Shown here one piece after another: positions 1-64,000 of a DNA stretch of 64,000 bases (the first letter of the stretch is position 1; every line of letters begins with the position of its first letter). A model generated the notes under the pieces. That model searched no databases. It was not told the origin of the DNA and worked only from the letters and a program-made list of their open reading frames with translations. Made by a program: the position numbers and the translations under genes. The stretch lies in NCBI RefSeq assembly GCF_900116005.1, contig NZ_FOYI01000002.1, positions 434,001-498,000 of the forward strand, written 5' to 3'. The stretch is from Poseidonocella sedimentorum. Lineage in GTDB: Bacteria > Pseudomonadota > Alphaproteobacteria > Rhodobacterales > Rhodobacteraceae.

Positions 1-1530
1 TTCGGGCTGAGCTTTCTCGTGGCGACGGTCTCGGGCCGCCTGACCCTGCGCCAGTTCGTGCGCAAGATCTACGATCAGGGCAAGCCGCGCCGGCGGATCG
101 TGATCTATGGCGCGGGCCACGCGGGCCAACAGCTTGCCATGGCGCTGCGCTCCGATCACGAGGTCGAACCGGTGGCCTTCGTCGATGATGAGGTCGCGCT
201 GCAGCGGATTTCCATCTGCGGGCTCAAGGTTTACCCCTCGACCAACATGACCCGGATCGTGCGGGAACGCAGCGCCGATCTCGTCGTCCTCGCCATGCCC
301 ACGACGACCCGCCCGATCCGCGCGCGGATCGTGCGCCAGCTGCGGGATCTGGGCTGCGAGGTGCGCGACTTGCCGTCCTTTGCCCAGCTCGTTCTGCGGG
401 AAAACCTCGCCGAGGCTGCGACCGCGAGACGTGTCTCCGAGCTTCTGGGGCGCAACCAGCTGGAGGCCGAGCTTCCCGGCACCAGCGACAGCTATTCGCG
501 CAAATCCGTCCTCGTGACCGGGGCGGGCGGCTCGATCGGGGCGGAGCTCTGCCGTCAGGTCCTCGCGCTCAAACCCGCGCGGGTAATCCTCGTCGATCAT
601 AGCGAGCTGGCCCTCTACAACGTGGAGCGGGAACTGGCCGCGGCGGCGCGCGCGGTGGAGATCATCCCCGTCCTGGGCTCGATCTGCGAGGAGGCGCTGG
701 TGCGCGATCTCTTCGAGCGGTTCGAGATCGACGTGGTGTTCCACGCCGCGGCCTACAAGCATCTGCCGATGGTCGAGGGCAACGTGGTGGAGGGCATGCG
801 CAACAACGTGCTCGGCACCAAGACCGTCGCCGAAGCGGCGCGCGATTTCGGGGCCGAGCGGTTCATCCTCGTCTCGACCGACAAGGCCGTCCGCCCCGAG
901 AGCATCATGGGCGCGTCCAAGCGCATCGCCGAAATGGTCATTCAGGATCTCGCCACGCGTTCGCCCAACACGTTTTTCTCCATGGTCCGCTTCGGCAATG
1001 TGCTCGGCTCCAGCGGCTCGGTTGTCCCGCTCTTCGAGGAACAGATCGCCCGCGGCGGCCCGGTGACGCTGACCGACTGGGAAGTCTCGCGCTATTTCAT
1101 GACCGTGACCGAGGCGGTGCGGCTGGTGCTTCTGGCCGGATCGCTGTCGCGCGGGGGCGATGTCTTCGTGCTCGATATGGGCGATCCCGTCCCGATTCGC
1201 CAACTGGCGCGACAGATGATCGAAGATGAGGGCTATAGCGTGCGCGATGCGTCCAACCCTTCCGGCGATATCGAGATTCAGGTGACCGGTCTGCGCCCGG
1301 GCGAAAAGCTTCACGAGGAGCTTCTGATCGGCTCGGACATGCTCACCACGCCGCACAACAAGATCCTGCGCGCGCAGGAGCGCCACCTTTCGGAGATTCA
1401 GATGGCGAAGCTGGTGCGCGAGTTGCGCCGTGCGATCGAGGGGCGCGATAGCGGCGAGATTCGCAAGCTCGTCAGCCGGTCGATCGAGACGGGGGATGAT
1501 TCGCAGGCGGCATTGACCAAGTCGCCCTGA
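1..1530 (+). CDS. WbpM/CapD/FlaA1-type nucleotide-sugar 4,6-dehydratase, 5'-truncated by the window
   Basis: The frame is open from base 1, so the gene starts upstream; family members are usually 600-670 residues with N-terminal membrane helices, which are missing here. Counting from the GTG at 19, a first Rossmann-like domain begins near residue 26 (IYGAGHAGQQ) and the catalytic SDR domain near 163 (VTGAGGSIG). STDKA places Asp288 and Lys289, and the usual SDR Tyr is Met297 with Lys301 downstream, the Met-for-Tyr state known in WbpM-like enzymes. The likely reaction is 4,6-dehydration of a UDP-HexNAc to a 4-keto-6-deoxy sugar for O-antigen or exopolysaccharide. The exact substrate cannot be told from sequence. 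Confidence 0.9.
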   Translation, partial: FGLSFLVATVSGRLTLRQFVRKIYDQGKPRRRIVIYGAGHAGQQLAMALRSDHEVEPVAFVDDEVALQRISICGLKVYPSTNMTRIVRERSADLVVLAMPTTTRPIRARIVRQLRDLGCEVRDLPSFAQLVLRENLAEAATARRVSELLGRNQLEAELPGTSDSYSRKSVLVTGAGGSIGAELCRQVLALKPARVILVDHSELALYNVERELAAAARAVEIIPVLGSICEEALVRDLFERFEIDVVFHAAAYKHLPMVEGNVVEGMRNNVLGTKTVAEAARDFGAERFILVSTDKAVRPESIMGASKRIAEMVIQDLATRSPNTFFSMVRFGNVLGSSGSVVPLFEEQIARGGPVTLTDWEVSRYFMTVTEAVRLVLLAGSLSRGGDVFVLDMGDPVPIRQLARQMIEDEGYSVRDASNPSGDIEIQVTGLRPGEKLHEELLIGSDMLTTPHNKILRAQERHLSEIQMAKLVRELRRAIEGRDSGEIRKLVSRSIETGDDSQAALTKSP

Positions 1531-1724
1531 GGTTCTCACAGCCGTGGGTTGATTGTGCGGCAAACGCGTCAATTGGCAGATTGAGTGGAGTGCGCGGGCA
1601 GCGGCTGTGGTATTTTTCCGCCAACCTGAGAGATTTGGGACTTTTTCCTTGGCGAACGGGGCCGGACCTGTTCTTAGTTGGGTGATGAGGTGGCGCCGCT
1701 GCCATCTTTTAGTTGGAGACCGTT

Positions 1725-1907
1725 ATGAAAAAACTTGTACTCGCCGCTGTCGCCGCATCCGCGCTCAGCGCCGCCGCTCCCGCCGCTGCAACCGAAGCGG
1801 AAGTGTCCACCGATCCCTTTGCCAGCACGGCCTTTCTCGCGCTGCCCCTGCTGATCGTCGGCGGCACCTTCGCGCTGATCACCGTCGCGGCGGCCTCCGG
1901 CACCTGA
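1725..1907 (+). CDS. Small exported protein with C-terminal hydrophobic segment
   Basis: Sixty residues. An ATG at 1725 is preceded by GGAG at 1715-1718, so I prefer it to the in-frame TTG at 1713. Residues 1-22 form a signal peptide ending in Ala-rich sequence. A short acidic stretch follows (TEAEVSTD), then one hydrophobic segment of about 20 residues and a Ser-Gly-Thr end. The gene stands alone behind a sugar-dehydratase gene and has its own terminator. The size and layout recall YjbE/GfcA, small secreted proteins of exopolysaccharide operons, but I see no diagnostic motif and treat that as a guess. Confidence 0.6.
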   Translation: MKKLVLAAVAASALSAAAPAAATEAEVSTDPFASTAFLALPLLIVGGTFALITVAAASGT

Positions 1908-1933
1908 TCCTGCCGACATCAAGATATAGAGAG

Positions 1934-1951
1934 GGCGGCCATTGGGCCGCC
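1934..1951 (+). terminator. Rho-independent terminator after the small exported protein
   Basis: Perfect 7-bp GC stem, GGCGGCC at 1934-1940 and GGCCGCC at 1945-1951 with an ATTG loop, followed by TTCTT. It sits in the 52 bp between two convergent genes and may also serve priA on the other strand. Confidence 0.7.
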
Positions 1952-1959
1952 TTCTTGCG

Positions 1960-4143
1960 TTAGAAAAAGCTCTGCGGATCGATGTCGATGACAAGGCGCA
2001 GATCGCCGGTCAGCCGCTGCGCGCCTGCCCACTCGGCCAGCGCGGGCTGAATCGCCGCCGCTTTCGCCGCTTTCACCAGGAGCCGCACCCGGTGCCGGCC
2101 ACGCACCCGGGCAATCGGCGCCGGGGCCGGGCCAAAGACCGTCGCCCCCGCGCGCCGCAACGGTCCATCGTTGCGCGCCAGCGCGTTGCCCAGCTCGAAC
2201 ACCTGTTGCAGATCGCTGCCGCTCAGGACAATCGCCGCGAGCCGCCCGTAAGGGGGCATCCCGGCGGCGCGGCGTTCCTCGGCCTCGGCGGTCCAGAACG
2301 CCTCTTCCTCGCCAGACAGGATCGCCCGGATCACCTTGTGCTCCGGCTGGAAGGTCTGGAGCAGCGCGAGCCCGCGTTTTTCGGCCCGGCCGGCGCGTCC
2401 GGCCACCTGCCGCATGAGTTGAAACGTCCGCTCCGCCGCGCGCAGATCCGAGCCCTGAAGGCCGAGGTCCGCGTCGATCACACCAACCAGCGTGAGGTTG
2501 GGGAAGTTGTGCCCCTTGGCGACGATCTGGGTGCCGATAATGATGTCGGCTCCGCCGGTGGCGATCTCCTCGATCCGTTCCTTGAGGCTGCGGGCCGAGC
2601 CGAAAAGATCCGAACTCAGCGTCGCGATCCGCGCGTCGGGAAAGAGCAGCTGCGCCTCTTCGGTCATCCGTTCCACCCCCGGCCCCACCGGGGCGAGCCG
2701 GTCCTCGGCCTCGCAGGAGGGGCAGGCGCTGGGGATTGGCTTGGTCTCGCCGCATTGATGACAGACGAGCCGTTTCTGGAACCGGTGTTCGACCATGCGC
2801 GCATCGCAGTGATCGCACCCGATCTGGTGCCCGCAGGCGCGGCAGATGGTGACCGGGGCGTAGCCGCGCCGGTTGAGGAAGATCATCGCCTGTTCGCCGG
2901 CTTCGATCCGGGCGGTGATTTCGCCCTGAAGTGTCGGTGAAATCCAGCGCGAGCCGGGCAGCGTCTCGGCGCGCATGTCGATGGCCCGCATCTGCGGCAG
3001 CACCGCCTCTCCGAACCGCGAGGTCAGCTCCAGCCGCGCGTATTTGCCCGCATCCGCATTGGCCCAGCTTTCGAGCGACGGCGTCGCAGAGGCGAGGATC
3101 ACCTGTGCCGCACAGATCGACGCCCGCAAGACGGCCATGTCGCGCGCGTTGTAGTTCACTCCGTCGCTCTGTTTGTAGGAGGTGTCATGCTCCTCATCGA
3201 CGACGATCAGCCCAAGATCGCGAAACGGCAGGAAAAGCGCCGAGCGCGCCCCGACGACAAGTTCGGCCCCACCTTCGCCAACCATACGCCAGATGCGCCG
3301 CCGCTCGGTCATGGTTACGCCTGAATGCCACTCGGCGGGCCGCGCGCCGAACCGCGCCTCGACCCGGGCGAGGAATTCCGCCGTCAGCGCGATTTCCGGA
3401 AGCAGGACAAGCGCCTGCCGCCCCTGCCGCAGACACTCGGCCACGGCTTCGAGGTACACCTCGGTCTTGCCCGACCCGGTGACGCCGCGCAGCAGCGTGG
3501 TCGCATAGCTCCCGGCGCGGGCGCGGGTGACGAGCTCCGCCACGGCGGCGGCCTGATCCTCGGTCAGGTCCTTGCCGCCGCGCTCCGGATCCAGCCGCGG
3601 GAAGGCGGTATCCCGGGGGGCGTCCTCCTCGCGAACCGCGCCGAGCTTGACGAGCCCCTTGACGACCGAGCTCGTGACTCCGGCCATATCGGCCAGTTCC
3701 TTGAGGGTGAAGGCAAGCCCGCCGAAGTCATCGAGCGCCGCGATCACCCGGCGCCGCGCATCGGTCATCCGCTCGGGCAGCCCCTCCCCGCGCCGGTAGA
3801 CCTTGCGCATCGACGGCGGATCCCCGAGCCCCGGTGCGCGGGTCGCAAGGCGCAGCATCGCGGGCATGGGCGTCAGGGTGTAAGCCGCGGCTTTTTCCAG
3901 AAAATCCTGAAGCTCCTCGCGCATGGGCGCCACATCGAGCACGCGGTTCACCCGGCGAAGTTTCGCCGCGTCGAAATCCCCCGTCCCCGGCCCCCAGACA
4001 ACGCCGATGACCTTGCGCGGTCCCAGCGGCACCTCGACAAAGGCGCCGAGATGGCAGCCGCCCTCGGGCGCCAGATAATCCAGAGCGCGATCAAGGGGTT
4101 GAGTCGTCAAAACGGCGACGCGATCGCCTTCATCAAAGTACAA
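1960..4143 (-). CDS. priA: Primosomal replication-restart helicase PriA
   Basis: PriA is a 3'-5' superfamily 2 helicase that rebuilds stalled replication forks and reloads DnaB. The 727-residue product has the N-terminal DNA-binding domain, Walker A GVTGSGKT at 220-227, DEEH at 316-319, and eight zinc-ligand cysteines (434, 437, 443, 446, 461, 464, 474, 477). [10 protein letters not shown] helicase motif and a QVAGRAGR motif follow. Start is TTG with GAGAGGA about 10 bases upstream; the nearby ATG at 4163 is out of frame. The length is normal for the family. It is divergent from the transaldolase gene. Confidence 0.96.
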
Positions 4144-4236
4144 GGCCGTGGGTCCTCTCGCATCTTGGGGGGTTCCCGCGCCCCCATGCTTGGGCTACAC
4201 GGAGGGCAAACGGAATGCCAGTCAAAGGACCCCGGT

Positions 4237-4890
4237 ATGAAATTCTTCGTAGACAGCGCAGATGTCGAGGCGATCGCCGAACTCAACGCCCTTGGCATGG
4301 TCGACGGGGTGACGACGAACCCCTCCCTGATCATGAAATCGGGCCGTGATATCATCGAGGTGACCAAGGAGATCTGCGATCTGGTCGATGGGCCGGTGAG
4401 CGCCGAGGTGGTCGCCACCGAAGCCGAGCAGATGATCACCGAGGGCCGCAAGCTGGCCGAGATCGCCGAGAACATCACCGTCAAGGTCCCGCTCACGTGG
4501 GACGGGCTCCAGGCCTGCAAGACGCTCTCGTCCGAGGGCCATATGGTCAACGTAACCCTCTGTTTTTCGGTAAATCAGGCGATTCTCGCGGCCAAGGCCG
4601 GGGCGACCTTCATCTCGCCCTTCATCGGCCGGCTCGACGATATCAACATCGACGGGATGGAGCTCATCGCCGACATCCGCACCGTCTACGACAACTACGC
4701 CTTCGAGACCGAGATCCTCGCGGCCTCGATCCGCACGGCGAACCACATCGCCGAGAGCGCGCGCATCGGCGCTGATGTGATCACCGCGCCGCCGGCGGTC
4801 ATCAAATCCATGGTCAGCCACCCGCTGACCGACAAGGGCCTCGCCGCCTTCCTCGCCGACTGGGCGAAGACCGGGCAGAAGATCCTCTGA
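4237..4890 (+). CDS. tal: Transaldolase / fructose-6-phosphate aldolase family
   Basis: 217 residues, the short TalB-independent (TalC/MipB-like) form of transaldolase, of the non-oxidative pentose-phosphate pathway. The N-terminus MKFFVDSAD, the segment GVTTNPSLI and the Schiff-base lysine in ITVKVPLT (Lys83) are diagnostic. Sequence alone does not separate transaldolase from fructose-6-phosphate aldolase activity. The ATG at 4237 gives the canonical N-terminus; an in-frame extension upstream runs antisense over priA and is rejected. A strong hairpin at 4927-4960 ends the transcript. Confidence 0.93.
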
Positions 4891-4926
4891 GATTAACCCT
4901 GCGGCGGGGGGCTTTCCCGGCCATTT

Positions 4927-4960
4927 CCGCGCCGCCGCGTCCCCGGAGCCGGCGGCGCGG
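4927..4960 (+). terminator. GC-rich hairpin downstream of the transaldolase gene
   Basis: Perfect 11-bp stem, CCGCGCCGCCG at 4927-4937 and CGGCGGCGCGG at 4950-4960, with a 12-base loop, beginning 37 bases after the stop. The following TGCGTTTG is only weakly T-rich, so it may be a Rho-assisted terminator or a 3' stabilising hairpin. Confidence 0.5.
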
Positions 4961-5311
4961 TGCGTTTGTGGGCACCGGCTCCCGCGTCCGGGCAGGGGGC
5001 TGGACGTACTCGCCCAAAACGATCCGGTTTCATGCTATATTCCCCGCAATCCGGCGCGATGGATTGCTAGCCGCGGGAGTGTGAGCATGTGGGCTCGCTG
5101 TGGGAGGGTCATGGCGTTAGGCCTTACGCTCTTGCCCGTAGGGCTTGAGCGGGTGAGCCGGGCGGCCCATTGGGCGCGGCCTTGGTGTCATGCGCGCAAC
5201 GCCTCGGGCCAATCGTGCGGCGCCGGGCGGAATTCCCTCGGCGGGCCGGGCGGGGCTTTGCTAGGCTTTGGCCAAAACAGGCAAGACCAAACGACCCGAA
5301 AAGAGGCACCT
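4961..5311. other. Non-coding stretch between the transaldolase and DUF484 genes
   Basis: About 350 bases without a convincing coding frame. An open frame entering from 5081 lacks a ribosome site and has no recognisable protein character before the ATG at 5312. A TATATT hexamer near 5036-5041 could be a -10 element. An imperfect hairpin (CGCTC...GAGCG) lies near 5130-5155. A small RNA is possible, but I cannot match the stretch to a known family such as 6S or SRP RNA. Confidence 0.3.
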
Positions 5312-6016
5312 ATGAGCACCGACCCCCTGATTGATGACGCGCTGCGGGCGCGGATCATCGCCGAGCCCGAGTCCATTCTCGAAGACGGCGCCGTGATGAA
5401 AGCCCTCGTGACGGCAAGCGAGGAGGCGCGCGGCGACAATGTCATCGATCTGCGCGGCATCGCGATGGAGCGGCTGGAGCGCCGGCTTGACCGGCTCGAA
5501 GACACTCACCGCTCGGTCATCGCCGCCGCCTATGAGAACCTTTCGGGCACGCATCAGGTCCACCGCGCGATCCTGCAAATGCTGGAGCCCGCCGATTTCG
5601 AGGGCTTCCTCGCGGCGCTGAGCGGAGAGGCGTCGGCGATCCTTCGGGTCGACGAGATGCACATCATCCTCGAATCCGCCGATGCCGAACAGGGCACTGC
5701 GCTGGTGCCGGTGAATTCGGTGATCTCCACCGCGCCGCCCGGCTTCGTCACGCGGCTTCTGAGCGGGCTCGGCGGGGCGGAGACGCGCGTTGTGCTGCGC
5801 AATCTGCAACAGGGGCTGCCCGCGATTTACGGGCCGATTTCGGTCGAGATCCGGTCCGAGGCCTGCCTGCGGCTCGATCTGGGGCCCGACCGGCTGCCCG
5901 GGCTTCTGGTCATGGGCGCGCGCGATTCCAAGACCTTTGCGCCGCAACAGGCGACGGACCTGCTTGATTTCTTCGGTGGGGTGGTCGAGCGGCAACTGCG
6001 CGGCTGGCTGGCGTGA
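5312..6016 (+). CDS. DUF484 family protein (GAF-like), upstream partner of xerC
   Basis: 234 residues. DUF484 proteins have a GAF-like fold and are found directly upstream of xerC in many proteobacteria; their function is not established. A helical, probably coiled-coil stretch (MERLERRLDRLEDTHR) comes before the GAF-like part. The ATG at 5312 follows AGAGG at 5302-5306. The stop overlaps the xerC start (GTGA at 6013-6016), indicating translational coupling and a role near chromosome-dimer resolution. Confidence 0.85.
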   Translation: MSTDPLIDDALRARIIAEPESILEDGAVMKALVTASEEARGDNVIDLRGIAMERLERRLDRLEDTHRSVIAAAYENLSGTHQVHRAILQMLEPADFEGFLAALSGEASAILRVDEMHIILESADAEQGTALVPVNSVISTAPPGFVTRLLSGLGGAETRVVLRNLQQGLPAIYGPISVEIRSEACLRLDLGPDRLPGLLVMGARDSKTFAPQQATDLLDFFGGVVERQLRGWLA

Positions 6017-6933
6017 TCACCGGCGCCCCCGCCGCGATGGACGCGCTCCAGCGCTGGCTGGAGGCGGAGGCGGCGCTGAAGGACGCGAGCGACAACACGA
6101 TCACCGCCTATCGCGCCGATGTGGCGGGGTTTCTGGGCTTTCTTGCCGGTCATACCGGCGGCGGGCAGGGGCTCGCGGCGTTGGCGCGGGTCAGCGTGCA
6201 GGACATGCGCGCCTGGATGGCGCAGGAGCGGCGCGCGGGGCTTGGGGCCCGGTCGTTGGCGCGCAAGCTCTCGGCGGTCAAGACGTTCTACCGATGGCTC
6301 TCGGAGCGCGAGGGCTTTGACGCGAGCGCGGTGCTGAGCGCGCGCAGTCCGAAGTTTCAGCGCAAGCTGCCCCGGCCGCTCTCGATCGAGGGCGCGCGGG
6401 ATATGCTCGGCACGGTCGAGCTTCAGGCGCGCGAGCCCTGGGTCGCGGCGCGGGATGTGGCGGTGGTCACGCTGCTTTATGGCTCGGGTCTGCGGATCTC
6501 CGAGGCGCTTTCGCTTACCGGGGCGGACCTGCCGCTGGGCGAGAGCCTGCGGATCCGCGGCAAGGGCGGGCGCGAGCGGATCGTCCCGCTCCTGCCGGTC
6601 GCGCGGGCGGCGGTGGAGGAGTACCTGCGGCAATGTCCCTATGGGAGCGCCCCGGGCATGGCGCTGTTTCGCGGGGTGCGCGGCGGCGCGCTTTCGCCCC
6701 GGCCGATCCAGAAGGCGATGCAGGCGGCGCGGATGCAGCTCGGCCTGCCCTCCGACGCCACGCCCCACGCCCTGCGCCACAGCTTCGCCACGCACCTGCT
6801 TTCGGCGGGCGGGGATCTGCGGGCAATTCAGGAGCTTCTGGGCCATGCCAGCCTCTCCACAACCCAGACCTATACCGCCGTCGATCAGGCCCGCCTGATG
6901 GAGGTTTATGCCAAGGCTCATCCCAAAGCCTGA
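6013..6933 (+). CDS. xerC: Site-specific tyrosine recombinase XerC
   Basis: 306 residues, typical for XerC. It works with XerD at dif to resolve chromosome dimers at division. The N-terminal SAM-like core-binding domain covers about 10-105. The catalytic domain carries Arg161 (GLRISEAL), Lys184 (RGKGGRER), His252 and Arg255 (HALRHSFATH), His278 (LGHAS) and nucleophile Tyr287. Start is a GTG overlapping the DUF484 stop. The conserved DUF484-xerC pairing shows it is the housekeeping recombinase and not an element integrase. Confidence 0.94.
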   Translation: MITGAPAAMDALQRWLEAEAALKDASDNTITAYRADVAGFLGFLAGHTGGGQGLAALARVSVQDMRAWMAQERRAGLGARSLARKLSAVKTFYRWLSEREGFDASAVLSARSPKFQRKLPRPLSIEGARDMLGTVELQAREPWVAARDVAVVTLLYGSGLRISEALSLTGADLPLGESLRIRGKGGRERIVPLLPVARAAVEEYLRQCPYGSAPGMALFRGVRGGALSPRPIQKAMQAARMQLGLPSDATPHALRHSFATHLLSAGGDLRAIQELLGHASLSTTQTYTAVDQARLMEVYAKAHPKA

Positions 6934-6968
6934 TTGCATCACGCGCGCGCCTCGGCCATGACAGGGGG

Positions 6969-7673
6969 ATGAAACTCACCACCAAGGCGCTCCTCGTTCA
7001 CCTCTTCACCGCGACCGGCGCGGTCTTTGCCATGCTCGCCATGCTGGAGGCGGTCAAGGCCGACTGGGCGATGATGTTCCTGTGGCTTGTGGTGGCCTTC
7101 GTGGTTGACGGGATCGACGGCCCGCTCGCCCGGCGCTACGACGTAAAGGCCAATGCGCCCACCTTCGACGGCGTGTTGCTCGACCTGATCATCGACTATC
7201 TGACCTACGTCTTCATCCCCGCCTTCGCGCTCTTTCAATCCGGCCTCCTGCCCGGCTGGACCGGCTGGGCCTCGATCATCGCCATCACCTTCTCCAGCGC
7301 GCTCTATTTCGCCTTCACCGGCATGAAAACGGCCGACAATTCCTTTCTCGGCTTCCCCGGCTGCTGGAACATGGTGGTCCTCGTGCTCTTCGCGCTGGAG
7401 CCGAATTTCTGGGTCATGTTCGCGATCATCGTGCTGCTCGCGGTGGCGATGTTCCTGCCGCTGAAGTTTATCCACCCGGTCCGGACGGCCCGCTGGCGGG
7501 CGGTCTCGCTGCCCATGGCGATCGGCTGGACGGTCTTTGCCGGCTGGGCGGCCTGGGTCGGATTTCATCCCGAAAGCTGGGCCCACTGGGGCCTTGTGAT
7601 CACGACGCTTTACCTGCTCTGCGCCGGGATCGTGCAGCAGATCGTCCCGCGCCGCCGCCGGCGCGCGGCCTGA
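6969..7673 (+). CDS. pcs: Phosphatidylcholine synthase
   Basis: Condenses CDP-diacylglycerol with choline in one step in the inner membrane. The 234-residue protein has about eight hydrophobic segments. The CDP-alcohol phosphotransferase signature runs from Asp50: DGPLAR, then Gly68, Asp72 and Asp76. The 12-residue gap before Gly68 is the longer spacing seen in Pcs enzymes, unlike the 8 of most family members, which favours Pcs over PgsA or PssA. The start at 6969 follows AGGGGG. The C-terminus is a basic run (RRRRR) on the cytoplasmic face. Confidence 0.9.
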   Translation: MKLTTKALLVHLFTATGAVFAMLAMLEAVKADWAMMFLWLVVAFVVDGIDGPLARRYDVKANAPTFDGVLLDLIIDYLTYVFIPAFALFQSGLLPGWTGWASIIAITFSSALYFAFTGMKTADNSFLGFPGCWNMVVLVLFALEPNFWVMFAIIVLLAVAMFLPLKFIHPVRTARWRAVSLPMAIGWTVFAGWAAWVGFHPESWAHWGLVITTLYLLCAGIVQQIVPRRRRRAA

Positions 7674-7831
7674 GTTGCAACGCCTCGCCGAGCCGGGCGG
7701 CAATCGGCCACCTCGAAACCCGCCGGATATTTAAGCTTCCCGCAGGCGGAAATTCTGACTAGGTTCCGCACTACTCAAACGCGAAACCGCGACAAGAACA
7801 CAGCGGTGCAACAGTGGAGACAGGGATAAGC

Positions 7832-8173
7832 ATGGGAAAGCGTGACGACCTAATTGCGAAATACGCCGAGGACCTGAAGGACAAATGCGGGATGGACCCC
7901 GACATGGCTCTTCTCACCAAGGTCACAATCGGCTGCGGCCCGGCGATCTACAACGCCGACGCCTCGACCGTCGCAGCCTCGCAGGATGGCGAGCTCGAGA
8001 CGGTGAAGGAGAACTTTCTGAAGAAGAAACTCGGCCTCGCAGAGGGCCCGGAGCTCATGGACGCGATCAATTCCGTGATCGAGACCTATGGCCGTTCGGA
8101 GCGCAACAAGTACCGCGCCGTGATCTACTACATGCTGACCAAGCATTTCGGCAAAGAGAGCGTCTACGGCTGA
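7832..8173 (+). CDS. DUF2853 family protein
   Basis: 113 residues, soluble and mixed charge, beginning MGKRDDLIAKYA. The sequence matches the pattern I know for DUF2853, a small alphaproteobacterial family of unknown role (inner part VTIGCGPAIYNADAS, C-terminal YYMLTKHFGKESVY). The ATG at 7832 has AGGGA five bases upstream, better than the in-frame GTG at 7814. It has its own terminator immediately downstream, so it is probably monocistronic. Confidence 0.8.
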   Translation: MGKRDDLIAKYAEDLKDKCGMDPDMALLTKVTIGCGPAIYNADASTVAASQDGELETVKENFLKKKLGLAEGPELMDAINSVIETYGRSERNKYRAVIYYMLTKHFGKESVYG

Positions 8174-8200
8174 GCCGAGACCCGGACCGGACCAGACACA

Positions 8201-8230
8201 AAGGCCCGCGCCATCCCGGCGGCGGGCCTT
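8201..8230 (+). terminator. Terminator of the DUF2853 gene
   Basis: Perfect 9-bp stem AAGGCCCGC (8201-8209) and GCGGGCCTT (8222-8230) starting 27 bases after the stop, followed by AATCTTTG. It looks like a classic intrinsic terminator with a short T-rich tail. Confidence 0.8.
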
Positions 8231-8339
8231 AATCTTTGCCTCGGTCAGCGCGAACGGCGCGCGATTTGCTTATCAAACCCTCAACGGTTCACATCCATTT
8301 CTAACTACTTGCGGCTTGGTGATTCAGGGCTTTGCGGTG

Positions 8340-8460
8340 TATCACTGATGCAACGGCTAGGATGGCCGGGATCCAGTTTCAAGAAACGCGTGTGGTGTTT
8401 GTGGGAGCACGCGGGGTGAGGAAGGGTCTCGGTCATTGCGATCGGGACCCTTCTTTCAAT
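8340..8460 (+). ncRNA. Candidate small RNA ending in an orphan plus-strand terminator
   Basis: No gene on the plus strand ends here, yet a strong hairpin occurs: GAAGGGTC (8421-8428) pairs with GACCCTTC (8446-8453), and the stem continues inward with G-U pairs to a 5-base loop. It is followed by TTTC in the plus direction only. Upstream, TTGGTG and TATCAC spaced by about 18 bases could form a weak promoter. A transcript of about 100 bases is therefore plausible. The rest of the 8231-8546 gap shows nothing else I can name. Confidence 0.3.
8421..8453 (+). terminator. Orphan intrinsic terminator-like hairpin
   Basis: Outer 8-bp perfect stem (8421-8428 with 8446-8453) continuing to about 14 pairs, followed by TTCTTTC-like sequence on the plus strand. 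On the minus strand no T-run follows, so it does not look like the terminator of the DUF1761 gene. Confidence 0.55.
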
Positions 8461-8546
8461 TCAGGCGACGCGCACGGCAGGCAGAGCAGCTCCGTTGCCG
8501 CGCCGTATGTCCGGGCTTTGCCGCTGCCGGGGCGGCAGACGCGCCG

Positions 8547-8942
8547 TCAGAAAAGCGTCAGCACAATCCCGATGACCATGCAGCCGAAGGTGGCATAGCC
8601 GCCGTCGATGAGGATCAACTTGAGCGGACGCCCTGCAAATCCGTAGCACGTCACGATCCAGGGTGCGGCGATGAAGAGCCCGGCGCCAAGACCGGCGAGA
8701 CCGCCTGCGCCGAGTGTCGTGATGCCCGTCCCCGCGAAGATGTGGCGGATCATGCCCGCGACAACGATCATGCAGACCATCGACGCGATGTAGGGCACGG
8801 GGTTCTTCTGGTTGACCGGCGCGCCATCCTCTCCGAGCGCCACGCCCGAAGCCTCTTTCCACGCCTGCGCCAGCACGCTGTACCAGATCGCTCCGAAAAC
8901 CCACGCTGCGGCCCCCGCCGCGATAACACTGACCACACCCAT
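8547..8942 (-). CDS. DUF1761 family membrane protein
   Basis: 131 residues with four hydrophobic segments (near 3-20, 53-70, 75-95 and 105-130), so an integral inner-membrane protein. The pattern FGAIWYSVL near the N-terminus and a second helix pair are typical of DUF1761, whose function is unknown. The ATG at 8942 has AAGGAGA a few bases upstream; a longer in-frame start at 9002 lacks this. It probably has its own transcript, because a hairpin lies between it and the EVE gene upstream. Confidence 0.75.
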   Translation of the reverse strand: MGVVSVIAAGAAAWVFGAIWYSVLAQAWKEASGVALGEDGAPVNQKNPVPYIASMVCMIVVAGMIRHIFAGTGITTLGAGGLAGLGAGLFIAAPWIVTCYGFAGRPLKLILIDGGYATFGCMVIGIVLTLF

Positions 8943-9012
8943 CGGCTCTTCTCCTTCGGCGGTGATTGGCGTGAGTATGCGCCGGGCGCGGGGATCTGCC
9001 AAGGTTTTGCGT

Positions 9013-9029
9013 GCCCCTACGGCAGGGGC
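9013..9029 (-). terminator. Small hairpin after the EVE-domain gene
   Basis: GCCCCT (9013-9018) pairs with AGGGGC (9024-9029). On the minus strand it lies 8 bases past the stop and is followed by ACGCAAAACC, so it is a weak terminator candidate. Confidence 0.35.
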
Positions 9030-9036
9030 GGGTTGG

Positions 9037-9459
9037 TCACATCGGCGTGACGCCCGCCATCTCGCAGACGATCCGCCATTCGGCCTCCGTCACCGGCTGC
9101 ACCGAGAGCCGCGAGTTGCGCACGAGGATCATCTCGGCCAGCCGCTCATCGGCCTTGATCGCATCGAGCGTGACCGGGGTTTCTACGCTGCGCAGCGCCT
9201 TGATGTCGACGCACTCCCAGCGCTTATCCTCGGTGGTGCTGTCGGGATGGGCTTGGGCGATAACCTCGACGAGACCCACCACGGCCTTCTCGCTCTGCGA
9301 ATGGTAGAAAAAGCCCCGGTCCCCCACGGCCATCTCGCGCATGAAATTGCGCGCCTGATAGTTGCGCACCCCGTCCCACTCCTCGCCCGCGTCGCCCTTG
9401 GCGCGCTGGTCCTCCCAGCTCCAGGTCGACGGTTCGGATTTGAAAAGCCAGTAGCGCAT
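9037..9459 (-). CDS. EVE domain protein
   Basis: 140 residues spanning one EVE domain (PUA-like fold). Diagnostic segments are MRYWLFKSEP at the start, WDGVRNYQARN, GDRGFFYHSQ and ILVRNSRLSVQPV. Relatives are thought to bind modified bases or RNA. It follows gpsA by 9 bases and probably shares the tsaD-gpsA transcript, an arrangement common in Rhodobacterales, which suits a housekeeping link to tRNA or nucleic-acid modification. The precise ligand is not known. Confidence 0.88.
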   Translation of the reverse strand: MRYWLFKSEPSTWSWEDQRAKGDAGEEWDGVRNYQARNFMREMAVGDRGFFYHSQSEKAVVGLVEVIAQAHPDSTTEDKRWECVDIKALRSVETPVTLDAIKADERLAEMILVRNSRLSVQPVTEAEWRIVCEMAGVTPM

Positions 9460-9468
9460 CGGGGTCCC

Positions 9469-10428
9469 TCATTCCGGTTTCAGCGGCCGCGACAGCAGCG
9501 CGTCGATGGTGTCGTTCAGCGCGCCGGGATCCTCCAGCACGGCCACCACGGCGGCGAGTACCGGCATGTCGAGCCCGTGTTGCCCGGCGAGCCGGTGCGC
9601 GGCGCGGGCGGTGGCGGTGCCCTCGACGGTGATGGTGCTCGCGAAATGCTCCCCCCGGCCGAGCGCCTGACCGAAGCTGTAGTTGCGCGATTGCTCGGAG
9701 GTGCAGGTCAGGATCAGATCGCCCAGCCCCGAGAGACCGGCGAGCGTTTCGGGCTCCGCCCCGAGCGCCCCTGCGAGGTTCTGCATCTCGGCGAAGCCCC
9801 GGGTGATGAGGGCCGCGCGCGCGCTCGCCCCGAGCCCCGCGCCGATCACCACCCCGGCGGCGATGGCGATCACGTTCTTGAGCGCCCCGCCAAGCTGTGC
9901 GCCGATCACATCCGTGCTTCGGTAGAGCCGCAGCGTTGGGGTGGTCAGGGCCTCCTGCAACGCGCGGCCAAGCGCGGGATCGCGCGCCGCGAGGGTCAGG
10001 GCAGTGGGTTTGCCCTCGGCGATCTCGCTGGCAAAACTCGGGCCGGTCAATTGCGCCGCGCGGCAGCCCGGCAGCCGCCGTTCGATAAGGTCCACCGGCC
10101 CCGCGAGGCTGTCGAGATCGAGCCCCTTGCAGGTCGCCACCAGCACCTTGCCGGCAAAGCGCCCGGCGTGGTCTGTGAGCATGCCCGAAAGCTGCTGCAT
10201 CGGCAGGGCAAGGAGCAGGATCTCCGCCTCGGCGGCAAGGGCCAGATCCTGCGTCGGTACGACCCGTTCCGGAAGGGCGATTCCGGGCAGCCGGGCGTGG
10301 TTTGCCCGGTCCGCGCGCATCGCGGCGACATGATCGGGGTTGCGGGCCCAGAGCCGGACTTCGTGCTTGCGGGCGAGCGCAACGGCGAGCCCGGTCCCGA
10401 AGGCCCCGGCACCGATCACCGCGATCAT
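9469..10428 (-). CDS. gpsA: Glycerol-3-phosphate dehydrogenase [NAD(P)+]
   Basis: Reduces dihydroxyacetone phosphate to sn-glycerol-3-phosphate for phospholipid synthesis. The 319-residue length is typical. The N-terminal Rossmann motif is [12 protein letters not shown], followed by [10 protein letters not shown] and the catalytic lysine region ATCKGLD. The C-terminal domain contains [14 protein letters not shown] and a typical TARAAHRLA helix. The start codon overlaps the tsaD stop by 4 bases (10425-10428), so the two are translationally coupled. Confidence 0.96.
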
Positions 10429-11516
10429 GCCTTGGCCCCCTTGCGCCCGCTTCCGATGAGTGGCGCGGCGCGTTCGTCCAGCGGCCAGCGCGGCCGTGCG
10501 GCGAGGGTCATGTCATCGCGCGCGCCCGCGGCGAAGCGCTCCAGCCCGGCATAGGCGATCATCGCGGCGTTGTCGGTGCAAAGCGCGAGCGGCGGCGCGG
10601 TGAAGGCGACCCCGTTTTCCGCGCAGACGGCGCCGAGCCGCGCCCGGATCTCGCCATTCGCGGCAACGCCCCCGGCCACCGAAAGCGTCGGATCGACCGG
10701 ACCGGCCTCGTGCAAGGCGGCCAGCGCCCGGCGGGTCTTTTCGGCGAGGATATCAGCGACGGCGCGCTGGAACCCGGCGCAGAGGTCATCGCGATCCTGC
10801 GCCTTGAGCACGCCGTCCACCATCAGCTGATCGCGCTGGCGCAGCAGGGCGGTCTTGAGCCCGGAAAAGGACATGTCGCAGCCGGGCCGGTCCAGCAACG
10901 GGCGCGGCAGGGAAAAACGCGCGGGATCGCCGCGCCGTGCGGCGGCCTCCACCGCGGGCCCGCCCGGTTGCGGCAGGGCGAGGATACGGGCGGCCTTGTC
11001 GAAGGCCTCCCCCGGCGCGTCGTCGATCGTGCCGCCGAGGCGGGTGAAGGTCGCGTGATCATGCGCGATGAGAAACTGGCAATGCCCGCCGGAGACCAGC
11101 AGGACGAGATAGGGGAACGCCGTGCCATCGGTCAGTCGCGGGGTGAGGGCATGGCCCGCGAGATGGTTCACGCCGACGAGCGGCAACCCCGCCCCTGCCG
11201 CGATCCCCTTGGCGCACATCACACCCGAGAGCACGCCGCCGATCAAGCCGGGCCCGGCGGTGACGGCCACCGCGTCCATGTCGTTGAGCGAAAGCCCCGC
11301 GCCGGCGAGCGCTTCGGCGACGCAAAGATCGAGCTTTTCCGCATGGGCCCGAGCGGCGATTTCAGGCACCACTCCGCCAAAGGGCGCATGGAGTTGCGCC
11401 TGTCCCCGGACCACCGAAGCGCAGATTTCGGCGCACCCGGGCACCCCGCGGACCACCGCTGCGGCGGTGTCGTCACAGCTGCTTTCGATGCCGAGAAGGG
11501 TGAGCGGGCGGGTCAT
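10425..11516 (-). CDS. tsaD: tRNA N6-adenosine threonylcarbamoyltransferase TsaD
   Basis: Transfers the threonylcarbamoyl group to A37 of ANN-decoding tRNAs with TsaB, TsaE and TsaC. 363 residues beginning [17 protein letters not shown], an ASKHA/Kae1 fold signature. The metal-binding HxxxH is NHLAGH, and the nucleotide-binding segments VSGGHCQFL and [12 protein letters not shown] are present. ATG at 11516 is preferred to an adjacent in-frame TTG at 11519. It is the first gene of tsaD-gpsA-EVE and divergent from hemD. Confidence 0.95.
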
Positions 11517-11642
11517 CAAGATTGCTCGAACTGGTGGTAAATCGGAGCAGGGGCTGGCGTGGGGCGCGCGCCGGGAACGTTGCGCAGGCCGTCGAAGAGG
11601 CGTAGCACTGGTCGGTAGGTTTCACAATCCCGGGTCACCCCA

Positions 11643-12377
11643 ATGGTGCAACCACCCATCGTGCTGATCACAAGACCCGAAGCCGCTGCCCGCCGGTTCG
11701 CGCTGACGCTCAAGCGCGCGCGGGTGATTGTCTCGCCTCTGATGCGGCTGGCGCCGGCGCCGCCCGAGGAGGTTTCGGCCCTGCTGGCCGAGCCCTTCGA
11801 TGCGCTGATCTTCACGTCCGAAAACGCGGTGCACGTGGTGCGGGATTTGCCCGGGCTTGCGGGGCGGACGGCCTTTGTCCCCGGACCGCGCACCGCGGAG
11901 GCGGCGGAGGAGGCGGGGCTGACGGCGGTTTGTGCGGAAGGCGATGCGCGCAATCTTCTGGCGCTCTTGCTGCTGCGCGCGCGGGATCTCCGGCTGCTCT
12001 ACCTGCGCGGCGCGGAGGTTGCCCGCGATCTGGCGACGCCGCTGCTCGGGGCGGGCATCTCGGTGCGCGAGAAGGTCGTCTATCGCCAGATCGAAGTGCC
12101 GATCAGCGCCGAGGCAAAGGCCGCGTTGGAGGGCACGCAGCCGGTCATCGCGCCGCTTTTTTCCGCGCGTAGCGCGGCGTTGCTGCTGCCGCATCTGTCG
12201 GCCCGCGCCCCGGTTCGGCCGATCGCCATCAGCGCCGGGACCGCCGCCGTCCTGCCGACGCCGTTTCGCGAGCAAACCGTTGTGGCCGCCGCGAAAAACG
12301 GCAGCGCGATGTCCGAGGCGGTCCAGAGACAAATCGACGCTCTAGTCCGGGTTGAGCGCCCCCAACGCCCGCGCTAA
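11643..12377 (+). CDS. hemD: Uroporphyrinogen-III synthase
   Basis: 244 residues with the weakly conserved HemD fold. The segment ITRPEAAARRFA at the N-terminus and FTSENAVHVV near residue 58 are the family's best markers; a second domain covers about 105-220. The enzyme cyclises and inverts ring D of hydroxymethylbilane. HemD sequences diverge strongly, so the call leans partly on context: it sits directly upstream of mic60-orf52, as in other Rhodobacterales. hemC, which often comes first in this cluster, is not between tsaD and hemD. Confidence 0.85.
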   Translation: MVQPPIVLITRPEAAARRFALTLKRARVIVSPLMRLAPAPPEEVSALLAEPFDALIFTSENAVHVVRDLPGLAGRTAFVPGPRTAEAAEEAGLTAVCAEGDARNLLALLLLRARDLRLLYLRGAEVARDLATPLLGAGISVREKVVYRQIEVPISAEAKAALEGTQPVIAPLFSARSAALLLPHLSARAPVRPIAISAGTAAVLPTPFREQTVVAAAKNGSAMSEAVQRQIDALVRVERPQRPR

Positions 12378-12428
12378 GCTGCGCCGGAGGTCGGTGTGGC
12401 ACCCGGCGGGAATCGTGGGAGTAAGAGT

Positions 12429-13829
12429 GTGGCATCGGACGGCAAGGACAAGACGGACGCGGGTTCGGACACGGAAGACGCCCCCGCGATCTGGCCCCGG
12501 GACGATGCGGAGATTTCCGCGGAAGATGCCGCGGATCTCGAGGCGCTGGACGGGGTGAAAACATCCCCGGACGAGGCCGGGTCAGGCGACCAACCTTCTG
12601 AAAACAAAGAGATATCTGGGGTGTCCGGCCCGGAGAGCGAGCGCGCGAGCGCCGATCCTGAGGGCGCGGGAGCGAGCGATGCGCCAGACGGCAACCCCGT
12701 CTCGCCGCCGCCGCGCGAGGTGCTTGTGGGCGGCGATCCGCTGGATGCCGAGGCCACCCGGACCGAGCGGCCCGAGGCGGTTTCGGCGGAACAGACGGGC
12801 TCTGCGCCAGACGCCGCGCCGGCCGCCACCGCGAAGCGGGGCGGGTTTGTGCCGCTGGTTCTGGGCGGCGCCGTGGCGGCCGCGTTGGGATTCGGGGCCG
12901 CGACGATGACGGAGTTGCCGTTTTTTACCGGAGCGGGTGGCGATGATCCGCTTGCCGCGCGCATCGATGGGCTCGCCGCCGAGCAGGAGGCGCTTGCCGC
13001 TGCGCTCGATGCGAAAATTACCGATGCTGTTGCCGCCGGAACCGGGCCTCTGCGCGATGAGATGGCCGAGCTTGCGGGCTCAGCCGCTGAGGCGAGTCGC
13101 GCCGGGGTCGCCGCTCTGGAGGAGCGGGTCAGCGAGCTCGGGCAAACGCTCGGCGCCGTGGAAGAGCGGTTGACCGCGATGGAAAAACGCCCGATCGCCG
13201 ACAATGTCTCGCGCGAGGCAATTGCCGCATATGAGCGCGAAATCAATGCGATGCAGGAGACGGTCGCGGCTCAGCGCGCGGAATTCGAAGCATTGCTCGA
13301 AGAGGCGCGCACGGTCGAGGCCGGCGCTGAGGAGACCGAGCGCATGGCTGAGATCCGCGCCGCGCTTGGCAAGATCCGCGCGGCCGTTGACACCGGCGCC
13401 CCCTATGCCTCGGACCTCGCCACGCTGGAAGATCTGACCGGGGCGGAGGTGCCCGAGGCGCTGGTCGATCCGGCGGAAAACGGCGTTCCGACCTTGCCGG
13501 TCCTGCAGCGCGATTTCCCCGATGCGGCGCGCGCGGCGCTCGCCGCCACGCGGGCCGACGCGGCGGAGGGCGGCGGCGTCGGCGCCTTCTTTGCCCGCCA
13601 GTTGGGCGCCCGCTCGATCACCCCGCGCGAGGGCGATGACCCGGACGCGATCCTGTCGCGGGCGGGCGCGTCGCTCAGTGCCGGCGCGCTGGAAGACGCG
13701 CTGGCCGAGCTTGCGGCCCTTCCGGACGTCGCGTCATCGGCGATGGCCGATTGGACAAACGCGGCCCGGGCCCGGCAGGAGGCCATCGCCGCCGCCGAGA
13801 CCCTGGCCGCAGATTTCACTCAGGACTAG
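12429..13829 (+). CDS. Mic60/mitofilin-like inner-membrane protein (COG4223)
   Basis: 466 residues from the GTG at 12429, which has GGGAG 7 bases upstream; another in-frame GTG lies at 12396. The layout is that of alphaproteobacterial Mic60: an acidic, low-complexity N-terminal region (about 1-135), a single membrane helix (about 140-160), a long coiled coil (about 165-290) and a conserved C-terminal mitofilin domain (about 350-460). Mic60 shapes inner-membrane invaginations. In this group it is encoded beside heme genes and Orf52, exactly as here. Confidence 0.85.
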   Translation: MASDGKDKTDAGSDTEDAPAIWPRDDAEISAEDAADLEALDGVKTSPDEAGSGDQPSENKEISGVSGPESERASADPEGAGASDAPDGNPVSPPPREVLVGGDPLDAEATRTERPEAVSAEQTGSAPDAAPAATAKRGGFVPLVLGGAVAAALGFGAATMTELPFFTGAGGDDPLAARIDGLAAEQEALAAALDAKITDAVAAGTGPLRDEMAELAGSAAEASRAGVAALEERVSELGQTLGAVEERLTAMEKRPIADNVSREAIAAYEREINAMQETVAAQRAEFEALLEEARTVEAGAEETERMAEIRAALGKIRAAVDTGAPYASDLATLEDLTGAEVPEALVDPAENGVPTLPVLQRDFPDAARAALAATRADAAEGGGVGAFFARQLGARSITPREGDDPDAILSRAGASLSAGALEDALAELAALPDVASSAMADWTNAARARQEAIAAAETLAADFTQD

Positions 13830-13837
13830 GGGCGCTC

Positions 13838-15313
13838 ATGCTGTGGTCACTCGTTAAAATCGTCGTTTTCCTCGCGCTTGTCGTTGCCCTGACGCTCGGA
13901 TCGGTCTTCCTGCTGGAAAGCGAGGGCGGCGTGCAGGTCACCGTCGCCGGCACGGAATTCACGCTCGGGCCACTGCAATCGGTCATCGCGCTGGTACTGC
14001 TGCTGCTGGTGGTCTTCGTGCTGCTCAAACTCGCGGGGCTGTTGGTTGCGGTGCTGAAGTTCATCAACGGCGACGAGACGGCGATAACCCGCTATTTCGA
14101 CCGTAACCGCGAACGCAAGGGGCTTCTGGCGCTGACCGAGGGGCTCGTCGCGCTCGCCAGCGGCGATGGCAAGGAAGCGATGGCCAAGGCGGCCCGCGCC
14201 GACAAGATGCTCAACCAGCCCAACCTCGGCCGGCTCATCACCGCCCAGGCCGCCGAGATCGCGGGCGATCGCAAGACCGCCGAGTCGGCCTACAAGGCAC
14301 TGCTCGTCGATGAAAAGACCCGCTTCGTCGGCATTCGCGGGATCATGCGCCAGAGGCTCGAAGCGGGGGATACGGACACGGCCCTGAAGCTTGCCGAACG
14401 GGCTTTCGCACTCAAGCCGAAGCACGGCGAGATTCAGGACACGCTGTTGCAGCTTCAGGCCCGCAAACAGGATTGGTCCGGCGCGCGCGACACGCTCAAG
14501 GCCAAGGCGCGGCAGGGGCAGATCCCGCGCGATGTCCACAAGCGGCGCGACGCGGTGCTCGCCTTGGGGCAGGCCAAGGGCGTCCTTGCCGAGGGGGCCG
14601 ATATCGAGGCGCGCGAGAAGGCGATCGAGGCCAACCGGCTCTCGCCCGATCTGGTGCCCGCCGCCGTGCTCGCCGCGCGCGGCTATATCGAACAGGGCAG
14701 TCATAGGCATGCCGCGCGCGTGCTCAAGAAGGCGTGGTCCGTGCGGCCGCACCCTGACCTCGCCGCCGCCTTTGCCGAGATCGAACCGGGGGAGACGCCG
14801 GAGGCCCGGATCAAGCGGTTCCGCGCCTTGATCAAGCCCCAGCCCGATCATCCCGAATCGCGGATGCTCATGGCCGAGCTCAACATCGCCGCCGAGAATT
14901 TTCCCGAAGCGCGCCGCGCGCTTGGTGATCTGGTCGAGACCGCGCCGGATGCGCGCGTCTTGACGATCATGGCGGCGATTGCCCGCGGCGAGGGCGCCGA
15001 TGACGCGATGGTCAAGGGTTGGCTTGCCCGGGCGCTGAGCGCGCCGCGCGGGCCGCAGTGGGTCTGCGAGAACTGCAAGACCGCCCATGCGGAATGGGCG
15101 CCCGTCTGTTCGGTTTGCGAAGGGTTCGACACCATGAGCTGGACCACCCCGCCGTCGCCGGACGTCAGCTCCGCGACCGGTGTCGGGATGCTCCCGCTGA
15201 TCGTGGGGCAAAGCGCCAAGCCCGCGGCGCCGGAAGATGACGCCGATGTGGTCGAGGCCGAAGCGGAGCGGGTCGAGACGGAGGAGGCCGCCGCGCCGAA
15301 ACCAGCCGGCTAG
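13838..15313 (+). CDS. HemY N-terminal/TPR protein (Orf52-like) with C-terminal zinc ribbon
   Basis: 491 residues. Two membrane helices (about 5-25 and 48-72) form the HemY_N domain, followed by TPR-like helical repeats over about 95-400. The C-terminal part has CxxC pairs at 410/413 and 424/427, a rubredoxin-like ribbon, then an acidic tail. It starts 8 bases after the Mic60 stop and corresponds to Orf52, which is linked genetically to Mic60 in alphaproteobacteria. The HemY name does not mean protoporphyrinogen oxidase. The ribbon recalls that of LapB/YciM. Confidence 0.82.
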   Translation: MLWSLVKIVVFLALVVALTLGSVFLLESEGGVQVTVAGTEFTLGPLQSVIALVLLLLVVFVLLKLAGLLVAVLKFINGDETAITRYFDRNRERKGLLALTEGLVALASGDGKEAMAKAARADKMLNQPNLGRLITAQAAEIAGDRKTAESAYKALLVDEKTRFVGIRGIMRQRLEAGDTDTALKLAERAFALKPKHGEIQDTLLQLQARKQDWSGARDTLKAKARQGQIPRDVHKRRDAVLALGQAKGVLAEGADIEAREKAIEANRLSPDLVPAAVLAARGYIEQGSHRHAARVLKKAWSVRPHPDLAAAFAEIEPGETPEARIKRFRALIKPQPDHPESRMLMAELNIAAENFPEARRALGDLVETAPDARVLTIMAAIARGEGADDAMVKGWLARALSAPRGPQWVCENCKTAHAEWAPVCSVCEGFDTMSWTTPPSPDVSSATGVGMLPLIVGQSAKPAAPEDDADVVEAEAERVETEEAAAPKPAG

Positions 15314-15394
15314 AGGCGGACGGCGCGGCCCGCGCGCCCTTCACCTTGCCCCGTCGCCGCGCTATCTCTGGCGCCGGATGCAAAGGATGCCAGC

Positions 15395-16351
15395 ATGAAT
15401 GCCGCCACACCAACAGAGATCGCCCGCGAGGTTCTGCGGATCGAAGCGGCGGCGCTGGCCCGGTTTTCCGAGGATATGCCGGCTGATTTCGATGCGGCGG
15501 TGGCGCGGCTGCTGGATGTGCCGGGGCGCGTGATCGTCTCGGGTATGGGCAAATCGGGCCACGTGGCCAACAAGATCGCCGCCACCTTCGCCAGCACGGG
15601 CACGCCCGCGCAAGCCGTCCACCCCGGCGAGGCGAGCCATGGCGATCTCGGCATGATCACCGGGCAAGATGCGGTGATCCTGATCTCCAATTCTGGCGAG
15701 ACGCGCGAGTTGGCCGATATCATCGCCCACACGCGCCGCTTCCGCATTCCGCTTGTCGCCGTGACCAAACGGCCCGCCAGCGCGCTGGCGCAGCAGGCCG
15801 ATTTCGTCCTGACCCTGCCCGATGCGCCGGAAGCCTGCGCGGTTGGAATGGCGCCCACTACCTCGACCACCTGCACCATGGCTCTGGGCGATGCGCTCGC
15901 CGTCGCACTCATGAAACAACGCGGGTTCGAGCGGGAGAACTTCCTCGCCTTCCACCCCGGCGGCACGCTCGGCGCCCAGCTTCTGCGCGTCTCGGCGGTG
16001 ATGCACCGGGGCGATGAGCTGCCGGTCGTCCTTCCCGAAACGCCGATGGGCGAGACCCTGCTGGAGATGACGGCCAAGAGCTTTGGCGTTGTTGCCGTGC
16101 TGCGCGAGGGACGGGTTGCCGGGATCATCACCGATGGTGATTTGCGGCGCAATCTCAGCGGGTTGATGGAGCGGCGCGCCGGCGATGTGGCGACGGCGGA
16201 CCCGCGCACCATCGCGCCGGACGCGCTGCTTTCCGAAGCGCTTGGCGAAATGAACGCGCGCAAAATTTCGTCGCTGTTCGTGACCGAAGACGACGGCCGG
16301 CTGGTCGGGCTTGTCCATATCCACGATGCGCTCCGCGCGGGCGTGGCGTGA
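15395..16351 (+). CDS. kdsD: Arabinose-5-phosphate isomerase (KpsF/GutQ family)
   Basis: Converts ribulose-5-phosphate to arabinose-5-phosphate, the first step to KDO of lipopolysaccharide or capsule. The 318-residue protein has an N-terminal SIS domain (SGMGKSGHVANK near 49-60, HPGEASHGDLG, ISNSGETRE) and two C-terminal CBS domains (about 200-318). It overlaps xdhC by 4 bases, although the functions are unrelated. The length and domain order are normal. Confidence 0.92.
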   Translation: MNAATPTEIAREVLRIEAAALARFSEDMPADFDAAVARLLDVPGRVIVSGMGKSGHVANKIAATFASTGTPAQAVHPGEASHGDLGMITGQDAVILISNSGETRELADIIAHTRRFRIPLVAVTKRPASALAQQADFVLTLPDAPEACAVGMAPTTSTTCTMALGDALAVALMKQRGFERENFLAFHPGGTLGAQLLRVSAVMHRGDELPVVLPETPMGETLLEMTAKSFGVVAVLREGRVAGIITDGDLRRNLSGLMERRAGDVATADPRTIAPDALLSEALGEMNARKISSLFVTEDDGRLVGLVHIHDALRAGVA

Positions 16352-17340
16352 GCGGGCGGGGCGGCATCCCCGAGGCGGCGCTGGCCGAAATCCGCGCCGG
16401 CGGCCAGGTCGCGCTCGCGACCGTGATCGAGACCTGGGGCAGCGCGCCGCGCCCGGTGGGCAGCCAACTCATGATCGCCGGGGACGGCGCAATGACCGGC
16501 TCGGTGTCGGGCGGCTGCGTCGAGGGGGCCGTGGTGGCCGAAGCGCTCGACGGGCTCGGGCGCGGCGATTGCCGGGTGCTGGAGTTCGGCGTCGCCGACG
16601 AAGACGCCTTCGCGGTCGGGCTCGCCTGTGGCGGGCGCATCCGCATCCTTGTCGAGCCGGTGGGGATGGGCGAGGGCCTGCCCGTGACGCTGCTCGAAGA
16701 GCTGGTCGCCCGCCGCGCCGCGCGCCGCCCTGTCGCGCTGCGGACGCGGCTTTCCACATGGGAGCGCCGTCTCGTCGGGGCGGAAGACGAGAGCGCCGCG
16801 CGCGGATTTTCCACCGACCGGTCGGCGCTCTCCGGTGATGTTTTCCTCGCCGTGCACAACCCGCCGCTGCGCCTCGCCATCGTCGGCGCGGTCCATATCG
16901 CTCAGCCGCTTTGCACCATGGCGCGGCTCGCGGGACATGACGTCTCGCTCATCGATCCGCGCGACAGTTTCGCCTCCGAGGCTCGCTTTCCCGGTGAGGT
17001 GCTGATCGGTGACTGGCCGGATGCGGCGCTCTCCGCGCTCGGGCTCGACGCGCGCACCGCGGTGGTCACGCTGACCCACGATCCCAAGCTCGACAACCCG
17101 GCCATTGAGACCGCGCTGCGCTCGGACGTCTTCTACCTGGGCTGTCTCGGCAGCACGCGGACCCATGCCAAACGGGTCGCCCATCTGGAGGCCGCCGGGT
17201 TCGGCGCCGAGGACATCGCGCGGATCCATGCGCCGGTCGGGCTCGACATCGGCGCGGCTTCACCGGCCGAGATCGCCATCGCGATCATGGCCGAGCTGAC
17301 CGAACGGCTACGGCGCCCCGAGACGCGCCGGACCGGATGA
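16348..17340 (+). CDS. xdhC: XdhC family molybdenum-enzyme maturation protein
   Basis: 330 residues. XdhC-type proteins bind molybdenum cofactor and help sulfurate and insert it into xanthine-dehydrogenase-like enzymes. The N-terminal XdhC/CoxI domain contains VSGGCVEGAV; the C-terminal Rossmann domain contains YLGCLGSTRTHAKR. Start is a GTG overlapping the kdsD stop, and its stop overlaps the next ATG (17337-17340), so it is coupled to the MocA fusion gene. The structural enzyme it serves is not in the window. Confidence 0.85.
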   Translation: MSGRGGIPEAALAEIRAGGQVALATVIETWGSAPRPVGSQLMIAGDGAMTGSVSGGCVEGAVVAEALDGLGRGDCRVLEFGVADEDAFAVGLACGGRIRILVEPVGMGEGLPVTLLEELVARRAARRPVALRTRLSTWERRLVGAEDESAARGFSTDRSALSGDVFLAVHNPPLRLAIVGAVHIAQPLCTMARLAGHDVSLIDPRDSFASEARFPGEVLIGDWPDAALSALGLDARTAVVTLTHDPKLDNPAIETALRSDVFYLGCLGSTRTHAKRVAHLEAAGFGAEDIARIHAPVGLDIGAASPAEIAIAIMAELTERLRRPETRRTG

Positions 17341-18968
17341 AGTTCGGCCCGCTAGCGACCGCCGAGGCCGAAGGGGCGATCCTCGCCCATTCGTTGCAGG
17401 CCGGGGCGCTTCGGTTGCGCAAAGGGACGCGGCTGACACCGGAGGCCATCGCCGCCCTTGCGGCAGAAGGGGTTGAAAGCGTCGTCGTCGCGCGGCCCGA
17501 TCCGGAGGATCTTGACGAAAACGCCGCCGCGGCCCGGCTCGCCACCGCGCTTGGGGACCATGGGTTTGACGTGACGGCGCCGTTCACCGGGCGGGTCAAC
17601 CTGACCGCACCGGCGGCGGGGCTGGTCACGCTGGACGCCGCGGCGCTGACCGCCGCCAACAGCATCGACGAGGCGATCACCATCGCCACCCTGCCCGATG
17701 CGGCGCGGCTCTCGCAAGGCGCGCTGGTCGCGACGATCAAGATCATCCCCTACGCGGTGCGCGCAGCACGGCTGGCGCAGGTGGAGGCGGCGCTTGGATC
17801 AGGCGCGGCGCCCTTGCGGTTCCACCCGTTTCGCCCGCGCGATGCCGCGCTCATCCTGACCGAAACACCGGGCATGAAACCGGGGCTTTTCGCCAAGGCC
17901 GAAGCGGTGACAGCGGCGCGGCTTGGCGATCTCGGGGCCCGGCTCAGGCGTGTCGCCCGCGTGGCGCATACTGAAGACGCCGTTGCCGCCGCGCTGGCTG
18001 AGGCGGATGAGGCGCTTGTTCTGCTGCTCGGCGCTTCGGCCACATCGGACCGGCGCGATGTGATCCCTGCTGCATTGGAACGGGCGGGCGGCGAGGTGGA
18101 ACAGTTCGGGATGCCGGTCGATCCGGGCAACCTGCTGTTGCTGGGGCGGCGCGGGGCACAGCGGATCGTCGGGCTGCCAGGCTGCGCGCGCTCGCCCGCG
18201 CTCAACGGGGCCGACTGGGTTCTGGAACGGCTGGCGGCGGATCTGCCGGTGGGGAGCGCGCAAATCGCGGCGATGGGCGTCGGCGGGTTGCTCAAGGAAA
18301 TCCCGCAGCGGAGCCAGCCGCGCGCGGCCCCACGGCCGGCCCCGCGACCGGCGGCACAGCGGATCGAGGTCCTGTTGCTCGCGGCGGGGGCCTCGCGCCG
18401 GATGGGCGGCGAGGACAAGCTTCTGCGCCCGGTCGACGGTGAGCCGCTCCTGCGCCGCGCGGCCAAGGCGGCGGCGGGGTCGAAGGCCTCGGCGGTGCGC
18501 GTGATCCTTCCGCCTGCGGCCGAGGCGCGCCGCGCCGCTCTGTCGGGGCTCGACGTTGCGTTGACCGACGCGCCGCAGGCCGCGCGCGGCATGGCGGCAT
18601 CGCTGCACGCCGGGCTCCTCGCCACCGCGCCGGACACCGCGGCGATCATCATCGCGCTGGCCGATATGCCGGAGATCACCGCCGAACATTTCAATCGCGT
18701 CATCGCTGCCTTCGATCCGCGCGAAGCGCGCGAGATCTGCCGCGCGACCTCGGCCGACGGCGTGCCCGGCCACCCGGTCCTCTTCGGCGCGCGGTTCTTC
18801 GAATCGCTCAAGGGGCTTCGGGCCGACGAGGGCGCGCGCCGTGTGCTGGAGGACAATCGCGAGTTTGTGACCCTCGTCCCCGCGCCGGGGCAGGGGGCGG
18901 TCGTGGACCTCGACACGCCGGCCGCCTGGGCCGCGTGGGAAGCGGCGCAACCGAACCAGCCGGGCTGA
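17337..18968 (+). CDS. Fusion of molybdopterin-binding domain and MocA-like cytidylyltransferase
   Basis: 543 residues. The N-terminal half (about 1-330) looks like a MoeA/MogA-type molybdopterin-binding region, with TETPGMKPGLF and a GLPGCARSPALNG segment. The C-terminal half (about 343-540) is an NTP-transferase domain with LLLAAGASRRMGGEDK and later ADMPEIT, the pattern of MocA, which makes molybdopterin cytosine dinucleotide. The two halves are joined by a Pro/Arg/Ala-rich linker. The partner is XdhC upstream, so the pair equips xanthine-oxidase-family enzymes. Confidence 0.83.
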   Translation: MKFGPLATAEAEGAILAHSLQAGALRLRKGTRLTPEAIAALAAEGVESVVVARPDPEDLDENAAAARLATALGDHGFDVTAPFTGRVNLTAPAAGLVTLDAAALTAANSIDEAITIATLPDAARLSQGALVATIKIIPYAVRAARLAQVEAALGSGAAPLRFHPFRPRDAALILTETPGMKPGLFAKAEAVTAARLGDLGARLRRVARVAHTEDAVAAALAEADEALVLLLGASATSDRRDVIPAALERAGGEVEQFGMPVDPGNLLLLGRRGAQRIVGLPGCARSPALNGADWVLERLAADLPVGSAQIAAMGVGGLLKEIPQRSQPRAAPRPAPRPAAQRIEVLLLAAGASRRMGGEDKLLRPVDGEPLLRRAAKAAAGSKASAVRVILPPAAEARRAALSGLDVALTDAPQAARGMAASLHAGLLATAPDTAAIIIALADMPEITAEHFNRVIAAFDPREAREICRATSADGVPGHPVLFGARFFESLKGLRADEGARRVLEDNREFVTLVPAPGQGAVVDLDTPAAWAAWEAAQPNQPG

Positions 18969-19075
18969 TCGGCGGGGTGCCCAAATCCGCGCCAGCCGCG
19001 CGGCGGCTGCCCGGCCCCTCGCGTCTTGCCTCTTGCCCGGTGGCTGTCGGTTCGCTAACAGGGAATTAGACGTGA

Positions 19076-19226
19076 CGTCGGGAGAACCGGTTCAGCCGGT
19101 GCCGAAGGAGCAACCGCCCCGGAAACTCTCAGGCCATGGGACCGACGCCATTTGACACTCTGGAGAGACCCCGCAGACCGGGGCGCCGACGGGATAGCGA
19201 TCTCAGGCAAAGGGACAGAGGGGGCA
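19076..19226 (+). promoter_or_regulatory. Tandem glycine riboswitch upstream of gcvT
   Basis: Two consecutive aptamers can be read. The first runs from about 19079 and contains GCCGAAGGAGCAA (19101-19113) and AAACTCTCAGGC (19123-19134). The second opens with CTCTGGAGAG near 19158 and contains CGCCGACGGG, ATCTCAGGCAAAGGGACAGA, and a closing CAGAG. These are the conserved cores of the gcvT-type riboswitch. It lies 74 bases upstream of the gcvT ATG and should switch the glycine-cleavage operon on when glycine is high, as known for this class. Confidence 0.95.
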
Positions 19227-19299
19227 TCGGGCGGGCCGGTTTCGGACCGCAATTGATGCCGTGGTTCCACAGAACATCGGCGCAGGCAGGGAGATGGGG

Positions 19300-20415
19300 A
19301 TGACCGATCTGAAACGCGTGCCGCTGCACGATCTGCACGTTGAACTGGGGGCCAAGATGGTCCCGTTCGCCGGCTATGAAATGCCCGTGCAATATCCCTT
19401 GGGCGTGCTCAAGGAGCATCTGCACACGCGGGGGAAGGCGGGGCTGTTCGACGTGAGCCACATGGGGCAGGTCCTGCTGCGGGGGGCGGATGCGGCGCGC
19501 GCTCTGGAGCGGCTCATCCCGATGGACGTGGCCGGGCTTGGCGTGGGGCGTCAGCGCTACGGGTTTTTCACCAATGAGACGGGCGGTATTCTCGACGATC
19601 TGATGTTCGCCAACCGGGGCGATCATCTGTTCCTCGTGGTCAACGCGGCGTGCAAGGACGCCGATATCGCGCATCTGCGGGCGGCGCTGGAGCCGGAGGT
19701 GTCGGTCGAGGTGGTGACAGACCGCGCGCTTCTGGCGGTGCAGGGACCGGCGGCGGAGGCGGCGCTTGCCAGTCTCGCGGCCGAGGTGGCCGGGATGCGC
19801 TTCATGGATGTGGCGGACGTGACGCTCGCGGGCGCGGCCTGCTGGGTCTCGCGCTCGGGTTACACCGGCGAAGACGGTTATGAGATTTCCGTGCCGGTGG
19901 GCGCGGCAGAGGCTCTGGCGCGGGCGCTGCTCGATCACGAGGCGGTCGAGCCGATCGGACTCGGGGCGCGGGATTCGCTCCGTCTGGAGGCCGGTCTTTG
20001 CCTCTATGGCCATGATATTACGACGGAAACCACGCCTGTTGAAGCCGGGCTGACCTGGGCGATCCAGAAGGCGCGGCGCGCGGGCGGGGCGCGGGAAGGC
20101 GGCTTTCCCGGCGCCGGTGTGATCCTCGAAGAACTGGCCGACGGCCCGGCCTTGCGCCGCGTTGGCCTCATGCCCGAAGGGCGCGCGCCGATGCGGGAAG
20201 GCGTGGCGCTTTTCGCCGCATCCGAGGGCGGCGATCCGGTTGGCACCATCACCTCGGGCGGGTTCGGCCCAAGCGTCGGCGGGCCTGTCGCGATGGGCTA
20301 TGTCTCGGCCGACTATGCAGGCGGCGACGCGCTGCTCTATGGTGAGGTCAGGGGGCGGCGGCATCCGGTGCGCATCGCGCCGATGCCTTTCGTCCCATCC
20401 AATTTCAAACGCTGA
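19300..20415 (+). CDS. gcvT: Glycine cleavage system T protein (aminomethyltransferase)
   Basis: Takes the aminomethyl group from lipoylated GcvH and makes methylene-tetrahydrofolate plus ammonia. 371 residues from ATG 19300, beginning MTDLKRVPLHDLH; an ATG six bases earlier touches the AGGGAG sequence and is less likely. Folate-site features GLFDVSHMGQ and the RSGYTGEDGYE segment are present. The stop overlaps an upstream in-frame ATG of gcvH. It is first in gcvT-gcvH-gcvP under the glycine riboswitch. Confidence 0.96.
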   Translation: MTDLKRVPLHDLHVELGAKMVPFAGYEMPVQYPLGVLKEHLHTRGKAGLFDVSHMGQVLLRGADAARALERLIPMDVAGLGVGRQRYGFFTNETGGILDDLMFANRGDHLFLVVNAACKDADIAHLRAALEPEVSVEVVTDRALLAVQGPAAEAALASLAAEVAGMRFMDVADVTLAGAACWVSRSGYTGEDGYEISVPVGAAEALARALLDHEAVEPIGLGARDSLRLEAGLCLYGHDITTETTPVEAGLTWAIQKARRAGGAREGGFPGAGVILEELADGPALRRVGLMPEGRAPMREGVALFAASEGGDPVGTITSGGFGPSVGGPVAMGYVSADYAGGDALLYGEVRGRRHPVRIAPMPFVPSNFKR

Positions 20416-20426
20416 TGAGGGATCAG

Positions 20427-20786
20427 ATGAAATACACCGAAGAACATGAATGGCTTCGCCCCGAGGATGATCTGATCGTCGTCGGCATCACCGAACACGC
20501 CGCCGAACAGCTGGGCGACATTGTCTTTATTGAGCTGCCCGAAGAGGGCGACGAGATCGCCAAAGATGACGAGGCGGTGGTCATCGAAAGCGTCAAGGCC
20601 GCGAGTGAGATCCTCGCGCCGATCGACGGCGAGATCGTGGAGGTCAACTCCGCGCTGGTCGAGAATCCGGGGCAGGTCAACGACGACCCGCAGGGCGATG
20701 GCTGGTTCTTCAAGATCAAGCCAGCCGATCCCAGCCAGCTGGACGATTACATGGACGAAGCGGCTTACAAGAAGATGATCGGCTAA
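20427..20786 (+). CDS. gcvH: Glycine cleavage system H protein
   Basis: Lipoyl carrier that shuttles the aminomethyl group between the P, T and L proteins. 119 residues beginning MKYTEEHEWL; the ATG at 20427 follows GAGGGATC, whereas the ATG at 20415 sits on the gcvT stop. Lys57 in IESVKAASE is the lipoylation site. The acidic composition and C-terminal KKMIG are typical of the family. Confidence 0.97.
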   Translation: MKYTEEHEWLRPEDDLIVVGITEHAAEQLGDIVFIELPEEGDEIAKDDEAVVIESVKAASEILAPIDGEIVEVNSALVENPGQVNDDPQGDGWFFKIKPADPSQLDDYMDEAAYKKMIG

Positions 20787-20867
20787 GCCGCTTGCCTTTC
20801 GCCGCGCCGGCCCCGGCGCGGCACCCGAGTCATCAAGCCCTTACACGGCGCGTTGCAGGAGACGGGC

Positions 20868-23717
20868 ATGCCCTTCACACCGACAGATTACCTTCCCTAC
20901 GATTTCGCCAACCGCCGCCATATCGGGCCGTCGCCCAAGGAGATGGCGGAGATGCTTGAGGTGCTGGGCATCGACAGTCTCGACGGGTTGATCGACGAGA
21001 CGATCCCGGCTTCGATCCGGATGGAGGGGGGGCTCGACTTCGGCAAGCCCCTGTCGGAGCGGCAGCTGCTCTACCATATGCGCGTGGTGTCCTCCAAGAA
21101 CCGGGTGCTGACCTCGCTCATCGGGCAAGGCTATCACGGGACAGTCACCCCGCCCGCGATCCAGCGCAACATCCTTGAAAACCCGGCCTGGTACACCGCC
21201 TACACGCCCTATCAGCCGGAGATCAGCCAGGGGCGGCTTGAGGCGCTTCTGAACTTCCAGACGATGATTTCCGATCTCACGGGCCTTGAGATCGCCAACG
21301 CCTCGCTGCTCGATGAATCCACCGCCTGCGCCGAGGCGATGACGATGGCGCAGCGGGTGGCGAAATCGAAGGCCGGGGCGTTCTTCGTCGATGAGAATTG
21401 CCACCCGCAGAACATCGCCGTGATGAAGACGCGCGCCGCGCCTCTGGGGATCGAGGTCATCGTGGGCGCCCCCGAGGCGCTCGATCCGGCGGCGGTTTTC
21501 GGCGCGATCTTCCAGTATCCTGGCACCTATGGCCACGTCCGCGACTTCACCGACCAGATCGCCGCGTTGCATGGCGCCGACGCGATCGGGGTGATCTCGG
21601 CCGACCCGCTCTCGCTCACGCTCCTGAAGGAGCCGGGCGCGATGGGGGCGGATATCGTCGTGGGTTCGGCCCAGCGGTTTGGCGTGCCCATGGGCTATGG
21701 CGGGCCGCACGCGGCTTACATGGCCACGAAAGACGCCTATAAACGCGCGATGCCCGGGCGGCTGGTCGGGATTTCCATCGACAGCCATGGCAACAAGGCC
21801 TATCGCCTCGCGCTCCAGACCCGCGAGCAGCACATCCGGCGCGAGAAGGCGACATCCAACGTCTGCACCGCGCAGGCGCTTCTGGCGGTCATGGCGTCGT
21901 TTTACGGGGTGTTTCACGGCCCCGAAGGGCTCAAGGCCATCGCGCAGCGCATTCACCGCAAGACCGTCCGGCTCGCCCGCGGGCTTGAGGAGGCGGGGTT
22001 CACCATCGAGCCGGAGGCGTTTTTCGACACCATCACGGTGGATGTCGGGCGCTTCCAGAAGGGCGTGATGCAGGCCGCGGTCGCGGAGGGGGTCAACCTG
22101 CGCAAGGTGGGCGAGAGCAAGGTCGGGATCACGCTCGATGAGGCGACGCGCTCGGGCGTGATCGAGAAGGTCTGGCGGGCCTTCGGGATCGAGCGGGCCG
22201 ATGATGATCTCACCGCGGAATACCGCGTGCCCGAGGCGCTGCACCGGCAGACGCCGTATCTTCAGCACGAGGTGTTTCACATGAACCGGGCCGAGACCGA
22301 GATGATGCGCTATATGCGCCGCCTCGCGGACCGCGACCTCGCGCTCGATCGGGCGATGATCCCGCTTGGGTCCTGCACCATGAAGCTCAACGCGGCGGTG
22401 GAGATGATGCCCGTCTCGTGGCGGGAGTTTTCGCTGCTGCACCCCTTCGCGCCAGCCGACCAGGCCGAGGGCTATCGCGAGTTGATCGACGATCTGTCGG
22501 CCAAGCTCTGCGCCATCACCGGCTATGACGATCTGTCGATGCAGCCCAACTCCGGCGCGCAGGGGGAATACGCCGGGCTCCTGACCATCGCCGCGTATCA
22601 CCGCGCGCGGGGCGAGGGGCACCGCAACGTCTGCCTCATTCCCACCAGCGCGCATGGGACAAACCCGGCATCGGCGCAGATGGTGGGCTGGAAAGTGGTC
22701 CCGGTGAAATCGGCGGCGAACGGGGATATCGACCTCGACGATTTCCGCGCCAAGGCGGAAAAGCATGGCGAAAATCTCGCCGGTTGCATGATCACCTACC
22801 CCTCGACCCACGGGGTTTTCGAGGAAACCGTGCGCGATGTCTGCGCCATCACCCATGAGCATGGCGGCCAGGTCTATATCGACGGGGCCAACATGAACGC
22901 GATGGTCGGCCTCTCGCGGCCCGGCGATCTGGGCGGCGATGTGAGCCACCTCAACCTGCACAAGACCTTCTGCATCCCCCATGGCGGGGGCGGGCCCGGA
23001 ATGGGGCCCATCGGGGTCAAGGCGCATCTCGCGCCGCATCTCCCCGGCCACCCGGTCACCGGCGGCGAAGAGGGGCCGGTCTCGGCCGCGCCCTTCGGAT
23101 CGCCCTCGCTGCTGCCGATCTCCTGGGCCTACATCCTGCTGATGGGCGGCAAGGGTCTGGCGCAGGCGACCAAGGTCGCGATCCTCAACGCCAACTACAT
23201 CGCCAAGCGGCTCGAAGGGGCTTATGACGTGCTCTACAAGGGCGGCAAGGGCCGGGTTGCGCATGAGTGCATCCTCGACACGCGTCCCTTCGAGAAGAGC
23301 GCGGGCGTGACCGTGGAAGATATCGCCAAACGTCTGGTCGATTGCGGTTTTCATGCGCCGACCATGAGCTGGCCGGTGGCCGGGACGCTGATGGTCGAGC
23401 CCACGGAGAGCGAAACCAAGGCCGAGCTTGACCGGTTCTGCGATGCGATGCTGGCGATCCGCGAGGAGATCCGCGCGATTGAGGAAGGCAAGATCGACCG
23501 CGAGAACAACCCGCTCAAGAACGCGCCGCATACGATGGAGGATCTCGTGCGCGAGTGGGATCGGCCGTATTCCCGCGAGCAGGGGTGCTTCCCACCGGGC
23601 GCCTTCCGGGTCGACAAGTACTGGCCGCCGGTCAACCGGGTCGACAACGCCTATGGCGACCGCAATCTCATCTGCACCTGCCCGCCGATGGAGGATTACG
23701 CCGACGCGGCGGAGTAA
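20868..23717 (+). CDS. gcvP: Glycine dehydrogenase (decarboxylating), P protein
   Basis: PLP enzyme that decarboxylates glycine and loads the aminomethyl group on GcvH. 949 residues, the full single-chain form rather than split P1/P2. The N-terminal half begins with [10 protein letters not shown]; the PLP lysine is Lys699 in [16 protein letters not shown]. The start at 20868 has AGGAG at 20857-20861 and gives the standard N-terminus. It is the last gene of the operon; gcvL/lpd is elsewhere. Confidence 0.97.
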
Positions 23718-23783
23718 GGGGCGGCGCAGCGCACGGTGGTTTTCGAGACTGTTAAGGGATCGAACGGATGAATGGCCATTGAG

Positions 23784-23799
23784 ACGCGGGCATCCGCGT
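23784..23799 (+). terminator. Short hairpin between gcvP and the DUF2793 gene
   Basis: ACGCGG (23784-23789) pairs with CCGCGT (23794-23799) around a GCAT loop, followed by TTC. It is weak but placed where the glycine-cleavage operon should end. No other structure in the 113-base gap stands out. Confidence 0.3.
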
Positions 23800-23830
23800 T
23801 CAGAGCCATGGCCGTTGAAGGATCCTGCAG

Positions 23831-24634
23831 ATGACCCAGATCACCCCCGCGTTGAGCCTGCCCTATATCCAGCCGGCACAGGCGCAAAAACACGTGACCC
23901 ACAACGACGCGCTGCGCGTGCTTGACGCGTTGGTCCAGCTCAGCGTGATCGAGGAGCCGCTCGCCGAGCCGCCCGCCAACCCCGACCAGGGCGCGCGCTA
24001 CATCGTGGCGCCGGGGGCGACCGGCGTGTGGGACGGGCAGGATGGCGCCATCGCGCTCTTCGGCCCCTCGGGCTGGGAATTTCACGCAGCGCAACCCGGC
24101 TGGCGTGCGGATGTGCAATCGAGCGGCGAGGTCTATCGCTTCGACGGCGCGACCTGGGCGCGCGTTGCGACCGAGAGCACCGACAAGCTCGGCGTCAACA
24201 CCGCCGCCGATGAGACCAACCGCCTTGCCGTCTCGGCATCGGCGACGCTTCTGACCCACAGCGGCACCGACCATCAGCTCAAGATCAACAAGGCCTCGGG
24301 CGGCGACACGGCGAGCCTGCTGTTCCAGACCAACTGGTCGGGCCGCGCCGAAATGGGCACCTCGGGCACCGATGATTTCGCGATCAAGGTGAGCGCCGAT
24401 GGCGCGACCTGGAACGAGGGCCTGTCGATCGGCGCGAGCGATGGGGCGGTGACAACCGGCGCGGACCTGACCGTCGCCGGGATCGCGCGGCTGCTGCCGA
24501 TCGCGCTGGCCGACCTGCCCGCCGCCGCTCCCGCCGGCTCGCTCGCGTTTTGCCCCGACACCGGCGCGGGCGCGCAGCTGCTGTTTTCCGACGGCAGCGA
24601 TTGGCGCGGCGTGGGCACCGGCGCGCTCGTCTGA
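23831..24634 (+). CDS. DUF2793 protein, phage/GTA spike-like
   Basis: 267 residues. The N-terminus (TPALSLPYIQPAQAQKHVTHN, here broken at 20) and the following GARYIVAPGATGVWDG are hallmarks of DUF2793, found in tail or spike proteins of phages and of Rhodobacterales gene transfer agents. The middle part (TNRLAVSASATLL and later DDFAIKVSADG) looks like a beta-rich fibre repeat, and the end is a small sheet-like domain. No other phage gene is nearby. It has its own strong terminator and sits beside dTDP-rhamnose genes. The role as head-spike component is inference. Confidence 0.75.
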   Translation: MTQITPALSLPYIQPAQAQKHVTHNDALRVLDALVQLSVIEEPLAEPPANPDQGARYIVAPGATGVWDGQDGAIALFGPSGWEFHAAQPGWRADVQSSGEVYRFDGATWARVATESTDKLGVNTAADETNRLAVSASATLLTHSGTDHQLKINKASGGDTASLLFQTNWSGRAEMGTSGTDDFAIKVSADGATWNEGLSIGASDGAVTTGADLTVAGIARLLPIALADLPAAAPAGSLAFCPDTGAGAQLLFSDGSDWRGVGTGALV

Positions 24635-24657
24635 CCCCGGCCGCACCCCGCGATGAC

Positions 24658-24685
24658 CAACACCCGCTTCGGCGGGTGTTTTCTT
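24658..24685 (+). terminator. Rho-independent terminator after the DUF2793 gene
   Basis: ACACCCGC (24660-24667), TTCG loop, GCGGGTGT (24672-24679), then TTTCTTTT. A textbook terminator with a UUCG tetraloop. It separates the DUF2793 gene from rfbC. Confidence 0.93.
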
Positions 24686-24838
24686 TTGCGCGCCGTCTCT
24701 GAGGGCCGCGCCGCGAAAGATGCAGGCAGCCCGCCGCGGCGCCGGCCCCAATATTTACCTCCTCCGCCCCTGCCGCGTGACATTCAAGCGGGGCGTTGCT
24801 ACACGGTCAGAGACATTTCACGCGGACGGAGATTTCCT

Positions 24839-25405
24839 TTGCAAGTCATTGAAACGGCGTTGCCCGGTGTCCTCATCATCATCCCGGCGCGGTTCGGTGA
24901 CGAGCGCGGATTCTTCAGTGAAAGCTGGAACAAGGCGCGGATGGCCGAGGCCGGCGTGACCACCGAATTCGTTCAGGACAATCACTCGCTCTCCAGCGCG
25001 GTCGGCACGGTGCGCGGGCTGCACTACCAATCCCCGCCCCACGCCCAGGCCAAGCTCGTCCGCTGCGGACGGGGCCGGATCTTCGATGTGGCCGTCGACG
25101 TGCGCCGCGGCTCCCCGACCTACGGGCAATGGATCGGCGAGGAGCTCAGCTTCGAGAATGGCAAGCAACTGCTGATCCCCGCCGGCTTCCTGCACGGCTT
25201 TTCCACCCGCGCGCCGGAGAGCGAAATCATCTACAAATGCTCCGATTACTACGCGCCGGAGTGTGACGGGGCGGTGCGCTTTGACTGCCCCGAGATCGGC
25301 ATCGACTGGGGCCTTGAGGGCGCGCCATTGCTCTCGGCCAAGGATGCCGCCGCGCCGACCCTCGCGGACTGGACCTCGCCCTTCACCTTCGGAGAGACCG
25401 CATGA
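24839..25405 (+). CDS. rfbC: dTDP-4-dehydrorhamnose 3,5-epimerase
   Basis: 188 residues. Start is TTG at 24839, with GGAG at 24828-24831; no ATG is available in a suitable place and upstream in-frame sequence crosses the terminator. Family motifs: [18 protein letters not shown] (catalytic His), [16 protein letters not shown] and [10 protein letters not shown]. It is the third enzyme of dTDP-L-rhamnose synthesis and first in a tightly overlapping rfbCBDA operon. Confidence 0.94.
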
Positions 25406-26442
25406 AACTCCTCGTCACCGGCGGCGCCGGGTTCATCGGATCCGCCGTCGTGCGTCTGGCGGTCACGCGTGGGCACGAGGTCGTCAACCTCGACGCCCTG
25501 ACCTATGCGGCCTGTCTTGAGAACGTCGCGCCTGTGGCGGACAGCTCGCTCTACAGCTTCGAGAAAGCCGACATCCGCGATCGCCCCGCGCTCGACCGGA
25601 TTTTCGCCGCGCACAAGCCCGACGCGGTGATGCACCTTGCCGCCGAGAGCCACGTGGACCGCTCGATCGACGGGCCCGCCGCCTTTATCGAGACCAACGT
25701 CACGGGGACGTTCAACATGTTGGAGGCGGCCCGGAGCTATTGGGAAAGCGCGGGCCGGCCCGAGACGTTCCGCTTCCACCACATCTCGACCGACGAGGTC
25801 TTTGGCACATTGGGCGCGACGGGGCAGTTCACCGAAGAGACGCCCTACGCGCCCAACAGCCCCTATTCCGCCTCCAAGGCCGCCTCTGATCACCTCGTCC
25901 GCGCCTGGCATGAGACCTATGGCCTGCCCGTCGTCCTGACCAATTGCTCCAACAATTACGGGCCCTATCACTTCCCCGAGAAGCTCATCCCCGTGGTCAT
26001 CCTCAACGCGCTCGCGGGCAAGCCGCTGCCGATCTACGGCGATGGCTCCAACGTGCGCGATTGGCTCTACGTGGAGGACCACGCCGACGCGCTCCTGCTG
26101 GTGCTGGAGAAGGGCGCTCTGGGGCGATCCTACAACATCGGCGGCGAGAATGAGCGCAGCAATCTGGAGCTTGTCCAGACGCTCTGCGACATCCTCGACG
26201 AAAAACGCCCGCGCGAGGACGGCAAGGCCTATGCCGCGCAGATCACTTTCGTGAGGGATCGCCCCGGCCATGATGCGCGCTACGCCATCGACCCCGAGCG
26301 CATCCGGACGGAGCTCGGCTGGCGGCCCTCGGTCACGGTCGAGGAGGGGCTCGCCCGGACGGTGCAATGGTATCTCGACAACGAGGACTGGTGGCGCCCC
26401 TTGCTAAACCGCGATGGCGTCGGCAAGAGGCTCGGCGCATGA
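25402..26442 (+). CDS. rfbB: dTDP-glucose 4,6-dehydratase
   Basis: 346 residues of the extended SDR family. The NAD-binding motif is TGGAGFIG at the N-terminus, the catalytic region is STDEVFG, and [11 protein letters not shown] supplies the Tyr and Lys. It converts dTDP-glucose to the 4-keto-6-deoxy intermediate. The start overlaps the rfbC stop and the stop overlaps the rfbD start (ATGA), so the operon is translationally coupled. Confidence 0.96.
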
Positions 26443-27296
26443 GGCTTCTGGTCTTCGGCGCGACGGGGCAGGTGGCCCGGGAATTGCGCGCGCGCGCACC
26501 CGAGGCGCGGTTCCTCGCCCGCCAGGACGTGGATCTCACCGATCCCGCCGCTTGTGCCGCCGCGATTGCGACGAGCGATGCGGAGGCGGTGATCAACGCC
26601 GCGGCCTACACCGCCGTGGACAAGGCCGAGAGCGAAGAGGCGCTGGCGCTGGCGATCAACGGCGCGGCCCCCGGCGCGATGGCCGAAGCCTGCGCCGCGC
26701 GCGGGCTGCCTTTCGTGCATATCTCCACCGATTACGTCTTTGACGGCTCGGGCGACGCGCCCTGGACCCCGACAGACCCCACCGGCCCGCTCGGCGCTTA
26801 TGGGCGGACCAAGCTCGCGGGCGAAGAGCGCATCCGCGCGGTGGGCGGGGTCTTCGCCATCCTGCGGACATCCTGGGTCTTCTCCGCGCATGGCGGCAAT
26901 TTCGTCAAGACGATGCTCCGGCTTGGGGCCGAGCGCGACAAGCTGACCATCGTCGCCGATCAGATCGGCGGGCCGACGGAAGCGGGCGATATCGCCGAAG
27001 CCTGCCTCACCATCGCCGCCGCGCTCGCCGCCGACCCGGGCAAGAGCGGGACCTATCATTTCGCCGGCGCGCCGGATGTCTCCTGGGCCGATTTCGCGCG
27101 GGAGATCTTCGCGCAGTCGGGCCTCTCCTGCGCCGCCGAAGACATCCCCAGCTCGTCCTACCCGACGCCCGCCGCCCGTCCGGGTAACTCCCGGATGGAC
27201 TGCTCCGCCACCACCGCCGCCTTCGGCATCCCGCGCCCCGACTGGCGCAAAGGCCTCGCGCGCGTGCTCACCCAACTCAACGAGGGCTCCTCATGA
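26439..27296 (+). CDS. rfbD: dTDP-4-dehydrorhamnose reductase
   Basis: 285 residues beginning [13 protein letters not shown]. The nucleotide-binding glycine motif, [22 protein letters not shown] and [10 protein letters not shown] (active-site Tyr and Lys) identify RfbD, the last step to dTDP-L-rhamnose. The start at 26439 overlaps rfbB by four bases. The in-frame open frame reaches farther upstream, but this would overlap rfbB heavily and lacks family similarity. Confidence 0.95.
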
Positions 27297-28162
27297 CAAA
27301 GCGCAAGGGCATCATTCTGGCCGGCGGCTCCGGCACGCGGCTTTATCCGATCACGGTCGGCATCTCCAAGCAGCTCCTGCCGATCTACGACAAGCCGATG
27401 ATCTATTACCCGATCTCGGTGCTGATGCTCGCCGGCATCCGCGACATCGCCATGATCACCACGCCCGAAGACCAAGCCCAATTCCAGCGCACGCTGGGCG
27501 ACGGCAGCCAATGGGGCCTGAGCCTGACCTACATCGTCCAGCCCTCGCCTGACGGGCTGGCGCAGGCGTTCATCCTCGCCGAGGAGTTCCTCGACGGGGC
27601 GCCCTCCGCCATGGTGCTGGGGGACAACATCTTCTTCGGCCACGGGCTGCCTGACCTGCTGGCCGAGGCCGATCGGCAACCGGGCGGGACGGTCTTCGGC
27701 TATCACGTCTCCGATCCCGAGCGCTACGGCGTGGTCGCCTTCGACGAGGCCGGGCAGGTCCGCCAGATCATCGAAAAGCCCGAGGTGCCGCCCTCGAACT
27801 ATGCGGTCACCGGGCTCTATTTCCTCGATGGCGATGCGCCCAGACTCGCGCGCGAGGTCAAGCCCTCGTCGCGCGGCGAGCTGGAGATCACGACGCTCCT
27901 TGAGATGTACCTCGCGGCCGGCAAGCTGAACGTCCAGACCATGGGCCGCGGCTTTGCCTGGCTCGACACCGGAACCCATGCGAGCCTGCTGGATGCGGGG
28001 AATTTCGTGCGGACACTGGAAAACCGGCAGGGGCTCCAGACCGGTTGCCTCGACGAGATCGCCTACGAAAACGGCTGGACCAGCCGCGAGGAGCTTGAGC
28101 AACAGGCCGAGCGCTACCGCAAGAATGCCTATGGCCGCTACCTCACGTCGCTTTTGAAATAA
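27293..28162 (+). CDS. rfbA: Glucose-1-phosphate thymidylyltransferase
   Basis: 289 residues. The nucleotidyltransferase motif [14 protein letters not shown] is followed by [16 protein letters not shown], the signature of RmlA. It makes dTDP-glucose, the entry to the rhamnose pathway, and is usually feedback-inhibited by dTDP-rhamnose. It closes rfbCBDA with a 4-base overlap to rfbD. The 104-base gap after it shows no clear terminator. Confidence 0.97.
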
Positions 28163-28266
28163 CGCGCGGGTCCGGGCCGAAACCGGGGCCGTCGCGGCAA
28201 TGCGATGGACAGGACCGGTGCGCTTGCCTAAACCTGTGACGGGACAGGAACATTCTGGGGGACATC

Positions 28267-30366
28267 ATGCGGCGGTTGGCTTGGATTTGCGCGGGTGCGC
28301 TGTGCGCCGGTGCCGCGTTCGCGCCGGTCTGGGCCCATGCGCGGCAGAGCCTTGAGGGCGCGCCGCGGCTCTCCTTTTACGGTGTGCCCGGCCTCGTCGA
28401 GACGCCCGATGCCGCGGTGATGCCCGATGGCACGCTCTCGGCCACGCTGAGCGCCTTCGGGTCGATCCGCCATACCGCGATCAACTACCAATTTGCCCCG
28501 CGCCTGAGCGGGACATTCCGCTACAGCCGTTTCGAAGGGCTCTTTCCCGAGGGCCGAGAGGAAGACGCCTATTACGACCGCAGCTTCGATCTCAAGTTCC
28601 AGATCCTCGAGGAAACGGCGCGCCGCCCGGCCCTCGCCGTCGGGCTCACGGATTTCCTCGGGACGGGCCTTCTGGAGAGCGAATACCTCGTGGCGAGCAA
28701 GACCGTTGCGCCGGGCCTCACGCTGAGCGGCGGCATCGGCTGGGGGCGGCTCGGGGGCGACGGGGCGCTTGGCCGGATCGGCTCCCGGCCCACGGCGCTG
28801 CGCGGCGAAGGCGGCATTCCCAATGTCGATCGCTGGTTCCGCGGCCCGGTCAGCGGCTTCGGCGGGCTGCGCTATGCCCCGCCGGACGCGCGCTGGAGCG
28901 CGGTGCTGGACTACTCCCCCGATCCTTTCGAGGCCGAACTTGCCGACGGGATCATCGAGCACGAGACCCCCTGGAATTTCGGGCTCGACTACCGTTTCCG
29001 CAACGGGGCGCAGCTCTCGCTCTACTCGCTGCACGGCGCCGAGATCGGCGCGCAGCTGAGCATCCATCTCAACCCGCATGTGCATCCGGTCCCCTCGGGG
29101 CTTGAGCCCGCGCCGCTCCCGGTTGCGCCCCGCCAGAGCGCGGGCGATCTCGGCTGGGTGAGCGATGGCGCCACCGCCGCGCGCAGCCGCGACGCGCTCG
29201 CGCAGCTCCTCGACGGGGAGGGCATGCGCCTTGTGGGGCTCGAACTCGCAGACACGCGCGCAACCCTTCGCCTCGCCAACGGGCGTTACAGCGCCGAGGC
29301 CCAGGCCATCGGCCGCGCCGCCCGGGCGATGAGCCGCACCTTGCCCGCGTCGGTCGAAGAGTTCCGCATCGTCCCCATCGTGGATGGGATGGCGCTCTCG
29401 GCGGTGACCGTCCGGCGCAGCGATATCGAGGCGCTCGAATTCGCCCCCGCAGAGGCGATCCGCGCCCGGGCCGAGATCGCCGAAGCCGACCTCGCCGGAG
29501 CCAACGCCGACCAAGAGATCGCGCCGCGCCTCTCCTGGTCAATCGCGCCCTATCTCCAGCTCAGCGTTTTCGATCCCGAATCGCCGCTCCGCTCGGACCG
29601 GGGTCTGCGCTTCTCGGCGGCCTACCGCCTTGCGCCGGGGCTGGTGGCGTCCGGGGCGATCAATGCCAAACTGGCGGGCAATCTTGACGATATCTCGCGG
29701 CGCGACGAAAGCGGATTGCCCCGGGTGCGCACCGATGCCGCGCTCTACTCCAAGGAGGGCAATCCGGCGCTCTCCTACCTGACGCTGACCCAATTCACCC
29801 GCCCCGCCGAGCATCTCTATGCCAAGTTCGAGGCCGGGTATCTGGAGCCGATGTTCGCCGGGGTGGCGAGCGAGCTGCTGTGGAAACCGGTGGACAGCCG
29901 GCTGGGCTTCGGCGTCGAGCTGGCCTGGGCCCGCCAGCGCGATTTCGACCAGAGGTTCGGGCTGCGAGACTATGACACCGTGACCGGCCACGCTTCGGCC
30001 TACTACGATTTCGGCAACGGCTACCTCGGGCAGCTCGACGTGGGCCGCTACCTCGCCGGTGACTATGGCGCGACCGTTTCGCTCGACCGGGAATTCGCCA
30101 ACGGCTGGCGCGTGGGGGCCTATGCCACGCTGACCGACGCGGAGCCGGAGGATTTCGGCGAGGGATCCTTCGACAAGGGCATCCGCATCACCATCCCGAC
30201 GAACTGGACCCTCGGGACAGCATCGCGGCAGGACAACACCATCGACATCCGCTCGTTGACCCGCGACGGCGGCGCGCGCCTCAATCTGCGCAACCGGCTG
30301 CACGACAAGGTGCGCGACTACCACACGCAGGAGATCAGCGAAAGCTGGGGGAGGTTCTGGCGATGA
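28267..30366 (+). CDS. YjbH-domain outer-membrane exopolysaccharide protein
   Basis: 699 residues. A signal peptide covers about 1-26 with cleavage after AHA. The mature protein is rich in alternating beta strands with aromatic residues (for example SFYGVPGLVETPDA near the N-terminus), as expected for YjbH/GfcD, a predicted outer-membrane beta-barrel needed for exopolysaccharide or group 4 capsule. It overlaps the YjbF-like lipoprotein gene by 4 bases. It follows rfbCBDA in the same direction, which suggests the rhamnose is for this polymer. Confidence 0.85.
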   Translation: MRRLAWICAGALCAGAAFAPVWAHARQSLEGAPRLSFYGVPGLVETPDAAVMPDGTLSATLSAFGSIRHTAINYQFAPRLSGTFRYSRFEGLFPEGREEDAYYDRSFDLKFQILEETARRPALAVGLTDFLGTGLLESEYLVASKTVAPGLTLSGGIGWGRLGGDGALGRIGSRPTALRGEGGIPNVDRWFRGPVSGFGGLRYAPPDARWSAVLDYSPDPFEAELADGIIEHETPWNFGLDYRFRNGAQLSLYSLHGAEIGAQLSIHLNPHVHPVPSGLEPAPLPVAPRQSAGDLGWVSDGATAARSRDALAQLLDGEGMRLVGLELADTRATLRLANGRYSAEAQAIGRAARAMSRTLPASVEEFRIVPIVDGMALSAVTVRRSDIEALEFAPAEAIRARAEIAEADLAGANADQEIAPRLSWSIAPYLQLSVFDPESPLRSDRGLRFSAAYRLAPGLVASGAINAKLAGNLDDISRRDESGLPRVRTDAALYSKEGNPALSYLTLTQFTRPAEHLYAKFEAGYLEPMFAGVASELLWKPVDSRLGFGVELAWARQRDFDQRFGLRDYDTVTGHASAYYDFGNGYLGQLDVGRYLAGDYGATVSLDREFANGWRVGAYATLTDAEPEDFGEGSFDKGIRITIPTNWTLGTASRQDNTIDIRSLTRDGGARLNLRNRLHDKVRDYHTQEISESWGRFWR

Positions 30367-31004
30367 CACGGCTCTTCACCGCGGCGCTCGCGCTGGTCTT
30401 GCTCGCGGGCTGTTCGAGCGATCCGAACTATCGCTCGCCCATGGTCACGGTCGTCCAGCAGCTTCGCACGCAGCTCACGCTGATGCGCGAGGCGCAACAG
30501 CTGCCCCCTCCCGAAGCGGTACTTGCGGCGACCGAAGCGCCGGTGATCCTCGTAACGAGCGAGAGCACCGGGCTGGCGGGGTATCTGGTGGAAATCGAAA
30601 CCAACGGGCCGGTGCACACCTTCGGCACCTCCGACCGGCGGAGCATGAGTTTCAATGGCGGTCTGCTGGTGGCGACGCGCGGGCTTGGGGACGATCTGAT
30701 GTCGACCGATGTGACGGCGGCGCTGGCCGCGTTGCGCGGGGCCACAGGAGCAGTGACCGCGGGGCCAGAGTTCACGGCGCGGCGCGAGGTTCTGCTTCTC
30801 GGTGGCGCCGGGGGGAGCGAGCGTTTTGTCTTCGATTGCACCTACGCGCGCGTCGAAGACGGGGTCGTGACCGAGCGCTGCGCGGGGCCGGAAGCGCGCT
30901 TCACCAACAGCTTCAGCGTCGGACCCGACGGCCATCTGCTCCGCTCGCGCCAGTGGATCAGCCCCAATCTCGGCTCGGTCGACATCCAGCACCTGCGGCA
31001 CTGA
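30363..31004 (+). CDS. YjbF/GfcB-like lipoprotein
   Basis: 213 residues with a lipoprotein signal peptide; the lipobox is LLAGC with Cys20 lipidated. The mature part matches the YjbF/GfcB pattern: an early helix (VVQQLRTQLTLMR), a middle TRGLGDDLMSTD segment, and C-terminal FTNSFSVGPDG with RSRQWISP. In E. coli the partners are YjbE, G and H; here only YjbH is adjacent, in the order H-F. It probably works at the outer membrane in polymer export. Confidence 0.85.
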   Translation: MTRLFTAALALVLLAGCSSDPNYRSPMVTVVQQLRTQLTLMREAQQLPPPEAVLAATEAPVILVTSESTGLAGYLVEIETNGPVHTFGTSDRRSMSFNGGLLVATRGLGDDLMSTDVTAALAALRGATGAVTAGPEFTARREVLLLGGAGGSERFVFDCTYARVEDGVVTERCAGPEARFTNSFSVGPDGHLLRSRQWISPNLGSVDIQHLRH

Positions 31005-31019
31005 CCGCCGCCCGCCGCG

Positions 31020-31829
31020 CTATCTCTCCGGGGCCGCGCCGCAGCGTTGCCAGCCATCCGCGCTGACCTCGTAGCGCACCGTGCCCGCCGGGCGGAAGCG
31101 CCCGCGCTCGCCCACCATCCGCGTGGCCGAGACGGCCCGGCCCGAGCAATCGAGGATGGCGAAATCGTTTGGCGTCCCGCGCCGGCGGGTTGAGAGGCCG
31201 GTCCCGCAATGGAGTTGCAGCGTCATGTCCGCGCCCTTGCGGCGGATGAAGGGCTCGAAGAGCCACTGGTGCAGATGGCCCGAGAGGATCATATGCGGCC
31301 CCGCCGCGGCCCAGGTCTCCAGCGCCTTGGGCGCGCCGACCATCAGTTTCTTTTCGACCTCGGGCGCATGGTGAAACGGATGATGCGCGACGATGATGGG
31401 CAGCCGCCCGCCCGCGCGCGCGATCGCCTCGGCGATCCGCTCCCGGTCCGCGCGCCGGACGCGGCCGCGCTGATGGGCGAAGGGGTCGGCGGTGTTGAGC
31501 CCGAGGAGCAGCACATCGCCAAGTTCCTGCTGCGGGGCGAGCTCATGCGCGATCCAGCGGCGGTAGGGCCCGTAGGGCGCGAGGAGGCGCAGGGGCAGAT
31601 TGAAGAGCGGAATGTCGTGGTTGCCGGGCACGCCGATCCACGGCCGCCCGAGCCCGCGCATGAAGGCGCGCGCGGCGCGAAACTGGCTGGCGCGGGCGCG
31701 CTGGACGAAATCCCCGGCCATGACCACGAGATCCGGCGCGGCGGCCTCGATCGCCTCCGTCAGCGGCCCGAGGAGCTCGGGGTCCTCGCGCCCGAAATGC
31801 AGATCGCTGATCTGAACGAGACGGATCAC
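31020..31829 (-). CDS. Calcineurin-like metallophosphoesterase
   Basis: 269 residues. All metal-site blocks are present: DLH (Asp9, His11), GD (Asp40), GNHD (Asn70, His71), AHHP and GHLH. The GTG at 31829 overlaps the stop of the lipid-kinase gene (GTGA at 31826-31829); longer in-frame starts would lie deep inside that gene. The substrate is unknown. The pairing with a diacylglycerol-kinase-type enzyme hints at a phospholipid or UDP-sugar-lipid phosphoester. Confidence 0.88.
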   Translation of the reverse strand: MIRLVQISDLHFGREDPELLGPLTEAIEAAAPDLVVMAGDFVQRARASQFRAARAFMRGLGRPWIGVPGNHDIPLFNLPLRLLAPYGPYRRWIAHELAPQQELGDVLLLGLNTADPFAHQRGRVRRADRERIAEAIARAGGRLPIIVAHHPFHHAPEVEKKLMVGAPKALETWAAAGPHMILSGHLHQWLFEPFIRRKGADMTLQLHCGTGLSTRRRGTPNDFAILDCSGRAVSATRMVGERGRFRPAGTVRYEVSADGWQRCGAAPER

Positions 31830-32794
31830 GCCGTCGCGGCCTCTGGGCGGGTGTCGCTTTGGGCGCCTGCGGCCCGCTCGGCGGGGATGCGCACTCGGAG
31901 CGCATCGCGCAGGATCTCGAACTCGAAGGGCGCCTTCATCCGGCAACGCTCGCCGTCGAGCGCCACGAGGCGCGCGGCGCGGCGCGTTTCGACCACCACC
32001 CTCTCGCCGGTCAGGAGCGTGTAGTCGCGCCCCTGTCGTACGCCGCCAAAGGCGATGCGCAGCGCCTTCCAGATCAGCAGGAACCGCCCGCAATCGGGCG
32101 CGAGCAGGAGGGCGAACTTGCCATCGCGGATCGCTTCGGCGCCTTTGAATCCGAATTGCTCAAGCTGGTAGGCGCTCATCGCCGCGAAGATCATCGGCGC
32201 GCGGGCGCTGCGTTCCGTGCCATCGACGGTGATGCGCATCTGGAGCGGACGATAGACCGTCACCATCGCCACCAGCACCGACCAATAGGCGGCCAGCCGG
32301 GAGCGGCCCCAGCGGTCATAGACCGTCTCGCGGATGCGCAGGATGAGCGGGTAGAGGCCGATGCTGGCGTTGTTGATGAAGATCTCGCCGTTGACCGAGC
32401 CGAGGCTGACCGGCGCGCTCTCGCCGGTGCAGATCGCGTCGATGGCCTCGTCGAGCTCCAACGGGACGCCGATGCGGCGCGCGAAATAGTTGAACGTACC
32501 GCGGGGCAATACGCCGAGATCGGTGCCACGCCCGGCCAGCGCCGCGGCCACGGCGCAGATGGTCCCGTCGCCGCCGGCGGCAATGACGCACTCAGGCTCA
32601 GCGCGCTCGACGGCGGCGATGACCTGCGCGCCGATGTCGCTGTCCGGCGAGAGCTCGACCAGCTCGGCGCGCCAGCCGTGTGTGGCAAGCCGCTCCTTGA
32701 TCCGCGCGCTCTCGGTGTCATCCGTTCCGGTGCCCGAGGCGCGGTTGAGCACCACGAGGCAGCGCGGGCCGGTGGTGTCTTGGGCGTTTGCCAT
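31826..32794 (-). CDS. Diacylglycerol/lipid kinase family protein
   Basis: 322 residues of the DAGK catalytic family (NAD-kinase-like fold). The nucleotide motif GGDGT lies at 74-78 after AVERAEPECVIAA, followed by LGVLPRGTFNYFARR. The ATG at 32794 has GGAG upstream on the minus strand; an in-frame start at 32887 would overlap the next gene. The likely reaction is phosphorylation of a lipid such as diacylglycerol or a sphingoid base; specificity cannot be read. It is coupled to the phosphoesterase downstream. Confidence 0.85.
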   Translation of the reverse strand: MANAQDTTGPRCLVVLNRASGTGTDDTESARIKERLATHGWRAELVELSPDSDIGAQVIAAVERAEPECVIAAGGDGTICAVAAALAGRGTDLGVLPRGTFNYFARRIGVPLELDEAIDAICTGESAPVSLGSVNGEIFINNASIGLYPLILRIRETVYDRWGRSRLAAYWSVLVAMVTVYRPLQMRITVDGTERSARAPMIFAAMSAYQLEQFGFKGAEAIRDGKFALLLAPDCGRFLLIWKALRIAFGGVRQGRDYTLLTGERVVVETRRAARLVALDGERCRMKAPFEFEILRDALRVRIPAERAAGAQSDTRPEAATA

Positions 32795-32883
32795 GTTGGT
32801 CTCTCCTGCTGACGCAGGACAAACGCGGGTGAGGCCGGTCCGTTCCCATGGGTCAGAGATAGACTGAATTTGAGCCGCTGGCG

Positions 32884-33459
32884 TCAATCCGATCCGAGCA
32901 GTGTGGCAAGTGTGCGCTGATCTGGAAGTCCGGTGACAGGCAATCCGCGCGCCGTTTGGAACGCGGTCAGGGCATTGGCGAGCTCGGCGTCTTCGGTGCC
33001 GGGGGGGATGCCAGCATCGGCCAGCGCATCCCGGACCTGGGCGAGAACCGCCTCGTAAAGCACGGTGATCTGATCACCATTGCGCATGGCCACGAATTCC
33101 GACGGCTCGGTGAGCGCGCCGGGCGCAAGATAGCGCACAAGCTCTTGCGCCGCACGTTCGACGCTCGCATCTGGCTGCGCGCTACAGAATTGCCGGATCA
33201 ACCCCAGCGTGATGCCGGGCGTTTGCCAAGGGCTGAGATCAAAGATTTCCGGCATCAGCCGGTGATGTGCGGTGAGATAGCCGGTGAGCCAGGCGGCGGT
33301 TTCGCGCAGTTCGGGCGCGGCCGTGTCCATCGCCCTGAAGGCGGCGCAGCTGGTCCGGCCCGGGCCTTCGACGGCGTAGCTTTGCGCCGGGCTTTGCTGC
33401 GCCTGGGCGAGGAGGAGCGCCGCGGCGATGAGCGTCGCGGGGCCGCGCGGGCTGGACAT
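32884..33459 (-). CDS. Exported HdeA-like plus peptidoglycan-binding domain protein
   Basis: 191 residues. Residues 1-26 form a signal peptide. Residues about 36-112 resemble an HdeA-type domain with two cysteines (38 and 92) set to form a disulfide and a conserved WLTGY stretch. Residues about 130-190 are a PGBD-type peptidoglycan-binding domain (ALTAFQTARGLPVTG). The product is probably periplasmic and wall-associated. It begins 5 bases after the stop of the VPLPA-CTERM gene, so the two are cotranscribed. The function is unknown. Confidence 0.7.
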   Translation of the reverse strand: MSSPRGPATLIAAALLLAQAQQSPAQSYAVEGPGRTSCAAFRAMDTAAPELRETAAWLTGYLTAHHRLMPEIFDLSPWQTPGITLGLIRQFCSAQPDASVERAAQELVRYLAPGALTEPSEFVAMRNGDQITVLYEAVLAQVRDALADAGIPPGTEDAELANALTAFQTARGLPVTGLPDQRTLATLLGSD

Positions 33460-33464
33460 CGTGA

Positions 33465-34883
33465 TCAGGAAGCGCGGCGGCGTATGCGCGCGACTGCGAG
33501 CCCGCCAAGGCCCGTGAGCAGGAGACCCATCCCCGCGGGAAGCGGCACCGTGGACGGTGCGCCGACGGTTTCGACCAGTGCGGTCTGGGTGATGGCCGTG
33601 TTGGTTCCCGCGCCGGCGAAGCCGAATCCGGCGACGAACGTCACGAAATCGCTCGGGTCGATGGCGTTGGCAGTCCAGATCCCTTCGAGCTTGAGCGCGC
33701 GCACGCCGTCCGCTTCCGCGAAGGTCAGCGCATTGGCCGCAAGGTCGCCCGGATCGGAGGGCAGGACGTTGAACACCTCGCCATCCCGCGCGCCGCCCAC
33801 AACTGTGACCTTGTACCCCGCGAAACCGGCGGGGACGGCCACGGCGCCTTCGGACGGGGCGATGAACGTGGTGATTACGCCATCGCCTTCCAACGCATAG
33901 AGGTAACCCACGGCGATTTCGGGATCGATGAAGACGATGTCCCCGGCCCCGGCACCAGCCACGTCGAAGGAAAATACCGGCGCGTCATCGCCGTCTCCAG
34001 CCGCGCTGGGCAGGAGCGGGCTCTCTTCGCTGCTGCCATCGGCGGCGCCGAAGTTGGTGAAGCTGAGATCGCCCGCGACGATCTCGCTGGAGACGCTGGT
34101 TTCATACTTCAGATGTCCCGCCGCGTAGGAAACGCCGGTCGGGAGTGTGCCGTCTTCTGTGTAGTGGCTCGATTCTTCGTATTCCATCATGGTGACGCGC
34201 AGGCCCGAGAAGAAGCTTTCATGGCTGTCAAAATCGCCCGCGTCATATTTCTCGAACCAGTCGTCCTCGAAGCCCATGAAGAGCGTGACACCGGAGGACT
34301 CGATGCCCGGTTCATCTTCAGAGTTGGCGTTGATCGCGAGGATATCGAGCGCCTCACCACCCTCGCCAACCACGGCGTTGTTGAGCGCAAAGACCTTGGA
34401 GCTGGTCATCAGGCCGGTGTCGACGACCGCGCCGCCGACGCTGACTTTGAAGATCGCGACGTCTGCACTCTCGCCGAGGAACTGGGCGTCGTCGGTGCTC
34501 GGGTTGGTTTCGAGAACGTCGATCGACTCGATGAAGCTTGCGTCGAAGGTCCATGTGCCGGTGACGGAGGCGCTGCTGGTCACAACCGAATCCGCCGTGG
34601 TCGGGCTGGTCGGGATCACGGAGCTGTCCCAGACACTGGCTTCGTCCTCCAGAATTCGGAGGTATTCATCGAAGAGGGCGTAACCCTCATGGATCGGATC
34701 AAAAACGCCCTGGTTGTCGTGGTAGTAGCTGGGGGACCAGCCGACCGCGACGTCCTGCGTGACGTCAAATGATCCGGTGACCTGAAAGGTCGAGGCGCCG
34801 GCAGCCGAAGCTGTCAGGCCGAGGGCGATCACGGCGGTACGAAGCAGGACGGATCGGGAAGTTTGTGTGTCGGAAAAATGCAT
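33465..34883 (-). CDS. VPLPA-CTERM exported protein 1
   Basis: 472 residues. A signal peptide covers about 1-30. The mature protein is acidic and rich in Ser, Thr, Gly and Asp with no known catalytic motif. The tail has VPLPA at 446-450, a hydrophobic segment and a final basic cluster RIRRR, which is the VPLPA-CTERM sorting signal recognised by an XrtD-type exosortase. Such proteins are linked to exopolysaccharide. It is followed at 5 bases by the HdeA-like gene. The upstream region is AT-rich. Confidence 0.85.
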   Translation of the reverse strand: MHFSDTQTSRSVLLRTAVIALGLTASAAGASTFQVTGSFDVTQDVAVGWSPSYYHDNQGVFDPIHEGYALFDEYLRILEDEASVWDSSVIPTSPTTADSVVTSSASVTGTWTFDASFIESIDVLETNPSTDDAQFLGESADVAIFKVSVGGAVVDTGLMTSSKVFALNNAVVGEGGEALDILAINANSEDEPGIESSGVTLFMGFEDDWFEKYDAGDFDSHESFFSGLRVTMMEYEESSHYTEDGTLPTGVSYAAGHLKYETSVSSEIVAGDLSFTNFGAADGSSEESPLLPSAAGDGDDAPVFSFDVAGAGAGDIVFIDPEIAVGYLYALEGDGVITTFIAPSEGAVAVPAGFAGYKVTVVGGARDGEVFNVLPSDPGDLAANALTFAEADGVRALKLEGIWTANAIDPSDFVTFVAGFGFAGAGTNTAITQTALVETVGAPSTVPLPAGMGLLLTGLGGLAVARIRRRAS

Positions 34884-35178
34884 TGCGCCGTCCTGACTTT
34901 GCCATCTCGTTCAATTGGTATCTAAAAAATCAACTTCGGTCAAAAGTGGTAACCGGCGCGCAATCGCGTGGAATGAGACTGTACACGACTGGATCACACG
35001 CAGGCGCGCCCTACTGAAATCCAAATGCCAGCAGGCTCGAAGCGCTTCAAGGATTTCGGTGTTTGCGGCAGGCAGCCTCCGGCAAAACTCAACCGACGTG
35101 GTCAAACTTTCCGCAAGCGCAGGCGCCGATATCGCTCACAGAGGGCGATTCGACGGTCGCGGGGGGATCGAAGTTCGG
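34884..35178. other. AT-rich intergenic region upstream of VPLPA-CTERM gene 1
   Basis: About 300 bases with no supported gene. On the minus strand it holds the promoter region of the VPLPA-CTERM gene, including an A/T-rich block near 34905-34935 with CAATTGGTA (plus strand 34912-34920). Plus-strand open frames here lack a ribosome site and protein character. Confidence 0.5.
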
Positions 35179-35210
35179 GATTCCGGGGAACTCTGAGGCC
35201 CCCCGGAATC
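35179..35210 (-). terminator. Hairpin after ahcY
   Basis: Perfect 10-bp stem: GATTCCGGGG (35179-35188) with CCCCGGAATC (35201-35210), 11 bases beyond the ahcY stop. No T-run follows on either strand, so it may work with Rho or stabilise the 3' end. Confidence 0.5.
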
Positions 35211-35221
35211 CGGGAATAGGC

Positions 35222-36610
35222 TCAGTAGCGGTAGTGCTCGGGCTTGAACGGGCCTTCGGGCGTCACGCCGATATAGGCGGCCTGATCCTTGTCGAGCGTG
35301 GTGAGACGGGCGCCGATGCGGCCAAGGTGGAGCCGGGCGACCTTCTCATCGAGATGCTTGGGCAGGATGTAGACCTTGTTGTCGTACTCATCGCCCTTGG
35401 TCCAGAGCTCGATCTGCGCCAGCACCTGGTTGGTGAAGGAGGCCGACATCACGAAGCTGGGGTGGCCGGTGGCGTTGCCGAGGTTCAGCAGGCGCCCCTC
35501 GGAGAGCAGGATGATGCGGTTGCCCGAGGGCAATTCGATCATGTCCACCTGTTCCTTGATGTTGGTCCACTTGTGGTTCTTGAGCGCCGCGACCTGAATT
35601 TCGTTGTCGAAATGGCCGATGTTGCCGACGATGGCCATGTCCTTCATCGCGCGCATGTGCTCCAGCCGGATCACGTCCTTGTTGCCGGTGGTGGTGATGA
35701 AGATGTCGGCGGTGTCGACCACGTCTTCCAGCAGCACGACCTCGAACCCGTCCATCGCCGCCTGCAGGGCGCAGATCGGATCGACCTCGGTGACCTTCAC
35801 GCGCGCGCCCGCGCCGCGCAAGCTCGCGGCCGAACCCTTGCCCACGTCGCCATAGCCGCAGACCACGGCGACCTTGCCGGCCATCATCGTGTCGGTCGCG
35901 CGGCGGATGCCATCGACGAGGCTTTCCTTGCAGCCGTATTTGTTGTCGAATTTCGACTTGGTCACGCTGTCGTTGACGTTGATCGCGGGGAAGGGAAGCT
36001 GGCCGTCGCGGACCAGTTGGTAGAGGCGGTTGACGCCGGTGGTTGTCTCTTCGGAGACGCCCTTGATCTGGTCGCGGGTCTTGGTGAACCAGCCCGGGGA
36101 CGCCGCCATGCGCTTGGCGATCTGGGCCTTGATGACGGCTTCTTCCTCGGATTCCGGTACGGGGATGATGTCCTCGCCCGCCTCGGCCCGCGCGCCGAGA
36201 AGCACGTAGAGCGTCGCATCGCCGCCATCGTCGAGGATGAGGTTGGGGCCGTCCTCGAAGAGGAAGGATTTGTCGAGGTAATCCCAGTGCTCTTCGAGCG
36301 TCTGGCCCTTGATCGCGAAGACCGGAACGCCGCTTTCGGCGATGGCCGCCGCCGCGTGGTCCTGGGTCGAGAAGATGTTGCACGAGGCCCAGCGGACATC
36401 GGCCCCGAGCGCCACGAGGGTCTCGATCAGCACGGCGGTCTGGATCGTCATGTGGAGCGATCCGGTGATGCGCGCGCCGGCGAGCGGCTTGGCCTCGCCA
36501 TATTCCTCGCGCAGCGCCATCAGCCCGGGCATTTCGGTTTCGGCGATATCGAGCTCCTTGCGGCCATAGGCGGCGAGGGCGATATCCTTCACAATATAGT
36601 CACCGGACAT
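35222..36610 (-). CDS. ahcY: Adenosylhomocysteinase
   Basis: 462 residues, normal length. Hydrolyses S-adenosylhomocysteine to adenosine and homocysteine with tightly bound NAD. Motifs: [43 protein letters not shown], and the NAD loop GYGDVGKG. It ends KPEHYRY as usual. The ATG at 36610 has GGAG upstream; a longer frame to 36970 enters murC antisense-like sequence and is rejected. It lies 115 bases downstream of murC, with a structured region between. Confidence 0.97.
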
Positions 36611-36637
36611 GTTACAAACTCCGAAATCCAGTTGGGT

Positions 36638-36678
36638 TGGCGCGACGGGTATCATCCCGCGACCGCGCCCGCAACGGT
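36638..36678 (-). other. Imperfect hairpin between murC and ahcY
   Basis: GTTGGCGCGACGGG and the matching CCCG...CGCGCC...CAAC on the same strand fold around a TATCAT loop with a small asymmetric bulge. It lies in the ahcY 5' leader on the minus strand. It could be a murC terminator or a leader structure. It does not match the SAH or SAM-SAH riboswitch cores I know. Confidence 0.3.
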
Positions 36679-36725
36679 TGTCGCCGCGCAGGGTTGAGGC
36701 TTCATTGACGGGGGCGCTGCGCCGT

Positions 36726-38132
36726 TCAGGAGGCCTTGGGCATGAGCCGCGCCGGCAGGTTGTTGGCCCATGTGCTGATGGTGCCCGCGCCGAGGCAGAC
36801 GACCATGTCACCGGGCCGCGCCTGTTCGCGCACCAACCGTTCAAGCTCGTCCTCGCTCTCGACGGTGCGGGCGTGGCGGTGGCCATGCTGGACGAGCCCG
36901 GCCACCAGATCGCGGTGGCTGGCGCCGGGGATCGGGTCCTCTCCCGCGGCAAAGACCTCGGCGATGCCAACCACGTCGGCCTCGTTGAAACAGGCGCAGA
37001 AATCCTCGAAGAGTGTCGAGAGGCGGGAAAACCGATGCGGCTGATGCACGGCGATCACGCGCCCCTCGCAGGCTTGACGCGCGGCTTTCAGGACGGCGGC
37101 GATTTCCACGGGGTGGTGGCCGTAGTCGTCGATGATGGTCACGCCATTCACCTCGCCCACGCGGGTGAAGCGCCGGTTGACGCCCCCGAAGGCGGCCAGC
37201 GCGCTGCGGATCTCGTCCTTGCGCATCCCAAGGTGCCGGGCCACGGCAATGGCCGAAAGCGCGTTGGAGACGTTGTGATCCCCCGGCATCGGCAGGCTAC
37301 AGCCCTCGATGGCCGTGTCCTCGCCCTGCAGCGCCACGTCGAAATGCGCCACGCCGCCTTTGTAGTGCAGGTTCACCGCCCGCACATCCGCCTGGGCATT
37401 GAAGCCGTAGGTGATCACGCGCCGGTCGCTGATCTTGCCCACCAGCGATTGCACCTCGGGGTGATCGGTGCAGCAGACGGCGAGGCCGTAGAACGGGATG
37501 TTGGAGACGAAATCGAGAAAGCCTTGGCGCAGGTTCTCGATCGAGCCCCAATGCTCCATGTGCTCGGGGTCGATATTGGTCACGATGGCGATGGTCGCGG
37601 GCAGGCGGTTGAACGTCCCGTCGCTTTCATCGGCCTCGACGACCATCCACTCGCCCTGGCCCATCCGCGCGTTGGAGCCATAGGCATGGATGATGCCGCC
37701 GTTGATCACCGTGGGGTCGATCCCGCCCGCATCGAGCAGTGTGGCGACCATCGTCGTCGTGGTGGTCTTGCCATGGGTGCCGGCGACGGCGACGTTGGAT
37801 TTCAGGCGCATCAGCTCGGCCAACATCTCCGCGCGGCGCACGACGGGCAGCCCGCGGGCGCGGGCGGCATCAAGCTCGGGGTTGCCCGGCTTGATCGCCG
37901 AGGAAATGACGACGACAGAGGCATCGCGCAGGTTCTCGGATTGCTGGCCCACGAAAATCCTGGCGCCAAGCTCGCCGAGCCTGTCGGTGATCTTGGAGCG
38001 TTTGAGATCCGAGCCCTGAACCGTGTAGCCGTGATTGATCAGCACCTCGGCGATGCCCGACATGCCGATGCCGCCGATCCCGACGAAATGGATCGGCCCG
38101 ACGTCGGAGGGGAGTTTGGTTGCTGGGCTCAT
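36726..38132 (-). CDS. murC: UDP-N-acetylmuramate--L-alanine ligase
   Basis: 468 residues. Adds the first amino acid, L-alanine, to UDP-MurNAc in the cytoplasm. The N-terminal motif [17 protein letters not shown], the ATP loop [33 protein letters not shown] and [10 protein letters not shown] all match MurC. It begins 20 bases after murG, in the fragment ftsW-murG-murC of the dcw cluster. Confidence 0.97.
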
Positions 38133-38151
38133 CTCGTACCTGCCTCGATTG

Positions 38152-39282
38152 TTACCTTACCACGGTTTTGCCCGCCGCGCCGGGCGCGCTTCTTTCCTGC
38201 CCCGCGAGCGTTTCGACAAGGGCCACCAGCTTTTCCGTCGCGTCGCGGCTGCTCACGCTGAGCGCGCCATGGGCCATCTGGACGGCGGCGGCCGGATTGC
38301 CGAGGATGCTGGCGATGGTCCGGGCCAATGCCTCGGGGGTGAACTGGCTCTCGGGGATCAGCACGGCGGCCTCGGCCTCGACCAGCCCGCGGGCGTTGGC
38401 GGTCTGCTCATCGCGGATCGCGGCGGCGAGCGGCACGAGGATCGATGGCCGGCCGATCACCGAAATATCGGCAACCGAGGAAGCCCCGGAGCGGGAGATC
38501 ACAAGCTGCGCCTCGCTCATCCGGCTCGGCAAATCGGTGAAGAAGGGCTGGACATCGGCATCGATCCCGGCCCCGGCATAGGTCTCGGCGGCGCGTGCGC
38601 CGTCCTCTTCGCGGGCCTGATGGCTCACGCGGATGTTGCGGCGCAGCGCCTCGGGCAACCGGGCCACCGCATCGGGGACCACATCGCTGAGGATCTTCGC
38701 CCCCTGACTGCCGCCGATCACCAGAAGGGACATCGGATAGTCGCCGGGCGGAATATAGGGCGCGCCCTCGCGCTCCATCACCGCCCCGCGCACCGGGTTG
38801 CCCACGTGAATCCCCTCGATCCCCTCGGGCAGCGCCGTGGGCCACGTCCCGCAGGCGACCGCATCAACGCGAGAGGCGAAAAGCTCGTTCACCCGGCCCA
38901 GCACGCCGTTCTGCTCATGGATCATCCGCGGCAGTTTCAAAAGCCAGGCCGCCGCCATCGCCGGGATCGCCGGATAGCCGCCGAAGCCCACGACAACCGC
39001 GGGCCGGTCCCGCCGAAACTGACGTAGCGCCGAGGCGACGCCGCCGAGGATGCGAAACGGCACGCGGGCCTTGGCCGCCAGCCCGCCGCGCGCGAAGGTC
39101 GCGCTCGGGACGACCTCGATCGTGACCGAATGGGGAAACCCGCCGGTATAGCGCGCGCCCCGCTCATCGGTGCTCAGCACCACCCGCCAGCCACGGCGCA
39201 GCATCGCCTCGGCCAGCGCCTGGGCCGGGAACATATGCCCGCCCGTGCCACCCGCAGCGATCACCATAAGCGGTGCGACCAT
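38152..39282 (-). CDS. murG: UDP-N-acetylglucosamine--undecaprenyl-PP-MurNAc-pentapeptide transferase
   Basis: 376 residues of the GT28 family; it makes lipid II from lipid I at the inner face of the membrane. The N-terminal glycine loop [20 protein letters not shown] and the middle [12 protein letters not shown] loop ([12 protein letters not shown]) are clear, with [11 protein letters not shown] near residue 258. It lies 63 bases downstream of ftsW and 20 upstream of murC. Confidence 0.96.
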
Positions 39283-39345
39283 GCCTCTGTCTCCTGATGT
39301 CCGGCGTCGGCCCGCTCCCTATCCCGGGTTGGGCGGCGCCGCAAT

Positions 39346-40512
39346 TTACCTGTAGCGCCCGCGCAAGATATCGCCGATCTCACCCTGCGGACGTGTCCGC
39401 GTGAAGGCCAGGAGCATCCCGATCGCGATGCCGCCCGCGATCAGCGACGAGCCGCCATAGCTCACGAAGGGCAGGGTCATCCCCTTGGCCGGCAGCAGCC
39501 GGACCGCGACGCCCATGTTGATCATCGCCTGAACCCCGAACATCGCCGCGAGCCCGGTGCCCGCCAGCCGGATGAACGGGTTGCGCTCGCGCATCAGGCG
39601 CAGGAACGACCGCACCACCACCGCCGCGTAAAGCGCGATGATCGCCAGCACGAGCACCAGCCCGTATTCCTCCGCCGCCACGGCGATGATGAAATCCGTA
39701 TGCGCATCGGGCAAGGACCACTTGACCTCGCCCTCGCCCACGCCCACGCCGAAAAACCCGCCCTGCTGGATCGCGTTGGTGGCATAGCCGAGCTGGGTCG
39801 TGGGATCGACCTCGGGGTTGAGAAACCCGTCGATCCGCCGCGCGAAATGCTCGCTCCCGCCATAGGCGACCATGCCGCCAAGGATCACGAGCCCCGCCAT
39901 CCCGACCAACAGGATCATCGGCGCACCGGCCACGAAATACATCACGCCCCAGCCAAAGAGGATGAGACAGGCCTGCCCGAAATCGGGCTGCATGGTCAGG
40001 AAGCCCACGATGACAAGAGCAAGCGCAAGGCTGATCTTGATCCCCGGCGGCCCGTTGATCTCCTGACTGGCCCCCATGAGCCAGGCAGCGACAATGACGA
40101 ACCCGGGCTTGAGAAACTCCGAGGGCTGCACCGAGGCAAACCCGAGACTGTACCAGCGTACGGCTCCCTTGCCGAAATCGGTCCCCAAAACGGGCAAGAA
40201 CATCAGCGCGATGAACGCCCCGAGAAACCCGATAACCCCAAGCCGCCGCACCAGATCGGGAGACATCATCGACGTCACCAGCATGACCAGAAGCGCCATC
40301 CCGCCGAAAATCGCCTGCCGCTCGACATAGTGAAACGGCGCGAACCCATTGCGCGATGCCAAGGGCGGACTCGCCGCAAGCCCCAATAGGATGCCGATCC
40401 CAAAGAGGATCAGGATGCAGGACAGCGACCACCGGTCAACCGTCCGCCACCACTTGGGAAGAATCGGATCAACGACCCGCGCCGGGGCCGTCCCGTAGAC
40501 CATTTCCGTCAT
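39346..40512 (-). CDS. ftsW: Lipid II glycosyltransferase FtsW (SEDS family)
   Basis: 388 residues with about ten membrane helices. SEDS-family signatures are RRLGVIGFLG early, AVRWYSLG with SVQPSEFLKPG, and PDAHTDFIIAVAAEE. The C-terminal segment contains LLPAKGMTLPFVSYGGSS. FtsW polymerises septal peptidoglycan with PBP3. The start at 40512 has AGGCGGA upstream; a second in-frame ATG is 9 bases later. The next gene, murG, matches dcw order, but murD is not upstream; fabI is. Confidence 0.95.
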   Translation of the reverse strand: MTEMVYGTAPARVVDPILPKWWRTVDRWSLSCILILFGIGILLGLAASPPLASRNGFAPFHYVERQAIFGGMALLVMLVTSMMSPDLVRRLGVIGFLGAFIALMFLPVLGTDFGKGAVRWYSLGFASVQPSEFLKPGFVIVAAWLMGASQEINGPPGIKISLALALVIVGFLTMQPDFGQACLILFGWGVMYFVAGAPMILLVGMAGLVILGGMVAYGGSEHFARRIDGFLNPEVDPTTQLGYATNAIQQGGFFGVGVGEGEVKWSLPDAHTDFIIAVAAEEYGLVLVLAIIALYAAVVVRSFLRLMRERNPFIRLAGTGLAAMFGVQAMINMGVAVRLLPAKGMTLPFVSYGGSSLIAGGIAIGMLLAFTRTRPQGEIGDILRGRYR

Positions 40513-40714
40513 GGAAATCCGCCTGTTTTGCTCTGCCTCATGATGCGGGTCAGTGCCCGCGTCCCCTCTCATCGGGGGTATTGCCGGAATCCTAGCCCAA
40601 TTTCGCCCCACAAGACCAGAAAAAACCAGCGCCGTGCCCGCGCCCGACGCTCAGGCGCTCCTCGCGCCCCTTCTTCTCTTGCAAAATACTCCGGGGGAGG
40701 ACGCGCCAGCGGCC

Positions 40715-40729
40715 GGGGGCGGAGCCCCC
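40715..40729 (-). terminator. GC hairpin after fabI, part of a dispersed-looking element
   Basis: GGGGGC (40715-40720), GGA loop, GCCCCC (40724-40729), 9 bases beyond the fabI stop. The preceding plus-strand sequence TCTTGCAAAATACTCCGGGG resembles a short intergenic element I recall as common in roseobacter genomes. No second copy is visible in this window. Confidence 0.5.
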
Positions 40730-40737
40730 AACCTGCC

Positions 40738-41529
40738 TCAGAGGTGATCGACCTGCGGCATCCCCAGCACGTGGAACCCGCCATCCACCCGGATGATCTC
40801 GCCCGTGGTACAGGCCCCGGCCTCCGAGATGAGATAGACCGCTGTCCCGCCGACCGCCTCCAGCGTCGCATTGCTGCGCAGGGGGGCGTTCTGGTCGGTG
40901 TGCTTGTAGGTCTTGCGCGCGCCGCCAATGGCCGCGCCGGCGAGCGTCTTCATCGGCCCGGGCGAGATCGCGTTGACGCGGATCCCTTCGGGCCCGAGGT
41001 CATTGGCAAGATAGCGCGTGGCCGACTCCAGCGCCGCCTTGGCCACACCCATCACGTTGTAAAACGGCGTGACCCGATTGGACCCCTGATAGGTCAGCGT
41101 GAGAAGCGTCCCACCATTGTCCGTCATCAGCGGCTGCGCCCGGCGCGCCACGTCGATGAAGCTGTAGGCCGAGATATCGAGCGATGTCTTGAAGTTGTCG
41201 CGGCTGGTGTCGATGATCCGGCCCGAGAGTTCCGACTTGTCGGAATAGGCGATGGCATGGACCACGAAATCAATCGTCGGCCAGCGCTCGGCGAGCTGGT
41301 CAAAGGCGCGGTCCATCGCCGCGTCGTCGGTGACATCCACGTCGACCATGAAATCCGAGCCCACGCGCGCCGCCAGCGGCTCCAGCCGCTTGCCAAAGGC
41401 CTCGCCCTGGTAGGTGAAGGCCAGTTCGGCCCCCGCCTGGTGACAGGCCTGGGCGATGCCCCATGCGATCGAGCGCTCGTTGGCAACGCCCATGATCAGC
41501 CCGCGTTTGCCGTTCAGTGACAAGCTCAT
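40738..41529 (-). CDS. fabI: Enoyl-[acyl-carrier-protein] reductase FabI
   Basis: 263 residues. NADH-dependent last step of fatty-acid elongation and the triclosan target class. FabI features: GLIMGVANERSIAWGIA at the N-terminus, the HAIAYSDKSEL segment and the Y-x6-K pair in FYNVMGVAKAAL. It begins 7 bases after the fabB stop on the same strand, so fabB-fabI are cotranscribed. Confidence 0.95.
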   Translation of the reverse strand: MSLSLNGKRGLIMGVANERSIAWGIAQACHQAGAELAFTYQGEAFGKRLEPLAARVGSDFMVDVDVTDDAAMDRAFDQLAERWPTIDFVVHAIAYSDKSELSGRIIDTSRDNFKTSLDISAYSFIDVARRAQPLMTDNGGTLLTLTYQGSNRVTPFYNVMGVAKAALESATRYLANDLGPEGIRVNAISPGPMKTLAGAAIGGARKTYKHTDQNAPLRSNATLEAVGGTAVYLISEAGACTTGEIIRVDGGFHVLGMPQVDHL

Positions 41530-41536
41530 GGCACCC

Positions 41537-42763
41537 TCACCCGTGATATTTGCTCAACAGCATCGAGCCATTCGTGCCGCCGAAGCCGAAGGAATTGGTC
41601 ATGACCGTCTCAAGCCCTGCGTTCTCCACCAGCTCGGTGGCGATTTCCGCCGGGTTCAGCGCCGGATCGAGCGTCTCGACATTGATCGAGGGCGCGATGA
41701 AATCGTGTTCCAGCATCAGCAGGCAATAGACCGCCTCCTGCGCGCCGGTCGCGCCCTGGCTGTGGCCGGTCATGGATTTGGTCGAGCTGATCGGCGGGGT
41801 GCTGCCCTCGCCGAAGACGCGCCGTACCGCCTCGACCTCGCCCACATCGCCCACCGGGGTCGAGGTCCCGTGCGCGTTGATGTAGCCGACCTTGCGCTCG
41901 CCCAGAGTCTCAAGCGCGACACGCATCGCCCGCTCGCCGCCTTCGCCCGACGGGGCGACCATGTCGTGCCCGTCCGATGTCGCGCCGTAGCCCGTCACCT
42001 CGGCATAGATCTTCGCGCCGCGCGCCTTGGCGTGCTCCAGCTCTTCGAGCACGAGCATCGCCCCGCCGCCGCCGATCACGAACCCGTCTCGATCCGCGTC
42101 AAAGGCGCGGGAGGCGCGCTCGGGCGTGTCGTTGAATTTCGAGGACATCGCGCCCATCGCGTCGAAGAGGCACGAGAGCGTCCAGTCCAGTTCCTCACCG
42201 CCACCGGCGAACATCACGTCCTGCTTGCCCAGCATGATCTGCTCGGCCGCGTTGCCGATGCAATGCAGCGAGGTGGAGCAGGCGGAGGTGATGGAATAGT
42301 TCACGCCCTTGATCTTGAAGGCCGTCGAGAGGTTGGCCGAGATCGTCGAGCTCATGCATTTCGGCACGGCGAAGGGCCCGATCCGCTTGGTCGCGCCGGT
42401 TTTCAGCACGGTCTGGTGCGCGGCGAACATGGCCGAGGTCGAGGGCCCGCCGGAGCCGGCCACCACGCCGGTGCGCGGGTTGACCACGTCGCTCTCTTCG
42501 AGCCCCGCATCGGCGATCGCCTGGGTCATGGCGATATGGGCATAGGCCGCGCCCGGGCCCATGAAGCGCAGCGTACGCTTGTCCACATGCTCGGCCACAT
42601 CGATCTTGAGATCGCCGGCCACCTGGCTGCGAAACCCGTGTTCGGCCATGGCCTCGTTGAACCGGATGCCGGATCGCCCGGCCTTGAGCGAGGCGAGAAC
42701 CTCCTGGGCATCGTTGCCGATCGACGACACGATCCCCAGCCCTGTCACTACAACGCGACGCAT
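41537..42763 (-). CDS. fabB: Beta-ketoacyl-ACP synthase I
   Basis: 408 residues with the FabB triad Cys162 (TSACSTSLH), His298 ([11 protein letters not shown]) and His334 ([12 protein letters not shown]). With FabA it keeps the cis double bond during elongation of unsaturated fatty acids. It lies between fabI (7 bases downstream) and fabA. In related genomes fabA is usually directly upstream, but here a VPLPA-CTERM gene in the opposite direction lies between. Confidence 0.95.
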
Positions 42764-42920
42764 GTTGCCTCCCTAACTTTGGTCAGGAGCTATGTAGGCT
42801 GGATGAGGGGGCGGGTTCAAGGCGCGAAGCCTGCGCGGGCGGAGCCGCCGCGCCGCAACGGGCCCCGCGGGCTCTCGCCGCGCCGGAGTTCGGGCCCCGG
42901 GCGATCGCGGGGCGCGCGAC

Positions 42921-42956
42921 GAATTGGTTAAGAAAATCTGGACAATTGGTAAATTT
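42921..42956 (+). promoter_or_regulatory. Paired AT-rich repeats upstream of VPLPA-CTERM gene 2
   Basis: AATTGGTTAA (from 42922) and AATTGGTAAA (from 42944) are near-identical direct repeats 22 bases apart, about two helical turns, within an AT-rich block in an otherwise GC-rich region. They lie 40-75 bases before the ATG at 42997 and may be a regulator site or promoter elements. Confidence 0.4.
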
Positions 42957-42996
42957 GCCTGTTTGTTAAGCAAATTGAAAACAAGGGGAGAGTGTT

Positions 42997-43737
42997 ATGA
43001 GAGTTTTGAACTCTGCTATTGGGGCAATGGCTTTTGCGATGACCTTTGCCGCCGCCGCCGAGGCCTCGACGATTACGCCAGACATCATCTGGGGCAGCGG
43101 CAACGTCAACCGGGGCTTCACCGTCGAAACCACCGGCAGCCTCGAGCTCGGTATCCGCGCCAAGCAGCGGTTTCCGGCAAGCGATGCGATCGGCGTCGGG
43201 ATCGTTCAGGATGTCGCCGGAAACTATCTTTTCGACTCGTCGACCTCGACCGCACCCGCAGGCCGGGCGATGTGGTCCTTTGACTGGTCCGTCAACACCA
43301 ATGTCGATGGCGTTGGCGGCAACCTCAACATGTTCACCTACCTGATCGAGTTCGACACCGACGCGACGGTCAACGAAAACTACTCGATCGCCTATGATCC
43401 GTTCTCGAATTTCTTCTCGGGCTACTACCTGGGCACCAACGCCACGACCAATGGCGAGGAAGACGGAAACGAATACAATATCCTGTCGCCCGGCGACCTC
43501 GCGCTCCACAACGTGGCCCAGAACTCGGTTCAGCCGCAATGGATTGGCGGGCCGACCGGCTCGGGTCAGTTCGGTGTCCGCCTGTCGGCCTTTGACGGCG
43601 GTGTGTTGGTCGGATCGGTCGAGATTCAGGCGATCGTCGACGATCCCGCGCCGATCCCGCTGCCTGCGGCGATGCCGCTTCTGCTCGCGGGCATCGGGGG
43701 GCTGGGCGCGTTCGCGCGGCGCCGGCGCAAGAGCTGA
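42997..43737 (+). CDS. VPLPA-CTERM exported protein 2
   Basis: 246 residues; the ATG at 42997 has AGGGGAG at 42984-42990. A signal peptide covers about 1-24 (cleavage near EAS). The mature part is Gly/Asn/Ser-rich and beta-like. The tail has IPLPA at 220-224, a hydrophobic run and RRRRKS, a VPLPA-CTERM signal with Ile at the first position. The gene lies between fabA and fabB but on the other strand, with its own promoter-like region and terminator, and is best seen as an insertion there. Confidence 0.85.
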   Translation: MRVLNSAIGAMAFAMTFAAAAEASTITPDIIWGSGNVNRGFTVETTGSLELGIRAKQRFPASDAIGVGIVQDVAGNYLFDSSTSTAPAGRAMWSFDWSVNTNVDGVGGNLNMFTYLIEFDTDATVNENYSIAYDPFSNFFSGYYLGTNATTNGEEDGNEYNILSPGDLALHNVAQNSVQPQWIGGPTGSGQFGVRLSAFDGGVLVGSVEIQAIVDDPAPIPLPAAMPLLLAGIGGLGAFARRRRKS

Positions 43738-43778
43738 TCGCCGGGGGCGTGGCCCAATTGCCATGACTGAGATTGCAG

Positions 43779-43808
43779 CGGGGCGCAGTGATGCGCCCCG
43801 TTCTTTTG
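43779..43808 (+). terminator. Terminator of VPLPA-CTERM gene 2
   Basis: Perfect 9-bp stem CGGGGCGCA (43779-43787) and TGCGCCCCG (43792-43800) with a GTGA tetraloop, followed by TTCTTTTG. One of the clearest intrinsic terminators in the window. Confidence 0.93.
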
Positions 43809-43848
43809 TTCGTCCTGTGCTGATCGGGCGCCGAGACGCGCCAGTTCC

Positions 43849-44358
43849 TCAGGTCTCGCTGAGCGCGACCTTCATGTCCTTAACCTGATAGATCACCTCG
43901 CCATCGGCCTCGACCGTGCCATCGGCCACGCCCATGGTCAGCCGCCGGGTCTGGACCGCCTTGGTGAAATCGACGTGATAGGTAAGCAGCTTGCGGTCCG
44001 GACGGACCATCCCGGTGAGCTTCACCTCGCCCACGCCGAGCGCATAGCCGCGCCCCTTCCAGCCGCGCCAGCCGAGATTGAACCCGGTGAGCTGCCACAG
44101 CCCGTCGAGCCCGAGACAGCCGGGCATGATCGGATTGCCGGGGAAATGGCACTCGAAGAACCACAGGTCCGGCGTGATGTCGAACTCGGCGCGGACATGG
44201 CCCTTGCCGTGGCTGCCGCCATCGCCGGAGATCTCGGTGATCCGATCCATCATCAGCATTGGCGGGGCCGGAAGCTGGGCGTTGCCCGGGCCGAAGAGCT
44301 CGCCGCGCGCGCATTTCAGCAAGCCTTCCTTGTCGAAACTCGTCGGATACTCCGTCAT
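43849..44358 (-). CDS. fabA: 3-hydroxydecanoyl-ACP dehydratase/isomerase FabA
   Basis: 169 residues. The active-site His71 ([14 protein letters not shown]) and Asp85 (LGLDGLW) match FabA, which makes the trans-2/cis-3 decenoyl branch to unsaturated fatty acids. The ATG at 44358 has AGGA upstream; an in-frame start at 44385 is less likely. It is divergent from irr. Its normal downstream partner fabB is separated by the inserted VPLPA-CTERM gene, so fabB probably needs another promoter. Confidence 0.95.
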
Positions 44359-44502
44359 CTGTCCTGCCCTTCCCAAATCGTGCATCTTTTATAGCGCAAC
44401 CGCGCGTTGTGAGCCCTCTAGCATCGCAGCGGCGCGCAAGGCAACAGCCGCAGCCGACCGCCCCCTCGGGATGGCGGCGGCGTCAAACCGCGACAATTGC
44501 AA

Positions 44503-44532
44503 TTGAATTTCGCCGCAGGGGCGCAGTATAAG
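44503..44532 (+). promoter_or_regulatory. Sigma-70-like promoter of irr
   Basis: TTGAAT (44503-44508) and TATAAG (44527-44532) are spaced by 18 bases and end 29 bases before the irr ATG. The divergent fabA gene shows a CTATAAA on the minus strand near 44390. An Irr/Fur operator was not recognised. Confidence 0.5.
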
Positions 44533-44560
44533 ATGCATTGTAGCAGAGTGAGGCATTGGA

Positions 44561-45004
44561 ATGTCACAGGACGCCAAACAAGACTGTGCCCGGTCGGAGG
44601 CCGCCCGGCGCGGAGCCGATTGGCTGACGCAGGCGGGCCTGCGCCCGACGCGGCAGCGCGTGGTGCTGGCCGAGCTTCTCGTCGGGGACGGCAAGCACCG
44701 GCACGTGACGGCCGAGAGCCTCTTTGCCGCGGCCCAGGACAAGGATCAGCCGGTCTCGCTCGCCACGGTCTACAACACGCTGCGCGCCTTCTGCGAAGCC
44801 GGGCTGGTGCAGGAAGTCATGGTCGACGGGACCAAGAGCTACTTCGACACCAACACCCACGATCACCCGCATTTCTTTTGGGAAGACAATGGCCGGCTGA
44901 GCGATGCGCCCGCCGACCAGCTCAAGATCGCGCGGCTGCCCGATATCCCCGAGGGGGCCGAGATCGCCTCTGTCGAAGTGGTGATCCGCCTGCGCCGCAA
45001 GTAG
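44561..45004 (+). CDS. irr: Iron response regulator Irr (Fur family)
   Basis: 147 residues with the Fur fold. The winged helix is about 20-85 (GLRPTRQRVVLAELL, VSLATVYNTLRAF). The Irr hallmark HxHxH-like cluster, His100, His102 and His104 (THDHPHFFWEDNG), replaces the usual Fur metal motif. The N-terminal Cys-Pro heme motif of Bradyrhizobium Irr is absent, as in other Rhodobacterales. Irr represses iron-using genes when iron and heme are low. Divergent location from fabA is common in this group. Confidence 0.93.
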   Translation: MSQDAKQDCARSEAARRGADWLTQAGLRPTRQRVVLAELLVGDGKHRHVTAESLFAAAQDKDQPVSLATVYNTLRAFCEAGLVQEVMVDGTKSYFDTNTHDHPHFFWEDNGRLSDAPADQLKIARLPDIPEGAEIASVEVVIRLRRK

Positions 45005-45045
45005 GCCCGCGGTTTTTCCGAAGAGCGGTTTTCGAAAGTTTCCCC

Positions 45046-45648
45046 TCAGGCGAGGTTGAGCGAGCGCGCGATGGCGGCGGCGTGGGTCCGGTTGCGGGCG
45101 GCGAGTTTGCGGCTCAGCGTGCGCACGTGCAGCTTGACGGTCACCTCCTGAATGAGCAGCTCCCGGGCGATTTCCTTGTTCGACTGCCCCGCGCAGATGC
45201 CGCGCAGGACCTCGTGCTCGCGCTTGCTGAGGTTGACGGTGTGCGCCTCCTCCTCGCGGTTCATGAACTCGAACGGCACGAAGACATCCCCGCCGATCAT
45301 GATCTGTGCCGCGCCATAGATGGACTTGGAGGGCAGCGTCTTGGGGACGAACCCCGCCGCCCCGGCCTCGACCGCATCCTTGGCGACCGCGGGCGCCGCC
45401 GTGCCGGAAATCAGCGCCACCGGCTGGCCCTCGTTGTGATCGATCATCTGGCGCAAGCCGGCCAGCCCGCTCATCCCGGGCATGTTGTAGTCCAGCAGAA
45501 CCAGATCAAAGGGCCCATCCGTCCGCACCAGATGCATCGCCTCCTCGAGGTTCTTGGCGGCGAAAACCTCCTTGGCCCCTTCGGCGAGCAAAAGCGCGGC
45601 GATAGCGTCTCGGACAAGGTTGTGATCGTCGGCGATCAGAAGTCGCAT
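45046..45648 (-). CDS. LuxR/NarL-type response regulator
   Basis: 200 residues: a receiver domain (1-120) with DD at 7-8, phospho-acceptor Asp53 and Lys103, and a LuxR-type helix-turn-helix (about 137-198, SKREHEVLRGICAGQSNKEIA). ATG at 45648 starts exactly at the receiver (MRLLIADDHN); a longer frame to 45789 is unlikely. It is divergent from the SUOX-fold/hybrid-kinase pair and should be the output of that phosphorelay. The 260-base gap holds a candidate operator. Confidence 0.9.
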   Translation of the reverse strand: MRLLIADDHNLVRDAIAALLLAEGAKEVFAAKNLEEAMHLVRTDGPFDLVLLDYNMPGMSGLAGLRQMIDHNEGQPVALISGTAAPAVAKDAVEAGAAGFVPKTLPSKSIYGAAQIMIGGDVFVPFEFMNREEEAHTVNLSKREHEVLRGICAGQSNKEIARELLIQEVTVKLHVRTLSRKLAARNRTHAAAIARSLNLA

Positions 45649-45794
45649 GGGCAGCCCTTGGACAGTGGTGTTGCACGTTGGTAGCCGTTGCCGCGACGAT
45701 TGCGAAGTGGGCGCAGAAAAAAAGGGCACAATCCCGCCGGTTTGGTAAATTTTACGCGCCCCGAGGTCGCGCGCGCGCCCAAATAGCACGCCGG

Positions 45795-45824
45795 ACCTAT
45801 CCGAAAGGTTAGGTGCCTATCCGA
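45795..45824. promoter_or_regulatory. Candidate operator between the response regulator and sensor genes
   Basis: ACCTATCC (45795-45802) and GGTTAGGT (45807-45814) form an inverted repeat with one mismatch around GAAA. CCTATCCGA occurs twice, at 45796-45804 and 45816-45824, 20 bases apart. The site is central in the divergent gap and could be bound by the LuxR-type regulator to control both directions. Confidence 0.45.
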
Positions 45825-45908
45825 TTGCGCCGGTGACCGGCCGCGCCCAACCATGCAACAATTTTTCATGTTCTTTGTTTTAGTCCGCCGATACCGGAGC
45901 CCGATTTG

Positions 45909-46433
45909 ATGACCAGAGTAGCGCAGTTTCTTTCCATTTGCGTCTTTCTGGTGTCGGGCCTCGCGGCGGGAGCCGAGCAGCACGACGCGACACTCGATCA
46001 GCCGCAAGGTGAGGTGATCCTCACCATCTCCGGCCAGATCGCGCGAACCAACGGCGAGGGGGTCGCCCGGTTCGATGCCGCCATGCTCCGGTCACTGGGA
46101 CAGGAAACGGTGAAGACAAGCACGCTCTGGACAGAGGGCGTGCAGGAATTCACCGGCACACCGCTTGCGGCCATCATGGAGGCCGTCGGGGTGCAGGACG
46201 GAAAGATCGTAGCCACGGCGATCAACGCATACTCGGTCGAAATACCACTCACGGATGCGATCGAGGGGGGGGCTCTTGTTGCGTATGAACGCGAAGGGGA
46301 AGCGATGAATATACGCGACAAGGGCCCCCTTTGGGTCATATACCCCTATGACGACAACCCCACCTATCAGAGCGCTGTGGCCTATGCCCGCAGTATCTGG
46401 CAGCTGGAAAAAATGGAGATTGTTCCCGATTGA
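45909..46433 (+). CDS. Periplasmic SUOX/molybdopterin-fold protein, PruR-like, lacking the molybdenum cysteine
   Basis: 174 residues from ATG 45909 (GGAG at 45896-45899; a TTG at 45906 is also possible). A signal peptide covers about 1-22 with cleavage near AGA. The mature part follows the sulfite-oxidase molybdopterin-binding pattern: FTGTPLAAIMEAVGV, PLWVIYPYDD and a terminal SAVAYARSIWQLEKMEIV-type ending. Its only Cys (Cys11) is in the signal peptide, so the Mo-ligating Cys is absent and it is not a standard Mo enzyme. This matches PruR, a periplasmic pterin-binding regulator in Agrobacterium. TTGA overlap couples it to the kinase. Confidence 0.8.
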   Translation: MTRVAQFLSICVFLVSGLAAGAEQHDATLDQPQGEVILTISGQIARTNGEGVARFDAAMLRSLGQETVKTSTLWTEGVQEFTGTPLAAIMEAVGVQDGKIVATAINAYSVEIPLTDAIEGGALVAYEREGEAMNIRDKGPLWVIYPYDDNPTYQSAVAYARSIWQLEKMEIVPD

Positions 46434-49057
46434 GGCGCAGCCGCCTTCGCGAGATCCTGAACGGCCTTGAGGTTCCTGGACGGCTCAAGGCGCTCACGGC
46501 CACCCGGTCCGGTGGTGTGCTGCTGCTCGGGACCGTGCTGCTCCTTGTGATCGGGATCACCCTGCTGAGCACCCACGCCCGCAACCAGATCGACAACCTC
46601 ACCGCCGCCAACTCCGGCGCGCGACAGTGGTCCATGGCCCAGGCGGAGGTGGAGTTTCTCAACTACCAGACCGCGCTGCTCACCGGGATCAGTGACGAGA
46701 CGCCTGACCTGCGCGCCCTGCGCCGCGCCTTCGACGTCTTCTACAACCGCATCGCCATCATCGCGAGCGGCCGGACCTTCGAGCTGTTGCACGAAGATCC
46801 CCGCAGCGCCCGCGACATCGCGAACATCGAGCGCTTCATCGCGCGGACCATGCCTCTGATCGACGGGCCCGACGCGGCGCTGCGGGCCGCGCTCCCCGAG
46901 ATGCTGGTCGAGGCGCGCGCGATCCGGCCCAGCGTGCGCGAGCTGACGGTGCGCAGCATGACGCTTTATGCGCGCTCCTATGACAACGGCCGCGCCCGGA
47001 TGGCGGGCAACCTGTCGCAGATCGCGCTGCTGACCGGTGCGCTCGTGGCGCTGCTTATGGCGGGGCTTCTCGCGCTCACGGCGCTCTCCCGCGTCGCGCA
47101 AATCCAGGCGCGCGAAATCACCCAGGCGAGCGCGCGGATCACCGCGATCGTCAAGACCTCCCTCGATCCGATCATCGTGGTGGGCCCCGACGGCCGGATC
47201 CTTGAATTCAACGACAGCGCCGAGGAAACCTTCGGCTATTCGCGCGACGAGGCCACGGGCGCAAACCTGCTTTCGCTGCTGGTCCCGCCCCACCTGCGCG
47301 AGGAATACGCCGCCGGGATCAAACGCTTCCTCCGCGAGGGGGGCGAAGATCTGACCGACAATGGCCGCATCCGCATCGAGGGGATGCGCCGCGACGGCAG
47401 CCATTTCCCGGTCGAGGTCTCGCTCACCTCGTCGCAAACGGCAGACGGCCAGATCCTCATCACCTATGTGCGCGATATTTCGGCACGCGTTGCCGCCGAG
47501 CGAGAGCTGATGCAGGCCCGCGACCGCGCCGTCGCCGGGGAGCAGACCAAGGCGAACCTCCTCGCCGTCATGAGCCACGAGATGCGCACCCCGCTCAACG
47601 GGCTTCTGGGGACGCTCGATCTGTTGCAACGCACCGCGCTCGACCCGCTGCAGGAAGACTACGTCCGGATCATGACCCGCTCGGGCGGCAGCCTGCTGCA
47701 CCATGTCAACGACGTGCTCGATGTGCTCAAGATCGACAGTGAACGGCCCGAAATCGAAAGCGCGCTGTTCGACCCGGTCCCCCTGATCGCTGATGTGGTC
47801 GAGGAGCAGGAAGAGACCGCCCGCGCCCGCGGCAACACCATCCGGCAGGACCTCCCCGATGCGGGCACGCTCAGCGTCGTCGGCGACGAGATGCGCTTCC
47901 GCCAGGTGCTCCAGAACCTGCTGAGCAACGCCATCAAGTTCACCCGCAATGGCGAGATCGCGCTGGGCACGGATTTCGACCCGCACCGCGCGGAAATCAC
48001 CGTCACGGTGACCGACACCGGCGCAGGGATCGACAGCGAGAACATCTCGCGCATTTTCGACGATTTCGTGACGCTCGATCCTGCCTATAATCGGATCAAC
48101 GAAGGCACCGGGCTCGGGCTCGGCATCGCCCGGCGGCTGGTCGAGGCGATGAACGGCTCGCTCGGGGTCGAGAGCGAGCCGGGCGAAGGGTCGGTCTTCT
48201 GGTTCCGGCTGCCGGCGCTGGCGCAGGTCACGAACGAAGAGGTCGAGGGGAGCGAGGGCGCCGACACCCGGCTCGATGCGGCGCCGACCCCGCTCGATGT
48301 GCTGGTGGTGGAGGACAACGAGATCAACCGTTTTGTGGTGCGCGAGATGCTCAAGCGGCTGGGCCATCGGGTCACCGAGGCCAAGAACGGCCACGAGGGC
48401 ATCGCCTGGACCAAGGCGCGGCGGTTTGACCTCATCCTGATGGACATCAGCATGCCGGTGATCGACGGGGTGGAGGCGACGCGCCACATCCGTCAGGGCG
48501 GCGGGCCAAACGCGCACCAGCCGATCATCGCGCTCACTGCCCATGCGATGCCCGAAGATTTCGACCGGTTCCGCGAGGCGGGTGTGAGCGAGACCGTGAC
48601 CAAACCCATCGATCTCGGGGCGCTCTCCGCCCTTCTGGGGCGCATCCCGCAGGGCGGCGCGGGGGAGCGCGACTGGCCGCGGGAGGATCCGCGCGCGCTG
48701 CTCGATCTTGAGGTGCTCGAAGATCTGCGCCGCGCGCTGGGCGAGGCCAATTTCACCCGGATGCAGTCTCAGTTCCTGCGCGAAACCGAAGACGCGCTGG
48801 AGGCGGTGCAAGGCTCGGCGGAGGGGACCACGGCGCAGGATTACGCCAGCGAAGTCCACCGGATCGCCGGCTCCACGGCGATATTCGGCGCGCGCCGGTT
48901 GCGCGAGCTTCTTATCGAGCATCGCCAACTGGTCCTCGATGGCGGGCTGGACGCGGCTTGTGACCAATGGCTCGAAATCTGGGCGGTCTGGAAGGACACC
49001 CGCGCCGGGCTGACGCAGGAAGCGCCCGCCGTCCCTGTCCGCATCAGCGCCTCATGA
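46430..49057 (+). CDS. Hybrid sensor histidine kinase (PAS-HisKA-HATPase-REC-Hpt)
   Basis: 875 residues, TTG start overlapping the previous stop. Two membrane helices (about 29-47 and 198-220) flank a helical periplasmic domain of about 150 residues. Then a PAS domain (about 238-352), HisKA with His383 (MSHEMRTPLN), ATPase boxes N (NLLSNAIKF), G1 (DTGAGI) and G2 (GTGLGLGIA), a receiver with Asp672 and Lys725, and an Hpt domain with His810 (EVHRIAGSTAIFG). All catalytic residues are present. The periplasmic domain is the likely docking site for the SUOX-fold protein; the divergent LuxR-type regulator is the likely target. Confidence 0.93.
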   Translation: MRRSRLREILNGLEVPGRLKALTATRSGGVLLLGTVLLLVIGITLLSTHARNQIDNLTAANSGARQWSMAQAEVEFLNYQTALLTGISDETPDLRALRRAFDVFYNRIAIIASGRTFELLHEDPRSARDIANIERFIARTMPLIDGPDAALRAALPEMLVEARAIRPSVRELTVRSMTLYARSYDNGRARMAGNLSQIALLTGALVALLMAGLLALTALSRVAQIQAREITQASARITAIVKTSLDPIIVVGPDGRILEFNDSAEETFGYSRDEATGANLLSLLVPPHLREEYAAGIKRFLREGGEDLTDNGRIRIEGMRRDGSHFPVEVSLTSSQTADGQILITYVRDISARVAAERELMQARDRAVAGEQTKANLLAVMSHEMRTPLNGLLGTLDLLQRTALDPLQEDYVRIMTRSGGSLLHHVNDVLDVLKIDSERPEIESALFDPVPLIADVVEEQEETARARGNTIRQDLPDAGTLSVVGDEMRFRQVLQNLLSNAIKFTRNGEIALGTDFDPHRAEITVTVTDTGAGIDSENISRIFDDFVTLDPAYNRINEGTGLGLGIARRLVEAMNGSLGVESEPGEGSVFWFRLPALAQVTNEEVEGSEGADTRLDAAPTPLDVLVVEDNEINRFVVREMLKRLGHRVTEAKNGHEGIAWTKARRFDLILMDISMPVIDGVEATRHIRQGGGPNAHQPIIALTAHAMPEDFDRFREAGVSETVTKPIDLGALSALLGRIPQGGAGERDWPREDPRALLDLEVLEDLRRALGEANFTRMQSQFLRETEDALEAVQGSAEGTTAQDYASEVHRIAGSTAIFGARRLRELLIEHRQLVLDGGLDAACDQWLEIWAVWKDTRAGLTQEAPAVPVRISAS

Positions 49058-49173
49058 TGGACGCGGGTCACGCCGCGCCTATAGCCTGAACCTATGGCCC
49101 GACACGGCAATTCGATTTGCCCCCGGCACCCCACCCATGAGACACAGACCCGGGCGCGACAAGGAGGGTGACG

Positions 49174-49908
49174 ATGTCAGCCAATACAACGGCTCTCGTG
49201 ATTTCAGCGCATTCGGCGGATTTCGTCTGGCGCTGCGGCGGGGCGATTGCATTGCATCAGGAGCGGGGCATCGACGTGACGGTCGTCTGTCTCAGCTATG
49301 GCGAGCGGGGCGAGAGCGCCAAGCTCTGGAAGCAGGAGGGCATGTCGCTCGCTGCCGTCAAGGCGGCCCGCCGGGATGAGGCCGAGAACGCCGCCGCCGC
49401 GCTCGGGGTCTCCGACATCCAGTTCTTCGACGTGGGCGACTACCCGCTCGATCTGGGTCGCGAGACGCAGGATCGCATGGTCGATGTGATCCGCAAGGTA
49501 CAGCCTCAGTTTATGCTGACCCATTCCCAGTGGGACCCCTACAACACCGACCATATGAACACGATGCGCTTCGCCCTCGACTGCCGGATGATCGCCCAGG
49601 CCTGGGGCCATAACCCGGGCGAGAAGGTCCTCGGCGCGCCGCAGCTTTACCTCTTCGAGCCGCATCAGACCGAGCAGATGCAGTGGAAGCCCGACACTTT
49701 TCTCGACATCACCCCCGTCTGGGACAAGAAGCGCGCGGCCATCGAGTGCATGCAGGGCCAGGAACACCTCTGGGACTACTACACCAACGTGGCTCAAAAC
49801 CGCGGGAACCATTTCCGCCGCAATTCCGGCGGCCAGTCGGGCGGGCGCGATTGCCGCTATGCCGAAGGGTTCCAGTCCGTCTTTCCCCGCACCGTGGATC
49901 AGCTCTGA
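49174..49908 (+). CDS. galB: 4-oxalomesaconate hydratase, GalB type (PIG-L family)
   Basis: 244 residues, ATG at 49174 with AAGGAGG at 49161-49167. PIG-L fold metal ligands: His13 and Asp16 (AHSADF) and His127 (NTDHMNT). GalB of Pseudomonas putida is a PIG-L-type hydratase that replaces LigJ in gallate degradation. The call depends on context: ligK and galD follow immediately, and 49906-49910 overlaps stop and start. A deacetylase is the alternative if seen alone. Confidence 0.83.
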
Positions 49909-50582
49909 TGGGCGGCGTGGTCAGGACCAAACTCGCGCGCGCGGATGCCGATGTCATCGCCGGGCTCGCGGAATGCGGTGTCGCGACGGTGCATGAGGCG
50001 CAGGGGCGCAAGGGGCTCATGGCGGGCTACATGCGGCCGATCTACGGCGGGGTCTCCGTCGCGGGATCGGCGGTGACGATCAGCGCGCCGCCGGGTGACA
50101 ACTGGATGATCCACGTGGCCATCGAACAGGTCGCCGAGGGCGATATCCTCGTCATGGCGCCCACGAGCCCCTGCGACGACGGCTATTTCGGCGATCTGCT
50201 CGCCACCTCCGCCATGGCGCGCGGCGCGAAGGGCATGGTGATCGAAGCGGGCTGCCGCGACATCCGCGACCTGACCGAGATGGGCTTTCCCGTCTGGTCC
50301 AAGGCGATCTTCGCCCAAGGCACAGTCAAGGAGACGGTCGGCTCGGTCAACATCCCCATCGTCTGCGCCGGGGCTGCGGTCGAGGCGGGCGACGTGATCG
50401 TGGCCGATGATGACGGGGTCTGCGTGGTGAAACGGGCCGAGGCGGCGGATGTGCTGGAAAAGGCGCGGGCGCGGATGGCCAACGAGGAAGACAAGCGGAA
50501 GCGCTTGGCCTCGGGCGAGCTCGGGCTCGACATGTATGGTTTCCGCGAGCGGCTGGCCGAGAAGGGCCTCACGTATGAGTGA
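49908..50582 (+). CDS. ligK: 4-carboxy-4-hydroxy-2-oxoadipate aldolase/oxaloacetate decarboxylase
   Basis: 224 residues of the RraA-like class II aldolase family. Key residues: GDLLA at 95-99 and Arg117-Asp118 (EAGCRDIRD), equivalent to the catalytic pair of LigK/HMG aldolase. It cleaves CHA to pyruvate and oxaloacetate, the last step of protocatechuate 4,5-cleavage. It overlaps galB by 1 base and galD by 8 bases (50575-50582). Confidence 0.87.
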
Positions 50583-51651
50583 CGGTATCCGCGCCATGTG
50601 GATGCGCGGCGGGACATCGAAGGGCGGCTACTTCCTCGCCTCCGATCTCCCCGCCGACCCTGTGGCGCGGGATCGCGCTCTGCTCGGGGTGATGGGCTCG
50701 CCCGATCCGCGTCAGATCGACGGGATGGGCGGCGCCGATCCGCTGACGTCAAAGGTCGCCGTCGTGCGGCCCTCGGCGCGGGCGGGCGTCGATGTCGACT
50801 ACCTCTTCCTGCAGGTCTTCGTGGATCGCCCCGTGGTCTCGGATGCCCAGAATTGCGGCAACATCCTCGCCGGGGTCGGCCCGTTTGCCATCGAGCGCGG
50901 GCTCGTTCCGGCGCGGGAGGGTGAGACCCCGGTCACGATCTTCATGGAGAACACCGGCCAGATTGCCACCGCCCGGGTCCAGACGCCGGGCGGCGCGGTC
51001 TCTTATGCGGGGGCCGCGCGGATCGACGGGGTGCCGGGCGCGAGCGCGCCGGTGCCGATCGAGTTTCGCGACACGGCGGGCGCCTCCTGCGGCGCGCTTT
51101 TGCCGAGCGGCAATGTGGTCGATGTGATCGACGGGGTGGAGGCGACGCTGATCGACAACGGCATGCCTTGCGTGATCCTGCGGGCGGCGGATCTCGGGAT
51201 CAGCGGCGCGGAAATCCCCGCCGAGCTGGAGGCCGATCAGGGCCTCAAGGCGCGGCTCGAAGCGATCCGGCTCAAGGCTGGCCCGATGATGAACCTCGGC
51301 GACGTGGCCCAGAAATCCGTGCCCAAGATGACCATGCTCAGCGCCCCCCGCGCGGGCGGCGCGATCTCGACCCGGACCTTCATCCCCCACCGCTGCCATA
51401 AGACCATCGGCGTGCTTGGCGCCGTCTCGGTCGCGACGGCTTGCCTGACCGAAGGCGCGGTCGGCCATGAACTCGCCGCGCTGCCCGGCGGCGCGACGCA
51501 GGCGCTCAGCATCGAGCACCCGACCGGCGAGATGACCGTCGTGGGGCATCTGGAGGATGGAGTCGTGGCGCGGGCCGAAGTGCTGCGCACGGCGCGCAAG
51601 CTCATGGACGGGCTGGTGTTTCCCGCCGCGTCCGACGACCACAACGATTGA
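50575..51651 (+). CDS. galD: 4-oxalomesaconate tautomerase
   Basis: 358 residues of the PrpF/diaminopimelate-epimerase-like fold. [11 protein letters not shown] at the N-terminus, NCGNILAGV and [19 protein letters not shown] are family features. In gallate degradation GalD interconverts keto and enol forms of oxalomesaconate before hydration by GalB. Adjacent galB and ligK support this over a PrpF-type aconitate isomerase role. Confidence 0.85.
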
Positions 51652-51671
51652 GGCAGGAGGAGGCTCTAATC

Positions 51672-52547
51672 ATGCGCATCGCGTTCATCGGACTGGGGGA
51701 GGCGGGCTCAGCGCTGACCCAAGGGTTCGGCCCAGACCGGGCGGGCGACATCGCCACCTATGACATCAAGCTCGACGATCCGGCCACAGCGCCGGAGATC
51801 GAGGACCGCTGCGCCCGGCTGGGCATCGCCGCCCGGCCGAGTCTCGCGGAGGCGCTCGCGGGCGCCGAGCTCATCTTCTCCACCGTGACCGCCGATCAGG
51901 CCGTCGCCGTGGCCGAGGCCGCCGCGCCGCACTTGGCCCCCGATGCGCTCTGGTGCGATCTCAATTCCTGCGCGCCCGCGTCGAAACAGGCCGCCGCCGG
52001 GATCGTCGAGGCCGCGGGCGGGCGCTATGTCGATGTGGCCGTCATGGCGCCGGTCCACCCCAAGCTCAACATGGTGCCGCTGCTGGTCTCTGGGCCCCAC
52101 GCGGGTGTGGCCGTGCCGCTATTGGAAAGCCTGCCCATGGCGCCGAAGCTCGTAGAGGGGCCGGTGGGCCGGGCCTCGTCGATCAAGATGATCCGCTCGG
52201 TCATGGTCAAGGGGATCGAGGCGCTGACGGCCGAATGCGCGCTCGCGGCCGTGGCCGCCGGGGTCGAGACGGAGGTCTTCGCCTCGCTCAACCGCAGCCA
52301 CCCGGGCAAGGAGTGGAGCGCGCAGGCGGCCTATAATTTCGAACGCTCGCTGGTCCATGGCGCGCGCCGCGCCGCCGAGATGGAGGAGGTGGCCAAGACG
52401 CTACGCGACCTCGGCCTGCCCGACCGGATGGCCAGCGCGACGGTGGACTGGCAGCGCCAGATCGCCGAAACCGGCCTGCCAGCGCCGGGCGCGGAGGCGA
52501 CGGTGCGCGAGATCGCGGAGGGCCTGCTTGCCGTCTTGCGGGGCTAA
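51672..52547 (+). CDS. DUF1932 NAD(P)-binding dehydrogenase-like protein
   Basis: 291 residues; ATG at 51672 has the strong AGGAGGAGG at 51655-51663. The N-terminal Rossmann domain has GLGEAGSAL (7-15); the C-terminal DUF1932 domain includes SSIKMIRSVMVKGIEAL, with the lysine positioned as in beta-hydroxyacid dehydrogenases of the 6PGDH class. It follows galD by 20 bases and is likely part of the galB-ligK-galD operon. Its step in the pathway is unknown: perhaps oxidation or reduction of a side intermediate. Confidence 0.75.
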   Translation: MRIAFIGLGEAGSALTQGFGPDRAGDIATYDIKLDDPATAPEIEDRCARLGIAARPSLAEALAGAELIFSTVTADQAVAVAEAAAPHLAPDALWCDLNSCAPASKQAAAGIVEAAGGRYVDVAVMAPVHPKLNMVPLLVSGPHAGVAVPLLESLPMAPKLVEGPVGRASSIKMIRSVMVKGIEALTAECALAAVAAGVETEVFASLNRSHPGKEWSAQAAYNFERSLVHGARRAAEMEEVAKTLRDLGLPDRMASATVDWQRQIAETGLPAPGAEATVREIAEGLLAVLRG

Positions 52548-52550
52548 GGC

Positions 52551-53552
52551 TCAGCTCACCCGCGCGACGACGAAATCGGCCAGATCGGAGAGCAGCTTGC
52601 GGACCGGGTGATCGGGCAGCGCCGCGAGCGCGGCCTTGGACCGCGCCGCATGGGCCAGCGCATCGTCGCGCGTGGCCTCCAGCGCACCGTGTTTGGCCAT
52701 GAGCGCCAGCGCCTGTTCCAGATCGCCCGCGCGCTGATCGCCCGCTTCGATGACCCGCGACCAGAAGGCGCGTTCCTCATCGTCCGCCGCCGCCACCGCC
52801 TTGATCACCGGCAGGGTCAGCTTCCGCTCGCGGAAATCATCGCCCACGTTCTTGCCGATCGTGCCGCTCTGGCCGCCGTAATCGAGCAGGTCATCGACGA
52901 TCTGGAAGGCAATTCCGAGCGCGTCGCCATAGTCGAAGAGCGCCTTGACCTGGTCCTCCGGCGCGCCGGCGATCACCCCGCCGACCTCGGTCGCCGCGGA
53001 GAAAAGCGCCGCCGTCTTGCCCTTGATCACCTGCAGGTAAACCCCCTCGTCCGTCGCGAGGTTGCGCGCGGCGGATAGCTGGAGGACCTCGCCCTCGGCG
53101 ATCGTGGCGGAGGCATTGGCGAGAATGTCGAGAACGCGCAGGCTCCCGGTCTCGACCATGAGCTGGAAGGAGCGGGCAAAGAGGTAATCGCCGACCAGAA
53201 CGCTCGACGAATTGTCCCACAAAAGGTTGGCCGTCGGCCGCCCGCGCCGCTGTTCGCTCTCATCCACCACGTCATCGTGCAGCAGCGTCGCGGTGTGGAT
53301 GAATTCGACCGTGGCGGCGAGATGGATGTGATACCCGCCCGCATACCCGCAGAGCCGCGCCGCCGCCAGCGTCAGCATCGGCCGCAGCCGCTTGCCGCCA
53401 GCCTCGACCAGATGCGCCGTGACCTCCGGGATGCGCGGCGCGTGCCGCGAGGCCATGCGCGTGCGGATCAGCGCGTTCACCGCGCCGAGATCCTCGGCCA
53501 AAAGGTCCGCCAGTGCTTCGTGCGGTTTGGTCACGATGTGATCGAGTCCCAT
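52551..53552 (-). CDS. ispB: Polyprenyl diphosphate synthase (ubiquinone side chain)
   Basis: 333 residues of the trans-isoprenyl synthase family. First aspartate motif DDVVD at 93-97, second motif DDLLD near residue 220, and GGKRLRPML before them. It elongates farnesyl-PP to the octa- or decaprenyl chain of ubiquinone; alphaproteobacteria commonly make Q-10, so chain length is open. ATG 53552 is preferred over longer frames that extend into the DUF2007 region. It converges on the DUF1932 gene with only 3 bases between. Confidence 0.92.
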   Translation of the reverse strand: MGLDHIVTKPHEALADLLAEDLGAVNALIRTRMASRHAPRIPEVTAHLVEAGGKRLRPMLTLAAARLCGYAGGYHIHLAATVEFIHTATLLHDDVVDESEQRRGRPTANLLWDNSSSVLVGDYLFARSFQLMVETGSLRVLDILANASATIAEGEVLQLSAARNLATDEGVYLQVIKGKTAALFSAATEVGGVIAGAPEDQVKALFDYGDALGIAFQIVDDLLDYGGQSGTIGKNVGDDFRERKLTLPVIKAVAAADDEERAFWSRVIEAGDQRAGDLEQALALMAKHGALEATRDDALAHAARSKAALAALPDHPVRKLLSDLADFVVARVS

Positions 53553-53609
53553 AGCTGCTTTGTCCCTGCCGCTCGACAAGACCGCGTCATTGCCGTTTAA
53601 GTCCCCGGT

Positions 53610-53825
53610 ATGAAAGAGCTGCTGCGCACAACCAACCCCGCTGAGATGGCCTTCGCCAAAGCGCTCCTTCAAGGCGAGGGTATAGACTGCTTTGAAATGG
53701 ACGTAAATATGAGCGTGCTGGAGGGCGGGATCGGGCTGTTTCCCCGCCGCTTGATGGTGCGCGATGCCGATCATTTCCTCGCGTCTCGCGCGCTTCAGGA
53801 CAACGGGATCGAGACGCGGGCATGA
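53610..53825 (+). CDS. DUF2007 family small protein
   Basis: 71 residues: MKELLRTTNPAEMAFAKALLQ, an acidic middle and FPRRLMVRDADHFLASRALQ, the pattern of DUF2007, predicted as a small signalling-domain-like protein. It is divergent from ispB and overlaps the downstream methyltransferase by 4 bases (53822-53825), indicating coupling. Function unknown. Confidence 0.8.
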   Translation: MKELLRTTNPAEMAFAKALLQGEGIDCFEMDVNMSVLEGGIGLFPRRLMVRDADHFLASRALQDNGIETRA

Positions 53826-54589
53826 CCGAAGCCGAGGGCGCGGCGACCACGCGGGATGCTTTCCTCGGCGGGCGGATCACTTTGCATCAGCCGCGTGTGG
53901 GTTATCGTGCGGGTATCGATCCCGTGCTGCTCGCCGCCGCCGTTCCGGCGAAGCCCGGTCAGTCGGTGCTCGATCTGGGGTGCGGCGTCGGCGCGGCGCT
54001 CTATTGCCTCGGGGCGCGGACGCCGGGGCTTGAGCTTCACGGGTTGGAGATCCAGCCGGACTATGCCGCGCTCGCCCGCCGGAACGGGGCCGAGAACGAC
54101 CTGCCCGCGGAGATTCACCTCGGCGACGTGGCCGCGCCGCCGCCCGGCCTCAAGGCCCGCCGCTTCGATCATGTCTTTGCCAATCCGCCCTATTTCGAGC
54201 AGGGCGCGGCCACCCCGGCGGAGGAGCCGGGGCGCCGGGCCGGGCGGCACGAAGCGACCGCGCTTGCGCTCTGGGTCACGCAGGCGGCCAAACGCTGCGC
54301 GCCGCGCGGGACGGTCACGCTGATTTTCCGCGCCGACCGGCTGGAGGTGTTGCTCGGCGCCATGGCGTCGAGGATCGGCAGCTTGCGTATTTTGCCCATC
54401 GCCCCGCGCGCCGGGCGCGATGCGCGGCTCATCCTCGTGCAGGGCCAAACGGGGGGCCGCGCCCCCACGCGATTGCACGCACCGCTCATCCTGCATCAGG
54501 GTGAGTCGCACCAGCGCGACGGCGAAAGCTACCGCCCGGAGGTTTCTGCGCTGCTGCGCGATTGCGCAGCGCTCCCTTGGCCGCGCTGA
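53822..54589 (+). CDS. tRNA1(Val) (adenine(37)-N6)-methyltransferase-like
   Basis: 255 residues of the Rossmann methyltransferase class. SAM motif I is VLDLGCGVGAAL near residue 49, and the catalytic NPPY of N6-adenine methyltransferases is present (ANPPYFEQG). TrmN6/YfiC is the best fit by length and motif order, although other adenine methyltransferases share NPPY. It is coupled to the DUF2007 gene. Confidence 0.8.
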   Translation: MTEAEGAATTRDAFLGGRITLHQPRVGYRAGIDPVLLAAAVPAKPGQSVLDLGCGVGAALYCLGARTPGLELHGLEIQPDYAALARRNGAENDLPAEIHLGDVAAPPPGLKARRFDHVFANPPYFEQGAATPAEEPGRRAGRHEATALALWVTQAAKRCAPRGTVTLIFRADRLEVLLGAMASRIGSLRILPIAPRAGRDARLILVQGQTGGRAPTRLHAPLILHQGESHQRDGESYRPEVSALLRDCAALPWPR

Positions 54590-54643
54590 TTTTCGGCAGA
54601 TTTCAGCGGCTTCGCCCCGTTGTGCAGGCGCAGCGTGACAGTT

Positions 54644-54672
54644 TTGTAAAAATATGCTGGACTGCATGTATC
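54644..54672 (+). promoter_or_regulatory. Promoter-like pair before the DUF465 gene
   Basis: TTGTAA (54644-54649) and TGTATC (54667-54672) with a 17-base spacer, 20 bases before the ATG at 54693, in an AT-rich stretch of an otherwise GC-rich region. Confidence 0.4.
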
Positions 54673-54692
54673 GCTAACAGTGGAGGTACGAT

Positions 54693-54857
54693 ATGAGCTT
54701 GAGTTCGCATGTGACTGAACTGAAGAAGAAACACGCATTCCTCTCTGAACAGGTTGAGATGGCCCAACGATCACCCGGCATGGATGATCTGAGGATTTCC
54801 GAACTCAAGAAACAGAAACTCCTTCTCAAGGAGGAGATCCAGAGACTGAGCGCCTGA
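54693..54857 (+). CDS. YdcH-like DUF465 protein
   Basis: 54 residues, entirely helical and charged. The first half has MSLSSHVTELKKKHAFLSEQ (20 residues) and the second has ELKKQKLLLKEEIQ, the pattern of the short helical-hairpin DUF465 family, seen across proteobacteria. TGGAGG at 54681-54686 is spaced 6 bases from the ATG. It lies alone with its own promoter-like sequence. Function unknown. Confidence 0.85.
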   Translation: MSLSSHVTELKKKHAFLSEQVEMAQRSPGMDDLRISELKKQKLLLKEEIQRLSA

Positions 54858-54915
54858 TCACTCGCAGGCTAGGCACATCTCTGATCCGATCCCAAGGCAG
54901 AGGCCGGTAGATCGG

Positions 54916-55779
54916 TCAATCCGCCTTGGCAAAACTGGCGCGCGCGGCGATACCCGCGCCCGCCGTTATGAGCAGCGCCGCCAGTCCGAGCGTCCAGCTC
55001 GGCGCGGCAATCCCCGACAGAACCAGCACGGCCGTCGAGAGCAACGGCGCGGCGTAGGACGCAACGCCGAGGAGCTGGATGTCGCCGCGTTTCACGCCGA
55101 AATCCCACAGGAAAAACGCCAGCCCCACCGGGCCGAGGCCGAGGCCCGCCACCGCCGCCCAGCCAAGCGCGCCGTCTGGCCAGACCGTCTCTTCAAAGAG
55201 CGGATGCAGCAGGGCCGAGAGCAGCGCGCTCCCGAGGCAAAATATCGCAACTGCGTCGGTCGGCACCGCCCCAAGGCGCCGCGAGCCGACCGAATAACCC
55301 GCCCAGGTGAGCGCGCAGGCAAAGGCGATGAGGTAGCCGGGCAGGGCGGCGGCATCAAACGCCGCGCCGCCACCGACGATCAGAGCTGCGCCGGAGAATC
55401 CGGCGAGCGCGCCAACCAAGTGGCCCGGGCGCAGCCGTTCGCCGGGGAGTAGCCCCGAGAACAGCACGATCAGGAGCGGCCAGAGATAGGCGATGAGCCC
55501 GGCTTCGGCCGGCGGGGCGAGGCGCAGGGCGGTGAAGTAGAGCGCGTGATACCCGAAAAGCCCGGCGATCCCAAAGACATAGACGCGCCAGCCGACCGCG
55601 CGCAGCGCCCCGAGTCCACCTGACCGCGCCGACCAGAGGAGCCCGAGCGTCCCGCCGATGGCAAAGCACATCGCGTTGAGTTGGAGCGGGGGGACGGGGG
55701 CAGAGCCCACTGTGAAAAGTGCCAGAAGCGCCCAGAGCAGAACCGCCCCGAAGCCGATGAGCGTCGCCCGTCCTGTCAT
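54916..55779 (-). CDS. EamA/DMT family exporter
   Basis: 287 residues with about ten membrane helices in two EamA repeats (about 5-135 and 145-280). A typical glycine-rich helix motif ends the first repeat (ALAGFSGAALIVGG). The best general match is an aromatic amino acid or metabolite exporter of the YddG type; the substrate cannot be deduced. It is downstream of phaB on the same strand but separated by a hairpin, so it probably has its own promoter. Confidence 0.8.
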   Translation of the reverse strand: MTGRATLIGFGAVLLWALLALFTVGSAPVPPLQLNAMCFAIGGTLGLLWSARSGGLGALRAVGWRVYVFGIAGLFGYHALYFTALRLAPPAEAGLIAYLWPLLIVLFSGLLPGERLRPGHLVGALAGFSGAALIVGGGAAFDAAALPGYLIAFACALTWAGYSVGSRRLGAVPTDAVAIFCLGSALLSALLHPLFEETVWPDGALGWAAVAGLGLGPVGLAFFLWDFGVKRGDIQLLGVASYAAPLLSTAVLVLSGIAAPSWTLGLAALLITAGAGIAARASFAKAD

Positions 55780-55826
55780 GCCTTGTCCGCCTCTCGCCAG
55801 TGTCCAAGCGAAGCCCTAGCGGCGGG

Positions 55827-55852
55827 CGGGGGCCGGCGCAAGCCGCCCCCCG
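55827..55852 (-). terminator. Hairpin downstream of phaB
   Basis: CGGGGGCCGGC (55827-55837) and GCCGCCCCCCG (55842-55852) pair with one mismatch around GCAA, 12 bases past the phaB stop. There is no T-run. Confidence 0.4.
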
Positions 55853-55864
55853 GTCAAGCGTGTG

Positions 55865-56587
55865 TCAGGCGAAGAATTGCGCGCCGTTGGCCGAGATCGT
55901 GGAGCCGTTGATGAAGCTCGCATCGTCGGAGGCGAGGAAGGTCACGCAGCGCGCGATTTCCTCCGGCTCGCCGAGCCGCCCGGTGGGGATCATGCCGATG
56001 ATCTTCTCGCGCACCGCTTCGGGCACGGCCATGACCATTTCGGTCGCGATATAGCCGGGGCAAATGGCGTTGGCGGTGATACCCTTGGCCGCGCCCTCCT
56101 GCGCGAGGCTCTTGACGATGCCGAGATCGCCCGCCTTGGTCGCCGCGTAGTTGACCTGCCCGAACTGGCCCTTCTGGCCGTTGATCGAACTGATGACGAT
56201 GACCCGCCCGAAACCGCGCTCGCGCATCCCCGGCCAGACCGGGTGCACGGTGTTGAACACGCCGGTGAGGTTGGTGTCGACCACCTCGCTCCATTGCTCG
56301 GGCGTCATCTTGTGGAAGGGCGCGTCGCGCGTGATGCCGGCATTGGCGACCACCACCTCGATCGGCCCGAGATCGGCTTCGACCTTGGCAATACCGTCCT
56401 TGCTGGCGGCATAATCGGCCACGTTCCACTTGTAGGTCTTGATGCCGGTGGCCTCGGTGAAGGCCGCGGCCTTCTCATCATTGCCGGCATAGGTCGCCGC
56501 GACCGTGTAGCCCTCGGCCTGAAGCGCCTTGGAGATCGCCTCGCCAATGCCCCGGCTCCCGCCGGTGACCAATGCAATTCTTCCCAT
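55865..56587 (-). CDS. phaB: Acetoacetyl-CoA reductase
   Basis: 240 residues of the classical SDR family: [11 protein letters not shown] near the N-terminus, NAGITRD, and Ser plus YAATKAG as active-site residues. It reduces acetoacetyl-CoA to (R)-3-hydroxybutyryl-CoA for polyhydroxybutyrate. It follows phaA on the same strand with an 84-base gap. A polymerase gene (phaC) is not in the window. Confidence 0.93.
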
Positions 56588-56671
56588 CCTGTCCTCCCAC
56601 TTTTTCGTTCGGGTCTTGTCTGTTCGGGCGGCCGCGCTCCTCCGAGTGGCCGCCCGCCAGAGGTCGTGCGG

Positions 56672-57847
56672 TCAGGGGCGCTCGATGCACATTGCAACGC
56701 CCATGCCGCCGCCGATGCAGAGCGTGGCGATGCCGCGCTTGGCGTCCCGGCGTTGCATTTCGAAGAGCAGCGTGTTGAGTACCCGGCAGCCCGAGGCGCC
56801 GATGGGGTGACCGATGGCGATGGCGCCGCCGTTCACGTTCACGATCGCCGGATCCCAGCCCATCTCCTTGTTGACCGCGCAGGCTTGAGCCGCGAAGGCT
56901 TCGTTGGCCTCCACGAGGTCGAGATCGTCCACCGTCCAGCCGGCTTTTTCCAGCGCCTTGCGCGAGGCATAGACCGGGCCGACGCCCATGACCGCCGGGT
57001 CAAGTCCGGCCGTGGCGTAGGAGACGATCCGCGCGAGCGGAGTGATGCCGCGCTTCTCGGCGTTGTCCGCGCTCATGAGCAGCGTCGCCGCCGCGCCATC
57101 GTTGAGGCCGGAGGCGTTGCCCGCCGTGACCGAGCCTTCGCGTGCGAAGGCGGGGCGGAGCTTCTGCATGTTCTCGATGGTCGCGCCGTGGCGGATGTAT
57201 TCATCCTGATCGACAACCGTCTCGCCCTTGCGGGTCTTGACGGTGAAGGGCGTGATCTCGTCGGCGAACTTGCCGGCCTTCTGGGCGGCTTCGGCCTTGT
57301 TCTGGGAGGCCAGCGCAAACTCGTCCTGCGTGTCGCGGCCGATCTGCCATTGCTCGGCGACGTTCTCGGCCGTCTGGCCCATGTGATAGCCGTTGAACGC
57401 ATCCCACAGCCCGTCGCGAATCATCGTGTCGATGTAGCTCACGTCGCCCATCTTGTGGCCCGCGCGCAGGTGTGCGGCGTGGGGGCTGAGCGACATGTTC
57501 TCCTGCCCGCCGGCGCAGACGATATCGGCATCGCCGAGCTGGATGTGCTGGGCGGCGAGCGCCACGGCGCGCAGGCCCGAGCCACAGACCTGATTGATGC
57601 TCCAGGCGGCCGCTTCCTTGGGAAGGCCCGCGTTGATATGGGCCTGGCGCGCGGGGTTCTGGCCCTGCGCCGCGGTCAGGACCTGGCCGAGGATCGTCTC
57701 GGAGACCTCGGACTTGTCAATGCCCGCGCGCTCAACAACCGCTTCGAGAACGGCGGAGCCCAGATCATGGGCGGGGGTGCCCGCAAAAGCCCCGGTGAAG
57801 CTGCCGACAGCGGTACGGGCGGCAGATGCGATCACGACATTGGTCAT
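56672..57847 (-). CDS. phaA: Acetyl-CoA C-acetyltransferase (beta-ketothiolase)
   Basis: 391 residues. Thiolase active site: Cys88 ([11 protein letters not shown]), His near the GHPIGASG segment and a second Cys in TLCIGGGMG. It condenses two acetyl-CoA; the adjacent phaB supports a PHB role. The ATG at 57847 gives the standard start [12 protein letters not shown]. The 241 bases upstream have no gene. Confidence 0.95.
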
Positions 57848-58088
57848 GTGGATGTCCTCTTGATTCCCTCCGGCGGCCGCGCCGCAAAATACGCGCCTTG
57901 CTCTGCAAGTCCGGGCCACCCTGCCCGACCCTCGCACAATCCACGGCGCCTCCGCAACAATGTTTCGCAGTACGATTGCGGGGCTTGGTTGCCGCAAGGT
58001 CATTTCGTTGGGAAAGAGGGGAGTTTCCGCGCTTTGGGGGGGCGGATTTTACCGGGCGCGCAGTCGGTGGCGCGCGCGCGTCAGCGCA

Positions 58089-58925
58089 TCAGGCCGAGCG
58101 GCTTTCGGGCAGCAGCGGCGCAAGCGCGGTGGCCGACGGCGCGCCGTAGAGATAGCCCTGAAGGCAGTCGATTCCGATCGACAGGAGATAGGCCGCCTCT
58201 TCGGGCGACTCGACGTTTTCGGCCACGATCATCATCTCGAAATGCCGCGCGAGGCCGACGAGTGCCTTGGTCAGAACCTGGTTGTCGCTGTCCTCGTGGA
58301 TGTTGCGGATGAAATGCCCGTCGATCTTGACCGCGTCGAAGAAGAAATCCTTGAAATACCGGAAGGCGGTGTAGCCCGAGCCGAAATCGTCGAGCGCGAA
58401 GGCGACGCCGCGCGATTGCAGCTCATCCATGAAGCTGACCACCAGTTCGGGCATGAGCATGGCCGAGCTTTCGGTGATCTCGAGGATCAGCCGCTCGCCG
58501 AGCGTTGGCGTCTGGTCGAGCGCATGGCCGAGGATCCGGTGCCACGCGGCATATCCGATGGAGCGGGCCGACATGTTGATTGATATCCGCAAGCCCGGGT
58601 CGTCGCGCAGCGCGGCGAGCCCGTGTTGCAGCGCGATGCAGTCCATCCGCCGGCCGGTCTCGGTCCGTTCGATGCTGTCGATGAAGCTCTTGGCGGGAAT
58701 GGTGCGGCCGGTCTCGTCGAGAACGCGGATCAGCCCTTCGTGAAAGGCGATTTCCTCGGGGCGGTCGGCCCGGACGACGGGCTGGTAGTTGAGCGCCACG
58801 TCCCCCGCCTCGATCGCGCGGCGCACCATCTCGTAGGTATCTCGGTCCCGCAGGGCGATGGCGTGGTCGAGCGGCGAGTCGTTTGCCGCCGTGGTCGGGA
58901 TATCTTCTACACCAACAAAACCCAT
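58089..58925 (-). CDS. EAL-domain cyclic-di-GMP phosphodiesterase
   Basis: 278 residues, a stand-alone EAL domain with no membrane helix or sensor domain. Catalytic residues are kept: YQPVV, Glu63 in EGLIR (the family ExLxR), NMSARS, EITES, DDFGSGY, KIDG, AENVES and QGYLYG. It should therefore hydrolyse c-di-GMP in the cytosol. The ATG at 58925 has AGGA upstream. c-di-GMP usually controls exopolysaccharide and motility, fitting the surface-polymer theme. Confidence 0.88.
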   Translation of the reverse strand: MGFVGVEDIPTTAANDSPLDHAIALRDRDTYEMVRRAIEAGDVALNYQPVVRADRPEEIAFHEGLIRVLDETGRTIPAKSFIDSIERTETGRRMDCIALQHGLAALRDDPGLRISINMSARSIGYAAWHRILGHALDQTPTLGERLILEITESSAMLMPELVVSFMDELQSRGVAFALDDFGSGYTAFRYFKDFFFDAVKIDGHFIRNIHEDSDNQVLTKALVGLARHFEMMIVAENVESPEEAAYLLSIGIDCLQGYLYGAPSATALAPLLPESRSA

Positions 58926-59113
58926 TATAGCCGTCCTTTTTACGTGCCGCCTGACCCTAGGACGCTGGAAACTAACAAACCGTGAACAAACATCCGCGCC
59001 TCGCCCCATGCGCGAGTGTGAATCGCGCAAAAAGAGTGGGAATTCCAGCCCTTAGCGGCCGAAAAACCCAAACCAGGCTTAACAGGAGGTTAACGCACGC
59101 CCGCGCCCGGGGC

Positions 59114-59665
59114 TCACTCGGATATCAGCGCCCCGATCAGCGCCAGAGCTTCCTCGGAGGCCCAGTCGGCATCGCCGGTCAGGCGGGCAATTTCGCGGCC
59201 CTCAGGGTCAAGCAGGACGGTCACGGGCAGGCCCAGAACGGCCATGGTCCGGGCGAGCGCCTGTTTCGGATCACGGTGCTTGGGCAGGTTCTCGACGCCG
59301 ATCTCCGCAAAGAACCGGTCGATCCCGTCCACAAGGTTGCGCCCGGTCGCGATGGTCACGACCTCGAACCGATCGCCGCCGAGCTGCGCCTGAAGCGCCG
59401 AGAGCGCCGGCATCTCCTTGCGGCAGGGCGCGCACCACGTCGCCCAGAAATTCACCAGCCGGTACTTGCCGGCGCTGTCGCCAAGCGTGATGGGCGCGCC
59501 GTCACGGGTCTCGAAGGTGATATCCGCATCCACGGGCTTGGGCTCGGCGTGAACCGCGAGCTTTTTCATGTCCCCCGTGCGATACTCCGCAAGGTCGGTC
59601 GGCGCAGCGGCGTTTGCACCGAGGGCCATGGCCGTATAAAGGGCGGCGGCAGCAAGGACTTTCAT
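59114..59665 (-). CDS. TlpA-like thioredoxin-fold protein
   Basis: 183 residues. A signal peptide covers about 1-20. The thioredoxin-like domain has the active-site WCAPC, Cys78 and Cys81, in [14 protein letters not shown]. TlpA/ResA-type proteins reduce disulfides in the periplasm, for example in cytochrome c or oxidase maturation. It is divergent from argH. The ATG at 59665 has GGAGGG upstream. Confidence 0.88.
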
Positions 59666-59685
59666 TTTCCCTCCGAGGGCAGGAC

Positions 59686-61077
59686 ATGAGCAACGATAGT
59701 GCAAACCGGATGTGGGGCGGGCGGTTTTCCGCGGGGCCGGACGCGATCATGGAGGCGATCAACGCCTCGATCGGGTATGACCGCCGCCTCGCCGCGCAGG
59801 ACATCGAAGGCTCGCGCGCCCATGCCGCCATGCTGGCTGCCACGGGCATCCTGAGTGATAACGACGCCGAGGCCATCCGGGAAGGGTTGCTCACGGTCTT
59901 GTCAGAGATCGAGGGCGGGAGTTTCGAATTTTCCACCGCGCTGGAAGACATCCACATGAACGTGGAGGCCCGGCTGAAGGAGATCGTCGGCGAGGCGGCG
60001 GGGCGGCTGCACACCGCGCGCTCGCGCAACGATCAGGTCGCGACCGATTTCCGCCTCTGGGTCCGCGATCAGCTCGATGCGGCCGAGCAGGGGCTCACCG
60101 CACTCATGCGCGCTCTGGTGGCCCAGGCCGAGGCGGGGGCCGACTGGGTCATGCCCGGCTTCACCCATCTGCAGACGGCGCAGCCGGTCACATGGGGGCA
60201 TCACATGATGGCATATGTCGAGATGTTCGCGCGGGATCGGGCGCGGGTGCGCGATGCGCGGGTGCGGATGAACGAATGCCCCCTCGGGGCCGCGGCTCTT
60301 GCCGGGACGTCCTTCCCCATCGACCGGGAGATGACGGCGCAGGCGCTCGGCTTCGACCGGCCCGCCGCCAACTCGCTCGACGCGGTTTCGGACCGGGATT
60401 TCGCGCTGGAGTTTCTCTCGGTCGCCTCGATCTGCGCCATGCACCTGTCGCGGCTTTCCGAAGAGCTGGTGATTTGGTCCTCGGCCCAGTTCCGCTTCGT
60501 GGTGCTCTCGGATCGATTCTCCACCGGCTCGTCGATCATGCCGCAAAAGAAGAACCCCGACGCGGCCGAGCTCATCCGCGCCAAGATCGGCCGGATCTAC
60601 GGCGCGCAGACGGCGCTGATGATGGTGATGAAGGGCCTGCCGCTCGCCTATTCCAAGGACATGCAGGAGGACAAGGAACAGGTCTTCGACGCGGCCGACA
60701 ACTGGATGCTTGCGCTCGCCGCAATGGAGGGCATGGTCCGCGACATGAGCGCGAACCGCGAGGCGCTCGCGGTGGCGGCCGGGGCGGGGTTCTCGACCGC
60801 GACGGACCTTGCCGACTGGCTCGTGCGCGCGCTCGGCCTGCCCTTCCGCGAGGCGCATCACGTGACCGGGTCACTGGTGGCGAAGGCCGAGGCGATGGGC
60901 TGCGATCTCGCCGACCTGCCGCTGGCCGCGATGCAGGAAGAACACGACGGGATCACCGAGGCGGTATTCGACGTGCTCGGCGTGGAAAATTCCGTCGCAA
61001 GCCGTACATCATACGGGGGCACCGCGCCGGAACAGGTCCGCGCGCAGGTGGCCATCTGGAAGGACAAGCTGGGATGA
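59686..61077 (+). CDS. argH: Argininosuccinate lyase
   Basis: 463 residues. The fumarase-family signature is [12 protein letters not shown] at 281-292, with His161 as the base-region residue (FTHLQTAQP). It catalyses the last step of arginine synthesis. The start at 59686 gives [14 protein letters not shown]; the longer frame is in the divergent gene. It overlaps a tiny lipoprotein gene by 4 bases. Confidence 0.97.
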
Positions 61078-61235
61078 AACTGGTTTTCGCGCTCGGGATT
61101 GCGGCCCTGATCGCCGGCTGTGGCGCCGACGGCGCGCCGGTCCGCCCCGAGGTCAGCGCGCAAACAACGGTCGGGGTGAACTCGAAATCGGGGGTGTTCT
61201 CGCGCAACTCCGTGGGCATCGAGGTCAACCTCTGA
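61074..61235 (+). CDS. Small lipoprotein coupled to argH
   Basis: 53 residues: hydrophobic signal (about 1-15), lipobox LIAGC with Cys16, and a short polar mature part ending in [12 protein letters not shown] overlap with the argH stop and a TGATG overlap with the DUF2834 gene make it a translationally coupled link in argH-lipoprotein-DUF2834. I see no known domain. Confidence 0.8.
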
Positions 61236-61549
61236 TGTCGCGCCTGCGCTGGCTCTGGCTCGCGCTCGCCGCATGGGGCGCGATCCATCCGATGGTCTGG
61301 TTCGTCACTTGGTTTCGTCAGAACGGTGTCGATCTCGCGGGGATGCTCGACGCCTGGCACGTGAATGCCGCCACCAGCGGGCTGGTGTGGGATCTGACGA
61401 TCGCGGCGGTGACGCTGACGCTCTGGATCCTCGCGGAAGTCTCCGTCCGCCGCAATTGGGCCGCCCTCCTCGCCATCCCCGCGACCTTCCTCATCGGCGT
61501 GAGCTGCGGCTTGCCGCTCTACCTCTACTTTCGGGCTCGCCCTGTCTGA
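61235..61549 (+). CDS. DUF2834 family membrane protein
   Basis: 104 residues with three hydrophobic segments (about 7-25, 50-68, 76-98). The sequence agrees with the DUF2834 pattern, small membrane proteins of unknown function. The ATG at 61235 overlaps the lipoprotein stop. It ends the argH-linked group; no clear terminator follows in the next 134 bases. Confidence 0.75.
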   Translation: MSRLRWLWLALAAWGAIHPMVWFVTWFRQNGVDLAGMLDAWHVNAATSGLVWDLTIAAVTLTLWILAEVSVRRNWAALLAIPATFLIGVSCGLPLYLYFRARPV

Positions 61550-61683
61550 GCCGGGCGCGTCAATGGCGGCTCCACACCCCGTTCCCCAGGGTCAAGATCG
61601 TGGACAAAGACCGTCGCGACCGGATAGGAAGGCACAGTTTTTACCTGGTTTCATTTTCAACATCTCATTGGAGGACTTGAGAG

Positions 61684-62232
61684 ATGCGCAAGTTATTGAC
61701 GATCCTGGCCCTGCTTCAAGCAATGGCCCTGCCCGCGACGGCGGCGACACTCGAGGGCGATTCCGTGACCATTCACCTGTTCGCGGAATTTAGCTGGGGT
61801 ACCTATACTCGGACCGTGGGACCCGGTGAGGACGGTGACATCAGCTCTCTGTCCTATGATCTCAATGCGGGACCGGATGGCGATCTTTTCACGCTCCGCT
61901 CGAAGGGGGCCTATTGCGGACTGAACTGTTCAACTCCCCCGACTCCGGTGGTCTGGACATTGCTCGGTCTGGACTTTGTAGGGGGGCAGCCGCTGACAGA
62001 TTTCGAGATCGTTCAAGGCTTCAGTGACGCGACTGTGTCATTCACCGATAGCAGTGTGACGATCACCTACACCGACGACAGTCTTTCACCTGGTATCTTT
62101 TTTCAGGGCCGTTTCGTAACCGAGCCGCTGTCCGCAGTCCCCCTCCCGGCGAGCTTCCCGCTCGTGCTCGCAGGGCTCGGCGGTCTGGGGCTGCTGCGCC
62201 GCAAACAGCGCAGATCTCAGCTGAGTTCCTGA
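61684..62232 (+). CDS. VPLPA-CTERM exported protein 3
   Basis: 182 residues. GGAGG at 61670-61674 lies 9 bases before the ATG. A signal peptide covers about 1-20. The mature domain is about 130 residues of Ser/Thr/Asp-rich, probably beta, sequence with two cysteines in YCGLNC. The tail has VPLPA at 152-156, a hydrophobic run and the basic RRKQRR, then SQLSS. Its base composition looks less GC-rich than that of its neighbours. It lies alone between the DUF2834 gene and lysA. Confidence 0.85.
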   Translation: MRKLLTILALLQAMALPATAATLEGDSVTIHLFAEFSWGTYTRTVGPGEDGDISSLSYDLNAGPDGDLFTLRSKGAYCGLNCSTPPTPVVWTLLGLDFVGGQPLTDFEIVQGFSDATVSFTDSSVTITYTDDSLSPGIFFQGRFVTEPLSAVPLPASFPLVLAGLGGLGLLRRKQRRSQLSS

Positions 62233-62259
62233 AAACAGCGTTATCCCCACGCGCGGGTA

Positions 62260-62311
62260 CCGGAAAATGATCAATCATTTTCCGGCCCGTTTTCCGATTG
62301 ATCGGAAAACG
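62260..62311. repeat. Two adjacent perfect palindromes between VPLPA-CTERM gene 3 and lysA
   Basis: First: CCGGAAAATGAT (62260-62271) with ATCATTTTCCGG (62274-62285). Second: CGTTTTCCGA (62288-62297) with TCGGAAAACG (62302-62311) around TTGA. Both share GGAAAA/TTTTCC, so arms of one can pair with arms of the other. It may be a terminator pair or a leader switch for lysA. Confidence 0.7.
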
Positions 62312-62372
62312 GCGACCGTTCCGCGCGCGGTGCCAATTGCGCAGGGCGGCGATTCCCACTAGAGCGCGGTCT

Positions 62373-63638
62373 ATGGATCATTTTCTCTATCGCGACGGCC
62401 TGCTGCATGCCGAAGACGTCTCCGTGGCCGAGATCGCCGCCGCTGTCGAGACGCCGTTCTACCTCTATTCCACTGCCACCCTGACCCGACATTTCAAGCT
62501 CTTTGACGAGGCGCTTGAGGGGCTTCCGCATCTGGTTTGCTACGCCATGAAGGCCGCCTCCAACCAGGCGATTCTCAAGACGCTCGCGGCTCAGGGCGCC
62601 GGGATGGATGTGGTTTCCGGCGGCGAATATGCCCGTGCGCGCGCCGCCGGTGTGCCCGGGTCGCGGATCGTGTTTTCCGGTGTTGGCAAGACCAATGCCG
62701 AGATTCGCGCCGCGCTTGAGGGCGGAATCCGCCAGTTCAACGTGGAATCCGAGCCCGAGCTTGAGGCGATCTCGCGCATTGCCGCCGGGATGGGCGTTGC
62801 GGCCCCGGTTGCCATTCGCGTCAATCCGGACGTCGATGCCAAGACCCATGCCAAGATCGCGACCGGCAAGTCCGAGAACAAGTTCGGCATTCCCATCGCC
62901 CGCGCCCGCGCCGTCTATGCCCATGCGGCCGCTCTGCCGGGGCTCAAGGTCGTCGGGATCGATGTCCATATTGGCTCCCAGCTCACCGATCTCGCCCCGT
63001 TCGAGGCGGCTTACCGCAAAGTCGCCGATCTGACCGAGGCCCTGCGCGCCGACGGCCATGAGATCACCCGGCTCGACCTCGGCGGCGGCCTCGGCATCCC
63101 CTACACACGCTCCAACGAAGCGCCCCCCCTACCGATGGATTACGGCGCGCTCATCAAGCGCACGGTGGGGCATCTGGGCTGCGAGGTGGAGATCGAACCG
63201 GGCCGCCTCATCGCCGGCAACGCGGGGATCCTCGTGACCCGTGTGATCTACCTCAAATCCGGTGAGGGGCGTGATTTCCTCATCCTCGATGCGGCGATGA
63301 ACGATCTCATCCGCCCGGCCATGTACGAGGCGCATCACGATATCGTCCCGGTGATCGAACCCGCCCCGGGCATCGAGCCGCAGCCCTTCGACATCGTCGG
63401 CCCCGTCTGCGAGAGCGGCGATACCTTCGCCCGCGCGCGCCCCATGCCGCCGCTGGGGCCGGGCGATCTTGTCGCCTTCCGCAGCGCGGGCGCCTATGGC
63501 GCGGTCATGGCCAGTGAATACAACACCCGGCCCCTCATCCCCGAAGTCATGGTGCATGGCGATCAATTCGCGGTTATCCGCCCGCGGCCGAGCTTTGACG
63601 AAATCATAAACCGCGATACCATACCTCAATGGCTGTAG
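62373..63638 (+). CDS. lysA: Diaminopimelate decarboxylase
   Basis: 421 residues of the fold III PLP family. Lys60 (CYAMKAASN) binds PLP; GGGEYARA-like and HIGSQLTDL segments, the LGGGLGIPY glycine loop and the CESGD motif (VCESGDTFA) are present. It makes L-lysine from meso-diaminopimelate. ATG at 62373 is 61 bases after the twin palindromes. It is followed by the TIGR02302-like gene. Confidence 0.96.
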   Translation: MDHFLYRDGLLHAEDVSVAEIAAAVETPFYLYSTATLTRHFKLFDEALEGLPHLVCYAMKAASNQAILKTLAAQGAGMDVVSGGEYARARAAGVPGSRIVFSGVGKTNAEIRAALEGGIRQFNVESEPELEAISRIAAGMGVAAPVAIRVNPDVDAKTHAKIATGKSENKFGIPIARARAVYAHAAALPGLKVVGIDVHIGSQLTDLAPFEAAYRKVADLTEALRADGHEITRLDLGGGLGIPYTRSNEAPPLPMDYGALIKRTVGHLGCEVEIEPGRLIAGNAGILVTRVIYLKSGEGRDFLILDAAMNDLIRPAMYEAHHDIVPVIEPAPGIEPQPFDIVGPVCESGDTFARARPMPPLGPGDLVAFRSAGAYGAVMASEYNTRPLIPEVMVHGDQFAVIRPRPSFDEIINRDTIPQWL

Positions 63639-63684
63639 CGTGATGCCGATGCATGATCGGCGCGACTACGGCGCAGGATGATGC

Positions 63685-64000
63685 ATGGCACAGCAACCGA
63701 CGGCCCGCCCCCCGGGCCGCAAGACCACACGATCCGATCCCCTGCGCCGGTTGCGCTGGCCGCTGGCGCTCACCCGGCTGGGGATGATCTGCGAGGCGCT
63801 GTCGCTGGCCTTCTGGCCGTTGGCCGCCCTTCTCGCCGCGACGCTCGGCGCCGTGCTCCTCGGCCTCTACCAACATCTGCCGCTCGCGGCGGTCTGGGCG
63901 CTTGGCGCGGGGCTTGGTCTTGCCGCCCTCGCCGCGCTGGTCCTCGGGCTGCGCCGCCTGCGCTGGCCGACCCGGTCCGCCGCGCTCCACCGGCTCGACG
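63685..64000 (+). CDS. TIGR02302/DUF4175-like membrane protein, 3' end beyond the window
   Basis: At least 105 residues, open at the end of the window. The ATG at 63685 follows AGGATG. Basic N-terminus, then two hydrophobic segments (about 43-62 and 68-88) separated by YQHLP. In Rhodobacterales a long membrane protein of the TIGR02302 family usually follows lysA, and the start fits; the large periplasmic part is out of view. Function is unknown. Confidence 0.65.
   Translation, partial: MAQQPTARPPGRKTTRSDPLRRLRWPLALTRLGMICEALSLAFWPLAALLAATLGAVLLGLYQHLPLAAVWALGAGLGLAALAALVLGLRRLRWPTRSAALHRLD

Follow-up and report, generated by a model that had tools for sequence, protein, structure and literature searches.

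In TorT-TorS and similar pairs, a separate periplasmic ligand-binding protein signals to the helical periplasmic domain of a kinase. In Agrobacterium tumefaciens, PruR (PDB 7kos), a periplasmic pterin binder with a SUOX fold and no molybdenum ligand, acts via the periplasmic domain of the membrane protein DcpA; the output is c-di-GMP synthesis or degradation and, physiologically, surface polysaccharide (PMC13259868). A 2026 review, citing a 2024 paper, also names PruR-DTB systems and shows an example from Ruegeria (PMC13259868). These systems, which were named from genomes, are described as two-gene operons with pruR directly upstream of a kinase that has a DcpA-like periplasmic domain with a WX7E motif, PAS, HisKA, HATPase, and receiver domains, and a core nearest TorS or BaeS (PMC13259868). 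The available text of the review gives no output for the PruR-DTB systems and does not contain the terms "luxr," "response regulator," or "exopolysaccharide," but its 2024 source may mention a regulator or exopolysaccharide (EPS) (PMC13259868).

We analyzed a 64-kb stretch of the Poseidonocella sedimentorum genome, here called the window, which contains a three-gene module with such a pair (Table 1). The pruR-like gene lies directly upstream of a hybrid kinase gene whose TTG start overlaps the pruR stop codon, a layout that predicts a two-gene operon. A sigma-70 promoter scan of positions 45600 to 46000 gave no match and was uninformative. The initial annotation had placed these genes and the divergent regulator correctly and had assigned His383 (HisKA), Asp672 (receiver), and His810 (Hpt) of a full hybrid kinase and Asp53 of the regulator as we find them; its description of the pairing as little described does not stand, the pairs being already in print as PruR-DTB systems (PMC13259868). 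The sensor half is therefore known, and the output half (regulator, operator, and EPS targets) is the addition of the present analysis.

Table 1. Features of the three-gene module, in window coordinates
Feature	Coordinates	Strand	Evidence
Regulator, LuxR/NarL-type response regulator (receiver and GerE/LuxR helix-turn-helix domains)	45046..45648	-	Pfam Response_reg 2.6e-22, GerE 4.1e-18; Asp53
Candidate operator, 20-bp palindrome ACCTATCCGAAAGGTTAGGT, regulator-pruR intergenic region	45795..45814		Held-out matrix score 22.3
Weak partial operator copy, adjoining; one good half-site, CCTATCC	45815..45834		Score 7.2, weak
pruR-like gene: signal peptide and SUOX fold, without molybdenum ligand	45909..46433	+	Pfam Oxidored_molyb 2.3e-7; sequence match to 7kos, E=5.5e-38
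PruR-DTB-type hybrid kinase: TM, periplasmic helical domain, TM, PAS, HisKA, HATPase, receiver, Hpt	46430..49057	+	Pfam; WX7E

The module is flanked by irr/fabA on one side and by ring-cleavage genes on the other. A functional link to these genes was considered and rejected, as no window copy is found among the 45 most widespread neighbor families listed. For comparison, we took 80 of the 113 PruR places listed in other genomes, omitting the 25 weakest along with 8 of the best 88, and the named loci are the best 80 of at least 590 confirmed candidates, an uneven sample. Removal of 7 loci with identical PruR cores reduced the 161 loci, including that of the window, to 154; neighboring genes were called mechanically (stop to stop, GC3 rule). 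A kinase of the same family was kept in 144 of these 154 loci, in keeping with the co-occurrence expected initially, and a regulator of the same family was found in 114, so the arrangement is not due to chance.

By sequence and by predicted structure, the small protein is a PruR. The model of its mature part superimposes on Agrobacterium PruR with a TM score of 0.95 and an rmsd of 1.0 at 45% identity, and its closest solved structures, both by sequence and by fold, are PruR proteins, which rank above every sulfite oxidase listed. The protein has 174 residues from the ATG at 45909 and 175 from the TTG one codon earlier, where the ORF list begins it. Its sole cysteine, residue 12 of 175, falls inside the hydrophobic N terminus that was judged by eye to be a signal peptide, and the claim that the mature part lacks cysteine thus holds. 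So does the supposed absence of a molybdenum-ligating residue: in the alignment of the 154 relatives by which the ligand cysteine column was located, the window protein has Trp75, and the column holds tryptophan in 145 sequences and cysteine in none. The pocket of Agrobacterium PruR is formed by Asn102, Tyr104, and Trp160 (PMC13259868); when the alignment columns were matched to these published numbers within the present analysis, the counterparts were Asn107, Tyr109, and Trp165 (numbered, like Trp75, from the TTG), conserved in 152, 151, and 154 of the 154 relatives, respectively. The initial interpretation is supported, as all three outcomes that it had named as refuting it (a molybdenum-ligating residue, grouping with catalytic SUOX enzymes, and lack of the kinase in relatives) were looked for and did not hold.

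Homology with Agrobacterium PruR-DcpA leads us to infer that a pterin is the ligand. Binding of a small molecule other than a tetrahydropterin, which would leave the relay and the EPS output unchanged, appears unlikely given the retained pocket residues, the close fold match, a PDB structure of a Klebsiella PruR with neopterin (according to the entry title), and the occurrence of PruR pairs in Vibrio cholerae although it lacks PruA (PMC13259868). Such a ligand would fit the alanine found between the pocket asparagine and tyrosine, which is unique among the 154 sequences (141 have aspartate). It would also fit a search of the own genome with Escherichia coli FolM, which returned only SDRs of generic appearance (28% identity and E=2e-14 for the top one) and no clear pteridine reductase. 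PruA/FolM is not universal across genomes of the PruR family, and the in vivo ligand is still unsettled even for Agrobacterium PruR (PMC13259868).

The periplasmic domain of the kinase was modeled as helical. Its likeness to that of DcpA was judged by the WX7E motif, present as WSMAQAEVE beginning at W67, both residues of which occupy the aligned columns in 116 of the 144 kinases. A fold search with this domain gave no match at E≤0.001, the best being a kinase periplasmic sensor domain (4k0d; E=0.033). The best NCBIfam match of the kinase is TIGR02956, TorS (E=9e-103, below the equivalog cutoff), and the module resembles TorT-TorS in this respect; however, its binding protein has a SUOX fold and is not of the TorT type, and its regulator is of the LuxR type. 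Across 111 loci, PruR divergence correlated better with that of the periplasmic domain (0.71) than with that of the kinase core (0.59) in pairwise comparisons that ignore kinship. By analogy with PruR-DcpA, PruR may contact the kinase. No GGDEF motif of a DcpA-type partner was found in 29 class-wide loci, in stretches that end ~1.5 kb past pruR and may miss it.

Compared with the PruR-DTB systems as the review describes them, the window kinase adds a terminal Hpt domain, and the module adds a divergent LuxR-type regulator and a conserved predicted operator (PMC13259868). The first two additions covary. Among 139 of the 144 kinase loci, those with at least 3.5 kb upstream (5 short ones were omitted), the regulator was present in 112 and absent from 10 loci with Hpt and was present in 1 and absent from 16 loci without it. 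Of the 10 regulator-less loci with Hpt, one (L045) is a clustering miss at which the regulator does exist, and in another (L110) the Hpt domain is carried by a second, neighboring hybrid. Pairwise divergences of regulator and kinase also correlate (r, 0.74 to 0.75; 111 loci, kinship ignored). Family membership, gene linkage, and the covariation of Hpt and regulator are established by computation; for the window regulator, we infer phosphotransfer and DNA binding.

A palindrome, ACCTATCC-N4-GGATAGGT, is common to most regions upstream of the regulator gene and is a putative binding site of the regulator, whose recognition-helix letters are nearly constant across the family. The 115 regulator genes yielded 113 regions (for one gene no upstream sequence was extracted, and that of another was too short for the motif search); the motif scored ≥10 in 89 of these regions, which are the training set, versus 23 of 2,260 mononucleotide shuffles. 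A held-out matrix was trained on 65 regions of loci without polysaccharide genes and with the window excluded. With this matrix, the intergenic site is the single strong copy in the window, the runner-up in the 64 kb scoring 7.4. The regulators closest to that of the window, from Rhodobacter capsulatus (61%), have sites scoring 24.5 and 25.8.

The held-out matrix found sites upstream of 39 of 43 pruR genes and upstream of the genes for Wzz-like (30/33) and Wza-like (26/32) proteins, flippases (22/27), and pyruvyl transferases (6/6). Only 18 of 32 WecG-type fusions passed it, as did no more than 28 of the 47 regulators that lie in EPS loci. By contrast, sites preceded 1 of 43 GT2, 2 of 22 family f8, 1 of 12 GalU, 3 of 49 kinase, and 9 of 134 other genes, and in regulator-negative loci they preceded 4 of 409 genes. 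Only a minority of the regulator-positive loci are flanked by EPS genes, 14 of 52 from the family sample and 26 of 61 among the named best matches (the best 80 of at least 590); the window locus is not so flanked. An annotated Sulfitobacter faviae plasmid carries four predicted operators within one EPS cluster. Trans sites in other genomes include several beside non-EPS genes (PhoX, a GST-like gene, and ScfR). The motif and its position upstream of EPS genes are computational results; the regulator probably controls EPS genes via this conserved DNA site. The site positions weakly suggest that it acts as an activator.

Some relatives carry the module inside the EPS cluster, whereas here the two are on separate contigs. 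The operator pattern occurs at 101 places per strand in the own genome, of which 15 were scored with the matrix. The window site has the fewest mismatches (one) among the places with up to three, and one further scored place exceeds 20. This strong site (C20:8362, on a second contig) scores 21.5 with the held-out matrix and lies inside an EPS cluster. Its target may be either a 240-amino-acid ORF without a Pfam match, whose start is 31 bp away, or WecG, 224 bp away. Were this site there by chance, the regulator would act solely on the regulator-pruR intergenic region and not on EPS genes, in keeping with the position of the module between irr/fabA and the ring-cleavage genes and with the scarcity of high values among the places scored. 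We doubt this, as a score so near that of the window site fell within an EPS cluster of ~28 kb in a genome of 3.56 Mb.

Genome-wide counts of sites with at most one mismatch were clearly above control only where the regulator was present (best E≤2.4e-40): 98 versus 14 in 61 genomes with regulator and PruR and 4 versus 0 in 3 with the regulator only, against 7 versus 4 in 23 with PruR only and 11 versus 17 in 61 with neither. This dependence on the regulator, likewise obtained by computation, and the presence of the motif upstream of the regulator in most PruR loci make it quite improbable that a different EPS regulator binds the palindrome and that the LuxR-type gene is merely linked. That reading draws on the fact that DNA binding is predicted from sequence and on 20 family regulators sampled away from PruR, 16 of which lack a site directly upstream (4 have one) and 7 of which have no site of ≥12 in the locus at all; several of the site-less ones resemble the window regulator (56 to 57%) as closely as the site-bearing ones do. 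Even among the 40 regulator-negative loci, 13 have a site of ≥12; some of these 13 lie at contig ends or bear Hpt. A catalytic SUOX enzyme (e.g., YedY/MsrP or SorT) beside an unrelated kinase, compatible with the Pfam Oxidored_molyb match, is rejected as exceedingly improbable, given the missing cysteine ligand in all 154 relatives, the ranking of PruR structures above SUOX enzymes, and the retention of the kinase.

We thus consider it likely that the module is a PruR-DTB system with a complete phosphorelay running from pterin through PruR, kinase, Hpt, and regulator to EPS transcription. A pterin, probably reduced (e.g., tetrahydromonapterin), would bind the periplasmic PruR-like protein, which when loaded would touch the WX7E region of the helical periplasmic domain and shift the kinase/phosphatase balance. 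Phosphate would pass from His383 via Asp672 and His810 to Asp53 of the regulator, a dimer of which would bind the palindrome between its own gene and pruR, giving feedback, and at operons for EPS synthesis and export. Like Agrobacterium PruR-DcpA, the module would use a periplasmic SUOX-fold pterin binder acting via the periplasmic domain of a membrane protein to control surface polysaccharide, and it is therefore proposed to control surface attachment; PruR-DcpA does so via c-di-GMP (PMC13259868), whereas here EPS would be controlled by phosphorelay to a transcription factor.

Members of the same regulator family also occur beside kinases that have no PruR next to them, so the regulator does not serve pterin input alone; as EPS clusters with such kinases share the family, the sensor may be a replaceable input to a shared EPS switch. 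On balance, we cautiously favor the broader view that in Rhodobacterales a periplasmic pterin signal reaches transcription of a polysaccharide regulon without c-di-GMP, through PruR, kinase, Hpt, a LuxR-type regulator family, and a dedicated palindrome before the genes for PruR, the regulator, Wzz, Wza, flippase, and initiating transferase. Given a conserved partner regulator, a probable operator, and probable targets, what was a predicted sensor becomes a testable system. If the proposal is true, pterin sensing would appear to reach surface polysaccharide in two ways, via c-di-GMP in Agrobacterium and via a phosphorelay in Rhodobacterales.

The three genes proposed in the initial annotation, encoding a PruR-like protein, a hybrid kinase, and a regulator, were found in the 3.56-Mb genome where they had been placed. 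In the window, the module is flanked on one side by genes for an Irr-type Fur protein and FabA and on the other by genes for a PIG-L protein, CHA aldolase, and 4-oxalomesaconate tautomerase. The last three lie in tandem, starting only 110 bp past the kinase gene, and belong to the protocatechuate 4,5-cleavage/gallate pathway. No window copy of the flanking irr, fabA, or ring-cleavage-side genes was found among the 45 most widespread neighbor families listed for the relatives.

The small protein belongs to the PruR proteins. Its sequence matched PDB entries 7kos (E = 5.5e-38), 7rkb (9.9e-32), 7kp2 (1.2e-19), and 7kom (9.7e-15), all deposited as pterin-binding or Oxidored_molyb-domain proteins and all labeled PruR in the fold search. 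The AlphaFold model (mean pLDDT, 94.6) fitted 7kos with a TM score of 0.95 and an rmsd of 1.0, whereas the first sulfite dehydrogenase ranked only eighth (TM, 0.76; 14% identity), so that the suspected kinship with PruR rather than with SUOX enzymes was borne out. As had been claimed, the mature part is free of cysteine, the single one lying within the hydrophobic N terminus, and the Mo-ligating cysteine is absent from all aligned family members: the Mo-ligand column of the 154 aligned relatives holds Trp (145), Phe (4), Val (3), or Tyr (2) but never Cys. By our own column assignment, the counterparts of published residues Asn102, Tyr104, and Trp160 are conserved in 152, 151, and 154 of the 154 proteins, respectively. 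Ligand binding and contact with the kinase would follow the pattern of the PruR family. The residue between the pocket Asn and Tyr is Asp in 141/154 proteins and Ala in the window protein only; this replacement of a near-invariant residue could possibly alter ligand preference.

The review PMC13259868 describes these PruR features (Trp at the Mo site and the three pocket residues), names PruR-kinase pairs PruR-DTB, and reports a WX7E motif in the kinase, which the window kinase shares (starting at W67). The sensor half is thus known in kind, and the initial reading, right in substance, erred in calling the pairing little described. The words "luxr," "response regulator," and "exopolysaccharide" do not occur in the text of this review.

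The domain contents had also been read correctly: the kinase is a full hybrid (transmembrane segment, periplasmic helical domain, transmembrane segment, PAS, HisKA, HATPase, receiver, and Hpt), and the regulator consists of a receiver and a LuxR-type helix-turn-helix (HTH) domain. We mapped 154 distinct PruR loci (80 places of an even family sample, the best 80 of at least 590 confirmed named candidates, and the window, with 7 duplicates dropped). Gene order proved conserved: the kinase family is present in 144 and the regulator family in 114 of these loci, and 110/115 regulator genes are oriented opposite to pruR. In the 139 kinase loci for which 3.5 kb or more of upstream sequence was available, the regulator accompanies 112 kinases with Hpt and is missing beside 10, and it accompanies 1 kinase without Hpt and is missing beside 16. 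A His-Asp-His-Asp relay would require this covariation, because Hpt donates to an outside regulator; phosphotransfer here would follow the two-component families. Across 111 loci, the divergence of the regulator correlates with that of the kinase (r = 0.74 to 0.75), and PruR divergence correlates with that of the periplasmic domain at 0.71 versus 0.59 for the kinase core, all values being uncorrected for species relatedness. By linkage and covariation, the regulator is part of the module.

In a class-level survey, PruR was detected in 43/240 genomes (E ≤ 1e-12). Within stretches of at most 1.5 kb on each side, 27 of 29 inspected loci encode the periplasmic domain but only 2 a regulator of the family with HTH (one of them with a site scoring at least 12), so that the Hpt-regulator form seems mostly to represent a lineage of Rhodobacterales and their close relatives. 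An Agrobacterium plasmid (L311) outside Rhodobacterales resembles the window module in layout, with a divergent LuxR-type regulator, a PruR-like gene, an ATP-binding protein (kinase-like by its place), and an HD phosphohydrolase in a row. PruR-like genes occur in 623 plasmid records, 390 of them typed conjugative and many from Enterobacterales; on a Raoultella IncFIB plasmid (L312), such a gene adjoins a hybrid kinase beside transfer genes. Four Hpt-less PruR kinases (L103, L105, L108, and L111) have a receiver-HTH gene downstream, a second way of wiring output. The 10/154 loci with no kinase are L048, L062, L066, L068, L115, L116, L120, L124, L130, and L160; in all but L048, pruR is directly followed by a gene of the SelO (protein adenylyltransferase) family, as labeled from one scanned member, with genes for HTH-cupin, aminotransferase, and zinc dehydrogenase proteins coming next in several. 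Six named-set PruRs of SelO loci are 51 to 59% identical to the window PruR.

Expectation maximization, run on the sequence in front of the regulator gene (113 regions, each 280 bp at most), recovered, from independent starts, a single palindrome, aCCTATCC-N4-GGATAGgt. It scored at least 10 in 89/113 upstream regions versus 23/2,260 shuffled regions, and a site of at least 12 lies anywhere in 101/114 loci with the regulator versus 13/40 without. Across the 64-kb window, the runner-up to the predicted operator scored 7.4 with the held-out matrix described below. Binding of this site by the regulator, and the direction of its control, would follow the LuxR-type family.

Some module loci lie inside an exopolysaccharide (EPS) cluster, with neighbors (Pfam and NCBIfam, one representative per family) that include a WecG/TagA-glycosylphosphotransferase fusion, GalU, a chain-length-determinant-like protein, a Wza-like exporter, a flippase, GT2 enzymes, and a pyruvyl transferase. 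EPS genes adjoin the module in 14/52 regulator-positive versus 0/28 regulator-negative loci of the family sample and in 26/61 versus 1/12 of the named set. With a matrix trained on 65 regions from non-EPS loci, the window excluded, and applied to 48 EPS-flanked loci (threshold, at least 12), sites precede 30/33 chain-length genes, 26/32 exporters, 22/27 flippases (mostly one shared divergent promoter), and 6/6 pyruvyl transferases. They also precede 18/32 WecG/TagA fusions, 6/10 genes of neighbor family f9, 39/43 pruR genes, and 28/47 regulators, and are rare before GT2 (1/43), family f8 (2/22), GalU (1/12), kinases (3/49), and other genes (9/134); in regulator-negative loci, 4/409 genes have one. 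This operator-target pattern is exemplified by a Sulfitobacter faviae plasmid, annotated in the order O-antigen ligase, hypothetical protein, regulator, WecB/TagA, GalU, nucleotidyltransferase-fold protein, PruR, kinase, export protein, flippase, and glycosyltransferases, with four predicted sites (25.6, 22.8, 18.0, and 15.3).

Coordinates of features in the window, on contigs C8 and C20 of the same genome, and in loci from other genomes and plasmids (L)
Feature	Location	Strand	Score	Held-out score
Secreted-looking protein	window 42997-43737	+		
Regulator	window 45046-45648	-		
Predicted operator	window 45795-45814		22.0	22.3
pruR	window 45909-46433	+		
Asn-Ala-Tyr motif codons in pruR	window 46224-46232			
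Hybrid kinase	window 46430-49057	+		
PIG-L protein, CHA aldolase, 4-oxalomesaconate tautomerase	window 49168-51651			
Site in EPS cluster	C20:8362		21.2	21.5
Exosortase-like protein in EPS cluster	C20:16128-17762			
Operator-like copy	C8:269077-269094		15.8	17.6
Kinase in EPS cluster	L270:10402-13224			
Kinase in EPS cluster	L275:1326-4124			
PruR-like gene and hybrid kinase	L312:3962-6135			
Regulator to HD phosphohydrolase	L311:2734-6624			

At up to two mismatches, the pattern occurs at six places in the genome, the window site having the fewest (one). Among 15 pattern places scored, the window site came first, followed by the C20 site, with the C8 copy third. Contig C20 holds an EPS cluster of ~28 kb with genes for a WecG-type transferase, GTs, a pyruvyl transferase, a UDP-sugar dehydrogenase, an exosortase, a sugar transferase, and a ParA-like ATPase; a Wzy_C match fell just under the cutoff, and the Wzx and Wza matches were weak. 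Its site lies between a reverse 240-amino-acid ORF (31 bp) and forward WecG (224 bp) and could serve either side. The C8 copy precedes a gene for a BCCT betaine/carnitine/choline transporter by ~160 bp and is possibly a second target or a chance match. A secreted-looking window protein has a proline-rich, hydrophobic, Arg-rich C-terminal tail resembling exosortase sorting signals, and the C20 cluster encodes an exosortase-like protein.

In 148 family genomes, sites with at most one mismatch numbered 98 versus 14 for the reversed-pattern control where regulator and PruR co-occur (61 genomes), 4 versus 0 with the regulator only (3), 7 versus 4 with PruR only (23), and 11 versus 17 with neither (61); co-occurrence of the two gave a Fisher P value of 1.8e-18, uncorrected for shared descent. 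Among 30 trans loci listed from the genome pattern search, which is loose enough for chance matches, neighbors were mixed. Profile scanning placed 7 at a module or regulator, one beside a Wza/Wzx pair (L254), and one beside GT2 (L253); Pfam searches of some remaining loci found GT1 (L231), mannose-1-P guanylyltransferase (L241), PhoX, ScfR, a GST-like gene, or nothing recognized.

Members of the regulator family are also encoded at loci apart from PruR. In a set of 20 of these, 13 contain a site scoring at least 12 and 7 contain none, and only 4 have one directly upstream of the regulator. Those nearest the window regulator are from Rhodobacter capsulatus (61%; sites of 24.5 and 25.8). Regulators that have an upstream site and those that lack one differ little in their recognition-helix residues, so that DNA specificity is probably shared and site placement differs. 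L261, L270, and L275 combine EPS genes and sites with a kinase that has no PruR next to it; the L270 and L275 kinases have the PruR-binding type of periplasmic domain, and their PruR may act in trans or have been lost.

The output half (regulator, operator, and EPS targets), which is what this analysis adds, was not met in the literature searched, a scope outside which the primary 2024 PruR-DTB paper lies. Given that the sites track the regulator and that some regulators lie apart from PruR, regulator and operator together appear to form an EPS switch, with PruR-DTB as its common but not exclusive sensor.
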